This document shows positions 1 to 56,973 of a stretch of 56,973 bases of DNA, piece after piece (position 1 is the first letter of the stretch; every line of letters begins with the position of its first letter). The notes below the pieces were generated by a model. That model did no database searches, was not told where the DNA came from, and was given only the letters and a program-made list of their open reading frames with translations. Source of the DNA: Mycolicibacterium canariasense (lineage in GTDB: Bacteria; Actinomycetota; Actinomycetes; Mycobacteriales; Mycobacteriaceae); NCBI RefSeq assembly GCF_002101555.1, contig NZ_LQOL01000040.1, positions 1 through 56,973 of the forward strand. The letters are read 5' to 3'. Both the position numbers and the translations under genes were made by a program.

Positions 1-1277
1 CCCCGCCGGCGCAGCCCCGGCCGTACCCGCAGGAGCCCGCTCCGACGCCACCGCCGGCGCCCGGCACCCCCGCACCCGGCGCGCCCGCACCTGCTCCGGG
101 CGCACCGGCACCCGCTCCCGGCGCGCCGGCACCGGCACCCGCGCCGCCGGGCACGCCGGACGCCAAAGCCGACCTGGCCCAGCGCATTTCGGATGAGAAG
201 CAGCTGCGGCAGAGCACCGATCAGAGCATCCAGCTGCTGGCCCTGCAGTTCCAGGCCACCCGCTGCAACGACGAGGACGTGCTGGCCGGCAACGACGACC
301 CCAACCTGCCCCTGGTGACCTGCTCCACCGACCACTCCACGGTCTATCTGCTGGACAAGTCGATCATGAGCGGTGAGCAGATCGAGAGCGCCAGTTCGGG
401 TCTGGACCAACAGCGCGGTGACTACGTGGTCGACGTGCAGTTCAAGAGTGAGGGCGCCAAGATCTGGGCGGACTTCACCGCCGCCAATGTCGGCACCCAG
501 ACCGCGTTCACGCTCGACTCGCAGGTGGTCAGCGCGCCGGAGATCCAGGAGGCGATTCCCGGCGGGCGCACACAGATCACCGGGCGGTTCACCCAGGATT
601 CGGCGCGTGAGCTGGCCAACGTGCTCAAATACGGTTCGCTGCCGCTGTCGTTCGAATCGTCGGAAGCCGAAACCGTCTCGGCCACACTCGGATTGACCTC
701 ATTGCGGGCCGGCCTGATCGCCGGTGCGATCGGTCTGGCGCTGGTGTTGGCCTACGCACTGCTGTACTACCGCGTGCTGGGGCTGTTGACGGCGCTGTCC
801 TTGGTGGCGTCCGGGGCCATGGTGTTCGCGCTGCTGGTGTTGCTGGGCAGATATATCAACTACACCCTGGATCTGGCCGGTATCGCCGGTCTGATCATCG
901 GTATCGGTACCACCGCCGACTCTTTCGTGGTGTTCTTCGAACGCATCAAGGACGAGATCCGTGAGGGCCGGTCCTACCGGTCGGCGGTGCCCCGCGGCTG
1001 GGCCCGCGCCCGCAAGACCATCCTGTCGGGTAACGCGGTGACGTTCCTGGCCGCGGCGGTGCTCTACGTGCTGGCCGTCGGTCAGGTCAAGGGCTTTGCC
1101 TTCACCCTCGGCCTCACGACCATCCTCGATGTGCTGGTGGTCTTCCTGGTCACCTGGCCGTTGGTGTACCTGTCGACCAAATCCGCGACGCTGTCCAAGC
1201 CGGCGTTCAACGGCCTCGGGGCGGTCCAGCAGATCGCTCGCGAGCGGCGTGTCGCGCACACCACGGGACGGGGATGA
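1..1277 (+). CDS. secD: Protein translocase subunit SecD (3' part; 5' end outside window)
   Basis: SecD pairs with SecF in the membrane and uses the proton gradient to help pull proteins through SecYEG. The reading frame is open from base 3, giving 424 visible residues; the start lies upstream. Visible residues 1-52 are a Pro/Ala-rich linker that includes three GAPAPAP repeats. A periplasmic head part (for example [11 protein letters not shown]) follows, and from about residue 233 there are several hydrophobic segments. The motif [19 protein letters not shown] matches the conserved Asp-bearing membrane segment of SecD, with TADS in place of the usual VDAN. SecF begins 3 nt after the stop, so the two are surely one operon. 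The long Pro/Ala insert is a known feature of mycobacterial SecD. Identification is secure. Confidence 0.96.
78..140 (+). repeat. In-frame 21-bp repeats coding GAPAPAP in SecD
   Basis: Three successive 21-bp units each encode Gly-Ala-Pro-Ala-Pro-Ala-Pro, at codons starting 78, 99 and 120. The codons differ between units (gcg/gca, ccc/ccg), so the peptide pattern is better kept than the DNA. It makes a flexible, low-complexity periplasmic linker. Confidence 0.8.
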
Positions 1278-1280
1278 CAG

Positions 1281-2534
1281 ATGGCGGCCAAGAACAGCAC
1301 TGACAGCAGCGACGTCGAAACCGGCGCCGTCGAGGCACCGGCCTTGGACGCGGCCGAATCGTCGAACCTGCCGCAGCACAGCTTCTTCGTCCGGCTCTAC
1401 ACCGGCACCGGCGCCTTCGAGGTCATCGGCAAGCGCAAGATGTGGTTCATCATCAGCGGCCTCATCGTCGCGGTCGCACTCGGCGCGATCCTGCTGCGCG
1501 GCTTCACCTTCGGCATCGACTTCGAGGGCGGCACCAAAGTGTCCATGCCCGTCGACGGCGCCAAGGGGCAGGCAACCGCAGAGCAGGTCGAAACGGTGTA
1601 CGGCAAGGCGCTGGGCCACGCCCCGGAATCGGTGGTGCTGGTCGGCAACGGCGCGTCGGCGACCGTGCAGATCCGCACCGAGACGCTGAGCAATGCCGAC
1701 ACCGAGAAGCTGCGGGTGGCGCTGTTCGACGCGTTCGAGCCCAAGGGCTCCGACGGCAAGCCCAGCAAGCAGGCCATCAGTGATTCGGCCGTGTCGTCGA
1801 CTTGGGGCGGCCAGATCACCAAGAAGGCGGTGATCGCGCTGGTGGTGTTCCTGGTGATCGTCGCCATCTACATCACCGTGCGCTACGAGCGGTACATGGC
1901 CATCTCGGCGCTGGCGGCCATGTTCTTCGACATCATCGTCACCGCGGGTGTGTACGCGCTGGTCGGTTTCGAGGTCTCCCCGGCCACCGTCATCGGTCTG
2001 CTCACCATCCTGGGTTTCTCGCTCTACGACACCGTCATCGTGTTCGACAAGGTGGAGGAGAACACCCACGGGTTCGAGCACACCACCCGGCGCACGTTCG
2101 CCGAGCAGGCCAACCTTGCGGTGAACCAGACCTTCATGCGGTCGATCAACACCAGCCTCATCTCGCTGCTGCCGATCCTCGCCCTCATCGTGGTGGCGGT
2201 CTGGCTGCTCGGCGTCGGTACGCTCAAAGACCTGGCGCTGGTGCAGCTGGTCGGCATCATCGTCGGTACCTACTCCTCGATCTACTTCGCCACCCCACTG
2301 CTGGTGACGATGCGGGAGCGCACCGATCTGGTGCGGACGCACACCAGGCGTGTACTGCGCCGGCGCGCCGCGGCGGCCGGTGGTGCGCCGGCCAAGGGTG
2401 TCGTCGAGGATTCCGTCAGCACCGTCGAGGACGCCGACGACACGGCCACCGTGACCACCCCGGCACCGGACAAGCCCGTTCCCGGGGCACGTCCGGCCCG
2501 GCCGAACCGACCATCGGGCAAGCGGCGTCGCTAG
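1281..2534 (+). CDS. secF: Protein translocase subunit SecF
   Basis: SecF is the partner of SecD in the SecDF complex of the cytoplasmic membrane, which acts in proton-driven late protein translocation. The product has 417 residues, with a charged N-terminus (about 1-50), a first membrane helix, the signature GFTFGIDFEGGTKV at about residues 74-87, an external head, and a cluster of membrane helices from about residue 180. The segment GFSLYDTVIVFDKVEEN carries the conserved Asp of the family. The C-terminal 70 residues are a Pro/Ala/Thr/Arg-rich cytosolic tail. ATG 1281 follows the secD stop by 3 nt. The stop TAG shares a base with the GTG of the next gene, so translation is probably coupled. 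Confidence 0.97.
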   Translation: MAAKNSTDSSDVETGAVEAPALDAAESSNLPQHSFFVRLYTGTGAFEVIGKRKMWFIISGLIVAVALGAILLRGFTFGIDFEGGTKVSMPVDGAKGQATAEQVETVYGKALGHAPESVVLVGNGASATVQIRTETLSNADTEKLRVALFDAFEPKGSDGKPSKQAISDSAVSSTWGGQITKKAVIALVVFLVIVAIYITVRYERYMAISALAAMFFDIIVTAGVYALVGFEVSPATVIGLLTILGFSLYDTVIVFDKVEENTHGFEHTTRRTFAEQANLAVNQTFMRSINTSLISLLPILALIVVAVWLLGVGTLKDLALVQLVGIIVGTYSSIYFATPLLVTMRERTDLVRTHTRRVLRRRAAAAGGAPAKGVVEDSVSTVEDADDTATVTTPAPDKPVPGARPARPNRPSGKRRR

Positions 2535-4180
2535 TGCGCGGGCGGGCGATCACCCGGACCGGTGCGGCGCTGGCCGCGCTGACGCTGGTGGCTTCCGCAT
2601 GCTCGAGCGGGTCCGACCACGTCATCGACTACGCCGTCGACGGCACGCTGATCACCTATAACACCAACACGGTGGCCGGCGCCGCGTCGGGAGGACCGCA
2701 GGCCTTCGCGCGGGTGCTCACCGGTTTCACCTACCGCGGGCCCGACGGGCAGGTCATCGGCGACCGCGACTACGGCAGCGTCGCGGTGGTGGGCCGGGCG
2801 CCGCTGGTGCTGGACTACGAGATCAACGCCAACGCGGTGTACTCCGACGGCAAACCGATCACCTGCGATGACATGGTGCTGGCCTGGGCCGCACAGTCCG
2901 GGCGCAATCCCGGCTTCGACGCCGCCAGCACCGCCGGTTACCGCGACGTCGCCACGGTGGACTGCGCGCCCGGCCAGAAGAAGGCGCGGGTGACGTTCGC
3001 GCCGGACCGCGGCGTCCTCGATTACGGTCAGCTGTTCGGTGCCACGTCGCTGATGCCCTCGCATGTGATCGCCGATGAGCTCGGCCTCGGCGACGGGGCG
3101 GTGACCACCGCCCTGCAAACGGGGGACGCCCCGGTGATAGACCGGATCGCGCAGACCTGGAACACGCTGTGGAACCTCGGGCCCGATATCGACCGTAAGC
3201 GCTTCCCGTCGTCCGGTCCGTACCGGATCGAGTCGGTGACCAAGGACGGCGCGGTGGTGCTCACCGCCAACGACAAGTGGTGGGGTGCCAAGCCGCTCGC
3301 GCAGCGGGTGACGGTATGGCCCAGGGGCGCCGACATCCAGGACCGCGTCAACCGCGGGGAGTTCGACATCGTCGACATCGCCGCCGGGTCGTCGGGAACG
3401 CTGAACCTGCCCGCCGGATACACCCGCGCCGACAGCGCGTCGGGCGGGATCGAGCAGTTGATCTTCTCGGCGCAGGGGCCGATGGCCGCCCCGTCGGCCC
3501 GGCGGGCGCTGGCGCTGTGCACACCACGCGACACCATCGCCCGTAATGCCGGCGTGCAGATCGCCAACGCCCGGCTCAGCCCCGCCGCAGACGACGCGCT
3601 GTCCGCGGCCGAAAGCGTAGGGGAGGCAGGTCAATTCGCGGTGGCGAACGCCGACGCCGCCCGGGCTGCGCTGAACAACCAGCCGCTCACGGTGCGGATC
3701 GGCTACCAGAGCCCCAACGCCCGCCTGGCCGCGACGGTCGGCTCGATCGCGCAGTCCTGCGCGGCGGCCGGGATCACCGTCACCGACGCATCCGGTGATT
3801 CCGTGGGCCCGCAGAGCTTGCGGGACAACAACGTCGACGTGCTGATCGGCAGTACCGGCGGCGCCGTCGGTAGCGGATCCACCGGATCGTCGGCGTTGGA
3901 CGCCTACGATCTGCGGTTCGGCAACGGCAACAATCTGTCCGGGTACGCCAACGGGCGTATCGACGGGATCATCGACGCGCTGGCGGTGACCGCCGATCCC
4001 AAGGAGTTGAGCAGGCTGCTCGGCGAGGCCGGGCCGATCCTGTGGGGCGATATCCCGACTCTGCCGCTGTACCGTCAACAGCGCACGCTGCTCACGTCGA
4101 AGCGGGTGTCGGCGGTGCAGTCCAATCCGACCCGATGGGGCGCCGGCTGGAACATGGACCGCTGGGTCCTAGGAGGATGA
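2534..4180 (+). CDS. Family 5 extracellular solute-binding lipoprotein (peptide-binding type)
   Basis: The product is a 548-residue exported lipoprotein of the SBP_bac_5 (DppA/OppA-like) family, which binds oligopeptides, nickel or similar ligands for ABC importers. GTG 2534 overlaps the secF stop by one base (TAGTG). It yields an Arg-rich N-terminus, a hydrophobic stretch and a lipobox-like LVASAC followed by SSGS, so lipid attachment at the Cys is likely. Family-like segments include CDDMVLAWA, LMPSHVIADELG and SSGPYRIESV. No permease or ATPase genes are adjacent. It corresponds by position to M. tuberculosis Rv2585c. The ligand is unknown. The frame stays open far upstream through secF, but that part is antisense-like shadow and the lipoprotein signal fixes the start. 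Confidence 0.88.
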   Translation: MRGRAITRTGAALAALTLVASACSSGSDHVIDYAVDGTLITYNTNTVAGAASGGPQAFARVLTGFTYRGPDGQVIGDRDYGSVAVVGRAPLVLDYEINANAVYSDGKPITCDDMVLAWAAQSGRNPGFDAASTAGYRDVATVDCAPGQKKARVTFAPDRGVLDYGQLFGATSLMPSHVIADELGLGDGAVTTALQTGDAPVIDRIAQTWNTLWNLGPDIDRKRFPSSGPYRIESVTKDGAVVLTANDKWWGAKPLAQRVTVWPRGADIQDRVNRGEFDIVDIAAGSSGTLNLPAGYTRADSASGGIEQLIFSAQGPMAAPSARRALALCTPRDTIARNAGVQIANARLSPAADDALSAAESVGEAGQFAVANADAARAALNNQPLTVRIGYQSPNARLAATVGSIAQSCAAAGITVTDASGDSVGPQSLRDNNVDVLIGSTGGAVGSGSTGSSALDAYDLRFGNGNNLSGYANGRIDGIIDALAVTADPKELSRLLGEAGPILWGDIPTLPLYRQQRTLLTSKRVSAVQSNPTRWGAGWNMDRWVLGG

Positions 4181-4193
4181 AACAGGGTGAGCC

Positions 4194-4718
4194 ATGTCTG
4201 ACGCCGCGGCCGTGATCGCCGAACTGACCCGCAACGTCGCCGACTTCCCGCAGCCCGGCATCCAGTTCAAGGACCTCACCCCGGTGCTCGCCGATGCCCG
4301 CGGGCTGGCCGTTGTCACCGACGCGCTGGCCGAGGCGGCCGACGGCGCCGACCTGATCGCCGGTATCGACGCCCGCGGATTCCTGCTCGGTGCCGCGGTG
4401 GCGCTCAAGCTCGGCACCGGCGTGCTGGCGGTGCGCAAGGGTGGGAAGCTGCCGCCGCCGGTGCACGCCGAGCGCTACGACCTGGAGTACGGCTCGGCCA
4501 CCCTGGAGATCCCGGCCGACGGTATCGACATGACCGGCCGGCGCGTGCTGGTGATCGACGACGTGCTGGCGACCGGCGGGACGCTGGCCGCGGCGGCTCG
4601 GCTGCTGGAACGCAGTGGGGCGCACGTCACCGGGGCCGCGGTGGTGCTGGAACTCTCGGGGCTCGACGGACGTTGCGCGGTACAGCCGTTGAGGGTCACC
4701 AGCCTGACCACGGTGTGA
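4194..4718 (+). CDS. apt: Adenine phosphoribosyltransferase
   Basis: Apt converts adenine and PRPP to AMP and pyrophosphate in the cytosol (purine salvage). The product has 174 residues, close to the usual 170-180. The N-terminal part has the family pattern [16 protein letters not shown] (17-32), [14 protein letters not shown] lies at about 57-70, and the PRPP-binding loop [13 protein letters not shown] is at 118-130. ATG 4194 lies 13 nt after the lipoprotein stop. An AGGAGG sits 17 nt upstream of it, rather far; the nearer CAGGGTG may serve instead. The gene lies between the lipoprotein and relA, as in other mycobacteria. Confidence 0.96.
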
Positions 4719-4731
4719 ACGGCGTCAGGGC

Positions 4732-4751
4732 TATCCTTTAACTCCAGGAGG
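4732..4751 (+). promoter_or_regulatory. Candidate -10 and strong ribosome binding site for relA
   Basis: TATCCT at 4732-4737 is a good mycobacterial -10 hexamer, and AGGAGG at 4746-4751 sits 5 nt before ATG 4757. The AGGAGG overlaps the in-frame GTG at 4751, so ATG 4757 must be the true start. The -10 call alone is moderate. Confidence 0.5.
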
Positions 4752-4756
4752 TGATC

Positions 4757-7096
4757 ATGCCCGACGAACCCGTCACGGGGCAGACCGTCGCGGTCCCGCC
4801 ACAGCCGGGGGACACCGCGGCGCTGGACACCTCCAAGATCAGTGCCTCGCGCCGGGTGCGGGCCCGGCTGGCCCGCCGGATGACCGCGCAGCGCAGCTTG
4901 GTGAACCCGGTGCTGGAACCGCTGGTGGCGGTCCACCGGGAGTTCCATCCGAAGGCCGATCTGGCGATCCTGCAGCGCGCCTACGAAGTGGCCGAGCAGC
5001 GGCACGCCACCCAGATGCGAAAGTCCGGCGACCCGTACATCACCCATCCGCTGGCCGTGGCCAACATCCTGGCCGAACTCGGTATGGACACCACCACGCT
5101 GGTGGCCGCGTTGTTGCACGACACCGTGGAGGACACCGGCTACTCGCTGGAGGCGTTGACCGCCGACTTCGGCAGCGAGGTCGGTCATCTCGTCGACGGG
5201 GTGACCAAGCTGGACAAGGTGGCGCTGGGCACCGCGGCCGAGGGCGAGACCATCCGCAAGATGATCATCGCGATGGCCCGTGATCCGCGGGTGCTGGTGA
5301 TCAAGGTCGCCGACCGGCTGCACAACATGCGCACCATGCGCTTCCTGCCGCCGGAGAAGCAGGCGCGCAAGGCCCGCGAGACGCTGGAAGTCATTGCCCC
5401 CCTTGCCCATCGACTGGGCATGGCCACGGTGAAATGGGAACTGGAGGATCTGTCCTTCGCGATCCTGCACCCCAAGCGCTACGAGGAGATCGTCCGACTG
5501 GTGGCCGACCGGGCGCCGTCGCGGGACACCTATCTGGCCAAGGTGCGGGCCGAGATCGGCGCGGCGCTGAGTGCGATGAAGATCAGCGCGAAGGTCGAGG
5601 GTCGGCCCAAGCACTACTGGTCGATCTATCAGAAGATGATCGTCAAGGGCCGCGACTTCGACGATATCCACGACCTGGTGGGTGTGCGGATCCTGTGTGA
5701 CGACATGCGCGACTGCTACGCCGCCGTCGGGGTGGTGCACTCACTGTGGCAGCCGATGGCAGGCCGGTTCAAGGATTACATCGCCCAGCCGCGCTACGGC
5801 GTGTACCAGTCGCTGCACACCACGGTGGTCGGCCCGGAGGGCAAGCCGCTGGAGGTGCAGATCCGCACCAACGAGATGCACGACACCGCGGAGTTCGGTA
5901 TCGCGGCACACTGGCGGTACAAGGAGGCCAAGGGCCGCAACGGTTTACCGGCCGGGCACACCGCCGCCGAGATCGACGAGATGGCCTGGATGCGCCAACT
6001 CCTGGACTGGCAGCGGGAAGCCGCGGACCCCGGGGAGTTCCTGGAGTCGCTGCGCTACGACCTGGCCGTCCAGGAGATCTTCGTGTTCACCCCCAAGGGG
6101 GACGTCGTCACGCTGCCCACCGGGTCCACCCCGGTGGACTTCGCCTACGCGGTGCACACCGAGGTCGGGCACCGGTGCATCGGGGCTCGGGTCAACGGCC
6201 GGCTGGTGGCGCTGGAACGCAAGCTCGAAAACGGGGACCAGGTCGAGGTTTTCACCTCCAAGGCCACCACGGCGGGCCCGTCCCGGGACTGGCAGACGTT
6301 CGTGGTGTCCCCGCGTGCCAAGGCCAAGATCCGGCAGTGGTTCGCCAAGGAGCGCCGGGAGGAGGCGCTGGAGGCCGGCAAGGACGCCATTGCCCGCGAG
6401 GTGCGCCGCGGCGGACTCCCGTTGCAGCGCTTGCTCAATGCCGAGTCGATGGCCGCGCTGGCGCGCGAGCTGCACTACGCCGACGTGTCGGCGCTGTACA
6501 CCGCCGTCGGCGAGGGGCACACCTCGGCGCGGCATGTGGTGCAGCGCCTGGTGGCCCAACTCGGCGGCGACGACGAGGCCGAGGACGAGATCGCCGAGCG
6601 GTCCACGCCGGCCACCATGCCGGTGCGGCAGCGCACCTCCGACGATGTCGGCGTCTCGGTGCCCGGCGCGGTCGGGGTGCTGACCAAACTCGCCAAGTGC
6701 TGCACGCCGGTGCCCGGCGACAGCATCCTCGGGTTCGTCACCCGCGGCGGCGGAGTGAGCGTGCACCGCACCGACTGCACCAACGCGGCGTCCCTGCAGC
6801 AGCAGTCCGAGCGCATCATCGAGGTGCACTGGGCGCCGTCACCGTCGTCGGTGTTCCTGGTGGCCATCCAGGTGGAGGCGCTCGACCGGCACCGGCTGCT
6901 CTCCGATGTCACCCGGGTGCTCGCCGACGAAAAGGTGAACATCCTGTCGGCGTCGGTGACGACGTCCAACGACCGGGTGGCGATCAGCCGGTTCACCTTC
7001 GAGATGGGCGACCCCAAGCACCTCGGTCATGTGCTGAACGTGGTGCGCAATGTCGAGGGTGTGTACGACGTCTACCGGGTGACGTCCGCGGCGTGA
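4757..7096 (+). CDS. relA: Bifunctional (p)ppGpp synthetase/hydrolase RelA/SpoT (Rel)
   Basis: Rel makes and degrades the alarmone (p)ppGpp and so drives the stringent response on starved ribosomes. The 779-residue product has the full long-RSH layout. The HD hydrolase has His97, His121-Asp122 ([10 protein letters not shown]) and Asp186. The synthetase region follows at about 230-360, with [13 protein letters not shown] and [13 protein letters not shown] is near 440-500, a KCCTPVPGD zinc-finger-like motif follows, and an ACT domain ends the protein. Arg337-Phe-Lys-Asp340 (RFKD) is the motif of bifunctional enzymes rather than the EXDD of synthetase-only RelA. The intact HD pair agrees. It is preceded by a strong Shine-Dalgarno site and ends inside a 26-bp tandem repeat. 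Confidence 0.97.
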
Positions 7097-7148
7097 GCCG
7101 CAATCAAGCCTGGGCGGCGTGAGCCGCAATCAAGCCTGAGCGGCGTGA
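7088..7148. repeat. 26-bp tandem repeat across the relA/MFS convergent junction, with hairpins
   Basis: GCGGCGTGAGCCGCAATCAA plus GCCTG occurs at 7088-7112 and again at 7114-7138, period 26, with a partial third copy GCGGCGTGA at 7140-7148. Each full copy contains a perfect hairpin GCGGC-GTGA-GCCGC (7088-7101 and 7114-7127). The relA stop (7094-7096) is in the first copy, and the MFS stop (7130-7132, reverse) is in the second. The hairpins have no T-tract, so a role as a two-way terminator is only an inference. Confidence 0.85.
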
Positions 7149-8332
7149 CGCGTGCTCCACGCGCCGACCCCGGCGGCACCCAGGCAGGCCAGGGCCACCG
7201 CACCGGCGAACCACGGGAAGACCGCGTGCAGCCCCCACTGGGTGGCGGCCCAGCCGGCGATGATGGTGGGCACCGCCATGGCGGTGTAGGCCAGCAGATA
7301 GAACGCCGACATCGTCTCGCCGCGGCGGTCGGCGGGCACCACGTCGGACAGGTGGCGCAGGGAGCCGCCGAACCCGAGTCCGAAGGTGGCGCCCAGCAGC
7401 GCGGCGGCGGCGAACACCAGCCATTGATTGTGGGTGGCCAGCACCGGGATGGTGACCAACAGTGCCAACGCCATCCCGATATCGCCGTAGATGGCGGCCC
7501 GGTGCGCGGGCACCCGGGTGGACCACAGCTGGGCCAGCGCGGCCGCGAACGCCGTGGTGCCCACCACGATGCCGCCGAACACCAGATTGTGTACGTGGGT
7601 GTGCTGGGCGGCCAGCGAGGGATACAGCGAGAGCAGCACGCCGAGCACCGACCAGGAGGCGGCCGCACCCAGGGCGGCGAACCAGAAGTCGCCGCGGATG
7701 TGGGCGGGCACGGCGGGCCGGGCGATCCGGATGGGGCCGCGGGTGCGGGCCAGGTGCGGTTCGCGCAGCGCGATCACGCCGATGCCCACCACGGCGACGA
7801 TGGCCGCCACCACCGCGTACGGCGTGCGCATGGGGTGCGGGGCGTACTGGGCCAGGATCGCGGTGCCGACGATGGCGACCGTCATGCCGATGTTGAACGC
7901 GACGCCGGACAGCTGGCCGGAGCGCACCCGGTGGTGCGGCCGCAGATCCAGCAGCGCCGCGGCACCGGCGACCACGATGGATCCGACGGCCGCGCCGTGG
8001 ATGACGCGGGCCAGCAGCAGCATGACCATGCTGTCGGCGATCAGGAACACACCGAGCCCGACGATCATGGCGACCAGCGCGCCCAGCAGTACCGGCTTGC
8101 GGCCGATCGCGTCGGAGATGCGGCCGGATACCAGCACGGCGCCGAGAGCGGCCAGCGCGTAGACGGCGAAGATGATCGTGGTGGCCAGCGGGGTGAGGTG
8201 CCAGACCTCTTCGTACATCCCGTACAGCGGGGCGGGCACTCCGGAGACACCCAGGGCGACGCCGCTCAGCACCAGCAGCAGGGTGTAGGCACCCCGCTGA
8301 ACCTCGACGGGGGCGGCCACGTCAGCCGTCAC
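7130..8332 (-). CDS. MFS family transporter (drug/metabolite exporter type)
   Basis: This is a 400-residue major facilitator protein with about twelve hydrophobic segments. The loop motif A form GRISDAIGRKPVLL (about residues 70-83) is the hallmark of the superfamily. It lies between the second and third helices and fits drug-proton antiporters. The start is GTG 8332, preceded on the reverse strand by GAGGAG about 6-8 nt upstream. It faces relA tail to tail and is divergent from a DUF4333 lipoprotein. The substrate cannot be told from sequence. The last codons are part of a 26-bp tandem repeat, so the C-terminus (HAAQA) may have been extended by that duplication. Confidence 0.88.
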   Translation of the reverse strand: MTADVAAPVEVQRGAYTLLLVLSGVALGVSGVPAPLYGMYEEVWHLTPLATTIIFAVYALAALGAVLVSGRISDAIGRKPVLLGALVAMIVGLGVFLIADSMVMLLLARVIHGAAVGSIVVAGAAALLDLRPHHRVRSGQLSGVAFNIGMTVAIVGTAILAQYAPHPMRTPYAVVAAIVAVVGIGVIALREPHLARTRGPIRIARPAVPAHIRGDFWFAALGAAASWSVLGVLLSLYPSLAAQHTHVHNLVFGGIVVGTTAFAAALAQLWSTRVPAHRAAIYGDIGMALALLVTIPVLATHNQWLVFAAAALLGATFGLGFGGSLRHLSDVVPADRRGETMSAFYLLAYTAMAVPTIIAGWAATQWGLHAVFPWFAGAVALACLGAAGVGAWSTRHAAQA

Positions 8333-8436
8333 GTTGTCTCCTCACCGGGTGTGGTCTCGACACAAGTTCTCCTGGCAACGCCCGGCTCGGCCGTGATCAT
8401 CTCAACGCTGTGGGTGACACGGGTCTCACCGGCTGC

Positions 8437-8442
8437 GATACT
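8437..8442 (+). promoter_or_regulatory. -10 box GATACT of a probable leaderless promoter
   Basis: GATACT has the key A at position 2 and T at position 6. It ends 6 nt before ATG 8449, so the transcript should start at or next to the start codon. There is no Shine-Dalgarno site. It supports ATG 8449 over the in-frame upstream codon at 8410. Confidence 0.5.
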
Positions 8443-8448
8443 GCGACG

Positions 8449-8733
8449 ATGCGCGCAGCCCTGGTAGCCGTCGCCGCCGCCCTGACCGTCCTGCTGGGCG
8501 GTTGCGGCTCCACCATCAAACCCGAGGGCGCCGCCGAGCAGGTGGTCAAGGTGGTGTCCAAGACCGGGTTCAAGCCCACCGACGTGATCTGTCCGTCGGG
8601 TGTCAAGGCCGAGGTCGGGACGGAGTTCGACTGTCATTTCACCGGGCCCGACGGTGACTACACGGCGCATATGAAGATCACCAAGGTCAACGGCGACGAC
8701 GTCGAGTTCTACATCCAGTCCAAGCGCAACTAG
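8449..8733 (+). CDS. DUF4333 domain lipoprotein
   Basis: This is a small 94-residue exported lipoprotein. ATG 8449 gives a classic signal with a hydrophobic run (ALVAVAAALTVLL) and lipobox LLGGC. The mature part has two cysteines (VICPSG and FDCHF) that could form a disulfide, plus the pattern seen in mycobacterial DUF4333 proteins (VVSKTGFKPTDVICPSG). The function of DUF4333 is unknown; such proteins are common surface lipoproteins in mycobacteria. Its TAG stop overlaps by two bases the stop of the convergent phosphatase gene. A start at 8410 would bury the signal peptide and is less likely. Confidence 0.85.
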   Translation: MRAALVAVAAALTVLLGGCGSTIKPEGAAEQVVKVVSKTGFKPTDVICPSGVKAEVGTEFDCHFTGPDGDYTAHMKITKVNGDDVEFYIQSKRN

Positions 8734-9551
8734 ATCAGTTCGATCGCCTCGGCGATGGACGGCAGCACCCGGCCCGGCCGGAACGGATAGCTGGTGATAT
8801 CCGCCTCGGTGGTGGAGCCGGTGAGCACCAGGATGGTGTCCAGGCCGGCTTCGATGCCGGCGACCACATCGGTGTCCATCCGGTCACCGACCATGACCGT
8901 CGTCTCCGAGTGCGCCGCGATGCGGTTGAGCGCGCTGCGGAACATCATCGGGTTGGGTTTGCCGACGAAGTACGGTTCACGTCCGGTGGCCTTGGTGATC
9001 ATGGCGGCGACCGAACCGGTGGCCGGCAGCGGCCCCTGCGCGGACGGGCCGGTCACGTCCGGATTGGTGGCGATGAACCGGGCGCCGTCCCCGATGAGGC
9101 GGACGGCCTTGGTGATTGCCTCGAACGAGTACGTCCGGGTCTCACCGAGCACGACGAAATCGGGTTCGGTGTCGGTCAGGGTGTAGCCGATCTCGTGGAG
9201 CGCGGTGGTGAGGCCGGCCTCGCCGATGACGTATGCCGAACCGCCGGACAGCTGGTCGTCCAGGAACGCCGCGGTGGCCAGGGCCGAGGTCCAGATGGCT
9301 TCCTCCGGCACGCTCAGGCCGGACCGGCTGAGCCGGGCGGCCAGATCCCGCGGGGTGAAGATCGAGTTGTTGGTCAGCACCAGGAACGGCCGGTCCTTCT
9401 CGGTGAGCCGGGCCAGGAACTCGGCGGCGCCGGGAAGGGCGTGCTCCTCGCGTACCAGGACGCCGTCCATATCGGTCAGCCAGCACTGCGCGGGCAGACG
9501 CGGCCGCGCCGACGAGTCGACGGTGCCGCCGATGGCGGTTGGGGTCCGCAT
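8730..9551 (-). CDS. HAD-superfamily phosphatase, NagD/subfamily IIA
   Basis: This is a 273-residue haloacid dehalogenase-fold phosphatase acting on small phosphorylated metabolites. Visible motifs are the nucleophile motif WLTDMDGVLV (DxD near the N-terminus), the second motif FLVLTNNS, a lysine in FVGKPNP, and the acidic MVGDRMDTDV. The insertion between motifs II and III is of the C2a cap type found in NagD. ATG 9551 is chosen over ATG 9599 because AGGAG lies 10 nt upstream of it on the reverse strand. The usual relatives are p-nitrophenyl phosphatases and NagD (UMP/sugar phosphates); the substrate is open. Confidence 0.9.
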   Translation of the reverse strand: MRTPTAIGGTVDSSARPRLPAQCWLTDMDGVLVREEHALPGAAEFLARLTEKDRPFLVLTNNSIFTPRDLAARLSRSGLSVPEEAIWTSALATAAFLDDQLSGGSAYVIGEAGLTTALHEIGYTLTDTEPDFVVLGETRTYSFEAITKAVRLIGDGARFIATNPDVTGPSAQGPLPATGSVAAMITKATGREPYFVGKPNPMMFRSALNRIAAHSETTVMVGDRMDTDVVAGIEAGLDTILVLTGSTTEADITSYPFRPGRVLPSIAEAIELI

Positions 9552-9632
9552 GAAATATGCTCTCCTGGTTGGGTTTTCGAGTGTCACGCCGCACGGCATG
9601 CACCCGCTGACTCCAGCCTAGTCGCCGTCGCG

Positions 9633-10625
9633 CTACCGCACCCGCACTGTCGAGATGTTCACCGGGTCGGCCGGCTTGCCGTCGTCGCCGCCACCGGTGA
9701 CGCCGCCCGCGGCGATCTGATCGAGCACCGTCAGTCCCGTCTCGTCGATGGTGCCGAACGCGGTGTAGGTGGGTGGCAGCTGCGAGTCCCGGTACACCAG
9801 GAAGAACTGGCTGCCGTTGGTGCCGGGCCCGGAATTGGCCATCGCCAGCGTGCCGCGCGGATAGATCACCGGAGTCTTGGTGGCCGGATCGGTCAGCCGG
9901 TACTGGTTGGTCGGGTACTCGTTGGGGAACTGGTAGCCGGGCCCTCCTTTGCCCGTCCCGGTCGGGTCACCGCACTGCAGCACGCCGAGTTCGCCACCGG
10001 TGGTCAGCCGGTGGCACGGCGTCCCGTTGAAGAATCCCTGCGCGGCCAGGCTGGCGAAGTTGTTGACCGTGCACGGCGCCTTGGCGTTGTCGAGTTCGAC
10101 CGGAATGGCGCCGCGATCGGTGGCGATGACGCCGGCGACCGTCGCGGGAACGGTCGGCACCTTGCCCATCCGCGGCGGGGCCACCGGCCGGGCGGCCTTC
10201 TCGGTGGTCGGCAGGTACTGGCAGTTGGCGCCCAGATTGACCGGCGGCTTGAACGAGGGTAGCGGGGTGCCGGCCGCCGGCGCGGCGGTGCGTCCGGGGT
10301 CCGATTCGTAGCGGTCCAGCCCGTTGCGGAAGTCCTCCAGTACCAGCCGGGTCAGCACGATGCCGACCACCAGCGCCAGGGTGCCCAGCACCGTCACCAC
10401 GTAGCCGATGATCAGGCCGGCGATCGCCATCCCGCGCCCCTCCTCGCCGGTGCGCTTGATCTGCCACAGCGAGAGGTGGCCGAACACGACGCCCAGCGGG
10501 GCGATCAGGAACGCACAGACCAGCGAGGCGATCGCCAGCGCGTTGGTGGGCCGGCCGGGCGGTGGGGGATACCCGGGCGGCGGATAGCCAACCGGCGGTG
10601 GGCCGTACGGCGGGGGAACCGTCAC
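9633..10625 (-). CDS. Membrane-anchored cyclophilin-type peptidyl-prolyl isomerase with Pro-rich DUF4190-like N-terminus
   Basis: The product has 330 residues. Residues 1-25 are Pro/Gly/Tyr-rich (PPPYGPPP...). Two membrane segments at about 28-85 (LAIASLVCAFLIAPLGVVFG, then an IIGYVVTVLGTLALVVG run) match DUF4190-type anchors. A linker leads to the C-terminal cyclophilin domain (about 170-330), which faces outward and would catalyse prolyl cis-trans isomerisation in exported proteins. Cyclophilin marks are CHRLTTGG, LQCGDPTG and RGTLAMANSGPGTNGSQFF. It starts with GTG only 4 nt after the stop of a paralogous cyclophilin gene. Two adjacent close paralogs suggest a local duplication followed by exchange of the N-terminal anchor. 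Confidence 0.9.
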   Translation of the reverse strand: MTVPPPYGPPPVGYPPPGYPPPPGRPTNALAIASLVCAFLIAPLGVVFGHLSLWQIKRTGEEGRGMAIAGLIIGYVVTVLGTLALVVGIVLTRLVLEDFRNGLDRYESDPGRTAAPAAGTPLPSFKPPVNLGANCQYLPTTEKAARPVAPPRMGKVPTVPATVAGVIATDRGAIPVELDNAKAPCTVNNFASLAAQGFFNGTPCHRLTTGGELGVLQCGDPTGTGKGGPGYQFPNEYPTNQYRLTDPATKTPVIYPRGTLAMANSGPGTNGSQFFLVYRDSQLPPTYTAFGTIDETGLTVLDQIAAGGVTGGGDDGKPADPVNISTVRVR

Positions 10626-10629
10626 CGAC

Positions 10630-11505
10630 TCAGTCCAGCTGGATCGACTTCACCGTGACCTCTTGTGCGGGCTTGCCGTCCTGGCCTCCGCCCGCGACCC
10701 CGGCCTCGGCGATCTTGTCCAGCGTCTCCAGGCCCGTCTTGTCGATGGTGCCGAACACGGTGTAGTTCGGCGGCAGCTGCGAGTCCTGGTAGACGAGGAA
10801 GAACTGGCTGCCGTTGGTACCGGGCCCGGCGTTGGCCATGGCCAGGGTGCCGCGCGGGTAGAGCACCGGCTGTTGCAGCGCCGGGTTGTCGGGCTGGTAC
10901 TGGTTGGTCGGGTACTCGTTGGCGAACTGGTAGCCCGGGCCGCCGGTGCCCGTCCCGGTCGGGTCGCCGCACTGCAGCACCGCGAGGCCGCCGGTGGTCA
11001 GCCGGTGGCACTGCGTGTCGTTGAAGTAACCCTGCTGGGCCAGGCTGGCGAAGCTGTTCACCGTGCAGGGGGCCTTGGCGTTGTCCAGCTGCAGGCCGAT
11101 ATTGCCCTGGTTGGTCGCCATGCTGACGCTGATCTGCGGCGGATCCGTCGGCACCTTGCCGGTCCGCGGCGGGTTGACCTTCTTGCTGGCGGCTTCGGTG
11201 GTCGCCGGGTACTGGCAGTTGGCGCCGAGGTCGGCGGGTGCGGCGAAGGCGGGCAGCTTGCCGTCGGCGGCCGGCTGCGCTGCCGCGGAGGTGGACGAGC
11301 TGGGCGAGGCCGACGCCGTCGCGCTGCCGGAATCCTTGTTCGTGTAGATGACGGTGAACACCGCGGCGCCGGCAACCACGATCACGCCGACCACCGAGGC
11401 GATGATGGTGAAGAGCCGCCGCCGGCGGGCCTGCGCGGCCCGGCGCTCCAGCTGTCGGTCGAGCTTGCGCTTGGCCGTTTCCCGTCGCTGCTTGTTGGTC
11501 GGCAC
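10630..11505 (-). CDS. ppiB: Membrane-anchored cyclophilin-type peptidyl-prolyl cis-trans isomerase B
   Basis: The 291-residue product matches the M. tuberculosis Rv2582 position. The N-terminus is highly basic (KQRRETAKRKLDRQ), followed by one membrane helix (about 31-53), a Ser/Ala-rich linker, and a C-terminal cyclophilin domain (about 125-291). That domain shows CHRLTTGG, LQCGDPTG and GTLAMANAGPGTNGSQFFL, including the Arg and Gln expected in the active site. It should act outside the membrane on exported proteins. GTG 11505 is preceded by AGGAGG at 9 nt spacing. It is followed after 4 nt by a second cyclophilin gene, so the two probably form an operon. It is divergent from the MBL-fold hydrolase gene. 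Confidence 0.94.
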   Translation of the reverse strand: MPTNKQRRETAKRKLDRQLERRAAQARRRRLFTIIASVVGVIVVAGAAVFTVIYTNKDSGSATASASPSSSTSAAAQPAADGKLPAFAAPADLGANCQYPATTEAASKKVNPPRTGKVPTDPPQISVSMATNQGNIGLQLDNAKAPCTVNSFASLAQQGYFNDTQCHRLTTGGLAVLQCGDPTGTGTGGPGYQFANEYPTNQYQPDNPALQQPVLYPRGTLAMANAGPGTNGSQFFLVYQDSQLPPNYTVFGTIDKTGLETLDKIAEAGVAGGGQDGKPAQEVTVKSIQLD

Positions 11506-11604
11506 CGCCGCTGTCCTCCTACGTCAGGGTCATACTCGGCACCGAGTGTGCCAGGCGTTACTGGATGCGTGTGCCGCGACCCGCGGTCGCCCGAGCGCGC
11601 ATGG

Positions 11605-11610
11605 GAAAAT
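11605..11610 (+). promoter_or_regulatory. Weak -10 box GAAAAT, possible leaderless promoter
   Basis: GAAAAT keeps the A at position 2 and T at position 6. It lies 6 nt before GTG 11617, and no Shine-Dalgarno site is present. This fits a leaderless start but is weak alone. Confidence 0.35.
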
Positions 11611-11616
11611 GGCGCG

Positions 11617-12282
11617 GTGTTGATCACCGGATTCCCGGCCGGCGTGCTGGCGTGCAATTGCTACGTCGTCGCGCCGCACGACGGTGCCGACGCGGTCATC
11701 GTCGACCCGGGGCAGCGGGCCTCGGGGCCGTTGCAGCGGATCCTGGACCGGCACCGGCTCACCCCGGCGGCGGTGCTGCTCACCCACGGCCACATCGATC
11801 ACATGTGGTCGGCGCAGAAGGTGGCCGACACCTACGGCTGCCCGGTGTTCATCCATCCCGAGGACCGCGCGATGCTGACCGATCCGATCATGGATCTCGG
11901 TTCGGGACTCGTGATGGGGATCGGCAAGCGGCTGGTGGGCGCGTTCTTCACCGAGCCGAAGCAGGTGGTCGAGCTCACCGGTGACGGTGATCTGCTCGAC
12001 CTCGGCGGTATCCCCGTCACCGTCGACCACACGCCCGGGCACACGCCCGGTTCGGTGGTGTTCCGGATCGGCCGCAGTGCCTTCACGGGGGACACCCTGT
12101 TCAAGGGCGCGATCGGCCGCAGCGACCTGCTGGGCGGCAGCGGCCGGGCGCTGCTGACGTCCATCGTCAACAAATTGTTGGTGCTCGACGACGACACCGT
12201 GGTACTACCTGGGCACGGCCCGAAGTCCACGATCGGCATCGAGCGCCGCACCAACCCCTTTCTCGAAGGTCTGACCCTGTGA
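11617..12282 (+). CDS. Metallo-beta-lactamase-fold hydrolase (glyoxalase II-like)
   Basis: This is a 221-residue zinc hydrolase of the glyoxalase II-like branch, equivalent in position and size to Rv2581c. The metal site is clear: THGHIDH (HxHxDH) at about residues 54-60, HTPGHTPGS with the next His, FTGDTLF with the bridging Asp, and PGHGP near the end. Glyoxalase II-like enzymes split thioesters such as S-lactoylglutathione; mycobacteria use mycothiol, so a mycothiol thioester is a reasonable guess. GTG 11617 is the start; upstream ATGs at 11601 and 11609 are out of frame. hisS starts directly after the stop. Confidence 0.9.
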   Translation: MLITGFPAGVLACNCYVVAPHDGADAVIVDPGQRASGPLQRILDRHRLTPAAVLLTHGHIDHMWSAQKVADTYGCPVFIHPEDRAMLTDPIMDLGSGLVMGIGKRLVGAFFTEPKQVVELTGDGDLLDLGGIPVTVDHTPGHTPGSVVFRIGRSAFTGDTLFKGAIGRSDLLGGSGRALLTSIVNKLLVLDDDTVVLPGHGPKSTIGIERRTNPFLEGLTL

Positions 12283-13551
12283 GTGAACGCCGTGTCTGAA
12301 TTCAAAGCACCCAAAGGGGTGCCCGACTACCTCCCGCCGGACTCCGCGCAGTTCGTCGCGGTGCGCGACGGCTTGCTCGGCGCCGCCCGGCGGGCCGGCT
12401 ACGGCGATATCGAGCTGCCGATCTTCGAGGACACCTCCTTGTTCGCCCGCGGCGTCGGGGAATCCACCGACGTGGTGAGCAAGGAGATGTACACCTTCGC
12501 CGACCGCGGTGAACGGTCGGTCACGCTGCGCCCGGAAGGCACCGCCGGTGTCATGCGGGCGGTCATCGAACATGGTCTGGACCGCGGTCAGCTGCCGGTG
12601 AAGCTGTGCTACGCCGGGCCGTTCTTCCGCTACGAGCGTCCGCAGGCCGGCCGGTACCGCCAGCTGCAGCAGGTCGGTGTCGAGGCCATCGGCGTCGACG
12701 ACCCGGCGCTGGACGCCGAGGTGATCGCCGTCGCCGATGCCGGGTTCCGCTCGCTGGGGCTGGACGGTTTCCGGTTGGAGATCACCTCGCTGGGCGACGA
12801 CACCTGCCGGCCGCAGTACCGGGAGTTGTTGCAGGAGTTCCTGTTCAAACTCGACCTCGACGAAGAGACCCGGCGCCGCGCCCAGATCAACCCGCTGCGC
12901 GTACTCGACGACAAACGCCCCGCCGTGCGGGAGATGACCGCCGATGCGCCGCTGATGCTCGACCACCTCTCCGATGTGGCCAAGGCCCACTTCGAGACGG
13001 TGCTGGCACACCTGGATGCGCTCGGTGTGCCGTATGTGGTCAATCCCCGGATGGTGCGCGGCCTGGACTACTACACCAAGACGACGTTCGAGTTCGTGCA
13101 CGACGGGCTGGGTGCCCAATCCGGGATCGGCGGCGGCGGGCGTTACGACGGGCTGATGCGCCAACTCGGCGGCCAGGACCTGTCCGGTATCGGCTTCGGT
13201 CTCGGGGTGGACCGCACCCTGCTGGCGCTGCGGGCCGAAGGCAAGACGGTCGGTGCGGCCGGTCGCGTCGATGTGTACGGGGTGCCACTGGGGGAGACGG
13301 CCAAGCTCGAACTGGCCAAGATCGCCGCGGCCCTGCGGGCCGCGGGTGCCCGTGTCGACCTGGCCTACGGGGACCGCAGCCTCAAGGGTGCGATGAAGGG
13401 TGCCGACCGCTCCGGCGCGCGCCTGGCGCTGGTGGCCGGTGACCGCGACATCGAGGCAGCGACGATCGGCGTCAAGGACCTGTCCAACGGCGAGCAGACC
13501 GATGTCCCGGCCGCGGACGTGGTGTCCGAGGTGCTGTCCCGGCTCGGTTAA
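12283..13551 (+). CDS. hisS: Histidine--tRNA ligase
   Basis: HisRS charges tRNA-His in the cytosol. The 422-residue product shows all class II signatures: [13 protein letters not shown] at the N-terminus, motif 2 [19 protein letters not shown], the histidine-specific [12 protein letters not shown] and GGGGRYDGL, and motif 3 [10 protein letters not shown]-terminal anticodon-binding domain follows at about 330-422. The GTG at 12283 abuts the hydrolase stop; a second in-frame GTG at 12292 (VSEFKAPKG) is an equally good start by comparison with other mycobacteria. The stop overlaps that of the convergent membrane protein gene by 3 bp. Confidence 0.97.
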
Positions 13552-14078
13552 CGCCTGGTCATCGCCGCGGTGAGCACCTGGTCCAGGTTGCCGATACCGC
13601 CGCCGAACGGGTTGCCGCGCTTGAGGATCCGCGTTCCCGACGGGGTGACCGCGACCAGCATCGCCGAGCTCGAGGTGGCCCGCATCCGGCGTTCGACCCG
13701 CACCTGGTCCAGCGGCACGATCGGTCCGCCGGCCCCGCCCCGGTAGGTGCCGAGCGCTCGGTCGAACACCGCCACGGGGGTGAAGGTGTTCAGCGGTGCG
13801 CCGCGGCGCCGCCGGATCGACCTGACCAGGAACACCACCTCGGTCCCGAAGGCCAGGCCGACCCCCAGAAAGCCGATGCCCACGCCGATGGGCAGCTCGG
13901 GGGTGAACAACGCCACCATGCCGAAGCCGACGCACACCAGGGTCAGTATCGCCACGACGAAGGTCGCGATCTCCGTCGCGCCGCTACCGCGGTCGATCAC
14001 CAGAACCTCGGGGCCTCGTTCGGCGATCACCAGCCCACCGTGTTCGGCCAGCACCTGTGGCTGCGGCGGTTCGGTCAT
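13548..14078 (-). CDS. Conserved membrane protein of unknown function
   Basis: This is a 176-residue protein I do not recognise by family. After about 35 N-terminal residues ([18 protein letters not shown]) come two hydrophobic segments at about 38-60 and 66-86, then a basic loop ([10 protein letters not shown]) and a cytosolic C-terminal region of about 85 residues. A TAGAGT -10 box on the reverse strand (14090-14085) ends 6 nt before ATG 14078, which argues for a leaderless start there rather than at the GTG 14084. It is divergent from dtd, with overlapping promoters, and convergent with hisS. The two helices and basic stop-transfer suggest a small inner-membrane protein with both ends in the cytosol. 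Confidence 0.7.
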
Positions 14079-14084
14079 CACCAC

Positions 14085-14094
14085 ACTCTAGGGT
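14085..14094. promoter_or_regulatory. Overlapping divergent -10 boxes (ACTCTAGGGT)
   Basis: Forward TAGGGT (14089-14094) is 7 nt before ATG 14102 of dtd, and reverse TAGAGT (14090-14085) is 6 nt before ATG 14078 of the membrane protein gene. The two hexamers share the central TA, so both leaderless promoters compete for the same DNA. Symmetric, bidirectional -10 elements of this kind are known in bacteria. Confidence 0.6.
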
Positions 14095-14101
14095 CGGGCG
14101 T

Positions 14102-14533
14102 ATGCGAGTTCTGGTGCAACGGGTGACCTCGGCGCGGGTGCTGGTCGACGGCGAGACGGTCGGGCGGATCGAGCCGCAGCGGCAGGGCCTGCTGGCGCTG
14201 GTCGGCATCACCCACACCGACGATTCCGCCGTCGCGGTGAAGATGGCCGAAAAGCTATGGCGGCTGCGGATTCTCGACGACGAGAAAGCCGCCGCCGACG
14301 TCGGCGCACCGATCCTGGTGGTCAGTCAGTTCACCTTGTACGCGAACACGGTGAAGGGGCGCAGGCCGTCGTGGAACGCCGCGGCGCCCCGGCCGATCGC
14401 CGAACCGCTGATCGACACCTTCGCCGGTGCGCTGCGTGACCTCGGCGCGACGGTCGATACCGGCGTATTCGGCGCCGACATGGCGGTGGAACTGGTCAAC
14501 GACGGACCGGTGACGGTGCTGCTGGAGTTGTGA
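14102..14533 (+). CDS. dtd: D-aminoacyl-tRNA deacylase
   Basis: Dtd hydrolyses D-aminoacyl-tRNA (and Gly-tRNA-Ala) and so proofreads chirality in translation. The 143-residue product begins [13 protein letters not shown], the usual start for the family. It has the catalytic SQFTLYAN motif at about residues 77-84 and the C-terminal [11 protein letters not shown] with the Gly-cisPro-like GPVT motif. ATG 14102 has no Shine-Dalgarno site but is 7 nt after the -10 box TAGGGT, fitting a leaderless mRNA. It ends convergent with urtE, with a hairpin between them. Confidence 0.95.
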
Positions 14534-14559
14534 ACAGGCCGGTGCCCTCAGATGGCGAC

Positions 14560-14574
14560 GACGGCGGTGCCGTC
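14560..14574. terminator. Hairpin between convergent dtd and urtE
   Basis: GACGGC-GGT-GCCGTC is a perfect 6-bp stem with a 3-nt loop. It lies 26 nt after the dtd stop and touches the urtE stop (reverse, 14573-14575). It could end transcripts from both sides. No T-tract is present, so the call is moderate. Confidence 0.4.
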
Positions 14575-15265
14575 AAATAGCTAGCGCTTCGCGGACCTGT
14601 GCCTCCGAGGCCGATCCGCCGGCGCCCGACGAGGTGACCCGCCCGGATTCCAGGATGTAGTACTGCTGGGCGGATTCCAGCGCGAAGCCGATGTGCTGCT
14701 CGACCAGCAGCACGCCGAGGTCACCCCGGTTGGTCAGGGCGGTGATGGCGGCCTCGATCTCGGCGACCACCGACGGCTGGATACCTTCGGTCGGCTCGTC
14801 GAGGATCAGGCATTTCGGGCCGGTGATCAGCGCGCGGGCGATGGCCAGTTGCTGGCGCTGCCCGCCGGAGAGCAGCCCGGCCCGCCGGGTCAGCAGCTCC
14901 TTGAGCGCGGGGAACAGGTCCAGTTGCTCGTCGATGAGCGCCTTGGCGTTCTTGCGGCCGTCGGCGACGACTTGCAGGTTCTCCGCCGTGGTCAGCTGCC
15001 CGAAGGACTGCTGCCCCTGCGGCACGTAGGCCAGCCCCCGCGCCACCCGGGCGCTGGGCCGCAGTTTGGTGATGTCGGCGCCGTCGAACAGCACCTTGCC
15101 CGCCGTGCATTTCAGCAAACCCACCGCCGCCCGCAACAGGGTGGTCTTGCCGGCGCCGTTGTGCCCCATGACCGCGGCCACGCCGTCGGACGGGACCTCG
15201 AGGCTGACGCCGTGGATCACCTCGGAGCGGCCGTACCCGCTGCGCACATCGACCAGTTGGAGCAT
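14573..15265 (-). CDS. urtE: Urea-type ABC transporter ATP-binding protein UrtE
   Basis: UrtE is the second ATPase of a branched-chain-amino-acid/urea-family importer. The 230-residue product has Walker A GHNGAGKTTLL (about 34-44), the ABC signature LLSGGQRQQLAIARAL and Walker B CLILDEPTEGIQPS. It resembles LivF, but its place as last gene of urtABCDE and the partner genes point to UrtE. ATG 15265 overlaps the urtD stop by one base (TGATG), with AGGAGG 4 nt upstream. It works in the cytosol bound to UrtB/UrtC. Confidence 0.9.
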   Translation of the reverse strand: MLQLVDVRSGYGRSEVIHGVSLEVPSDGVAAVMGHNGAGKTTLLRAAVGLLKCTAGKVLFDGADITKLRPSARVARGLAYVPQGQQSFGQLTTAENLQVVADGRKNAKALIDEQLDLFPALKELLTRRAGLLSGGQRQQLAIARALITGPKCLILDEPTEGIQPSVVAEIEAAITALTNRGDLGVLLVEQHIGFALESAQQYYILESGRVTSSGAGGSASEAQVREALAI

Positions 15266-16068
15266 CAGACCTCCTCGGAGTTTCCGGCCGCCGCGGTGCC
15301 GAGATAGACCTCCTGGACCTTCGGGTTGGCCTGCACCTCGGCCACCGAACCCTCGGCGATCACCTGGCCGCGGGCCAGTACCGTCACCGAGGTCGCGAAG
15401 GCCCGCATGAAGTCCATGTCGTGCTCGACGACCACCACGGTGCGTTCACTGCCGATGCGCCGCAACAGGTTTCCGGTTTCTTCCCGCTCCTCGTGGCTCA
15501 TGCCCGCCACCGGCTCGTCGAGCAGCAGCACGTCGGCGTTCTGCACCAGCAGCATGCCGATCTCCAACCACTGCTTCTGGCCGTGCGCCAGCACCCCGGC
15601 GGGCTTGTCGGCCAGCGCCGTCAGACCCGTCGTCTCCAGCGCCTCCTCGATCGAGGGCAGCACGCCCGAACGCCGCCGCAACAACGTCCACGGCGAGCGA
15701 CCGGCACCGGCCGCGATGTCCAGGTTCTGCAGCACGGTCAGCTGTTCGAAGACGGTGGCGGTCTGGAAGGTACGGCCCACACCCTGGCGCGCGATCTGGT
15801 GCACCTTGCGGCCCAGCAGTTCCTTGCCGGACTTGCTGACCGACCCGGTGGCCGCGACCAGCCCGGTGATGGCGTCGATCACCGTCGTCTTACCGGCCCC
15901 GTTGGGGCCGATCAGGAATCGCAGATCGCCCTGGAACAAGGTCAGGTCGACATCGCTGACGGCCTTGAAGCCGTCGAAATCGACGGTCAGGCCCCGCACT
16001 TCGAGATATTGCGTGCCCATTCCGACGTTGCCGCCGGCCACCGGCTGCGCGGTCCCGGTCTCGGTCAT
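15265..16068 (-). CDS. urtD: Urea-type ABC transporter ATP-binding protein UrtD
   Basis: UrtD is the first ATPase of the importer and is LivG-like. The 267 residues include a ~25-residue N-terminal lead, Walker A GPNGAGKTTVID (about 54-65), and the form LAHGQKQWLEIGMLL in place of the usual LSGGQ signature. The HGQKQWLEI variant is typical of UrtD and separates it from LivG. Walker B is VLLLDEPVAGM, with the switch His in VVVEHDMDFM. ATG 16068 overlaps the urtC stop (ATGA). It is cotranscribed with urtC and urtE. Confidence 0.92.
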   Translation of the reverse strand: MTETGTAQPVAGGNVGMGTQYLEVRGLTVDFDGFKAVSDVDLTLFQGDLRFLIGPNGAGKTTVIDAITGLVAATGSVSKSGKELLGRKVHQIARQGVGRTFQTATVFEQLTVLQNLDIAAGAGRSPWTLLRRRSGVLPSIEEALETTGLTALADKPAGVLAHGQKQWLEIGMLLVQNADVLLLDEPVAGMSHEEREETGNLLRRIGSERTVVVVEHDMDFMRAFATSVTVLARGQVIAEGSVAEVQANPKVQEVYLGTAAAGNSEEV

Positions 16069-17168
16069 GAGGTGCTACCCACCTTCTCGGGTTCTGGATC
16101 CGGGTCCGGCGCGGCCTGGGGATCCGGTTGGGTGCGCCGCCGTTTGAGCAGCACCCCGAGCCCGGCCAGGCCGGCCGGGAAGAACCCGACGACCACGATG
16201 AACAGCAGGCCCTGGGCGTAGGTCCAGGCCGACGGGAACTGTTCGGAGAAGGCGGTTTGCGCCCATGCCACGCCGATGGCGCCGAGCACCGGACCCAGCA
16301 GGGTGGTGCGGCCGCCGATCGCGACGCCGATCAGGAAGGCGATGGACGGCACGATGCCGACCTGCGCCGGGGTGATGAATCCGATGATCGGCGCGAACAG
16401 GGCGCCGGCGATGCTGGCGAACAGCGCGGCCGTCGTGTAGGCCACCACCTTGATGTTGGCCGGGTCATAACCCAGGAACCGCACCCGCTCCTCGCCGTCG
16501 CGGACGGCCACCAGCAGCTCGCCGTACCGGCTCTGCATCAGTTGGCGCACCACGGCCACCACCACCAGCAGGACCCCTGCCGCGATGAAATACAGCATCT
16601 GCCGGTTGACCGGGTCGGACAACCGGAAGCCGAAGAACGTCCGGAAACCGTTGAGCCCGTTACTGCCGCCCAGCGTCGCCTGCCCGACGAGCAGGATCGC
16701 CAGCGCCGCGGCCAAGGCCTGGGACAGGATGGCGAAGTAGGCGCCCTTGACCCGGCGCTTGAACACGCCGAGCCCGAGCAGGGTGGCGACCGCCGTCGGG
16801 ACGACGACGATGGCCAGGATGGTGAAGGCGGGGGAGGCGAACGGCTGCCAGTAGGCAGGCAGTTTCGGGATACCGGCGATCTGCATGAAGTCCGGTACGG
16901 CCTGCTTGCGGATCTCGGCGTCGGCGATCTTGAGGTGCATGCCCATCATGTAGGCGCCGAGTCCGAAGAACACGCCCTGACCGAGCGTCAGCATTCCGCC
17001 GCGGCCCCAAGCCAATCCGATACCCGCCGCGACGATGGCATAACAGAGGTACTGGCCCAGCAGGCCCAGCCGGAAACTGGACAGCACCGCAGGCGCGACG
17101 CCGAACAGCAGGACCGCGGCCACCGCGAAACCGGCCCAGGTCTGCCAGCGTCCGAGCAGACTTCTCAT
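16065..17168 (-). CDS. urtC: Urea-type ABC transporter permease UrtC
   Basis: UrtC is the LivM-like integral membrane subunit. The product has 367 residues and about nine to ten hydrophobic segments, with the family pattern GRGGMLTLGQGVFFGLGAYMM at about residues 54-74 and GAIGVAWAQTAFSEQFP near the C-terminus. ATG 17168 overlaps the urtB stop by 4 bases (ATGA). The frame is open further upstream but that part is shadow within urtB. The last 30 residues are a charged, Pro-rich tail. Confidence 0.92.
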   Translation of the reverse strand: MRSLLGRWQTWAGFAVAAVLLFGVAPAVLSSFRLGLLGQYLCYAIVAAGIGLAWGRGGMLTLGQGVFFGLGAYMMGMHLKIADAEIRKQAVPDFMQIAGIPKLPAYWQPFASPAFTILAIVVVPTAVATLLGLGVFKRRVKGAYFAILSQALAAALAILLVGQATLGGSNGLNGFRTFFGFRLSDPVNRQMLYFIAAGVLLVVVAVVRQLMQSRYGELLVAVRDGEERVRFLGYDPANIKVVAYTTAALFASIAGALFAPIIGFITPAQVGIVPSIAFLIGVAIGGRTTLLGPVLGAIGVAWAQTAFSEQFPSAWTYAQGLLFIVVVGFFPAGLAGLGVLLKRRRTQPDPQAAPDPDPEPEKVGSTS

Positions 17169-18049
17169 ACGAGACTCCTTGTCCGCACGGTGAACAGGCC
17201 CTGTGGCCGCGCCTGCAGGAAGACCACGATGATCACGAACACGATCACCTTCGCCAGCGAGGCCGTGGTGCTGTACTCGATGAAGGAATTGAGCAGACCG
17301 AGGCCGAACGCGGCGATCACGGTGCCCTTGATCTGGCCGAGACCACCGACGACGACCACCAGGAACGCGTCGATCAGATAACTCTGACCGGTGGTGGGGC
17401 TGGTCGACCCGATCAGCGTGAGCGCCACCCCGGCCACCCCGGCCAGCCCGGAGCCGATGAAGAACGTGGTGATATCTGTTCTGCGCGAAGAGATCCCGCT
17501 GGTCTCGGCGAGGTCCCGGTTCTGCACGACGGCCCTGATCCGGCGACCCATCGGGCTGGCCTTGAGCACGACGGCCAGCACCGTCACACACAGCACGGCC
17601 AGGACCAGGATGAAGATGCGGGTCTTCGGGACGACGGCGCCGAGGATCTCGACGCCGCCGGACAGCCAGGCCGGCGCGGTGACGTTGACCGCAGGCGCGC
17701 CGAAGATGTCGCGGGCCACCTGCTGCAGGATCAGGCCGACGCCGAAGGTGACCAGCAGGGTGTCCAGCGGGCGGTGGTACATCCGCTGGATCAGCGTCAT
17801 CTCCAACAGCACGCCGAGCAGGCCGCCGACACCGAAGCCGACCACCAGTGAGATGAGCAGAGAGGCACCGGCGTTGGCGATCAGCTGCTGCACCAGGTAG
17901 GCGGTGTAGCAGCCGGCCATGATGAACTCGCCGTGCGCCATGTTGATCACGCCCATCTGACCGAAGGTCAGCGACAGGCCCAGTGCGGCCAGCAACAGGA
18001 TCGAGCCGAGGCTCAATCCCGTTGCCAGCTGTCCGATCAGGACATCCAC
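17165..18049 (-). CDS. urtB: Urea-type ABC transporter permease UrtB
   Basis: UrtB is the LivH-like integral membrane subunit. It has 294 residues and about eight hydrophobic helices. The motif GLSLTFGQMGVINMAHGEF (about 24-42) is the conserved first cytoplasmic segment, and VVVVGGLGQIKGT near residue 235 is the coupling loop to the ATPases. The start is GTG 18049 (GTG GAT GTC), 17 nt after the urtA stop. It forms the channel with UrtC. Confidence 0.93.
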   Translation of the reverse strand: MDVLIGQLATGLSLGSILLLAALGLSLTFGQMGVINMAHGEFIMAGCYTAYLVQQLIANAGASLLISLVVGFGVGGLLGVLLEMTLIQRMYHRPLDTLLVTFGVGLILQQVARDIFGAPAVNVTAPAWLSGGVEILGAVVPKTRIFILVLAVLCVTVLAVVLKASPMGRRIRAVVQNRDLAETSGISSRRTDITTFFIGSGLAGVAGVALTLIGSTSPTTGQSYLIDAFLVVVVGGLGQIKGTVIAAFGLGLLNSFIEYSTTASLAKVIVFVIIVVFLQARPQGLFTVRTRSLV

Positions 18050-18066
18050 GTGTCAGTTCCCCGCCG

Positions 18067-19344
18067 TCAGCCCGACAGGCCGGCGGCCCACGGGTAGGAC
18101 TTCAGGTAGGGATCCGGGGTGATCGGGCCCTTGGACTCCCAGATCGTGTAGATCAGCCCGTCGGGATGGATCTCGCCGATGCGGGCGGTCTTGGTGATGT
18201 GGTGGTTCTCGCCGTCGATGGTGACAAGGCCCTCCGGGGCGTCGAAGGTGACTCCGCCGGCATTGTCCTGGATGGCCTTGGTGTCGAAGGCTTTTGCCTT
18301 CTCCGCGGTGTTCTTCCACAGGTACACCGAGACGTAGGCGGCCTCCATCGGATCCGAGGTCGGCTTGTTCGCGCCGTAGGCCTTCTTGTAGGCGGCGACG
18401 AACGCCTTGTTCACCGGGTTGTCCACCGTCTGGTAGTAGTTCCAGGCGGTGAGCTGGCCGGCGATGTTCTGTGCACCGATCCCGGTGACCTCTTCCTCGG
18501 CGATGGACACCGACACCACCGGCATCTTCTGCGGGGTCAACCCGGCGTTGGTGTACTCCTTGAAGAACGCCACGTTGGAGTCGCCGTTGAGGGTGTTGAA
18601 CACCGCTCCCGCGTTGGATGCGCGCACCTTGTTGACGATGGTGGAGAAATCGGTGGAGCCCAGCGGGGTGTAGTCCTCACCCTTGATCTCGATCCCGTTG
18701 GCGCCGGCGTAGGCCTTGATGATGCGGTTGGCGGTCTGCGGGAAGACGTAGTCACTGCCCACCAGGTAGAGGGACTTCACGCCCTTCTCCTTCAGGTAGT
18801 CCAGGGCCGGGACGATCTGCTGGTTGGTGGTGGCGCCGGTGTAGAAGATGTTCTTGCTGGACTCCAGACCCTCGTATTGCACGGGGTAGTAGAGCAGTGA
18901 GTCATTGCTCTCGAAAACCGGGAGCATGGCCTTGCGGCTGGAGGACGTCCACCCGCCGAACACCGCGGCGACGCAGTCGTCCTTGATCAGCTTCTCGGCC
19001 TTCTGGGCGAAGACCGCCGGATCCGATGCGCCGTCCTCACCGACGATCTGGATCTGTTTACCGAGCACCCCGCCCTTGGCGTTGATCTCGTCGACGGCCA
19101 ACTTGATGGCGTCGCGCACCGTCACCTCGGAGATCGCCATGGTGCCCGACAGCGAGTTCAGCGAGCCGACCTTGATGGTCGAGCCGGCGGTGTCCACACA
19201 GGACGCGGCCGCCGTGGTGCTGTCGCTCTCGCTGGCCTTGCTGCCACATCCGGCCAACACCAGAGCGGCCGCGGCGACCACACTTCCGGCGGCCAGGACC
19301 GACCTGTTGGCGCCTCTGGCGAGGGCGGGGCGTCGAAGTCGCAT
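18067..19344 (-). CDS. urtA: Urea-type ABC transporter substrate-binding lipoprotein UrtA
   Basis: UrtA is the external binding protein of the importer. The 425-residue product has a lipoprotein signal: basic N-terminus ([14 protein letters not shown]), a hydrophobic run and lipobox LVLAGC. The mature region has the receptor-ligand-binding fold marks of the family ([55 protein letters not shown]) and two further cysteines. The SSSRK and YYPVQYEG segments are the usual UrtA pattern. No urease or urea carboxylase gene is seen next to the operon, so urea is the likely but unproved ligand; other short amides are possible. Confidence 0.93.
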
Positions 19345-19398
19345 CTATTGCCTTTCCGTCGATTTCGCGTGGTGCGAGGGAATCGGGGAGAAATCGGT

Positions 19399-19430
19399 CA
19401 CACGGGGACGTGTGTCGAATCGGCACGTTA
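19399..19430 (-). promoter_or_regulatory. Candidate urtA promoter -10 and leader hairpin
   Basis: On the reverse strand, TAACGT (19430-19425) could be a -10 box with a start near 19418. Just after it lies a perfect inverted repeat CACACG-GGGA-CGTGTG (19399-19414), either a hairpin at the mRNA 5' end or an operator. It leaves a ~74-nt leader before urtA. I could not confirm a GlnR site. Confidence 0.35.
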
Positions 19431-19553
19431 GAGCTGGCAAGTTTCTGTGGAATGTCTGAATGTGACGAACAAATTAACCTGTTGGTCGACCGGTATTGGT
19501 CCGATGTTCGCCGGCGCCGCCGAGGCGCGGACCCCGCGGGTGTAACGATCGGG

Positions 19554-19559
19554 TAGCGT
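19554..19559 (+). promoter_or_regulatory. -10 box TAGCGT of a probable leaderless promoter
   Basis: TAGCGT ends 8 nt before GTG 19568, and no Shine-Dalgarno site is near. It favours GTG 19568 as start of the secreted protein gene. Confidence 0.5.
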
Positions 19560-19567
19560 CCGGCGAT

Positions 19568-20008
19568 GTGACGGACATGCGAAAAGGTATGAGCAAGGTC
19601 GGGGCGACGGTTTCAGCGGTGCTGGTTTCGGGAGCGGCGCTCGCCGGGGTAACCGGCGTGGCCCATGCCGAGCCGGCTGCGGGTCACCAAGTTCGCTACA
19701 CGCTGACGTCGACGGCCCCCTACGACTTCCAGGTGCTGTATCTGACGGCCCAGCCGGCCGACAAGGCCGCGTACAACGCCGACGCGTACTCGTATGTGAA
19801 GCGCGAGACCATCAACGTCGCGCCGGACCGGCCCTTCGTCTTCGAGACCACGCTGGCCGATCCGCAGTGGGCCATTTTGCAGGTCAGCAGCACCACCAAG
19901 GGTGGTGTCGGCGCGCCGAACCCGCATTGCGAGGTCGCCGTGGACAACCAGGTCATCGTCGCGCAGGACGCGCCGTACAGCGTGGTGTGCCAGGGCACGC
20001 AGTGGTAA
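19568..20008 (+). CDS. Secreted protein, possibly MmpS-like fold, function unknown
   Basis: The product has 146 residues with a Sec signal peptide: MRKGMSKVG, a hydrophobic run, then GVAHA before EPAAG, a good signal peptidase I site near residue 35. The mature part (about 110 residues) is rich in beta-forming stretches and has two cysteines (NPHCEV and SVVCQG) placed to form a disulfide near the C-terminus. The layout resembles the extracellular domain of mycobacterial MmpS proteins, but I cannot claim membership. No mmpL gene is adjacent. The TAGCGT -10 box 8 nt upstream favours GTG 19568; ATG 19577 is the other choice. It is divergent from urtA. Confidence 0.75.
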   Translation: MTDMRKGMSKVGATVSAVLVSGAALAGVTGVAHAEPAAGHQVRYTLTSTAPYDFQVLYLTAQPADKAAYNADAYSYVKRETINVAPDRPFVFETTLADPQWAILQVSSTTKGGVGAPNPHCEVAVDNQVIVAQDAPYSVVCQGTQW

Positions 20009-20063
20009 CCGCGCACTGACCGAGAACTTTGCTCGAACGGCTCCGTCGCGGCACGGACGCGCG

Positions 20064-20099
20064 TAGCGTCCGAAGCGTCCATAACCATGGGCGAAGGAG
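20064..20099 (+). promoter_or_regulatory. -10 box TAGCGT and ribosome binding site for the methyltransferase
   Basis: TAGCGT at 20064-20069 predicts a start near 20076 and a ~30-nt leader. GAAGGAG at 20093-20099 is 6 nt before ATG 20106. Confidence 0.45.
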
Positions 20100-20105
20100 C
20101 CGGCG

Positions 20106-21158
20106 ATGGCCATCGACGAAGACAAACTCCAGGCGTTTCTGGGCCGGGCGATCGGTGATCTGGGTGCGGCGATGAGTGCCGCGCTCGTCCTCATCGGCGA
20201 TGAGCTCGGGCTGTACCGGGCACTGACCCAGAGCCGATGTACGGCCGGCGAGTTGGCCGCGGGGACCGGCACCGACGAACGGTATGTGCGGGAGTGGCTG
20301 GCCAATCAGGCCGCCGGCGGCTACGTCGAATACGACGCCGCCGACGACCGCTACTACCTGAGCGAGGAACAGGCGCTGTGCCTGGCCGATCCGAACGGCC
20401 CGGTGGACCTGCCCGGCGGCTATGCGGTGGTGGAGGACCTCTTCCACGTGAAGGCCCGGGCGGTGCAGAACTTCCGCACCGGCGCGGGCATGGAGTGGGG
20501 TGAGCACGACCCGTGCCTGTTCCGCGGCACCGAGCGTTTCTTCCGGGCCGGGTACCAGGCCGGCTTGCTGGACTCCTGGTTGCCCGCCCTGGACGGCGTC
20601 GTCGACAAGCTGGGCGCCGGGGCCGCCGTCGCCGACATCGGCTGCGGGCACGGTGTCACCACAATCCTGATGGCGCAGGCCTTTCCGGCGTCGCGGTTCG
20701 TCGGCGTCGACTACCACGACGCGTCGATCGCGACGGCGCGCGAGCATGCGACGCAGGCGGGGTTGACCAACGTCTCCTTCGAGGTGGGCGATGCCACGAC
20801 CTACGACGGTGCGGACTACGACCTGATCGCCTTCTTCGATTGTCTGCACGATATGGCCGATCCGGGCGGAGCGGCCCGGCACGCCCGCCAGGCGCTGAAA
20901 CCGGACGGGCACTGCCTGCTCGTCGAGCCGTTCGCCGGTGACAACGTCGCCGACAACCTCAACCCGGTCGGCCGGGTGTTCTACGGGGCGTCCTCGATGA
21001 TCTGCGTACCGGTCTCGCTGGCGCAGCACGGCCCGGCACTCGGCGCGCAGGCAGGGGAGCGCCGGCTCAAGCAGGTGATGGTCACCGACGGCGGCTTCAC
21101 CCGATTCCGGCGCGCCACCGAAACCCCGTTCAACCTGGTGTTCGAGGCGAGGCCGTAG
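20106..21158 (+). CDS. SAM-dependent methyltransferase with winged-helix N-terminus
   Basis: The product has 350 residues. Residues 1-100 form a winged-helix dimerisation region (RAIGDLGAAMSAALVLIGDE, then TDERYVREWL), as in Rv2258c-type and O-methyltransferase-like enzymes. The Rossmann methyltransferase domain follows, with motif I VADIGCGHGVTT at about residue 176, an acidic residue in FVGVDYHD, and motif II FEVGDATTY. The FFDCLHDMADP segment is typical of this mycobacterial family. ATG 20106 has a good Shine-Dalgarno site. The substrate is unknown. It is followed after 43 nt by the LexA-controlled radical SAM gene. Confidence 0.86.
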   Translation: MAIDEDKLQAFLGRAIGDLGAAMSAALVLIGDELGLYRALTQSRCTAGELAAGTGTDERYVREWLANQAAGGYVEYDAADDRYYLSEEQALCLADPNGPVDLPGGYAVVEDLFHVKARAVQNFRTGAGMEWGEHDPCLFRGTERFFRAGYQAGLLDSWLPALDGVVDKLGAGAAVADIGCGHGVTTILMAQAFPASRFVGVDYHDASIATAREHATQAGLTNVSFEVGDATTYDGADYDLIAFFDCLHDMADPGGAARHARQALKPDGHCLLVEPFAGDNVADNLNPVGRVFYGASSMICVPVSLAQHGPALGAQAGERRLKQVMVTDGGFTRFRRATETPFNLVFEARP

Positions 21159-21165
21159 ACGCCGC

Positions 21166-21171
21166 TTGACA
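21166..21171 (+). promoter_or_regulatory. Consensus -35 box TTGACA
   Basis: TTGACA lies 7 nt after the methyltransferase stop, with the LexA box starting 8 nt downstream. A -10 box at TTCGAT (21190-21195, 18-nt spacer) would start the transcript at about ATG 21202, so the LexA box would fill the space between -35 and -10. Confidence 0.5.
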
Positions 21172-21178
21172 ACTCGTA

Positions 21179-21194
21179 TCGAACAGTTGTTCGA
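21179..21194. promoter_or_regulatory. LexA (SOS) box
   Basis: TCGAACAGTTGTTCGA is a perfect palindrome apart from its two central bases and matches the mycobacterial SOS box TCGAAC-N4-GTTCGA at all twelve fixed positions. It lies in the promoter of the radical SAM gene, 8 nt before ATG 21202. Confidence 0.92.
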
Positions 21195-21201
21195 TATGTC
21201 C

Positions 21202-22221
21202 ATGCGGTGGGACAGGCAAAGCGTACGCGTCGATGACGGCGCCCTGCCGGGCCTGCAGCGCCTGGGGTTCGTCCGCAGCGTGCGCATGCCGCAGTTCGAG
21301 GGCATGACGTTCCATGAGGTGCTGTGCAAGTCGGCGCTGAACAAGGTGCCCGATGCCTCGATGCTGCCGTTCCGCTACACCGTCAACGGGTACCGCGGGT
21401 GCTCACACGCCTGCCGATACTGTTTCGCCAGGCCCACACACGAATACCTGGATTTCGATCCCGGCGCCGACTTCGACTCGCAGGTCGTGGTGAAGACCAA
21501 TGTCGTCGACGTTCTGGAACGTGAACTGGCACGGCGGTCGTGGACGCGGGAGACGGTGGCCCTGGGTACCAATACCGACCCCTACCAGCGGGCCGAGGGG
21601 CGGTACGCGCTGATGCCGGGCATCCTGCGTGCCCTGGCGGCCTCCGGAACACCGTTCTCGATACTGACCAAGGGCACCCTGCTGCGGCGCGACCTGCCGC
21701 TGATTTCCGAAGCGGCACAGTCGCTTCCGGTGAGCGTCTCGATATCGTTGGCGATCGGGGACCCCGACCTGCACCGCGAGGTGGAGCCGGGCACCCCGTC
21801 CCCGCAGGCGCGGCTCGGGCTGATCAGCGCGATCCGCGAGGCCGGGCTGAACTGTCATGTGATGGTGGCCCCGGTGCTGCCGCGGCTGACCGATTCCACC
21901 GAGCATCTGGACGACCTGCTCGGCCGGATCGCGGCGGCCGGCGCCACCGGGGTGACGGTGTTCGGCCTGCACCTGCGGGGCTCCACCCGCGGCTGGTTCA
22001 TGCAGTGGCTGCAGGCCACGCACCCCGAACTCGTCTTCGAATACCGGCGGTTGTACCGGCGCGGCGCCTACCTGCCGGCCGACTACCGCAACGAACTCCG
22101 TACCCGGGTGGCACCGTTGGTGTCCCGGTACGGCTTGACTGGGCGCGCAACGCCGCCCATGGCGGGCGCCGGTGCCGTTTCCTCCGAAGTCGCGGCACCG
22201 GCGCACCCCACCCTGTTCTGA
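21202..22221 (+). CDS. Radical SAM protein, SplB/Rv2578c-like, SOS-controlled
   Basis: The product has 339 residues. The cluster motif CSHACRYC (Cys67, Cys71, Cys74) is the CX3CX2C of radical SAM enzymes and is preceded by PFRYTVNGYRG. The following TNTDPYQRAEG and ILTKGTLLRRDLPL segments fit the SplB-related (spore photoproduct lyase-like, COG1533-type) group, here equivalent to Rv2578c. A DNA- or nucleic-acid-linked reaction is plausible but unproved in mycobacteria. The LexA box directly upstream says it is switched on by DNA damage. I choose ATG 21202 (MRWDRQ) by similarity; TTG 21166 and ATG 21196 are in frame but lie in the promoter. Confidence 0.88.
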   Translation: MRWDRQSVRVDDGALPGLQRLGFVRSVRMPQFEGMTFHEVLCKSALNKVPDASMLPFRYTVNGYRGCSHACRYCFARPTHEYLDFDPGADFDSQVVVKTNVVDVLERELARRSWTRETVALGTNTDPYQRAEGRYALMPGILRALAASGTPFSILTKGTLLRRDLPLISEAAQSLPVSVSISLAIGDPDLHREVEPGTPSPQARLGLISAIREAGLNCHVMVAPVLPRLTDSTEHLDDLLGRIAAAGATGVTVFGLHLRGSTRGWFMQWLQATHPELVFEYRRLYRRGAYLPADYRNELRTRVAPLVSRYGLTGRATPPMAGAGAVSSEVAAPAHPTLF

Positions 22222-22230
22222 GACGGGTTG

Positions 22231-22758
22231 CTAGCGGCCGACGTCCCAGGCGTGGTGCACGATATCGTGCAGGTGATAGACGGCGATCGTCGAGACGGTG
22301 AATTCGCTTCCGTTGCTGCGTAATCCGCGCCGGGACCAGGCGTCCTCGGGCACGGACCGGTAGGTGTCGGCCACCGCGGTGGCCGCCTGGAACAACTCCC
22401 GTGCCACCGTCGCGGGATCCTGCGACGGGTAGTCGTCGGCCAGTGCTGTCGCGTCCTGATCCCAGTTCGGGAACCGCGGTTGGTCCTGCGACAGCATCAA
22501 CCGCACCCGATGGTCGAAGATGCGGTGCACATCGCGGACGTGGCAGCCGTACTCCAGGATCGACCACACGCCGGGCGCCGGGCGTTGCCTGACCCCGGCC
22601 CGGGTGAGCCGGTCGACCCACTCGGTGGCGTCGGTGGCGATCAGGTCGGCGACCTCGGCGTGTCCCGTACCTGCCGCGTCGAAACCACACTCCGGGCACG
22701 GCCGGGAGAGCACCCAGGTCCAGTCCTTGGCGTCCGGCACGATCGGGTCGGTGCTCAT
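22231..22758 (-). CDS. DinB-fold protein (DUF664/maleylpyruvate isomerase-like)
   Basis: The product has 175 residues with the helical-bundle pattern of DinB-like proteins. A His in SILEYGCHVRDVHRIFDHR and a His pair in AVYHLHDIVHHAWDVG would form the usual metal triad. Near the N-terminus, CPECGFD is a CxxC pair that may bind an extra metal. Members often are mycothiol- or bacillithiol-dependent transferases or hydrolases. ATG 22758 overlaps the upstream peptidase stop (ATGA), so it is translationally coupled to it. The upstream in-frame ATG 22860 lies inside the peptidase gene and is rejected. Confidence 0.83.
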   Translation of the reverse strand: MSTDPIVPDAKDWTWVLSRPCPECGFDAAGTGHAEVADLIATDATEWVDRLTRAGVRQRPAPGVWSILEYGCHVRDVHRIFDHRVRLMLSQDQPRFPNWDQDATALADDYPSQDPATVARELFQAATAVADTYRSVPEDAWSRRGLRSNGSEFTVSTIAVYHLHDIVHHAWDVGR

Positions 22759-23645
22759 CCCAGATCCCGGGCGGCGAAGGTGTCGCACTTCTTCGGATCG
22801 CCGGTCTGATAACCGGTGGTGAACCACTTCTGCCGTTCGGCCGACGAACCGTGCGTCCACTGCTCGGGGTTGATCCGGCCGGTGGCGGCTTTCTGGATGC
22901 GGTCATCGCCCACCGACGAGGCCGCCGACAACGCGTCGGCAATATCCTTGTCGCTCAACGGCTCCAAGAACGGAACGCCGGTGCTCTCCTGCTTGGTGAC
23001 CGACGCGTAGTGCGCCCACACGCCGGCGTAGCAGTCGGCCTGCAACTCGGTGCGCACCCCGTTGCCCTCGGCGCCGCCGGGGCCCTGCTGGGCCCGGCCC
23101 AACACGCCGAGCAGGTTCTGCACGTGGTGGCCGAACTCGTGAGCCACCACATACTCCTGAGCCAGGGGCCCGCCGCTGGAACCGAACTGGTCGACCAGTA
23201 CCTGGAAGAAGTCGGTGTCGAAGTAGGCGGTCTGGTCCACCGGACAGTAGAACGGGCCGACGTCGGTGGTGGCCGGACCGCAGCCGGTGTTCACCTGCCC
23301 GGTGAACAACCGCACCTGCGGCCGGGTGTAGCCCTTGAGCAGGTGGCTCCACACCCCGTCCACCGAGTTTCCGGTGGCGATGATGCGGCAGCCCAGGATG
23401 TCGTTGGCGTCGCGGCCGGTCTTGCACTGGGACACGTCGAATCCCGGGGTGACCGACTCCTGGTTCTGTGCGACCTCGTTCTGCCCGAGCACGGCGTTGG
23501 GGTCGACGCCGAGGAACATCGCCACCACCACGATCAGCAGCCCGCCCAGGCCACCGCCGATGGCGATACCGCGGCCAGGCCCGCGCCCACCGCCGCTGCT
23601 GGAGGTGGTACTCGTATCGATCTGCATGCCTTCGTTGAAGGTCAT
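22755..23645 (-). CDS. YpfJ-family neutral zinc metallopeptidase
   Basis: The product has 296 residues and matches Rv2575 in type. After a short N-terminus (MTFNEGMQIDTS) and a Gly-rich stretch comes one membrane helix (about 27-46), then an extracellular peptidase domain. HEFGHH (His169, Glu170, His173) is the zinc motif, followed by ELQADCYAGVWAH, whose Glu is the likely third ligand. At least six cysteines lie in the outer domain (QCKTG, LGCRI, TGCGP, FYCPV, ADCYA, KKCDT), suggesting disulfides. ATG 23645 is preferred, with GGGGG upstream; ATG 23669 is possible. The substrate of the family is unknown. Confidence 0.88.
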   Translation of the reverse strand: MTFNEGMQIDTSTTSSSGGGRGPGRGIAIGGGLGGLLIVVVAMFLGVDPNAVLGQNEVAQNQESVTPGFDVSQCKTGRDANDILGCRIIATGNSVDGVWSHLLKGYTRPQVRLFTGQVNTGCGPATTDVGPFYCPVDQTAYFDTDFFQVLVDQFGSSGGPLAQEYVVAHEFGHHVQNLLGVLGRAQQGPGGAEGNGVRTELQADCYAGVWAHYASVTKQESTGVPFLEPLSDKDIADALSAASSVGDDRIQKAATGRINPEQWTHGSSAERQKWFTTGYQTGDPKKCDTFAARDLG

Positions 23646-23697
23646 CGCCCCCACCACCCCCATCTGCATGTCGGCACCCGGCTGGGCTCAGCTTTCC

Positions 23698-23707
23698 ACA
23701 CTACGAT
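23698..23707. promoter_or_regulatory. Overlapping divergent -10 boxes (ACACTACGAT)
   Basis: Forward TACGAT (23702-23707) is 6 nt before GTG 23714 of the esterase, giving a leaderless start. Reverse TAGTGT (23703-23698) would serve the metallopeptidase with a short leader. They share the central TA, the same design as at 14085-14094. Confidence 0.55.
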
Positions 23708-23713
23708 TGCGGT

Positions 23714-25189
23714 GTGTCCATCGTCGCCGAACTTCCGACGATCGTGACGACCTCGCACGGCCGGCTGCGCGGCGACACCGAGAGTGGTGTCGGGGTGTGG
23801 CGCGGGGTCGCCTACGCCGAACAGCCGTTGGGCGACCTGCGCTTCCGGGGACCCCAGCCGCTACGACCGTGGTCCGGCGTGCGTGATGCGCTGGAGCACG
23901 GGCCGCTACCGCCGCAGGGGCGGTCCTTCGTCGGCGGCGGTCGCGACGACCCGAAGATGCGGGACGAGGCCTGTCTCACGGTCACCGTATGGTCGCCCGA
24001 CGTGTCCGGCTCGTTGCCGGTCATGGTGTGGATTCCCGGCGGTGCGTTCGTCTACGGAGCCGGACAGTTGCAGCTGTACAACGGATCCCGGCTGGCCCGC
24101 AACGGCGACGTGGTCGTGGTGAACGTCACCTACCGGCTCGGCGTGTTCGGCGGCTTCGAGCTCGGTGAGCTGGGCGAGGGGTTCGACGACAACCTGTGCC
24201 TGCGGGACCAGATCGCGGCATTGCAGTGGGTGCGCGACAATATCGCCGCGTTCGGCGGGGACCCGCAGCGGGTCACCGTCTTCGGTGAATCCGCTGGGGC
24301 CACATCGGTATTGGCGCTGCTGGCCAGCCCGGCCGCCGACGGGCTGTTCACCCGCGCCATCGCGCAGAGTCCCGCGCTGCCACTGATCGCCGACCGGCAG
24401 ACCAGGGCCCGGCAAGCGCATGCGTTCCTCGGTGAACTCGGCGCCGACCCGCGCCACCTCAAACAGTTGCCGCAGCGGAGGTTGCGCCGGGCCGCGGGCA
24501 TGATCCAGGCCGCCAGTGCCGCCGACACCCCAACGCTGGCATACGGACTCACGCACGGTGTGGACCTGCTGCCGCAGCATCCCATCGAGGCGGCCAGGGC
24601 CGGCGCGGTCCACCGGATACCGCTGATCATCGGAACCAACAGTCACGAGGCCTCGATGTTCGCCTGGGGCAAGCCGCCGATGCTGCCCACCACGCCGGCA
24701 GGTGTCGACGGTTTCTTCGCGCGCCGGGCACCGCACGCCCGGGACCGGGTGCTGGCCGCCTACCCGTCCTACCCGCGCCGGCGGGCGCTGGTCGATTTCG
24801 GCTCCGATGCCATGTTCGGCGCGCCCACCTGGGCGTTCGCCGACGCCTACAGCGGCTGGGCGCCCACCCACATGTATCGCTTCGACCACACCACCTGGAC
24901 GCTGCGTGCACTCGGTCTGGGCGCCACCCACGGCAGTGAAATCGTGCACATCCAACACAGCTACGGCTCGTATCTGGGCCGCAAGCTGCATCCGCTGGGC
25001 CGGCGGGTGCAGCCGGGCGTGGGCAGGCGCATGCAGCGCACCTGGCTCGAATTCGCCAAGGGTGGGTTGCAGGAGTGGCCCTACTACGACGCGCGGCGCC
25101 GGGCCACCCGGCTGATCGGCAGCGCCCGCGATATGACCGTCTGCGACCCGGACGAGCGCCGGCGCGGGGCCTGGGCCGGTCTGTACTAG
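23714..25189 (+). CDS. Type B carboxylesterase
   Basis: This is a 491-residue alpha/beta hydrolase of the carboxylesterase/cholinesterase family, hydrolysing carboxylic esters. The nucleophile elbow is VFGESAGATS with Ser193; the oxyanion loop is MVWIPGGAFVYG (about 104-115). The third-residue acid is probably the Glu in IGTNSHEASMF, and the His is in ATHGSEIVHI. Families of this type include mycobacterial Lip proteins. The start is GTG 23714, 6 nt after TACGAT, with no Shine-Dalgarno site. No signal peptide is seen. The substrate is not predictable. Confidence 0.9.
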   Translation: MSIVAELPTIVTTSHGRLRGDTESGVGVWRGVAYAEQPLGDLRFRGPQPLRPWSGVRDALEHGPLPPQGRSFVGGGRDDPKMRDEACLTVTVWSPDVSGSLPVMVWIPGGAFVYGAGQLQLYNGSRLARNGDVVVVNVTYRLGVFGGFELGELGEGFDDNLCLRDQIAALQWVRDNIAAFGGDPQRVTVFGESAGATSVLALLASPAADGLFTRAIAQSPALPLIADRQTRARQAHAFLGELGADPRHLKQLPQRRLRRAAGMIQAASAADTPTLAYGLTHGVDLLPQHPIEAARAGAVHRIPLIIGTNSHEASMFAWGKPPMLPTTPAGVDGFFARRAPHARDRVLAAYPSYPRRRALVDFGSDAMFGAPTWAFADAYSGWAPTHMYRFDHTTWTLRALGLGATHGSEIVHIQHSYGSYLGRKLHPLGRRVQPGVGRRMQRTWLEFAKGGLQEWPYYDARRRATRLIGSARDMTVCDPDERRRGAWAGLY

Positions 25190-25195
25190 CGCGCC

Positions 25196-25699
25196 TCAGA
25201 CGTCGAAGCGCCGGTCGGTGTACCGGCGCAGATTGTGCAGGAAGCGCTGGAACATCCAGGCCATCACCGGCCGGAACACCGTCATGCCGAGCCGGGCGGC
25301 GGTGCCGTTCGGTTTCATCGCCATCACCCAGGTGAGATTGCAGCCATCCCCGGTGGGCACCACCCAATAATCCTCGGCGAACGCCGCGATGCTGTTGGTG
25401 GAGGCCTGGTTGAACCGGAAAGCCATGTGACTGTACGGTTCCCAGGACAGGAACTCCTCGTCCCCGACGATGTGGCCGCGCATGTGCACGGTGCGGGTGG
25501 TGCCCACCCCGTAGGGTTGCGGACTGGTCCAGGTGACCTTGGTGATCACCGACGCCCACTGCGGCCAGGACTCGGCGTCGGCCAGCACCTCGAAGACCTG
25601 CTCCGGGGTGATGGCCAAGTCGACGGTGCTGACGAATCGGAACGGTGCCTCGGAGATGAAGTCCAGATCAACGGGTTCGCACGGATACATTCTGGGCAC
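25196..25699 (-). CDS. SRPBCC-family protein (START-like)
   Basis: This is a 167-residue helix-grip protein equivalent to Rv2574. Typical traits are an opening strand (FRFVSTVDLAITPEQVFEVL), the helix AESWPQWASVITKVTW, a central beta-sheet rich in Thr and aromatic residues, and a long C-terminal helix (VFRPVMAWMFQRFLHNLRRY). Members bind hydrophobic ligands such as polyketides or lipids. The start is GTG 25699 or ATG 25690; neither has a strong ribosome site. The ligand is unknown. It ends 6 nt from the esterase stop (convergent). Confidence 0.82.
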   Translation of the reverse strand: MPRMYPCEPVDLDFISEAPFRFVSTVDLAITPEQVFEVLADAESWPQWASVITKVTWTSPQPYGVGTTRTVHMRGHIVGDEEFLSWEPYSHMAFRFNQASTNSIAAFAEDYWVVPTGDGCNLTWVMAMKPNGTAARLGMTVFRPVMAWMFQRFLHNLRRYTDRRFDV

Positions 25700-25773
25700 C
25701 CGTCGACCCTATCCGGGGTGGTCCGGGGAATGCCCACCGTGTAGCGGTGTCGGGACGGACCGATCGCACTCTC

Positions 25774-25814
25774 TAGACTGGCTCAGTCGTTCCACCCGTC
25801 TTCATGAGGAGTTT
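25774..25814 (+). promoter_or_regulatory. Promoter -10 and ribosome binding site of aspS
   Basis: TAGACT at 25774-25779 is a good -10 box. GAGGAG near 25805-25810 lies 6 nt before GTG 25817, giving a leader of about 30 nt. Confidence 0.5.
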
Positions 25815-25816
25815 TT

Positions 25817-27598
25817 GTGCTGCGCAGCCACGCCGCCGGTTCGTTGCGGTCCACCGACGCCGGTCAGACGGTGACCCTGGCGGGTTGGGTGGCGCGCCGG
25901 CGCGACCACGGCGGCGTCATCTTCATCGACCTGCGCGACGCTTCCGGCGTCTCGCAGGTGGTGTTCCGGGATGCGGCCGTGCTGGAGCAGGCGCACCGGC
26001 TGCGTGCGGAATTCTGCGTCGCCGTCACCGGCGTCGTCGAGATCCGGCCGGAGGGCAACGCCAACTCCGAGATCGCCACCGGTGACATCGAGGTCAACGC
26101 CACCACGCTGACGGTGCTGGGGGAGAGCGCCCCGCTGCCGTTCCAGCTCGACGAGACCGCCGGTGAAGAAGCCCGGTTGAAATACCGCTACCTGGATCTG
26201 CGCCGCGAGGGCCCCGGTAACGCAATCCGGCTGCGCTCCAAGATCAATGCCGCGGCGCGCGGGGTGCTGGCCGAGCACGATTTCGTCGAGATCGAGACGC
26301 CGACGCTGACCCGGTCCACCCCGGAGGGCGCCCGTGACTTCCTGGTCCCGGCCCGGCTGCAGCCCGGTTCGTTCTACGCGCTGCCGCAGAGCCCGCAGCT
26401 GTTCAAGCAGCTGCTGATGGTCGCCGGGATGGAGCGGTACTACCAGATCGCCCGGTGCTACCGGGACGAGGATTTCCGGGCTGATCGCCAGCCCGAGTTC
26501 ACCCAGCTGGACATGGAGCTCAGCTTCGTGGAGGCCGACGACGTCATCGCGATCTCCGAGCAGGTGCTCAAGGCGGTCTGGGCGCTGGTCGGCCACGACC
26601 TGCCGTTGCCGCTGCCGCGCATCAGCTACGACGAGGCGATGCGCCGGTTCGGATCCGACAAACCCGATCTGCGCTTCGGCGTCGAGTTGGTCGAGTGCAC
26701 GGGCTACTTCTCCGACACCCCGTTCCGGGTGTTCCAGGCACCGTACGTCGGTGCTGTGGTGATGCCGGGCGGCGCGTCGCAGCCGCGCCGCACGCTGGAC
26801 GGCTGGCAGGAGTTCGCCAAGCAGCGCGGCCACAAGGGCCTGGCCTATGTGCTGGTCGGCGAGGACGGCACGCTGAGCGGTCCGGTCGCCAAGAACCTCA
26901 CCGACGCCGAGCGCGACGGGCTGGCCGCGCACGTCGGCGCGCAGCCGGGTGACTGTGTCTTCTTCGCCGCGGGCACCCCCAAGGCGGGACGGGCCCTGCT
27001 CGGTGCCACCCGGATCGAGATCGCCAAACGGTTGAACCTGATCGACCCGGCGGCGTGGGCGTTCACCTGGGTGGTGGACTGGCCGCTGTTCGAACCGGCC
27101 GACGATGCGACCGCCTCGGGTGACGTGGCGGTCGGCTCGGGGGCCTGGACGGCGGTGCACCACGCGTTCACCGCGCCGCAGCCGCAGTCGGTGGACACCT
27201 TCGACACCGATCCTGCAACCGCGTTGGCCGACGCCTACGACATCGTGTGCAACGGCAACGAGATCGGCGGCGGGTCGATCCGTATCCACCGCCGCGATGT
27301 CCAGGAACGGGTGTTCGCGATGATGGGCATCGACCACGCCGAGGCTCAGGACAAGTTCGGATTCTTGTTGGACGCCTTCACTTTCGGCGCCCCGCCGCAC
27401 GGTGGTATCGCCTTCGGCTGGGACCGCATCACCGCGCTGTTGGCTGGGGTGGACTCCATCCGCGAGGTCATCGCGTTCCCCAAGTCCGGTGGCGGCGTGG
27501 ACCCGCTGACCGACGCGCCCGCGCCGATCACCGCGGCCCAGCGCAAGGAGTCGGGAATAGATGCCAAGCCCAAGGTCGCTGACAGCAAGCATGACTGA
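25817..27598 (+). CDS. aspS: Aspartate--tRNA(Asp/Asn) ligase
   Basis: The 593-residue product is a class II bacterial AspRS with an N-terminal OB anticodon domain ([21 protein letters not shown], about 15-35), motif 2 [21 protein letters not shown] near 213, a GAD insertion domain at about 290-420 (with [10 protein letters not shown]), and motif 3 [10 protein letters not shown] near 532. Mycobacterial AspRS is non-discriminating and also feeds tRNA-Asn to the GatCAB amidotransferase. GTG 25817 has a clear Shine-Dalgarno site. The 3' end overlaps the next gene by 8 nt. Confidence 0.97.
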
Positions 27599-28037
27599 TA
27601 TCGACAAGGACAAGCTGCTCGCCGACACCGCGGCCCTCGACGAATTCAACCGCAATGTGGTCGAGGAATTCCGGGCCAACGGCGGCAAGGTCGCGGCCTT
27701 CGAGGGCGGCACGCTGTTGTTGCTGCACACCACGGGGGCGAAATCCGGTCAGCCGCGGCTCTCGCCGCTGGCGTCGTTGGAGGTCGACGGCAAGATCCTG
27801 ATCGTCGGCTCGTACGCCGGTGCGCCCAAGGACCCGGCGTGGGTGCACAACCTGCGTGCCCACCCGCAGGCCCGCATCGAGATCGGCACCGACGCGTACG
27901 ACGTCACCGCGCGCGAGCTGTCGGCCGACGAGCGGGCCGCCGCCTATCCCAAGATCGTCGAACTGGCCCCGGTGTTCGCGGAGTACCAGACCAAGACCGA
28001 TCGCGCCATCCCACTGTTCGAGCTGCAGCGCGATTGA
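27591..28037 (+). CDS. F420-type nitroreductase/deazaflavin-dependent oxidoreductase (Ddn family)
   Basis: The product has 148 residues with the split beta-barrel pattern of the Ddn/DUF385 family. [22 protein letters not shown] spans the cofactor-phosphate contact, and [16 protein letters not shown] follows. These enzymes use reduced F420 to reduce quinones, furans or nitro compounds and often sit at the membrane. ATG 27591 overlaps the aspS stop by 8 nt, so it is coupled to aspS; the upstream in-frame ATG 27561 lies deeper in aspS and is less likely. The substrate is unknown. Confidence 0.85.
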
Positions 28038-28074
28038 TCACTTACTCTGGCAAAAACAAGCCAGGGGGCGAATC

Positions 28075-29439
28075 GTGCCAGATCGTGCCGTTACCGGCCC
28101 AAAGCGTACGCACAGCGACAACACCATCGCCTACATCGACCAAGCGTCCTACACGGCGCTGCGGGCACTGGGCCGCGGGCCGGTCATCCAATTCACCTGG
28201 ATCTACGACCGAGGCGTCGACCTGGACGGCCTGCGCCGGCTGAGCCGCAACCTGGGCCGCACCATGCTGGGCCGCCGCCTGGAACGTTCACCGCTGCCGT
28301 TCGGCAGGCACCGCTGGGTGGCCGGCCCCGGTCCGGCGGACATCGAGGTGATGGCCGCCGCGTGCCCCCGCGACGAAGTGTGGCAGTGGGTGACCGCGCG
28401 GTCGGCGGTGCCGGTCGACCCCGAGCGTGGCCCGGTGTGGCACCTGGCGGTGCAGCCCCTGGTGGGAGGCGGCGACGCGGTGTCACTCGTGGTGTCGCAC
28501 ACCGTCTCCGACGCGGGCGGCATCATCGGGTCGATCGCCGACGCGGTGGACGGCAGCGGGCACGCTCTGGTGTACCCGCCGCCGCGGGCACGCAGCCTGG
28601 CCACCGCGTTGCGCCAGGACCTCGGTGCGACAGCGCGGACCCTGCGGCACGTACCGTCGGCCGTGCTCGGTGCCGCACGCATCGCCCGCGAGCAGAAGGA
28701 CGAGTCGGCCGACTCCGCGAAGACGGTGTCGCCAGTGCGGGCCGCCGACGAGATCGCCTCGGTGCCGACGTTGGCGGTCCGGGTGGATCTCACCGAGTTC
28801 GACCGGGTGGCGTCGGCGCTCGGCGGCACCCGCAATGTGCTGTTCGCGGCGGTGGTCGCACGGCTGGGACACCGGATGGGACGCGTCGATGCCGGCGGCC
28901 GGGCGATGTTGTCGTTCCCGGTCAGTGAGCGGGCGGCGGGGGAGACCACCGGCAACGCGCTCAACACGATCACCGTGCTGGTCGACCCGGAGGCGGTGCT
29001 CGGCGACCTCGGCGGGTTGCGCCGCGACCTGAAACAGGCCCTGGTCGACATGGCCGACACCCGAGACGCGACGCTGGCGCCACTGCCGTTGACACCGTTC
29101 GTCCCGCGGATCTTGGTGCGCCGACTGGAGAAGGTGGTGCTCAAGGTGGGGCAACCCATCGGATGCTCGAACATCGGTGAGTTGCCGCCCGCGGTCAACC
29201 GGCCCGACGGCACCGACGCGGATTACTTCGACGCCCGGATGGCCGAACCGGGTGTCACCGCTGCCGAATTCGCCGGTCGCGGCGGTCACCTGTGGCTGGC
29301 CGTGGCCTTCCTGCGCGACCGGATGTCGCTCAGTGTCGCGTCGTGGCGGGTGACCGGGCCCAATTCGGCCGCGGCACTGGCGGACGCGGTCACCGCGGCG
29401 TTCGCGGATTTCGGGTTGTCCGCGTCCGTCGAGTACTGA
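28075..29439 (+). CDS. Condensation-superfamily acyltransferase-like protein
   Basis: The product has 454 residues. SHTVSDAGG (His142, Asp146) matches the HxxxDG active motif of condensation-fold acyltransferases (PapA, wax ester synthase, NRPS C domains), with Ala inserted before the Gly. GCSNIGELPP fits the conserved SN-x-G segment of that fold. The N-terminal part (NTIAYIDQASYTALR) resembles the wax ester synthase opening. The start is GTG 28075 with AGGGGG 7 nt before it; the open frame further upstream lies in the preceding gene. It could transfer acyl groups to a lipid or act as a non-catalytic relative. Confidence 0.75.
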   Translation: MPDRAVTGPKRTHSDNTIAYIDQASYTALRALGRGPVIQFTWIYDRGVDLDGLRRLSRNLGRTMLGRRLERSPLPFGRHRWVAGPGPADIEVMAAACPRDEVWQWVTARSAVPVDPERGPVWHLAVQPLVGGGDAVSLVVSHTVSDAGGIIGSIADAVDGSGHALVYPPPRARSLATALRQDLGATARTLRHVPSAVLGAARIAREQKDESADSAKTVSPVRAADEIASVPTLAVRVDLTEFDRVASALGGTRNVLFAAVVARLGHRMGRVDAGGRAMLSFPVSERAAGETTGNALNTITVLVDPEAVLGDLGGLRRDLKQALVDMADTRDATLAPLPLTPFVPRILVRRLEKVVLKVGQPIGCSNIGELPPAVNRPDGTDADYFDARMAEPGVTAAEFAGRGGHLWLAVAFLRDRMSLSVASWRVTGPNSAAALADAVTAAFADFGLSASVEY

Positions 29440-29461
29440 CCGCACCCGCGGTCACCGGCGC

Positions 29462-30646
29462 CTACAACCGCTCGATGATGGTGGCGTTGGCCATGCCGCC
29501 GCCCTCACACATCGTCTGCAGGCCGTAGCGGCCGCCGCGCTGTTCGAGCGCGTGCACCAGCGTGGTCATGATGCGGGCCCCGCTGGCGCCCAGCGGGTGG
29601 CCGATGGCGATGGCGCCGCCGTTGACGTTCACCTTCTTCAGGTCGGCTCCCGTCTCGGCGGCCCAGCTCAGCACTACCGGCGCGAACGCCTCGTTCACCT
29701 CGAACAGGTCGATGTCGGCCAGTGTCAAACCGGCACGGGCCAAGACCTTCTCGGTTGCCGGGATGACACCGGTCAGCATGTACAGCGGGTCCGAGCCGAC
29801 GACGGTGGTGGTGTGGATCCGGGCCAGCGGACGCAACCCCAGCCGGGCGGCCGTCGCGCCGCTGGTGATCATCACCGCCGCGCTGCCGTCGGACAGCGGC
29901 GACGAGTTGCCCGCGGTGATCTCCCAGTTGATCTGCGGGAACCGGGCCGCGTAGGCCTCGTTGTAGAACGCCGGCCGCAGCCCGGCCAGCGTCTCGACGG
30001 TGGTTCCCGGCCGGATGATCTCGTCGGTGCTCAGGCCGGCGATGGGCGCCAGCTCACCGTCGAACAGCCCGGCCTTGGTGGCCGCGGCCGCCTTCTCGTG
30101 GCTGCCCGCGGAGAACTCGTCCAGCTGGGCGCGGGACAGCTTCCACTTGGCGGCGATCAGCTCGGCGCTGATGCCCTGGGGTACCAGGCCTTCCGGGTAG
30201 CGGGCGGCCATGTCGCGGCCGAACGGATCGCTGCCGGGCAGCACCGAGGTGCCCATCGGTACCCGTGACATGGATTCCACGCCCGCGGCGATGACGATGT
30301 CGTAGGCGCCGGCCAGCACGCCCTGGGCGGCGAAGCTGACGGCCTGCTGGCTGCTGCCGCACTGACGGTCCACCGTGGTGCCCGGCACGGTCTCGGGGAA
30401 GCCCGCGCCGAGCAGCGCGTTGCGGGCGATGTTCACGGCCTGGTCACCGACCTGGGTGACGGCGCCGGCGATCACGTCGTCGACGAGGGCGGGATCGACG
30501 CCGGTGCGCGCGGTCAGTTCCCGCAGGCTGTGTGCCAACAGGTCGGCGGGCAGGACGTCGTGCAACGCACCGTTGGCCTTGCCCTTGCCGATCGGGGTGC
30601 GTACCGCACCGACGATGACCGCGTCACGACCTGAGTATCCGGACAT
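29462..30646 (-). CDS. Acetyl-CoA acetyltransferase (thiolase)
   Basis: The product has 394 residues, the usual thiolase length. Active residues are visible: nucleophile Cys96 in DRQCGSSQQA, the NEAFA loop in DLFEVNEAFAPVV, AIGHPLGASGAR with the general-base His, and TMCEGGGMAN with the second Cys. It either cleaves 3-ketoacyl-CoA in beta-oxidation or condenses two acetyl-CoA; the sequence does not decide. ATG 30646 has AGGAG upstream on the reverse strand at ~7 nt. It is divergent from an HxlR regulator and shares its operator region, so it is probably repressed by it. Confidence 0.9.
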   Translation of the reverse strand: MSGYSGRDAVIVGAVRTPIGKGKANGALHDVLPADLLAHSLRELTARTGVDPALVDDVIAGAVTQVGDQAVNIARNALLGAGFPETVPGTTVDRQCGSSQQAVSFAAQGVLAGAYDIVIAAGVESMSRVPMGTSVLPGSDPFGRDMAARYPEGLVPQGISAELIAAKWKLSRAQLDEFSAGSHEKAAAATKAGLFDGELAPIAGLSTDEIIRPGTTVETLAGLRPAFYNEAYAARFPQINWEITAGNSSPLSDGSAAVMITSGATAARLGLRPLARIHTTTVVGSDPLYMLTGVIPATEKVLARAGLTLADIDLFEVNEAFAPVVLSWAAETGADLKKVNVNGGAIAIGHPLGASGARIMTTLVHALEQRGGRYGLQTMCEGGGMANATIIERL

Positions 30647-30674
30647 GTGTGCTCTCCTCTGAGCCGGGCAATCT

Positions 30675-30704
30675 CATCTGAGTATTGCTATCTATACTCA
30701 GATG
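30675..30704. promoter_or_regulatory. Palindromic operator between thiolase and HxlR genes
   Basis: CATCTGAGTAT-N8-ATACTCAGATG is a perfect 11-bp inverted repeat (30675-30685 and 30694-30704). It covers the -10 boxes of both genes: TATACT (30693-30698, forward) for the regulator and AATACT (30686-30681, reverse) for the thiolase. This is a textbook place for repression of both by one factor, most simply the HxlR protein. Confidence 0.85.
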
Positions 30705-30710
30705 TAACAC

Positions 30711-30734
30711 CTGGGTATATCCACATCAACCCAG
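30711..30734. promoter_or_regulatory. Second operator-like half-sites CTGGGT/ACCCAG
   Basis: CTGGGTAT (30711-30718) repeats the half-site CTGAGTAT of the main operator with one change, and ACCCAG (30729-30734) pairs with it (spacer 12). It lies in the mRNA leader of the regulator gene, so it may be a lower-affinity second site. Confidence 0.5.
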
Positions 30735-30744
30735 AGGTAGAGTG

Positions 30745-31221
30745 ATGTGTATGACAGTTCTGCAAGGAGTGCTCGCGGACCGCGATGCCTGGTCGGCCGT
30801 CGGGCATTGCCCGATCGAGAAGGCCATGGGGCTGGTCGGCACCAAATCGGCCATGCTCATCATGCGCGAGGCGTTCTACGGGACCACCCGGTTCGACGAT
30901 TTCGCCCGCCGCGTCGGGATCACCAAGGCGGCCGCTTCCACGCGGCTGTCCGAACTGGTGGAGGCCGGGCTGCTGACCAAGCGGCCCTACCAGGAACCCG
31001 GGCAGCGCAGCCGCGACGAGTACGTGCTGACAGAGGCCGGCGCCGACCTGATGCCCGTCGTGTGGGCGATGTTCGAATGGGGCCGCAAACATGTCAAGGA
31101 CAGCGCCCTGCGGCTCACCCACCTGGACTGCGGCGCGGAGGTGGCCGTCGAGCTGCGGTGCGCCGAGGGGCACCGGGTGCCGGCCGAGGAACTGGGCATC
31201 CGGATGAAGCCGCGGCGCTGA
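30745..31221 (+). CDS. HxlR-family transcriptional regulator
   Basis: The product has 158 residues with a winged helix at about 20-100. It opens with CPIEKAMGLVGTKSAMLIMRE, where Cys25 sits at the usual HxlR position (CPIE). It continues GTTRFDDFARRVGITKAAASTRLSELVEAGLL (helix-turn-helix) and the wing EYVLTEAGADL. The C-terminal ~45 residues carry two more cysteines (LDCGAEV and LRCAEGH), likely a small metal site. AGAGG at 7 nt favours ATG 30745 over ATG 30751. It should bind the palindrome in the shared promoter with the thiolase gene and control both; the signal is unknown. Confidence 0.87.
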   Translation: MCMTVLQGVLADRDAWSAVGHCPIEKAMGLVGTKSAMLIMREAFYGTTRFDDFARRVGITKAAASTRLSELVEAGLLTKRPYQEPGQRSRDEYVLTEAGADLMPVVWAMFEWGRKHVKDSALRLTHLDCGAEVAVELRCAEGHRVPAEELGIRMKPRR

Positions 31222-31262
31222 CAGCGCTGCGATGTGACCGACGGTGTGATGGGATTCCCGTC

Positions 31263-34200
31263 ATGGGAATCAAGGTGGCGCTGGAGCACCGCACCAGCTA
31301 CACGTTCGACCGGCTGGTGGAGGTGTACCCGCACGTGGTGCGGCTGCGCCCGGCGCCGCATTCCCGCACCCCGATCGATGCCTACTCGCTGCAGGTGGAG
31401 CCGGCCGACCATTTCATCAACTGGCAGCAGGATGCGTTCGGAAACTACCTGGCCCGGTTGGTGTTTCCGAACCGGGCCAGCAGCCTGACCATCACGGTCG
31501 GCCTGATCGCCGATCTCAAGGTGATCAACCCCTTCGACTTCTTCATCGAGGACTGGGCCGAGACGGTTCCGTTCGCCTATCCGGCGGCGCTGGCCGAGGA
31601 TCTCAAGCCCTACCTGCGACCCGTCGAGGGATCCGACGAGCTGACCGCGGCGTGGGTGAAAAACTTCACGGTCCCTGCCAAGACGAGGACCATCGACTTC
31701 CTGGTGGCGCTCAACCGCGCGGTCAACGCCGACGTCGGCTACAGCGTCCGGATGGAACCCGGCGTGCAGGCGCCGGATTTCACCCTGCGCACCGCGATCG
31801 GCTCATGCCGGGATTCCGCGTGGCTGCTGGTCGCCATCCTGCGCAAGCTGGGCTACGCCGCGCGGTTCGTGTCCGGCTACCTGGTCCAGCTGACCTCCGA
31901 CGTGGAAGCGCTCGACGGCCCGTCCGGCCCGGCCGCCGACTTCACCGATCTGCACGCCTGGACCGAGGTCTATGTCCCCGGTGCCGGCTGGATCGGGCTG
32001 GACCCCACCTCCGGGTTGTTCGCCGGGGAGGGGCACATCCCGCTGTCGGCCACCCCGCACCCGGAGTCGGCTGCGCCGATCACCGGTGCCACCGGCCCGT
32101 GTGAGACCACCCTGGAATTCACCAACGTGGTGACCCGGGTGCACGAGGACCCCCGGGTCACGCTGCCCTACACACCGGCCGCCTGGTCGGCCATCGTGGA
32201 TCTGGGGGAGAAGGTCGATGCTCGGCTGGCGGCCGGCGACGTGCGGCTGACCGTCGGAGGCGAGCCGACGTTCGTATCCGTCGACAATCAGACCGACCCC
32301 GAATGGACCACCGAGGCCGACAGCCCGCACAAGCGGCAGCGCGCCTCCGCGCTGACCGCCCGGCTGAAGAAGGTGTGGGCCCCGCACGGCCTGGTGCAGC
32401 GCAGCCAGGGTAAGTGGTATCCCGGAGAACCGTTGCCGCGCTGGCAGATCGGACTGTTCTGGCGACCGGACGGCGAGCCGGTGTGGAGCGATCCGACACT
32501 GCTGGCCGACCCGTGGGCCGAAAGCCTGCCGACACCGGTTCCCGACGGATCCGACGCCCGGTTGCTGGCCGCCGTCGCGGCCGGACTGGGGCTGCCCGCG
32601 ACGCAGGTGCGCCCCGCCTACGAGGACGCCCTGAGCCGGCTGGCCGCCGCGGTACGCCGGCCGGCCGGCGACCCGGTGCTGCCCGCAGACGACCTGGCCG
32701 CCGACGACGCGGACCGGCGCGGCGCCCTGCTGGCCCGACTCGACGAGCCCGTCGCCGAGCCCGCCGCCCACGTGCTGCCCCTGCATCGCCGCGAGGACGA
32801 CTCGGGCTGGGCCAGCGCGGACTGGAAACTGCGCCGCGGCCGGATCGTCCTGCTGGAGGGCGATTCACCGGCAGGCCTGCGGCTGCCGCTCAACTCGATC
32901 AGCTGGCAGCCGCCACGCCGCACCTTCGAGGCGGACCCGCTGACCTCCCGTGGCGCGTTGCGGCTCGGTCCCGCCCCGCAGCAGGCGCCGGTCGAGGAGA
33001 CCGAGGACGCCCCCACCACGGCGCTGGTGGCCGAGATCCGCGCCGGCTTCCTCTACGTCTTCCTGCCGCCCACCGACACCCTGGACGATTTCACCGACCT
33101 GGTGGCGCGCATCGAAGCCGCCGCCGCGGAGATCGACACGCCGGTGGTCATCGAGGGGTACGGGCCGCCGCACGACGCCCGGCTGACGGCCATGACCGTG
33201 ACCCCCGACCCCGGGGTCATCGAGGTCAACGTCGCACCGACGGGCACCTTCGCCGAGCAGCTGGCGCAGCTGGAGACGCTGTACGAACAGGCCCGGCTGG
33301 CCCGGCTGTCCACCGAGTCGTTCGACGTGGACGGCACCCACGGCGGCACCGGGGGAGGGAACCACATCACCCTCGGCGGGATCACCCCGGCCGATTCGCC
33401 ACTGCTGCGCCGCCCCGATCTGCTGGTGTCGCTGCTGACCTACTGGCAGCGCCACCCGTCGCTGTCCTATCTGTTCGCCGGCCGGTTCGTCGGCACCACC
33501 TCGCAGGCCCCGCGGGTCGACGAGGGCCGCTCGGAGGCGTTGTACGAGTTGGAGATCGCTTTCGCCGAGATCGCGCGGCTGACCGAGATCGGCGCGTCGA
33601 AACCGTGGGTGACGGACCGCGCCCTGCGGCACCTGCTCACCGACATCACCGGTAACACCCACCGCGCCGAGTTCTGCATCGACAAGCTCTACAGCCCCGA
33701 CAGCCCGCGGGGCCGGCTCGGTCTGTTGGAACTGCGTGGCTTCGAGATGCCGCCGCACCACCAGATGGCGATGGTGCAGTCACTGCTGGTGCGGTCGCTG
33801 GTGGCGTGGTTCTGGGACGAACCGCTGCGCGCGCCGCTGATCCGGCACGGCGAGAACCTGCACGGCCGATACCTGTTGCCGCACTTCCTGATTCAGGACA
33901 TCGCCGATGTGGCCGCCGACCTGCGTGCGCACGGCGTCGACTTCGACACCAGCTGGCTGGATCCGTTCACCGAGTTCCGCTTCCCGCGGATCGGTACCGC
34001 GGTGTTCGACGGGGTGGAACTCGAGCTGCGCGGCGGCATCGAACCGTGGAACGTGCTCGGTGAGGAGTCCACCGCGGGCGGCACCGCGCGCTACGTCGAC
34101 TCCTCGGTGGAACGCGTGCAGGTGCGCCTGATCGGGGCCGACCGGCACCGCTATGTCGTCACCGCCAACGACCACCCGATCCCGTTGCTGGCCACCGACA

Positions 34201-34556
34201 AGGCCGACGTCCAGGTCGGCGGGGTGCGGTACCGGGCCTGGCAACCGCCCAGCGCGCTGCACCCGACCATCACCGTCGACGCCCCGCTGCGTTTCGAGCT
34301 CGTGGACGTGCTGACCGGCACCTCCAAGGGTGGGTGCACCTACCACGTCGCGCACCCGGGCGGGCGGGCCTACGACACCCCACCGGTCAACGCCGTCGAG
34401 GCCGAATCCCGCCGCGGACGTCGGTTCGAAGTGGCGGGATTCACACCGGGTCGGGTGGACCTGTCCGATATCCGGGAGAAGCAGGCCCGGCAGTCCACCG
34501 ATATGGGCGCGCCGGGCATCCTCGACTTGCGCCGGGTGCGTACCGTTCTGCGGTAA
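31263..34556 (+). CDS. Transglutaminase-like/DUF2126 large protein (Rv2566 type)
   Basis: The product has 1097 residues. Residues 4-80 form the beta-rich transglutaminase N-terminal domain (ALEHRTSYTFDRLVEVYPHV). The papain-like transglutaminase core follows, with a complete triad: Cys182 (IGSCRDSAWLL), His231 (DLHAWTEV) and Asp247 (GLDPTSG). From about 332 comes the long DUF2126 region (RLTVGGEPTFVSVDNQTD, later THGGTGGGNHITLGG). No signal peptide is seen, so it acts in the cytosol. The ATG is 41 nt after the HxlR gene. Its TAA shares an A with the next ATG. In the predicted ATP-grasp amidoligase systems it would cut or form amide bonds on a peptide; no activity is established. Confidence 0.9.
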   Translation: MGIKVALEHRTSYTFDRLVEVYPHVVRLRPAPHSRTPIDAYSLQVEPADHFINWQQDAFGNYLARLVFPNRASSLTITVGLIADLKVINPFDFFIEDWAETVPFAYPAALAEDLKPYLRPVEGSDELTAAWVKNFTVPAKTRTIDFLVALNRAVNADVGYSVRMEPGVQAPDFTLRTAIGSCRDSAWLLVAILRKLGYAARFVSGYLVQLTSDVEALDGPSGPAADFTDLHAWTEVYVPGAGWIGLDPTSGLFAGEGHIPLSATPHPESAAPITGATGPCETTLEFTNVVTRVHEDPRVTLPYTPAAWSAIVDLGEKVDARLAAGDVRLTVGGEPTFVSVDNQTDPEWTTEADSPHKRQRASALTARLKKVWAPHGLVQRSQGKWYPGEPLPRWQIGLFWRPDGEPVWSDPTLLADPWAESLPTPVPDGSDARLLAAVAAGLGLPATQVRPAYEDALSRLAAAVRRPAGDPVLPADDLAADDADRRGALLARLDEPVAEPAAHVLPLHRREDDSGWASADWKLRRGRIVLLEGDSPAGLRLPLNSISWQPPRRTFEADPLTSRGALRLGPAPQQAPVEETEDAPTTALVAEIRAGFLYVFLPPTDTLDDFTDLVARIEAAAAEIDTPVVIEGYGPPHDARLTAMTVTPDPGVIEVNVAPTGTFAEQLAQLETLYEQARLARLSTESFDVDGTHGGTGGGNHITLGGITPADSPLLRRPDLLVSLLTYWQRHPSLSYLFAGRFVGTTSQAPRVDEGRSEALYELEIAFAEIARLTEIGASKPWVTDRALRHLLTDITGNTHRAEFCIDKLYSPDSPRGRLGLLELRGFEMPPHHQMAMVQSLLVRSLVAWFWDEPLRAPLIRHGENLHGRYLLPHFLIQDIADVAADLRAHGVDFDTSWLDPFTEFRFPRIGTAVFDGVELELRGGIEPWNVLGEESTAGGTARYVDSSVERVQVRLIGADRHRYVVTANDHPIPLLATDKADVQVGGVRYRAWQPPSALHPTITVDAPLRFELVDVLTGTSKGGCTYHVAHPGGRAYDTPPVNAVEAESRRGRRFEVAGFTPGRVDLSDIREKQARQSTDMGAPGILDLRRVRTVLR

Positions 34557-37246
34557 TGGTCCTTCGCACGAACGGCTCACCGGAGCCGAACATCGGTGTG
34601 ACCGCCACCACCCCGGGCTCCACCGAGGATGTGCTGGTGGGGTATCGCGCTGCCCGCGCGCAGCAGGCCCTCTTCGACATCCGCGGCATGGCGGGCAGCG
34701 GCTACGACGAATTCGTGGACCCCGCCGGCGCTATCCGCCCCACCTGGCAGGAGCTCGCCGAGTGCGTCGCCGACCGCGGCCGCGGCGGCCTGGACCAGCT
34801 GCGCGCCACGGTGCGCGGCCTGGTCGACGACGACGGCATCACCTACGTCCACGTCGACCCCTCGGCACCGGCCAGCAACGGCGTCGCGATGCCGTGGCAT
34901 CTGGACGCGCTGCCCCTGCTGGTGTCGGCCGGCGACTGGAACACCCTGGAAACGGGTCTGGTGCAGCGGTCCCGGCTGCTGGACGCCGTGCTCACCGACC
35001 TGTACGGCGACCGGCGGTCCATCACCAGCGGGGTGCTGCCACCGCAATTGCTGTTCGCCCATCCCGGTTATGTGCGGGCCGCGCACGGTATCGAGGTGCC
35101 CGGCCACCATCAGCTCTTCCTGCACGCGTGCGATATCAGCCGCGCCGCCGACGGCACCTTCCGGGTGAACGCCGACTGGACCCAGGCGCCGTCGGGCGCC
35201 GGGTACGCGATGGCCGGCCGGCGCGTCATCACCCACGCCGTCCCCGAACTGTACGAGCGGGTGGGGCCGCGCCCGGCCTCGCCGTGGGCGCAGGCCCTGC
35301 GGCTGGCGCTGATCGACGCCGCGCCCGAGACCGCCGAGGAACCCGTCGTCGTGGTGCTCAGCCCGGGGGCACACTCCGAGACGGCGTTCGACCAGGCCTA
35401 TCTGGCCACCGTGCTGGGCTTCCCGCTGGTGGAGAGCGCCGATCTGGTGGTGCGCGACGGCCGGTTGTGGATGCGCTCGCTGGGCACCCTGAAACGGGTG
35501 GACGTGGTGCTGCGCCGCATCGACGCCGAGTACGTCGACCCGCTCGATCTGCGTGCCGACTCCCGGCTCGGCGTGGTGGGGCTGGTCGAGGTGCTCCGCC
35601 GCGGTGCGGTGACGGTGGTCAACACCCTGGGCAGCGGCATCCTGGAAAGCCCTGCGCTGCTTCGCTTCCTGCCCGAGCTGGCCGAGCTGCTGGTGGGGGA
35701 GACACCCCAGCTGAACAGCGGCGGGGTGTACTGGGCCGGGTACCCCAACGAGCTCTCGCACATCCGGGCCAATCTGGCCGCGCTGCTGATCAAACCGGTC
35801 GACGGCGGGCGCACCATCGTCGGACCGACATTGTCGCCGAGCCGCCGCGAGGAACTGGGCGCGCAGATCGCGGCCACCCCGTGGCGCTGGGTGGGCCAGG
35901 AGCTGCCGGAGTTCTCCTCGGCGCCCACCGATTACTACAAGGGTGGGCTGTCCGCGGCGAGTGTGGGGATGCGGCTGTTCACGGTCGCGCAGCGCGGCGG
36001 TTACGCACCCATGATCGGCGGCCTGGGATTCCTTCCGGCTCAAGGTAGTTCGGCCTACACGCTGAATACCGTTGCCGCCAAGGATATCTGGGTGCGCACC
36101 CCGGACCGGGTCAGGGCCGTGCCGGCGCCGTCGGTGGAGCCGGCTCCGACCTATGTCGCCGCCGCAGCGGCTCCGGTGATGACGCCCAGCCCGACACGGG
36201 CGGTCACCTCGCCGCGTGTGCTGTCGGACCTGTTCTGGATGGGCAGGTACGCCGAGCGCGCCGAGCACATGGCGCGGTTGCTCACCGTCACCCGGGAGCG
36301 CTATCACGAATACCGGTACCGCCAGGACATGGCGGGCAGCCTCTGCGTGCCGGTGCTGCTCGCGGCGATCGGCTGGGTCACCGGTACCCACACCGGCGGC
36401 GGCGACGACCACGAGATGATCGCCATCGCGCCGAGCACCCTGTGGGAGGTGACCGCCGACCGGCGCCGGCCCGGATCGCTGGCGCAGTCGGTGGAACGGC
36501 TGGGGTTGGCCGCACGCGGGGTGCGCGACCAGATGTCCAACGACACCTGGATGGTGCTGGCCGCGGTGGAGCGCGCCGTCGGGCACCGCACCGCCACCCC
36601 GCCGGAGTCGCAAACCGAAGGCGATGCGTACCTGGCGGCCGCACACAGTCAGACGCTGGCGGGCATGCTGGCACTGTCCGGGATGGCCGCCGAGTCGATG
36701 GTGCAGGACGTCGGCTGGACGATGATGGACATCGGCAAACGCATCGAGCGCGGCCTCGGGCTGACCGCACTGCTGCGGGCCACCCTCACCGATGTGCGTG
36801 CCCCGGACGCCGAACAGACCATCACCGAATCCACGCTGGTGGCCTGCGAATCGTCGGTGATCTACCGCCGCAGGACACTGGGCCAGATCAGCCTGGCCGC
36901 GCTGGCCGACCTGGTGCTGTTCGACGGGGAGAATCCGCGCTCGCTGGCCTATCAGTTGGAGCGGCTGCGGATCGGGCTGAAGCGGTTGCCGTCGGCCTCC
37001 GGTGCGTCGCGCCCGGAACGACTCGTCGACGAGATCGCCGCCCGGCTGCGCCGCACCGACCCGCAGGACCTGGAGTTGGTCACCGCCGACGCCCGGGGCG
37101 GCACCCGCACCGAACTGGCCGATCTGCTCGACGGCATCCATGCCGGCCTGCGCGACCTCTCCGGCCTGATCACCGCGTCGCACCTGTCCCTGCCCGGCGG
37201 CATGCAGCCGCTGTGGGGACCCGACGAGAGGCGCGAATTACCGTGA
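34556..37246 (+). CDS. Circularly permuted ATP-grasp/alpha-E domain fusion (Rv2567 type)
   Basis: The product has 896 residues. About 40-500 is the circularly permuted ATP-grasp type 2 domain (FDIRGMAGSGYDEFVDP, VDPSAPASNGVAMPWHLD, LLFAHPGYVRAAHG, VVVVLSPGAHSETAFD, IKPVDGGRTIVGPTLS), which should activate a carboxylate with ATP and join it to an amine. A Pro/Ala linker leads to the alpha-E domain (about 555-880; LFWMGRYAERAEHMARLL, then the C-terminal DLSGLITASHLSLPGGM). In many bacteria these are two genes; here they are one chain. ATG 34556 overlaps the previous stop (TAATG) and the 3' end overlaps the next GTG (GTGA). The substrate is unknown. Confidence 0.92.
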   Translation: MVLRTNGSPEPNIGVTATTPGSTEDVLVGYRAARAQQALFDIRGMAGSGYDEFVDPAGAIRPTWQELAECVADRGRGGLDQLRATVRGLVDDDGITYVHVDPSAPASNGVAMPWHLDALPLLVSAGDWNTLETGLVQRSRLLDAVLTDLYGDRRSITSGVLPPQLLFAHPGYVRAAHGIEVPGHHQLFLHACDISRAADGTFRVNADWTQAPSGAGYAMAGRRVITHAVPELYERVGPRPASPWAQALRLALIDAAPETAEEPVVVVLSPGAHSETAFDQAYLATVLGFPLVESADLVVRDGRLWMRSLGTLKRVDVVLRRIDAEYVDPLDLRADSRLGVVGLVEVLRRGAVTVVNTLGSGILESPALLRFLPELAELLVGETPQLNSGGVYWAGYPNELSHIRANLAALLIKPVDGGRTIVGPTLSPSRREELGAQIAATPWRWVGQELPEFSSAPTDYYKGGLSAASVGMRLFTVAQRGGYAPMIGGLGFLPAQGSSAYTLNTVAAKDIWVRTPDRVRAVPAPSVEPAPTYVAAAAAPVMTPSPTRAVTSPRVLSDLFWMGRYAERAEHMARLLTVTRERYHEYRYRQDMAGSLCVPVLLAAIGWVTGTHTGGGDDHEMIAIAPSTLWEVTADRRRPGSLAQSVERLGLAARGVRDQMSNDTWMVLAAVERAVGHRTATPPESQTEGDAYLAAAHSQTLAGMLALSGMAAESMVQDVGWTMMDIGKRIERGLGLTALLRATLTDVRAPDAEQTITESTLVACESSVIYRRRTLGQISLAALADLVLFDGENPRSLAYQLERLRIGLKRLPSASGASRPERLVDEIAARLRRTDPQDLELVTADARGGTRTELADLLDGIHAGLRDLSGLITASHLSLPGGMQPLWGPDERRELP

Positions 37247-38109
37247 CCGTTCGGGGTTACGAGATCACCCACCGCACCACGTACCGGTACTCCGACGTGG
37301 TCACCAGTTCCTACGGCCGCGGCTTCCTCGTCCCGCGCAGTTCCTCGCGGCAGCGGTGCCTGGCCCACGAGCTGCTGGTGGATCCCGAGCCGGCCGACAG
37401 CTCCACCGGCCGCGACGCGTACGGCAACATCAGCTCGTACTTCCACGTCACCCAACACCACCGTATGCTGACGGTGACCAGCCGCTCGGTCGTCGAAGTC
37501 GACGTGCCGCCGCCCGACCAGTACGACGGCGACGAGCTGCGGATGCCTTGGGAGCGGGCCCGGCCCGCCGGGCTGGCCTGCGAATTCGCCATGGACCTGG
37601 TGCCACCGGAGATCAACGACTCCGTGATCGCCTACGCCGCACCCACTTTCACGCCGGGGCGACCGCTGATCGACGTGGTGCGCGAACTCACCACCCGCAT
37701 CTACACCGACTTCACCTACCTACCGGGATCCACCACGGTCTCCACCGGGGTGGCCGAGGTGCTGGCCGCGCGTGAGGGCGTGTGCCAGGATTTCGCCCGG
37801 CTGGCCATCGCCTGCCTGCGGGCCAACGGGCTGGCGGCAAGCTATGTCTCGGGCTACCTGGCCACCGACCCGCCGCCCGGTAAGGAGCGCATGGTCGGCG
37901 TCGATGCCACCCACGCCTGGGCGTCGGTGTGGACGCCGGGGGACCGCTGGGTGGCCTTCGACCCGACCAACGACCAATTGATCGACGAACGCTACGTCGT
38001 CGTCGGCTTCGGGCGCGATTATGCCGACGTTCCCCCGTTGCGCGGCATCATCTACACCGACTCGGAGAGTAGCGTGATAGACGTCGCGGTCGACGTCGCA
38101 CCGTATTAG
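37243..38109 (+). CDS. Transglutaminase-family protein (Rv2569c type)
   Basis: The product has 288 residues: N-terminal beta domain (YEITHRTTYRYSDVVTSSYG, 5-24), then the transglutaminase core with Cys181 (EGVCQDFARL), His224 (DATHAWASV) and Asp240 (AFDPTND). No signal peptide is seen. As a cysteine peptidase-fold enzyme it could remove or transfer the product of the ATP-grasp protein. GTG 37243 overlaps the ATP-grasp stop (GTGA), so translation is coupled. A second, full-length transglutaminase in the same operon implies two distinct steps. Confidence 0.92.
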   Translation: MTVRGYEITHRTTYRYSDVVTSSYGRGFLVPRSSSRQRCLAHELLVDPEPADSSTGRDAYGNISSYFHVTQHHRMLTVTSRSVVEVDVPPPDQYDGDELRMPWERARPAGLACEFAMDLVPPEINDSVIAYAAPTFTPGRPLIDVVRELTTRIYTDFTYLPGSTTVSTGVAEVLAAREGVCQDFARLAIACLRANGLAASYVSGYLATDPPPGKERMVGVDATHAWASVWTPGDRWVAFDPTNDQLIDERYVVVGFGRDYADVPPLRGIIYTDSESSVIDVAVDVAPY

Positions 38110-38120
38110 GGGGAGAGTGC

Positions 38121-39152
38121 ATGCGGGACTTCACGTGTCCGAACTGTGGTCAGCGGCTTGCCTTCGAGAACTCGGTGTGTCTGTCCTGTGGTGCGGCGCT
38201 GGGTTTTTCGCTCGACGATATGGCCTTGCTGGTCATCACCACCGGCAAGGCGAGTGTGAACGCCGGTGCGGTCGACCACGCCGAATACCAGCTTTGTGCC
38301 AATCTTCATCTGGCCGAATGCAATTGGCTGGTGCGGACCGCCGATCAACGCCTCTGCGTGTCCTGCACACTGACCCGTACCCGGCCCGGTGACGACGACG
38401 ACAAGGCGCTGGCGGCCTTCGCGATCGCCGAAAAGGCCAAGCGGCGCCTGATCGCCGAGCTGTACGAGTTGCGGTTGCCGCTCGTCGGGCGTGACCTGGA
38501 CCCCGATTACGGGTTGGCCTTCGACCTGCTCTCCAGCGAGCATCAGCAGGTGCTGACCGGGCACGTCAACGGCGTGATCACCCTGGATCTGGCCGAGGGC
38601 GACGACGTGCACCGCGAACAGCTGCGGGTCGAGATGTCCGAGCCGTACCGCACCCTGCTCGGGCATTTCCGCCACGAGATCGGCCATTACTACTACTACC
38701 GGCTGGTCGGGTCGACGCCGGATTACCGCAAGCAGTTCGAGGAGCTGTTCGGCGATCCGGACGCCGACTACCAGGCCGCGCTGGACCGGCACTACCGAGA
38801 CGGCGCGCCGGCGGGCTGGGACTCGGACTACGTCTCGTCGTATGCCACCATGCACCCGGCCGAGGACTGGGCCGAGACCTTCGCCCACTACCTGCACATC
38901 CGCGACACCCTGGACACCTCGGCGGCGTTCGGGTTCGCCCCGGCCAGCGCTACCCTCGAACGAAAGGTACTGGGGCCCAGCGGGTTCGACACCATCATCG
39001 AAATGTGGCTGCCGTTGGCGTGGGCGCTGAACATGGAGAACCGCTCGATGGGCAAGGATGACCTGTACCCGTTCGTGCTACCACCGGCCGTGCTGGAGAA
39101 GATGCGCTTCATCCACACCGTCATCGACGAGGTGACGACCGCTACGGCGTGA
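38121..39152 (+). CDS. Zinc-ribbon HEXXH putative metallopeptidase (Rv2568c type)
   Basis: The product has 343 residues. Residues 6-23 hold a zinc ribbon (Cys6, Cys9, Cys20, Cys23: CPNCG and CLSCG). After a further Cys-rich stretch (QLCANL, AECNW, LCVSC) comes a predicted zinc peptidase core with His185-Glu186-Ile-Gly-His189 (RHEIGHYY). The downstream PAEDWAETFAHYLH supplies Glu248/Glu252 and His as likely third ligands. GGGGAGAG just before the ATG is the ribosome site (11-nt gap from the previous gene). It closes the operon and overlaps the stop of the convergent SDR gene by 11 bp. It is a candidate processing or hydrolysis step; no substrate is known. Confidence 0.9.
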   Translation: MRDFTCPNCGQRLAFENSVCLSCGAALGFSLDDMALLVITTGKASVNAGAVDHAEYQLCANLHLAECNWLVRTADQRLCVSCTLTRTRPGDDDDKALAAFAIAEKAKRRLIAELYELRLPLVGRDLDPDYGLAFDLLSSEHQQVLTGHVNGVITLDLAEGDDVHREQLRVEMSEPYRTLLGHFRHEIGHYYYYRLVGSTPDYRKQFEELFGDPDADYQAALDRHYRDGAPAGWDSDYVSSYATMHPAEDWAETFAHYLHIRDTLDTSAAFGFAPASATLERKVLGPSGFDTIIEMWLPLAWALNMENRSMGKDDLYPFVLPPAVLEKMRFIHTVIDEVTTATA

Positions 39153-40161
39153 GCAGGCTCTCCGCGGTGGCCGTCACCGCGTCGGCGGCCGAGCGTGGCT
39201 GCCAGCCCAGTTCGGCGGCGGCCTTGGCGCTGCTGACCCGTTTGGGCTCGCCGAGCAGCCCGGCGAACACCTGCAGCTCCGGTCGCTGTGCCGCGGCGGC
39301 CCGGAACGCGTCGTCGTCGGCCACCCGGTCGGGGACGCGTGCGGCCCGCGCACCCAGGCGGCTGCGCAGGGTGGCCGCGATCTCGGGCAGGGTGACCGCC
39401 TCGCCGGCGCTGGCCAGGTAACGCTGCCCCGCCGCGCACGGCGCGGTCATGACGCGCAGATGCAGGTCGGCCACGTCCCGTACGTCGACGACGGCGAAGG
39501 ATGCCCGTGGCAACGGCGACGGCTGGCCACGGAGCAGCGCGGCGATGATGCCCACCGAGCTGGACAGGTCGGGCCCGAGCACCGGACCGAACACGCCGAC
39601 GGGATTGATCACCGCCAGCTCCGGTGCGCCCGGATGGGCGGCGGCGAAATCCCACGCGGCGCGTTCGGCGAACGTCTTGGACAGCACGTAGGGGCTGTTC
39701 TCGTCGGCGGTGTCGGTCCAGTCCGCCTCGTCGTACACCCAGCCCGACGGCCGCGGGCTGTAGCCGACTGCGGCAAACGACGAGGTGAGGACCACCCGCC
39801 GGACGCCGCAAGCGGCCGCGGCACGCAGGACCCGCAGGGTCCCTTCGCGGGCCGGCGCGATGAGCTCGTCGGGATCGTCGGGCTGCTGCGGCGGGAACGG
39901 CGAGGCCATGTGCAGTACATCGGCGGTGCCGGACACGGCGTCGGCCCACCCGGAGTCCTGCGCGAGGTCGGCGACGGCGAAACTCAACCGGCGGGTGTCG
40001 GCGCCGGCCCGGGCCAGCGTGTCACGTACCTCGGCGATCCGGGCGGCCGAGCGTACGGTGCAGCGAACCGGGTGGCCCGCCGCGAGTAGCTGCGTAATGG
40101 TATGCCCGGCAAGGAATCCCGAGCCGCCCGTGACGAGTACCGGCTGCTTGTCGTCGGTCAA
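39142..40161 (-). CDS. NAD(P)-dependent extended short-chain dehydrogenase (epimerase/dihydroflavonol reductase-like)
   Basis: The product has 339 residues. The nucleotide loop is VTGGSGFLAGH (10-20), the catalytic Ser is in VVLTSSFAAVGY, and Tyr-Lys is in YVLSKTFAE. The pattern fits the dihydroflavonol-4-reductase/3-beta-HSD-like branch, which reduces carbonyls on small hydrophobic compounds. ATG 40161 overlaps the MerR stop (ATGA), so it is the second gene of that operon and likely the regulator's target. The substrate is unknown. Confidence 0.87.
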   Translation of the reverse strand: MTDDKQPVLVTGGSGFLAGHTITQLLAAGHPVRCTVRSAARIAEVRDTLARAGADTRRLSFAVADLAQDSGWADAVSGTADVLHMASPFPPQQPDDPDELIAPAREGTLRVLRAAAACGVRRVVLTSSFAAVGYSPRPSGWVYDEADWTDTADENSPYVLSKTFAERAAWDFAAAHPGAPELAVINPVGVFGPVLGPDLSSSVGIIAALLRGQPSPLPRASFAVVDVRDVADLHLRVMTAPCAAGQRYLASAGEAVTLPEIAATLRSRLGARAARVPDRVADDDAFRAAAAQRPELQVFAGLLGEPKRVSSAKAAAELGWQPRSAADAVTATAESLLTP

Positions 40162-40643
40162 CGTTGTGCGCCTTCCTGCTTCAGTAGTTGATCGCCGAGC
40201 GCGATGAGCTCCGGGATCAGGCGTTCTTCGGTGTCGCGGTCACCGCTGTCGCGGGCCGCCCACATCCGCGCCTTGGCCGCGACGTAGTGCCGCCGCAGTT
40301 CCAAGCGGGCGATCTCGTCGCCGAGCCGCCGCGCGTGCTCGGCGAACAGCCGGTGCTGTCCGGCCGCGGCGCCGGCGTCGTCGGGGTCGCCGCGCATGTT
40401 CTGGACATAGCGCCGCATGTCGCGCACCGACATACCGGTGCCGCGCAGGCAGGCCAGCGCCTCGGCCGCCGCGACGGCGTCCGGCGGGTATCTGCGGTGA
40501 CCACTGCTCTCGTCCCGGGGCACCGGTTCCAGCAGGCCGACGCGTTCGTAGTACCGCAACGCCGATTCCGCCAGGCCGGTGCGCTTGGACACCTGCGCGA
40601 TGGTGAGGTCACCGGTGGCCCGCCCGGCCAGGTCGATCGTCAT
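40158..40643 (-). CDS. MerR-family transcriptional regulator
   Basis: The product has 161 residues. The N-terminal MerR domain has LTIAQVSKRTGLAESALRYYERVGLL (about 13-38) and HRRYPPDAV, followed by a coiled-coil dimer helix (AEHARRLGDEIARLELRRHYVAAKARM). It has no cysteines of the metal-sensing kind in the C-terminal part, so it is a ligand or redox sensor of the small-molecule type. It is transcribed with the SDR gene. Its own promoter has the 19-bp spacer and dyad expected for MerR control, and predicts a transcript beginning at ATG 40643. Confidence 0.9.
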   Translation of the reverse strand: MTIDLAGRATGDLTIAQVSKRTGLAESALRYYERVGLLEPVPRDESSGHRRYPPDAVAAAEALACLRGTGMSVRDMRRYVQNMRGDPDDAGAAAGQHRLFAEHARRLGDEIARLELRRHYVAAKARMWAARDSGDRDTEERLIPELIALGDQLLKQEGAQR

Positions 40644-40649
40644 GCCACC

Positions 40650-40680
40650 ACTCTGCCGAACGTGAAGCGCTTCAAGTCAA
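40650..40680 (-). promoter_or_regulatory. MerR-type promoter with 19-bp spacer and palindromic operator
   Basis: Reverse strand: -35 TTGACT (40680-40675), 19-bp spacer, -10 CAGAGT (40655-40650), start near 40643. The spacer holds TGAAGCGCTTCA (40663-40674), a perfect 12-bp palindrome. Overlong spacers with a central dyad are the hallmark of MerR-activated promoters. Confidence 0.72.
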
Positions 40681-40743
40681 GCTCGTGTGTCACGGTCGGG
40701 CGACGAGGGCATGTCGCACCGTCGTAAAACCGGCAGGGCTTCC

Positions 40744-40749
40744 TAAGAT
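40744..40749 (+). promoter_or_regulatory. -10 box TAAGAT of a leaderless promoter
   Basis: TAAGAT ends 6 nt before GTG 40756, with no Shine-Dalgarno site; the transcript should begin at the GTG. Confidence 0.55.
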
Positions 40750-40755
40750 CGCCCG

Positions 40756-41586
40756 GTGACTGATCGCTACGGTTCCGACATCTTGGCCCGAAACCCGCAC
40801 ACCCCCAAGCGGGTTCGCTCCGTCGAACACCCGGCGGACAAGGGCCTGGTGGTCGAGGAGCCGACCAGCGGGTTCGTCGGAGCGGTGGTGCGTGTCGGGA
40901 ACAACCGGGTGGAGCTGGAGGACCGGCACGGCCGGATCCGGTCCTTCCCGATGGGCCCGGGCTTCCTGGTCGAGGGCAAACCCGTCATCCTGACCGTGCC
41001 CAAGGTGGCCAAGGCCCCGGTGCGCACCGCGTCCGGTTCGGTGGCGGTATCCGGTGCGAAAGCCAAAGTGGCGTTGGCCAGCCGGATCTATGTCGAGGGC
41101 CGCCACGACGCCGAACTGGTGGAGCAGGTGTGGGGTGCCGACCTGCGCATCGAGGGTGTGGTCGTCGAATACCTGGGCGGCGTCGACGACTTGTCCGCCA
41201 TCGTCGCCGAGTTCCAGCCCGGACCCGGGCGCAAGCTGGGCGTGCTGGTCGATCATCTGGTCGAAGGCTCCAAGGAGTCCCGGATCGCCGAAGCGGTGCG
41301 CAAAGGTCCCGGGGGTGAGCACACCCTGGTGGTCGGGCATCCGTTCATCGACATCTGGCAGGCGGTCAAGCCGGCCCGGCTCGGCATGCAGCAGTGGCCG
41401 GTGATCCCGCGCGGCACGGATTGGAAACACGGTATCTGCGCCGCCTTGGGCTGGCCGCATGCCACCCAGGCCGATATCGCCGGCGCCTGGCAGCGCATCC
41501 GCGGACGGGTGCGGGACTGGAACGACCTGGAACCCGCACTGATCGGCCGGGTCGAGGAGCTCATCGACTTCGTGACGGCCCCCTGA
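40756..41586 (+). CDS. DUF3097 family protein (Toprim-like core)
   Basis: The product has 276 residues. The N-terminal half has a conserved start (YGSDILARNPHTPKRVRSVE) and a small beta-barrel-like region (VGNNRVELEDRHGRIRSFP). The middle has IYVEGRHDAELVEQVWG, then VVVEYLGGVDDL and LVDHLVEGSKESRIAE, which look like the Glu and Asp motifs of a Toprim nucleotidyl or nuclease fold. DUF3097 is actinobacterial and its function is unknown. A nucleic-acid role is an inference from the Toprim look and from the next gene, rarA. GTG 40756 is leaderless. Confidence 0.8.
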   Translation: MTDRYGSDILARNPHTPKRVRSVEHPADKGLVVEEPTSGFVGAVVRVGNNRVELEDRHGRIRSFPMGPGFLVEGKPVILTVPKVAKAPVRTASGSVAVSGAKAKVALASRIYVEGRHDAELVEQVWGADLRIEGVVVEYLGGVDDLSAIVAEFQPGPGRKLGVLVDHLVEGSKESRIAEAVRKGPGGEHTLVVGHPFIDIWQAVKPARLGMQQWPVIPRGTDWKHGICAALGWPHATQADIAGAWQRIRGRVRDWNDLEPALIGRVEELIDFVTAP

Positions 41587-41618
41587 GCGCTGTCGTGACC
41601 TCGTGGTAAGCAGGGAGC

Positions 41619-42965
41619 GTGTCTGACAGCCTGTTCGATGTACCCGGCGGGGAGTCGTCGTCCTCCGCCCGCATCGACGCGCCGTCGGCGGCCAGCCCGT
41701 TGGCCGTCCGGATGCGCCCGGCCACCCTCGACGACGTCGTCGGCCAGCAGCACCTGCTCAAACCGGGCTCACCGTTGCGCCGCCTGGTGGAGGGTTCCGG
41801 CGCGGCCTCGGTCATCCTGTACGGCCCGCCCGGTACCGGCAAGACCACCCTGGCGTCGCTGATCTCCGGGGCCACCGGCCGCCGCTTCGAGGCGCTCTCG
41901 GCGTTGTCGGCCGGGGTGAAAGAGGTCCGCGCCGTGATCGAGACGGCTCGCCACTCGGCCATTCGGGGCGAACAGACCGTGTTGTTCATCGACGAGGTGC
42001 ACCGGTTCTCCAAGACCCAGCAGGACGCGCTGCTGGCGGCCGTGGAGAACCGGGTGGTGCTCCTCGTCGCGGCGACCACCGAGAACCCGTCCTTCTCCGT
42101 GGTGGCCCCGCTGCTGTCCCGGTCGCTGATCCTGCAGCTGCAACCGCTGGGGCCCGACGATATCCGCACCGTCATCCGCCGGGCGGTCGCCGACCCGCGC
42201 GGGCTGGGCGGCGCCGTCGGCATCGACGACGACGCGGTGGAACTGCTGGTCAAACTGTCGGCCGGGGATGCGCGCCGCGCCCTCACGGCGCTGGAAGTGG
42301 CGTCGGAAACAGCCGGAGGGGCGGCCGGCGTCATCACCGTCGAGATCGTCGAACAATCGCTGGATCAGGCCGCGGTGCGCTACGACCGCGACGGTGACCA
42401 GCACTACGACGTGATCAGTGCCTTCATCAAGTCGGTCCGCGGGTCGGACGTCGACGCCGCGCTGCACTACCTGGCCCGGATGCTGACGGCGGGGGAGGAC
42501 CCGCGGTTCATCGCGCGCCGGCTGATGATCCTGGCCAGCGAGGACGTCGGGATGGCCGACCCGACCGCGTTGCCGACCGCGGTGGCCGCCGCGCAGACCG
42601 TGCAGCTGATCGGCCTGCCGGAGGCGCAGCTCACGCTGGCGCACGCGACGGTGCACCTGGCCACCGCGCCGAAGTCGAACGCCGTCACCACCGCGCTGGG
42701 GCAGGCCATGGCCGATATTCGGGCGGGCAAGGCCGGGCTGGTGCCGGCGCACCTGCGTGACGGCCACTATTCCGGGGCGGCCAAACTGGGTAACGCGATC
42801 GGCTACCAGTACGCCCACGACGCGCCGGGTGGTGTTGCGGCCCAACAATATCCGCCCGACGAGCTGGTGGGTACCGACTACTACCGGCCCACCACACACG
42901 GAGCCGAACGCGAGATCGGGACCCGGCTGGACAAGCTGCGGGCCATCGTGCGACGGAAGCGGTGA
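41619..42965 (+). CDS. rarA: Replication-associated recombination protein A (RarA/MgsA)
   Basis: The product has 448 residues, an AAA+ clamp-loader-like ATPase acting at stalled forks. The motif FDVPGG near the N-terminus recalls the RarA LF segment. Walker A is GPPGTGKT (69-76), Walker B is [18 protein letters not shown], sensor 1 is [12 protein letters not shown], and the C-terminal tetramerisation region includes [16 protein letters not shown]. Its equivalent is Rv2559c. The GTG has AGGGAG almost against it, so the initiation signal is odd. A degenerate CTGTCGTGA-N8-TAAGCA upstream is too weak to call DNA-damage control. Confidence 0.95.
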
Positions 42966-42969
42966 ACCG

Positions 42970-43374
42970 ATGAAAACCGAAGTCCTCGACGTCGACACCA
43001 CCCGGCGGCGGATCGTCGACCTCACCGAGGCGGTGCGCGAATTCTGCGCCGGCCACGGCGGCGACGGTCTGGTGAACATCTTCGTCCCACACGCCACCGC
43101 CGGGCTCGCCGTCATCGAGACCGGCGCCGGATCCGACGACGATCTGGTGGATGCGCTGCAGCGCCTGCTGCCGCGCGACGACCGCTACCGGCATGCGCAC
43201 GGTTCCCCCGGCCATGGCGCCGATCACGTGCTGCCGGGGCTGGTGTCCCCGTCGGTCAGCGTGCCCGTCGCAGATGGTGCGCCGCTGCTGGGCACCTGGC
43301 AGAGCGTCGTGCTGGTCGATCTCAACCGGGACAACCCGCACCGCTCGGTGCGGCTGAGCTTCCTACGCGGCTAA
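42970..43374 (+). CDS. YjbQ/UPF0047 family protein
   Basis: The product has 134 residues of the YjbQ fold (secondary thiamine-phosphate synthase activity reported for members). Typical residues are [19 protein letters not shown] with His and Glu, [21 protein letters not shown] with several His, and [10 protein letters not shown]. The true role in mycobacteria is unclear; Rv2556c is the equivalent. ATG 42970 is 4 nt after rarA, thus the same operon. The stop overlaps that of the convergent gene. Confidence 0.88.
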
Positions 43375-43991
43375 ACCAGCTCGGGCACCCGCAGGTGGGC
43401 GATGGCCAGCTCGAACTCGGCCTCGTCGACCTCGGAGGCGCCCGCGGCCCGCATCGAGGCGACCTTCAGCGCGGTGGCCTGATCCCGGTTGTCCGTCATG
43501 GCGTCGTGGCTGCTGAACGACACCGACGACACCCCGCGACCGGTGGTGCGGTCGATCAGCAGGCTGGCACTGCAGAACCCAGGTAGGTGCTCCACCTGCG
43601 GCAGGACCGCCCCACGGAAATAGTCGATCCCGGCGTCCACCAGATCCGGCGGCACCGATACCCAGGTGGCCCGCACACAGGCGCGTCGATCCGAGCTGTG
43701 CTCCCGGTGCAGGACGGCGATCTCCCAATTCTCGGCCCAGGCCGTGCCGCCGAACTCGTTGGCCGCCCGGTTCCGCATCGCCGCGGTCTCCTCGAAACTG
43801 GAACGCATCGCGTCCTCGGACTCCCACGCCGTCGCGATGATGCACCGGCCGGACTCGCGGTCGACCATCAGGGACAATCCCACCCAGCCGGGAAGCTCCG
43901 GCAACGCCGGCATCACCTCGTCGCGGACGTGCGCGATCCCGGCGTCGATCCTGTCCAGGCGCGCCATCACCGTGGTAGAACGTGCGAACAC
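43371..43991 (-). CDS. Duplicated alpha/beta-barrel-like protein, Rv2557/Rv2558 type
   Basis: The product has 206 residues made of two similar halves: [20 protein letters not shown] with [20 protein letters not shown], and [20 protein letters not shown] with [20 protein letters not shown]. This is an internal duplication, each half resembling a dimeric alpha/beta barrel monomer (antibiotic monooxygenase/EthD-like). In M. tuberculosis the relatives Rv2557 and Rv2558 are reported to rise in starvation; function is unknown. GTG 43991 has AAGGGGG at ~7 nt; upstream in-frame codons to 44162 have no support. No catalytic residues are evident. Confidence 0.82.
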
Positions 43992-44152
43992 GGTCCACCC
44001 CCTTCGGGTCGGGGCAGCGCCCCGGTGGCGCCACCGGTCACCCACAACTGTCCTCCCGCGCCGCGCCACGCACAATGGGGTAAACGGTGCGATGAGCAGC
44101 CCGGTACTGTGGTGCGGTTGGCAACCGGCCGAGGGATTAAGGACAGCAGCAC

Positions 44153-46873
44153 GTGCAGACACACGAGATCAGGAAGCGTTTCCTCGATCATTTCGTGAAG
44201 GCGGGACACACCGAGGTGCCCAGCGCTTCGGTGATCCTCGACGATCCGAACCTGCTGTTCGTCAACGCCGGCATGGTCCAGTTCGTACCGTACTTCCTGG
44301 GCGCCCGCACCCCGCCGTACGAGACCGCCACCAGCGTGCAGAAATGCATCCGCACCCCCGATATCGAAGAGGTCGGGATCACCACCCGGCACAACACCTT
44401 CTTCCAGATGGCCGGCAACTTCAGCTTCGGCGCCTATTTCAAGAAGGGTGCCATCGAGCTGGCGTGGACGCTGCTGACCAACCCGGTGTCCGAGGGCGGT
44501 TACGGATTCGACCCCGAAAGACTATGGGCGACAGTCTATCTCGATGACGACGAGGCGATCGGGCTGTGGCAGGAGGTTGCCGGGCTGCCGGCCGAACGTA
44601 TTCAGCGCCGCGGCATGGCCGACAACTACTGGTCGATGGGCATCCCCGGGCCGTGCGGGCCGTGCTCGGAGATCTACTACGACCGTGGCCCCGAATACGG
44701 CATCGACGGCGGACCGGAAGCCAACGAGGACCGCTACATCGAGATCTGGAATCTCGTGTTCATGCAGAACGAGCGCGGTGAGGGCACCTCGAAGGAGGAC
44801 TTCGAGATCCTCGGGCCGCTGCCGCGCAAGAACATCGACACCGGCATGGGTGTCGAGCGCATCGCCTGCCTGCTCCAAGGCGTGGACAACGTCTACGAGA
44901 CCGATCTGGTGCGGCCGGTCATCGACCTGGTCGCCGGGATCGCCCCGCGCGGGTATGCCCAGGGCAACCACGATGACGATGTGCGCTACCGGATCATCGC
45001 CGACCACAGTCGCACCGCGGCCATCATCATCGGCGACGGGGTCAGCCCCGGCAACGAGGGCCGTGGCTACGTGCTGCGCCGGCTGCTGCGCCGGATCATC
45101 CGGGCGGCCAAGCTGCTGGGTGTCGAGCGGCCCATCATGGCCGACCTGATGGCCACCGTGCGGGACGAGATGGGGCCGTCCTACCCCGAACTGGTCACCG
45201 ATTTCGACCGCATCAACCGCATCGCGGTGGCCGAGGAGACCGCCTTCAACCGAACCCTGACGGCCGGGTCGAAGCTGTTCGAGGACGCCGCGGAGGCGAC
45301 CAAGCGCTCGGGGGCGTCGGTGCTGTCGGGCAATGACGCCTTCACCCTGCACGACACCTACGGCTTCCCGATCGACCTGACGCTGGAGATGGCTGCCGAA
45401 GCCGGGCTGACCGTCGACCAAGAGGGTTTCCGCGGCCTGATGGCCGAGCAGCGCCAACGCGCCAAGGCCGACGCCGCGGCGCGCAAACAGGCCCATGCCG
45501 ACCTGTCCGCCTACCGCGACCTGGTGGACGCCGGCCCCACCGAGTTCACCGGTTTCGACGAATTGTCCTCGCAGGCCAAGATTCTCGGTGTCTTCGTCGA
45601 GGGCAAGCGGGTCCCGGTGGTGGACCACGAGAGTGCCAAGGGGCAGCGGGTCGAGCTGATCCTGGACCGCACCCCGTTCTACGCCGAATCCGGCGGGCAG
45701 ATCGCCGACGAGGGTGCCATCACCGGCACCGGCGCCTCGGTCACCGCCAAGGCCGCCGTCACCGACGTACAGAAGATCGCCAAAACGCTGTGGGCGCATC
45801 GCGTCACGGTGGAATCCGGCGAGTTCGTCGAAGGCGATACCGTCACCGCCGAGGTCGACCCGCGGTGGCGCCACGGTGCCACCCAGGGACACTCGGGCAC
45901 CCACATGGTGCATGCCGCGCTGCGACAGGTGCTGGGGCCCAACGCCGTTCAGGCCGGCTCGCTCAACCGGCCGGGCTACCTGCGCTTCGACTTCAACTGG
46001 CAGGGCGCGCTGACCGACGAGCAACGCACCGAGATCGAGGTCGTGACCAACGAGGCCGTGCAGGCCGACTACGCGGTCAACACGTTCAACACGCAGCTGG
46101 AGAAGGCCAAGTCGATGGGCGCCATGGCGCTGTTCGGCGAGAACTACCCCGACGAGGTCCGGGTGGTGGAGATCGGCGGGCCGTTCTCGCTGGAACTGTG
46201 CGGCGGCACGCACGTGCGCAGCTCCGCGCAGATCGGCCCGGTCACGCTGCTGGGCGAATCGTCCGTCGGCTCCGGCGTGCGCCGCGTCGAGGCCTACGTC
46301 GGGCTCGAGTCGTTCCGGCACCTGTCCAAGGAACGCGCGCTGATGGCCGGCCTGGCCTCGTCGCTCAAGGTGCCCTCGGATGAGGTGCCTGCGCGGGTCG
46401 CCAATCTGGTGGAGCGCCTGCGGGCCGCCGAGAAGGAACTCGACCGGGTCCGGCTGGCCAACGCGCGGGCCGCGGCGGCCAATGCCGCCGCCGGGGCCGA
46501 GACCGTCGGCAAGGTGCGGCTGGTCGCGCAGCTGATGGCCGGCGGCATCTCCGCCGGTGACCTGCGCAGCCTGGTCGGCGATATCAAGGGCAAGCTGGGT
46601 GCCGAGCCGGCGGTCGTCGCGTTGATCGGTGCCCCGGGCGAGCGAAGCGACGGGAAGAGTGCCGGCGAGGACGACGCGGTGCCCTTCGTCGTGGCGGTCA
46701 ACGCCGCCGCGCAGGATCTCGGGTTCAGCGCCAACGACCTGGTGAAGACATTGGGTGCGGCGGTCAACGGCCGTGGGGGCGGCAAGGCCGATCTGGCACA
46801 GGGTTCCGGCAAGGGGGCGGCGGGTATCGACGCGGCGTTGGCCGCGCTACGCGCTGAGATCGCCCGGAGCTGA
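44153..46873 (+). CDS. alaS: Alanine--tRNA ligase
   Basis: AlaRS charges tRNA-Ala and edits Ser/Gly mischarging. The 906 residues have the N-terminal [18 protein letters not shown], catalytic core motifs ([42 protein letters not shown]), the editing domain with [16 protein letters not shown] and CGGTHVRSS (zinc ligands), and a C-terminal C-Ala domain with a coiled coil (about 730-800). The start is GTG 44153. It is probably led by its own promoter in the 161-bp upstream gap, where I see no clear T-box or other riboswitch. Confidence 0.98.
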
Positions 46874-46877
46874 GGGC

Positions 46878-47369
46878 GTGGGCGACACCGAGCGTCTGCC
46901 GGACAGGCCGGGGTCCGACGATCCCGGCCGCGGCCGCAGGCTCGGTATCGACGTCGGCACGGTCCGGATCGGGGTCGCCGTCTGCGATCCGGACGGCATC
47001 CTGGCCACGCCGCTGGAGACCGTCCGCCGGGAACGCTCCGCACGTCATCTGCGCAGGCTGGCCACCCTGGCCGGCGAACACGAGGTCGTCGAGGTCGTGG
47101 TCGGGCTGCCCCGCACCCTCGCCGACCGGGCCGGTACGTCGGCGCACGACGCCGTCGAGCTGGCCGATGCTCTGGCCGCGCGGATCGCACCGATTCCGGT
47201 GCGCCTCGTCGATGAGCGGCTGACCACCGTGAGCGCGCAACGCGCACTGCGGGATGCAGGTGTCCGAGCCAAGAACCAGCGGACCATGGTCGACCAGGTT
47301 GCGGCAGTAGGGATTCTGCAGACCTGGCTGGATCAGCGCCGGTCCGCGCTAGGGGTTGACGATGACTGA
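46878..47369 (+). CDS. YqgF/RuvX-type putative pre-16S rRNA nuclease (Holliday junction resolvase-like)
   Basis: The product has 163 residues with an RNase H fold. [20 protein letters not shown] holds the first catalytic Asp, [11 protein letters not shown] follows, [13 protein letters not shown] holds the Glu, and the C-terminal [16 protein letters not shown] the last Asp. In E. coli YqgF matures 16S rRNA 5' ends. GTG 46878 is 4 nt after alaS and overlaps mltG by 8 nt, giving alaS-yqgF-mltG-aroE coupling. Equivalent to Rv2554c. Confidence 0.92.
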
Positions 47370-48603
47370 GCAGTGGAGGCGCGAGCGCAATGAGCCGGTC
47401 GCGGTCGGACCGCCGCGGCGCCGGATGAGCCGGGCCGCGCGGGCCCGGGCACGGCGCATGCAGCGACGCAGGCGGTTCCTCAGCGGACTGGCGGTGGCCG
47501 TGCTGCTCGCGCTCGTGCTGGGCGTCGTGTTTCTCGGCTCCAAGTTGTGGCACGGGATGTTCGGTGGCAGCGACTTCGCGGGTGACGGCACCGCCGACGT
47601 GGTCATCGAGGTGCACAGCGGGGATTCCACCACCGCGATCGCCCAGACGCTGCAGCAGCAGAACGTGGTGTCCTCGGCCAAGGCGTTCGTCGAGGCGGCC
47701 TCGGGCAACACTGCCATCGCGGCGATCCAGCCCGGCTTCTACATGTTGCGCACCGAGATTCCCGCGTCGGGCGCCGTGACACGACTGGCCGATCCGAAGA
47801 ACCGGGTGGGCCAGCTGGTCATCCCCGAGGGACGCCAGCTCGACGACGTCTCCGATGTGAAGACCAACGCGGTGACCGACGGCATCTTCACGCTCATCTC
47901 GAAGGCCTCCTGCGTGGACATCAACGGCGAGCACCGCTGCGTGCCCGCCGAGGCCCTCAAGACGGTGGCGGGCGCCGCCGACCTGACCGCGCTGGCGGTG
48001 CCGAGCTGGGCCACCGCGCCGGTCACCGCGATGGGCGCCGACCACCGCCGGCTGGAGGGACTGATCGCCCCGGGCAGCTGGAATGTCAACCCGTCGGGCA
48101 CTCCACAGGAGATACTGAGCAGCCTGATCAAGGCCAGCGGGGCGCAGTACGAGGCCAACGGCCTGCTGGACGCGGCCGCCTCCACACACCTGACGCCGTA
48201 CCAGATTCTGGTGGTGGCCTCGCTGGTACAGCGCGAGGCCAAACCGCAGGATTTCGCCAAGGTGGCCCGGGTGATCTACAACCGGCTGGCCGAGCACCGC
48301 AAACTCGAATTCGACTCGACGGTGAACTACTCGCTGGACCGTCAGGAGGTGGCGACCACCGACGCCGACCGGGCCCGGGTGACCCCGTGGAACACCTATG
48401 CCTCCGAAGGGCTTCCGGCCACCCCGATCTGTTCGCCGGGTCAGCCGGCGCTGGCCGCGGCCGAGAACCCGGCGCCGGGGGACTGGCTGTATTTCGTCAC
48501 CATCGACCTGCAGGGCACCACGCTGTTCACCCGCGACTACGAGCAGCATCTGGCGAACATCGAGCTGGCCAAGCACAACGGGGTCCTGGATAGTGCAAGG
48601 TAG
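47362..48603 (+). CDS. mltG: Endolytic murein transglycosylase MltG
   Basis: MltG cuts nascent glycan strands at the membrane and so sets chain length. The 413 residues have a basic cytosolic tail ([21 protein letters not shown]), one membrane helix (about 40-62), a LysM-like region, and the YceG catalytic domain with [20 protein letters not shown] (catalytic Glu in the QREAK block), [20 protein letters not shown], and [16 protein letters not shown] 47362 overlaps yqgF; a TTG at 47356 is the other choice. The 3' end overlaps aroE by 11 nt. Confidence 0.94.
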
Positions 48604-49396
48604 GCCGGCCGGCCGGAAAGCTGCCGTCCTCGGCTCACCGATCTCGCATTCCCGCTCGCCCGATCTGCACCTGGCGGCCTACCGTGCGCTCGGCCTGACC
48701 GACTGGACCTACGAGCGCATCGAGTGCACGGCCGAACAACTGCCCGGGCTGGTCGGTGGGCTCGGCCCGGAGTGGGTGGGTCTGTCGGTGACCATGCCGG
48801 GCAAGTTCGCCGCGCTGGCGGTGGCCACCGACCGGACCGACCGGGCCGCGCTGGTCGGCTCGGCGAACACCCTGGTGCGCACGGACGGCGGCTGGCGCGC
48901 CGACAACACCGATATCGACGGCGTGGTCGGGGCACTTGCAGCCCACGTCGACCGCCCGCGGCGGGCCGCCGTTCTCGGATCGGGGGGCACCGCCCCCGCC
49001 GCGGTCGTCGCCCTGGCGACACTCGGCGTCCGCGACATCGCCGTCGTCGCCCGCAATCCGGACAAGGCGGCGCCGTTGGTCGCCCTGGCCGATCCGCTGG
49101 GCGTCACGGTGCACTGGGTGCACCTCGGCACCGTCGTCGACGCGGAGGTGGTGGTCAGCACCCTGCCCGCCGGTGTCGCTGCCGAGTACGCGTCGACCGT
49201 CGCCGGGGTGCCCGTGCTGCTGGACGCCATCTACGACCCGTGGCCCACGCCGCTGGCCGCCGCGGTGACCGCGTCCGGCGGCGCGGTGATCAGCGGTCTG
49301 CAGATGCTGCTGAACCAGGCCTTCACCCAGGTGGAGCAGTTCACCGGGCTGCCCGCGCCCAAAGACGTGATGAGGCGGGCGCTCGGCGGGCTTTAG
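48593..49396 (+). CDS. aroE: Shikimate dehydrogenase
   Basis: AroE reduces 3-dehydroshikimate to shikimate with NADPH. The product has 267 residues. Substrate and catalytic motifs are GSPISHSRSPDLH (about 13-25), LSVTMPGKFAAL with the catalytic Lys, and ADNTDIDGV with the Asp. The cofactor loop is VLGSGGTAPAAV. GTG 48593 overlaps the mltG stop region. No NADP-preferring NRTxxR motif is seen; ARNPDK takes its place. The stop TAG lies in the -10 box of the next gene. Confidence 0.94.
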   Translation: MQGRPAGRKAAVLGSPISHSRSPDLHLAAYRALGLTDWTYERIECTAEQLPGLVGGLGPEWVGLSVTMPGKFAALAVATDRTDRAALVGSANTLVRTDGGWRADNTDIDGVVGALAAHVDRPRRAAVLGSGGTAPAAVVALATLGVRDIAVVARNPDKAAPLVALADPLGVTVHWVHLGTVVDAEVVVSTLPAGVAAEYASTVAGVPVLLDAIYDPWPTPLAAAVTASGGAVISGLQMLLNQAFTQVEQFTGLPAPKDVMRRALGGL

Positions 49397-49399
49397 CCT
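49394..49399 (+). promoter_or_regulatory. -10 box TAGCCT formed over the aroE stop codon
   Basis: TAGCCT starts with the aroE stop TAG and ends 6 nt before GTG 49406. It fits a leaderless start for the A24 peptidase gene, though GAGGA is also present just upstream. Confidence 0.4.
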
Positions 49400-49405
49400 C
49401 GAGGA

Positions 49406-49837
49406 GTGGCGCTGCTGTTCGCCGGATACCTGGTGGTGGGCTGGCTGATCACCTTGAGTGCCTTCGATGTTCGGCACCGTCGGCTGCCCAATGTGCTGAC
49501 GCTGCCCGGGGCCGCCCTGGTGCTGGGCGTGGCGGTGCTCGCCGGGCGTGGCTGGCCCGCCCTGGCCGGGGCCGCCGCCCTGACCGCGGTGTACCTGCTG
49601 GTGCACCTGGTCGCGCCGGCCGGCCTGGGGGCCGGCGATGTGAAACTGGCGATCGGGTTGGGTGCCCTGGCGGGGGCCTTCGGTGCCGACGTGTGGACGC
49701 TGGCCGCGATCGGCGCACCGCTGTTGACCGGGGTGTGGGCCGTGACGGCACTGGCGATGGGCCGGCGCAGCCCGGTGCCGCACGGGCCGTCGATGTGTGC
49801 GGCCACGGCCGCGGCCGTGATACTGGTCCTGGCGTAG
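49406..49837 (+). CDS. A24-family prepilin-type aspartic peptidase, short form
   Basis: The product has 143 residues and about four hydrophobic segments. The two catalytic Asp are in SAFDVRHRRLPNVLTLP (about residue 20) and GLGAGDVKLAIGLG (GxGD, about 75). It lacks the N-terminal methylase domain and zinc cysteines of PilD, like archaeal FlaK/TadV enzymes. It would cut class III signal peptides of pilin-like proteins at the membrane. No pilin or Tad genes are in the window. It is equivalent to Rv2551c. Confidence 0.85.
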   Translation: MALLFAGYLVVGWLITLSAFDVRHRRLPNVLTLPGAALVLGVAVLAGRGWPALAGAAALTAVYLLVHLVAPAGLGAGDVKLAIGLGALAGAFGADVWTLAAIGAPLLTGVWAVTALAMGRRSPVPHGPSMCAATAAAVILVLA

Positions 49838-49840
49838 CCC

Positions 49841-49846
49841 TACGGT
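49841..49846 (+). promoter_or_regulatory. -10 box TACGGT of a leaderless promoter
   Basis: TACGGT ends 7 nt before ATG 49854 of the GNAT gene. This favours ATG 49854 over the in-frame GTG 49845, which overlaps the box itself. Confidence 0.55.
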
Positions 49847-49853
49847 GGGCCCC

Positions 49854-50387
49854 ATGTCCGTTCGCAATGCGACCACCGACGATCTGCCCGCCATCGCCGA
49901 GATCTACGCGCACTATGTGGCCACCAGCGTCGCCACGTTCGAACTCGAAGCGCCGGACGCCGCCGAATGGCAGCGGCGGTTCGCGGCGATCACCGGGGCC
50001 GGCCTGCCGTTCGTGGTGACCGAGCACGACGGTGCGGTGGCCGGCTACGCGTATTGCGCGCCGTGGAAGACGCGTCCGGCCTACCGGGCCACCGTCGAGG
50101 ACTCGATCTACATCGCGCCGTGGGCGGTCGGAAAGGGATGCGGGGCGCGACTGTTGGGGGCGTTGCTGGACGCCGCCCAGGCCGCCGGGGTGCGCGAGAT
50201 CATCGCCGTGATAGCCGATTCCGGCGACCCGGCCTCGGTGCGCCTGCACCAGCGGTTCGGGTTCCGGACCGCGGGACGACTGGAGCGGGTCGGGTACAAA
50301 CACCAGCGCTGGATCGACACGGTGCTGCTGCAGTGGAGTGCACCGGTTGACGGATTGGGTCGGCCGGATGTCCGCATGGGAGAATGA
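49854..50387 (+). CDS. GNAT N-acetyltransferase (phosphinothricin/methionine-sulfone type)
   Basis: The product has 177 residues. It starts with [22 protein letters not shown], the opening of the PAT/MnaT branch, and has the acetyl-CoA loop [17 protein letters not shown] at about residues 88-104, then [20 protein letters not shown]. Members acetylate phosphinothricin, methionine sulfone or sulfoximine. Its ATGA overlap with aroC suggests cotranscription with the aromatic genes, which may be chance. Confidence 0.87.
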
Positions 50388-51598
50388 CAACCGTGTTGCG
50401 TTGGACTACCGCTGGTGAATCCCATGGCCGCGCCCTGGTGGCCATGGTCGAAGGCATGGTGGCGGGGCTGTCCGTCACCTCCGACGACATCGCCGCCCAG
50501 CTGCAGCGGCGCCGTCTCGGCTACGGCCGCGGCGCCCGGATGAAATTCGAGAAGGACCAGGTCACCGTGCTGGCCGGGGTGCGCCACGGCGTCACCCTGG
50601 GCGGACCCATCGCCATCGAGATCGGCAACACCGAGTGGCCCAAGTGGGAGACGGTGATGGCCGCCGATCCGGTGCCCGCCGAACAGCTGGACAGCGACGC
50701 CGCCCGCAACGCGCCACTGACCCGCCCGCGGCCCGGCCATGCCGATTACGCCGGCATGCTCAAGTACGGTTTCGACGACGCCCGCCCGGTGCTGGAGCGG
50801 GCCAGCGCCCGCGAGACCGCCGCGCGCGTCGCCGCGGGCACCGTCGCCCGCGCCTTCCTGCGCCAGGCCCTCGGCGTCGAGGTCATCTCGCACGTCATCT
50901 CCATCGGCGCCTCCAAGCCCTACGACGGTCCCGCCCCGCTGCCGCAGGACTTGGAGCGCATCGACGCCAGCCCGGTGCGCGCCTTCGACGAGCAGGCCGA
51001 GCAGGCCATGATCACCGAGATCGAGGCGGCCAAGAAGGACGGCGACACCCTCGGCGGTGTGGTCGAGGTGGTGGTGACCGGCCTGCCGATCGGGCTGGGC
51101 TCGTTCACCAGCGGCGAGAACCGGCTCGACAGCCAACTGGCCGCTGCGGTGATGGGCATCCAGGCGATCAAGGGTGTCGAGATCGGTGACGGTTTCGAGA
51201 CCGCGCGCCGGCGCGGGAGCGTCGCCCACGACGAGATGTACCCCGGACCCGACGGCGTGCTGCGTTCCACCAACCGTGCCGGCGGCCTCGAGGGCGGGAT
51301 GACCAACGGTCAGGCGTTGCGGGTGCGGGCGGCGATGAAGCCGATCTCCACGGTTCCGCGGGCGCTGGCGACCGTCGACATGGCCACCGGTGACGAAGCC
51401 GTCGCCATCCACCAGCGATCCGATGTGTGCGCCGTGCCCGCCGCCGGCGTGGTGGTGGAGACCATGGTGGCGCTGGTGCTGGCGCGGGCCGCGCTGGAGA
51501 AGTTCGGCGGCGACTCGCTGGCCGAGACCAAGGCCAACGTCGAGGGCTACCTGGCCGCGGTGCGGGAGCGTGAACCGGCCCAGCAGGCCTCGGGATAA
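50384..51598 (+). CDS. aroC: Chorismate synthase
   Basis: AroC makes chorismate from 5-enolpyruvylshikimate-3-phosphate using reduced FMN. The 404 residues show [18 protein letters not shown] (N-terminal signature), [39 protein letters not shown], and the C-terminal [23 protein letters not shown] split by the family insertions. ATG 50384 overlaps the GNAT stop (ATGA), but GTG 50393 ([10 protein letters not shown]) matches other mycobacterial starts and has GGGAG at a better distance, so it may be the real start. Confidence 0.96.
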
Positions 51599-51601
51599 CC
51601 C

Positions 51602-53321
<1,720 letters not shown>

Positions 53322-53324
53322 CCG

Positions 53325-53828
53325 CTACTCGGCGCGCTCGGGCTGCACGGCCGCGAACACGTCGGTGTCGGCGCGTTCGTCACCCTCGCGCCGGCGCTCG
53401 TACGGCGGTGCCTTGCGATCGACCGTCCAGCGGCCGATGGTCACCGCGACGACACCGGCCAGGAAGACCAGCAGCGCGGTGAACGCCGCGAACGAGGTCA
53501 GCTCACTGATCAGGTTGCCGGTGTACACCGCCGGGTAGACCAGCCCGATGAACCAGGTGACCAGGTCGCCGAACAGCCCGGCGACCAGGCCGGCCAGCAG
53601 CCAGACCATCGCCAGGTCGGCGCGCCGGTCCGGGTCGGACTGGGCGGTGGCGTCGGCCCGGCCGTCCAGGTAGCCCCACACGAGCACGGGTACGGCCAGG
53701 AAGAGGCCCAGCGCCGGGCTGATCCAGCCGGCCTTCGTCGGGAAGGCGTCGACCAGTGCACCCTGGATCAATCGCAGGACCACCACCACCGCCGCGAACA
53801 CGAGTCCGCGCAGCAACCACTTGCTCAT
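53325..53828 (-). CDS. Small membrane protein, B-4DMT/Rv2536 type
   Basis: The product has 167 residues with four hydrophobic segments (about 6-20, 33-53, 70-98 and 105-128) and a charged C-terminal tail of about 35 residues (RWTVDRKAPPYERRREGDE). It fits the mycobacterial Rv2536 group, which databases name B-4DMT transporters, but no transport is established. Here it is reverse and convergent with aroB, leaving only 3 nt between the stops. Confidence 0.78.
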   Translation of the reverse strand: MSKWLLRGLVFAAVVVVLRLIQGALVDAFPTKAGWISPALGLFLAVPVLVWGYLDGRADATAQSDPDRRADLAMVWLLAGLVAGLFGDLVTWFIGLVYPAVYTGNLISELTSFAAFTALLVFLAGVVAVTIGRWTVDRKAPPYERRREGDERADTDVFAAVQPERAE

Positions 53829-53847
53829 GAGGGCTCAGCGTAGCGAG

Positions 53848-53853
53848 TACCGT
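53848..53853 (+). promoter_or_regulatory. -10 box TACCGT of a leaderless promoter
   Basis: TACCGT ends 8 nt before GTG 53862 of pepQ, with no Shine-Dalgarno site. Confidence 0.45.
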
Positions 53854-53861
53854 CAGCGGTC

Positions 53862-54956
53862 GTGACGATATCTGCGCGCCGAGTAAAGCTCAGAGCGGCG
53901 CTGGCCGCCGCCGATCTGGACGCGATGCTGGTAACGGACCTGGTCAACGTGCGCTATCTGTCCGGTTTCACCGGATCGAACGCCGCGCTGCTGGTTCTGG
54001 CGAACGACGACACGCCGGTCCTGGCCACCGACGGCCGCTACGTCACCCAGGCCGCCGCCCAGGCCCCCGACGCGGAACTCGTCATCGAGCGCGCCTGCGG
54101 CCCGCATCTGGCCGCCCGTGCCGCCGGTGCGGGTGTCCGCCGGCTCGGCTTCGAGAGCCATGTGGTGACCGTCGACGGCCACACCAGGTTGCAGCGGGCG
54201 GCCGAGGGGGTCGACCTGGTTCGGGCACCCGGCGTGGTCGAGGGGTTGCGCGAAGTCAAGGATGCCGGCGAGATCGCCATGCTGCGGTTGGCGTGCGAGG
54301 CCGCCGACGCGGCGCTGCACGACCTGGTCGAGGGTGGCGGGCTGCGGGCCGGACGTACCGAGAAAGAGGTCGGCCGCGAGCTGGAGTCACTGATGCTCGA
54401 CCACGGCGCCGACGGGGTGTCCTTCGAGACCATCGTCGCCGCCGGCGCCAATTCGGCGATCCCGCACCACCGCCCGACCGACGCGGTCCTGGCGCCGGGG
54501 GATTTCGTGAAGATCGACTTCGGCGCGTTGGTGGCGGGCTACCACTCGGATATGACGCGCACCTTCGTGCTGGCGCCGCTGGCGAGCTGGCAGCGCGAGA
54601 TCTACGACCTGGTGGCCACCGCGCAGCGGGCCGGCCGGGAGGCGCTGGCCCCCGGCGCCGGACTCAAGTCCGTCGACGCGGCATCACGGCAGGTCATCGC
54701 CGGTGCCGGCTACGCCGAGAACTTCGGGCACGGGCTGGGACACGGGGTCGGATTGCAGATCCACGAAGCGCCGGGAATCAGCGCGTCGTCCGTCGGTACA
54801 CTGCTTGCTGGCGCTGCGGTGACCGTGGAGCCCGGTGTCTACCTGCCCGGCCGGGGCGGTGTCCGAATCGAGGACACCCTGGTCGTGGGCAGTGCGGACG
54901 CACCCACACCCGAGTTGCTCACCCGGTTCCCCAAGGAACTGTTCGTCATCAACTGA
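53862..54956 (+). CDS. pepQ: Xaa-Pro peptidase, M24B family
   Basis: The product has 364 residues. The N-terminal domain (about 1-125, creatinase-like) holds [17 protein letters not shown]. The metallopeptidase core has the two-metal ligands: Asp in [20 protein letters not shown] (two Asp), His in [17 protein letters not shown], and Glu in [11 protein letters not shown] and VRIEDTL. It cleaves Xaa-Pro bonds in peptides in the cytosol. The start is GTG 53862. It precedes efp by 19 nt. Rv2535c is the equivalent. Confidence 0.94.
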
Positions 54957-54975
54957 TCTAGGAGCTGTACAGACC

Positions 54976-55539
54976 GTGGCATCAACCGCCGACTTCAAGA
55001 ATGGGCTCGTCCTGCAGATCGAGGGCCAGCTGTGGCAGATCACCGAGTTCCAGCACGTCAAGCCCGGTAAGGGTCCGGCCTTCGTGCGTACCAAGCTCAA
55101 GAACGTGCTGTCCGGCAAGGTGGTCGACAAGACTTTCAACGCCGGCGTGAAGGTGGAAACCGCCACCGTCGACCGCCGTGATGCCACCTACCTGTACCGC
55201 GACGGCTCGGACTTCGTGTTCATGGATTCCGAGGATTACGAGCAGCACCCCCTGCCCGAGTCGCTGGTCGGCCGGCTGGCCGACTTCCTGCTGGAGGGCA
55301 TGCCGGTGCAGATCGCGTTCCACGAGGGCGTCCCGCTGTACCTGGAGCTGCCGGTCACCGTCGAACTCGTGGTCACCCACACCGAGCCGGGCCTGCAGGG
55401 TGACCGCTCCAGCGCCGGAACCAAGCCGGCCACCGTGGAGACCGGCGCCGAGCTGCAGGTGCCGCTGTTCATCAACACCGGCGACAAGCTGAAGGTCGAC
55501 TCGCGCGACGGGTCGTACCTCGGCCGGGTGAACAGCTAG
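54976..55539 (+). CDS. efp: Elongation factor P, PGKGP-loop type
   Basis: EF-P rescues ribosomes stalled at polyproline. The 187-residue product has the three-domain size. The tip loop is PGKGP (30-34) with Lys32. Actinobacterial EF-Ps with this near-palindromic loop have been reported to work without lysine modification, unlike the YjeA-dependent kind. The conserved end [23 protein letters not shown] is split by normal sequence. GTG 54976 has TAGGAG about 11 nt upstream. It is cotranscribed with pepQ and nusB. Confidence 0.97.
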
Positions 55540-55541
55540 GG

Positions 55542-56018
55542 ATGACTGACCGCAAAGGCGACAAGGGCAGGCACCAAGCCCGTAAGCGCGCCGTCGACCT
55601 GCTGTTCGAGGCAGAAGCGCGCAACATCACGGCGGCCGAGGTGGCCGAGGGCCGCAACAAGCTGTCTCACACCCAGGCCGATATCACCGCGCTGAACCCG
55701 TACACGGTGACGGTGGCGCGTGGGGTCACCGATCATGCCGCGCATATCGACGAGCTCATCGCCGCGCACCTGCAGGGCTGGACGCTGGACCGGTTGCCCG
55801 CCGTGGACCGGGCGATCCTGCGGGTGGCGGTGTGGGAGCTGTTGCACGCCGACGACGTGCCCGAGCCCGTCGCCGTCGACGAGGCCGTCGAGCTGGCCAA
55901 GGAATTGTCCACCGACGAGTCGCCGGCATTCGTCAACGGTGTGCTCGGCCAGGTGATGCTGGTGACCCCCCAGATCCGGGCCGCCGCCGCGGCGCTGCGA
56001 GGTTCGGAAGGGACCTGA
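55542..56018 (+). CDS. nusB: Transcription antitermination protein NusB
   Basis: NusB with S10 binds boxA in rRNA leaders to prevent termination. The 158-residue product starts with [20 protein letters not shown] (helical NusB opening) and has [17 protein letters not shown] and [27 protein letters not shown], all conserved. ATG 55542 is 2 nt after the efp stop. The stop overlaps the next ATG by one base (TGATG). Confidence 0.96.
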
Positions 56019-56545
56019 TGAACGCACCTCAGGACTGGGCGCCCTACATGAACGTCAAGGACGCCGCCGGTGTGTACCTGCGCGATCCCGAGCTCGCGTT
56101 GGAACAGCTGAGGTCGGTCGTCGAATTTCCCGGTATCGCGTCGTTCATCATGTCGCGCGGTGAAACGGAAGAGTCCTGGGGTTCGGCACTGTGGCAGGAG
56201 GTCGTCGCCACCGACGGGCGGCGGCTGATCATGTGGCGCGCCGACGACGAGTTCGCCGACGACCGCCGTCAGCTGGCGTCCTCGGTGCGCACCATCCTGC
56301 TGTCGACCATCACCGACCACATCCTGTCCACCCAGTTCGAGGTGCTCGACGACGGGACCCGGCGGCTTTCGGAGGTCCGACTGCGGATGTACACCCAGCT
56401 GGTGACCCGGTCCAGGAAGACCTCGGCCACCGACAGCGACCTGTATTGCGAGTCATTCCGCTACACCAAGTCGGTGGGCAACGGCGGGCTGGCGCAGATG
56501 GAACGTCTGCTGCAGTTCGGCCGGGTGCTGTCACGGTCGATGTGA
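56018..56545 (+). CDS. Uncharacterised protein coupled to nusB
   Basis: The product has 175 residues of a kind I do not recognise. It is soluble and mixed alpha/beta, with one cysteine (DLYCESF). Notable stretches are ELALEQLRSVVEFPGIASF, EVVATDGRRLIMWRADDEF and RLSEVRLRMYTQLVTRSRK. No signal, membrane helix or catalytic motif is seen. Its ATG shares a base with the nusB stop, so it is translated with nusB and may serve transcription or rRNA-linked work, which is only inference. It may correspond in place to Rv2532c. Confidence 0.72.
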   Translation: MNAPQDWAPYMNVKDAAGVYLRDPELALEQLRSVVEFPGIASFIMSRGETEESWGSALWQEVVATDGRRLIMWRADDEFADDRRQLASSVRTILLSTITDHILSTQFEVLDDGTRRLSEVRLRMYTQLVTRSRKTSATDSDLYCESFRYTKSVGNGGLAQMERLLQFGRVLSRSM

Positions 56546-56723
56546 ACTCTCGACTCGCCGAAATGCTGCGGTCGCCGGAAGCGGTTGCCGCGCACCTGAA
56601 CTGATTCGATGCGGTGGTGAGCGCGTCGCCGCATTCGGAAGGGTGCGTGTCATTGCCCGGCTCTGAGCGACTTTTCAGCGACAAAGCGCCAATTCTCTTG
56701 GTGCTGAGGAAAACCGGGCGGAG
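56546..56723. other. Non-coding gap before the 13E12 gene
   Basis: About 180 bases between the uncharacterised gene and the DUF222 promoter. I see no convincing gene or RNA in it. A 20-codon open frame from GTG 56542 has no support. The end, from 56724, is the DNA-damage promoter described separately. Confidence 0.5.
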
Positions 56724-56746
56724 CTGTCGGGGCCGCGGCGTAGGGT
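56724..56746 (+). promoter_or_regulatory. RecA-independent (PafBC-type) DNA-damage promoter
   Basis: CTGTCGGGG (56724-56732), 8 nt, then TAGGGT (56741-56746) follows the mycobacterial RecA-NDp motif TTGTCRGTG-N8-TANNNT: 7 of 9 in the first block, exact spacing and a full -10. The predicted start is near 56753, the A of the ATG, so the mRNA is leaderless. Confidence 0.6.
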
Positions 56747-56760
56747 GAACGTATGTTCGA
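56745..56760. promoter_or_regulatory. LexA-like SOS box over the start codon
   Basis: GTGAACGTATGTTCGA matches TCGAAC-N4-GTTCGA at 10 of 12 fixed positions (only the first two differ), with the core GAAC-N4-GTTC intact. ATG 56753 lies within it. LexA bound here would block transcription start. 13E12 genes in M. tuberculosis also have such boxes at their start, as I recall. Confidence 0.65.
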
Positions 56761-56973
56761 TCCGGCTTCCCTCGGTGATGCGGAGCTGATCGATGCGTTG
56801 CGGGACAAGACCCGCGATGAGGCGATCGCCGCCGCCGACCGGCTGGCGGTGATCGCCGCGATCGTCGCCCGGCATTGCGATGACGAGGATGACGGTACCG
56901 CCCACGCCGCGATCGACGGCTGGGAATACGCCGCGGCCGACATCTCGGCGGCGTGTGGTTTGACCAAGAAGGC
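56753..56973 (+). CDS. 13E12-repeat/DUF222 family protein (5' part; 3' end outside window)
   Basis: Seventy-three residues are visible. MFDPASLGDAELIDALRDKT, then AIAAADRLAVIAAIVARHCD, then AIDGWEYAAADISAACGL is the DUF222 opening of mycobacterial 13E12-repeat proteins, which usually end in an HNH nuclease domain beyond this window. Their role is unknown, though they are multicopy and DNA-damage induced. The gene has both PafBC-type and LexA-like control elements just before and over the start. Whether the HNH part is present cannot be seen. Confidence 0.82.
   Translation, partial: MFDPASLGDAELIDALRDKTRDEAIAAADRLAVIAAIVARHCDDEDDGTAHAAIDGWEYAAADISAACGLTKK

What the first reader, a model, noticed from the sequence alone, without database searches (positions are those of the whole stretch)
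31263..39152. Operon of two transglutaminases, an ATP-grasp/alpha-E fusion and a zinc-ribbon metallopeptidase: a candidate peptide-bond-forming or tagging system
Four forward genes are joined by TAATG and GTGA overlaps and an 11-nt gap. Both transglutaminases keep a full Cys-His-Asp triad (182/231/247 and 181/224/240), the ATP-grasp is of the circularly permuted type, and the last gene adds a zinc ribbon and HEIGH. The set can in principle activate a carboxylate, form an amide and remove it again. Earlier comparative genomics predicted such ATP-grasp/alpha-E/transglutaminase sets to make or attach peptides. Some bacteria pair them with the Anbu proteasome-like protease; here the HEXXH protein takes the fourth place. 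As I recall, the M. tuberculosis equivalents (Rv2566, Rv2567, Rv2568c, Rv2569c) are not one operon, so the fully co-directional form here is informative. No substrate or product is known to me.
Basis: partly seen in the sequence, partly recalled or inferred. Interest (0 to 1): 0.85.

Follow-up and report, generated by a model that had tools for sequence, protein, structure and literature searches.

The report
Amidoligase operon with a pseudo-ligase arm
This four-gene mycobacterial operon carries a glutamine-synthetase-like domain predicted to form amide bonds, beside an ATP-grasp protein that lacks active-site residues which related enzymes need, so that protein likely serves as a non-catalytic partner of the intact copy found elsewhere in the same genome.

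Summary
The four co-directional genes are real: TAATG and GTGA overlaps, an 11-nt gap, both Cys-His-Asp triads, HEIGH and a zinc ribbon check out. Two corrections. Second, gene 2's ATP-grasp half lacks the E-x-N motif and glycine loop. Circularly permuted ATP-grasp proteins near these genes form two clades: SHORT keeps E and N in 57 of 57, LONG (gene 2) in 0 of 85, from Actinobacteria to Bacteroidota. Transglutaminase triads beside them are intact (101 of 101, 73 of 73), so this is not general decay. LONG occurred only with SHORT (33 of 33 order genomes; 26 of 26 elsewhere, one SHORT being a fragment). This genome has one of each. In 23 of 80 loci both arms lie in one stretch with the DUF2126 gene. 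Most likely: an amide-conjugate synthesis and turnover system with DUF2126 as this operon's ligase and gene 2 as a conserved pseudo-ligase. Substrate unknown; a nitrogen-starvation role is borrowed from Pseudomonas data.

The parts
31263..34556 (+). Gene 1 (1097 aa): transglutaminase-like domain (residues 1 to about 270, triad C182/H231/D247) fused to DUF2126, a putative amidoligase with a predicted glutamine-synthetase-like fold
32115..34556 (+). DUF2126 part that was modelled (residues 285-1097); residues invariant in 51 sequences from several phyla include E334, E631, E654, N656, H701, E803, E823, R825
   Evidence: A5, 51 sequences; gene-1 numbering
34556..37246 (+). Gene 2 (896 aa): circularly permuted ATP-grasp (LONG class, predicted pseudo-ligase) fused to Alpha-E
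35171..35179 (+). A206-D207-W208 where SHORT relatives have E-D-N (E and N assigned as metal ligands)
   Evidence: E 37 of 37 SHORT, 0 of 74 LONG; N 37 of 37 SHORT, 0 of 74 LONG; letters re-read
35792..35824 (+). K413-G423 (KPVDGGRTIVG): shortened stretch in place of the SHORT glycine loop KPVEGSGGYGIVFG
37243..38109 (+). Gene 3 (288 aa, GTG start): transglutaminase-like TG2, triad C181/H224/D240
   Evidence: triad 73 of 73
38121..39152 (+). Gene 4 (343 aa): zinc ribbon plus Peptidase_Mx with HEIGH
   Evidence: PF15887 333.5 bits, PF10005 81.2 bits; H185, E186, H189 and eight Cys invariant in 12 of 12

Best explanation
The operon is one arm of a two-arm amide-ligase system: its own ligase is likely the glutamine-synthetase-like DUF2126 domain of gene 1, while gene 2 is a conserved ATP-grasp relative that lacks the E-x-N motif and glycine loop and so likely acts as a non-catalytic, substrate-binding partner. 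Shown: gene order, domains, triads, absence of E, N and the glycine loop in the LONG proteins read, intact SHORT ATP-grasp, Alpha-E and transglutaminase genes on contig C60 of the same genome, and LONG never seen without SHORT in the genomes sampled. Inferred: the intact SHORT ATP-grasp (C60) and DUF2126 (this operon) each use ATP to activate a carboxylate and join it to an amine; gene 2 holds the substrate or product and, through Alpha-E, couples the two arms; the transglutaminase-like enzymes transfer or hydrolyse the amide, and the zinc peptidase trims or recycles it. The substrate is unknown; a peptide or peptide-amine conjugate made or recycled when nitrogen is short is the best guess.
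Against: No activity of any protein in this operon was measured. LONG keeps D at the first motif (67 of 74), a basic residue at K413 (K 52, R 18 of 74) and the K-D of KDxW (73 and 74 of 74), and 8 of 74 have Asp at the E position, so some nucleotide binding is possible. DUF2126 occurs with SHORT alone in 11 of 37 genomes and LONG occurs without DUF2126 in 12 of 33 order genomes, so the parts are separable. Anbu as bait pulled down no operon partner in Yersinia. The nitrogen data concern Anbu operons of Pseudomonas; a recalled GlnR-like pattern was not enriched in the window or at C60. Profile alignment to E. coli GspS failed, so the ligand assignment rests on motif pattern, fold match and the Cp1B data. 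Order genomes are related, so the Fisher values overstate independence.
Confidence: 0.55

Rival explanations
1. Gene 2 is an active but atypical ATP-grasp: it keeps D193, K413 and K509-D510 and binds ATP or another phosphodonor with replaced ligands (conserved DRTQAPSG / DWTQAPSG), so the operon carries two working ligases.
Against: N absent in 74 of 74, E absent in 74 of 74, glycine loop gone or scrambled; the matching kind of residues is needed in Cp1B.
Confidence: 0.2
2. Peptide tagging and degradation: the operon attaches a peptide or amino acid to proteins and the proteases remove the tag or destroy the target, as first proposed for such gene sets.
For: Two ligase families with several hydrolase families; proposal cited in PMC5666114 and PMC6376114 (passages).
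Against: No small gene can lie between the operon's genes (gaps -1, -4, +11) and PMC2588565 reports no Pup-like small conserved ORF near this family (passage); the solved fold neighbours of gene 2 include makers of small amides (glutathione, glutathionylspermidine, E-64 precursors). Distant genes were not searched for a tag.
Confidence: 0.15
3. The genes act apart: TG2 is a surface protease, as claimed for the M. tuberculosis orthologue Rv2569c, and its operon place is incidental.
For: [quoted passage not shown]
Against: Inhibitors pointed to a serine enzyme while the Cys triad is invariant in 73 of 73; no hydrophobic N-terminal stretch here; TG2 shares a stretch with LONG in 20 of 20 (16 co-directional, 4 convergent) and 12 of 12, and a same-strand transglutaminase lies within 2.5 kb after LONG in 47 of 53 genome-contig loci, 4 of the other 6 being convergent mycobacterial pairs and 2 cut by contig ends.
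Confidence: 0.1

Closest known systems
ATP-grasp / Alpha-E / transglutaminase / GS-like amidoligase gene sets (Iyer et al. 2009; recalled, and cited in PMC5666114, PMC6376114, PMC3597751; original not held)
   Same: Same domain families, including a circularly permuted ATP-grasp and a GS-like ligase
   Different: Here the ATP-grasp belongs to a LONG class fused to Alpha-E that lacks E-x-N and the glycine loop; Peptidase_Mx is added; the intact ATP-grasp lies on another contig
Anbu operon of Pseudomonas and Yersinia
   Same: ATP-grasp, Alpha-E and transglutaminase genes as at the C60 locus here
   Different: No Anbu found in this genome: two adjacent PF00227 matches only, taken as 20S alpha and beta from their adjacency; the window operon is the other arm
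M. tuberculosis Rv2566-Rv2569c (gene names and strands recalled; Rv2566 described in PMC2588565, Rv2569c in PMC11081392; sequences not compared here)
   Same: Likely orthologous genes
   Different: There recalled as two convergent pairs; here one co-directional operon, the commoner layout in the relatives read
Cp1B, homoglutathione synthetase, GspS, YgiC/YjfC
   Same: Fold of gene 2's first half
   Different: Cp1B needs E163 and N165 and GspS has E-x-N in its sequence; gene 2 has neither E nor N there

Membership tests
Catalytic circularly permuted ATP-grasp ligases (gene 2) | ATP-grasp fold | tested here: met
Catalytic circularly permuted ATP-grasp ligases (gene 2) | E-x-N metal ligands and glycine-rich loop | tested here: not met
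   A206-D-W208 and KPVDGGRTIVG; E and N 0 of 74 LONG versus 37 of 37 SHORT
Catalytic circularly permuted ATP-grasp ligases (gene 2) | ATP-dependent amide formation | not testable with these tools
   needs an assay
Glutamine-synthetase-like carboxylate-amine ligases (DUF2126 of gene 1) | GS-like fold | tested here: met
Glutamine-synthetase-like carboxylate-amine ligases (DUF2126 of gene 1) | Catalytic acids equivalent to those of GS | tested here: inconclusive
   Many invariant E, H, R, N in 51 sequences, but no residue-level superposition was available
Transglutaminase-like superfamily (TG1, TG2) | Cys-His-Asp triad | tested here: met
   101 of 101 and 73 of 73; the scan patterns lay in TG1 and held its His motif
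Peptidase_Mx zinc peptidases (gene 4) | HEXXH and family profile | tested here: met
   333.5 bits; invariant in 12 of 12
Anbu operon | Anbu peptidase gene | tested here: not met
   Two adjacent PF00227 matches in the genome, on another contig; the Pfam profile is weak for Anbu (20.4 bits against a cut-off of 22.4 for an Anbu-like gene), so a missed copy is not fully excluded
Two-arm amidoligase system (SHORT + LONG) | Intact SHORT ATP-grasp in the same genome | tested here: met
   C60 locus L033, E-D-N and GSGGYG present

The most novel reading that the evidence does not exclude
Bacteria across phyla keep a conserved pseudo-ATP-grasp/Alpha-E protein that does not occur without an intact paralogue: a dedicated regulatory or substrate-holding pseudo-ligase that turns a simple amide ligase into a two-arm synthesis-and-recycling machine, with DUF2126 as second ligase.
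Probability: 0.45. Interest if true: 0.8.

Novelty: new variant of a known kind. Interest (0 to 1): 0.62.

Why it matters
The function of these widespread genes has been open since their description. The finding says which proteins to assay for ligase activity (DUF2126 and the SHORT ATP-grasp) and where not to expect it (gene 2), and that the two arms should be studied together. It also gives a test case of how a pseudo-enzyme is kept beside its active paralogue across phyla.

Tried and rejected

Rows dropped: two ATP-grasp fragments (L116_8292, L136_13349) of 113 before the tree; two Peptidase_Mx fragments (G082, G108, both with Alpha-E) of 35 genomes before the table; L065 (partial LONG) of 12 DUF2126-less loci before the motif check. 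LONG labels were set from scores; all 33 were then confirmed as gene-2 relatives (the window, 20, 12). Their SHORT partner was counted from the second Alpha-E match; the SHORT ATP-grasp itself was read in 9 of the 33 (own genome; 8). Labels were set from open-frame length and score only; in G159 the SHORT Alpha-E is a 63-bit fragment. In the 23 of 80 count, 21 have both proteins in the tree and two (L116, L136) have one arm as a dropped fragment. The second Alpha-E of G070 was not examined.

Full report
What is there. Pfam gives gene 1 Bact_transglu_N, Transglut_core and DUF2126 (1147.7 bits), gene 2 CP_ATPgrasp_1/2 plus Alpha-E, gene 3 Bact_transglu_N plus Transglut_core, gene 4 a zinc ribbon plus Peptidase_Mx. 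The nearest relative of gene 1 listed is a Mycolicibacterium cosmeticum protein at 98% identity. PMC2588565 already described Rv2566 as a transglutaminase-like domain fused to a carboxylate-amine ligase domain (one passage).

Not general decay. The transglutaminase triads are complete in 101 of 101 TG1 and 73 of 73 TG2 (the scan patterns lie in TG1 and include its His motif, which biases that one count). HEXXH is kept in 12 of 12.

Two arms. This genome has two CP_ATPgrasp_2 matches: gene 2 here and a SHORT one on contig C60, followed by separate Alpha-E and transglutaminase genes (L033). In 120 order genomes, Alpha-E is in 62, LONG in 33, DUF2126 in 21, full-length Peptidase_Mx in 33. Every LONG genome also has a second Alpha-E of SHORT type (33 of 33; SHORT ATP-grasp itself read in 9); every DUF2126 genome has LONG (21 of 21); every full-length Peptidase_Mx genome has Alpha-E (33 of 33); Peptidase_Mx and LONG share 28, with 5 of each alone. 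These genomes are related, so the Fisher values are not independent tests. Outside, in 37 genomes chosen by me from the 80 loci (mostly those whose locus showed one arm only), 26 have LONG and all 26 also have SHORT (one as a fragment), while 11 have SHORT and DUF2126 without LONG. In 23 of 80 loci both arms lie in one stretch; 14 show SHORT only, 31 LONG only and 12, many of them short, neither. LONG and TG2 travel together: same stretch in 20 of 20 (16 co-directional, 4 convergent), 12 of 12 without DUF2126, and a same-strand transglutaminase within 2.5 kb in 47 of 53 genome-contig loci, with 4 convergent mycobacterial cases and 2 contig ends.

Layout. Co-directional order is found in several families of the order and in other actinobacteria. 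A two-pair convergent split occurs in 4 of 20 order relatives (L037, L049, L050, L051) and in L077, L080, L082, L083, consistent with the layout recalled for M. tuberculosis. The window form is thus the ordinary one.

Fourth gene and Anbu. An Anbu-like gene (label from recall; weak Proteasome match of one representative, 20.4 bits, below the cut-off) recurs in 14 of the 69 loci examined (L085 to L153), mostly next to the SHORT Alpha-E, its transglutaminase or the DUF2126 gene; in L092 and L098 the nearest is TG2. L123 has both Anbu-like and Peptidase_Mx genes. In this genome only two adjacent PF00227 matches were found, taken as 20S subunits. Peptidase_Mx is in 20 of the 80 loci, in Actinobacteria, Bacteroidota and Gammaproteobacteria.

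Mechanism. Most likely: SHORT and DUF2126 are ATP-dependent ligases; gene 2 is a substrate- or product-holding pseudo-ligase joined to Alpha-E; TG1, TG2 and the SHORT transglutaminase transfer or cleave; Peptidase_Mx trims. The ligase step has indirect support from phosphate release by the ATP-grasp of the Yersinia Anbu operon; there, Anbu as bait pulled down no specific operon partner (PMC6376114, passages), which counts mildly against tight assembly. Nitrogen link: PP_2685 and PP_2688 are induced on nitrate versus ammonium (PMC8050072, passages), Anbu is reported as upregulated in nitrogen-limited P. putida (PMC5666114, passages), and these domains associate with urea genes in marine metagenomes (PMC3597751, passages). 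None of this concerns LONG or mycobacteria, and a recalled GlnR-like pattern was not enriched.

Conflicting report. Rv2569c, taken as the TG2 orthologue, was reported as a cell-wall serine protease, inhibited by AEBSF and PMSF but not by E-64 or N-ethylmaleimide (PMC11081392, passages). The Cys triad is invariant here and the window protein shows no hydrophobic N-terminal stretch. This remains unreconciled.

Novelty. The families and their gene neighbourhoods are known. A LONG class that lacks the E-x-N motif throughout and goes with SHORT was in none of the listings and passages my searches reached, but the founding 2009 paper is not held, so priority cannot be claimed.

Noticed in passing
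L192:7491-8528 (G000:C56): A second zinc-ribbon Peptidase_Mx gene in the same genome; no ATP-grasp or transglutaminase gene was recognised among the ORFs of at least 250 aa read around it.
   Followed up: partly
L033:10197-14913 (G000:C60): About 1 kb after the SHORT transglutaminase come a purine/allantoin-type permease, a Rieske oxygenase and a creatininase-family gene, and a formamidase-family gene lies about 4 kb upstream of the SHORT operon: nitrogen-compound genes, possibly by chance.
   Followed up: partly
L101:8767-9999: A 410-aa gene of no Pfam family recurs in 8 of 69 loci, all Proteobacteria by title, with a median gap of 106 bases to the nearest system gene.
   Followed up: partly
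L054-L065: Twelve order genomes keep LONG and TG2 but have no DUF2126 match, so no intact ligase was recognised at their LONG locus.
   Followed up: yes
L097:16942-17679: A weakly ParA/MinD-like gene (CbiA 21.5 bits, below cut-off) recurs in four methanotroph loci (L092, L097, L102, L107), median gap 39 bases to a system gene.
   Followed up: no
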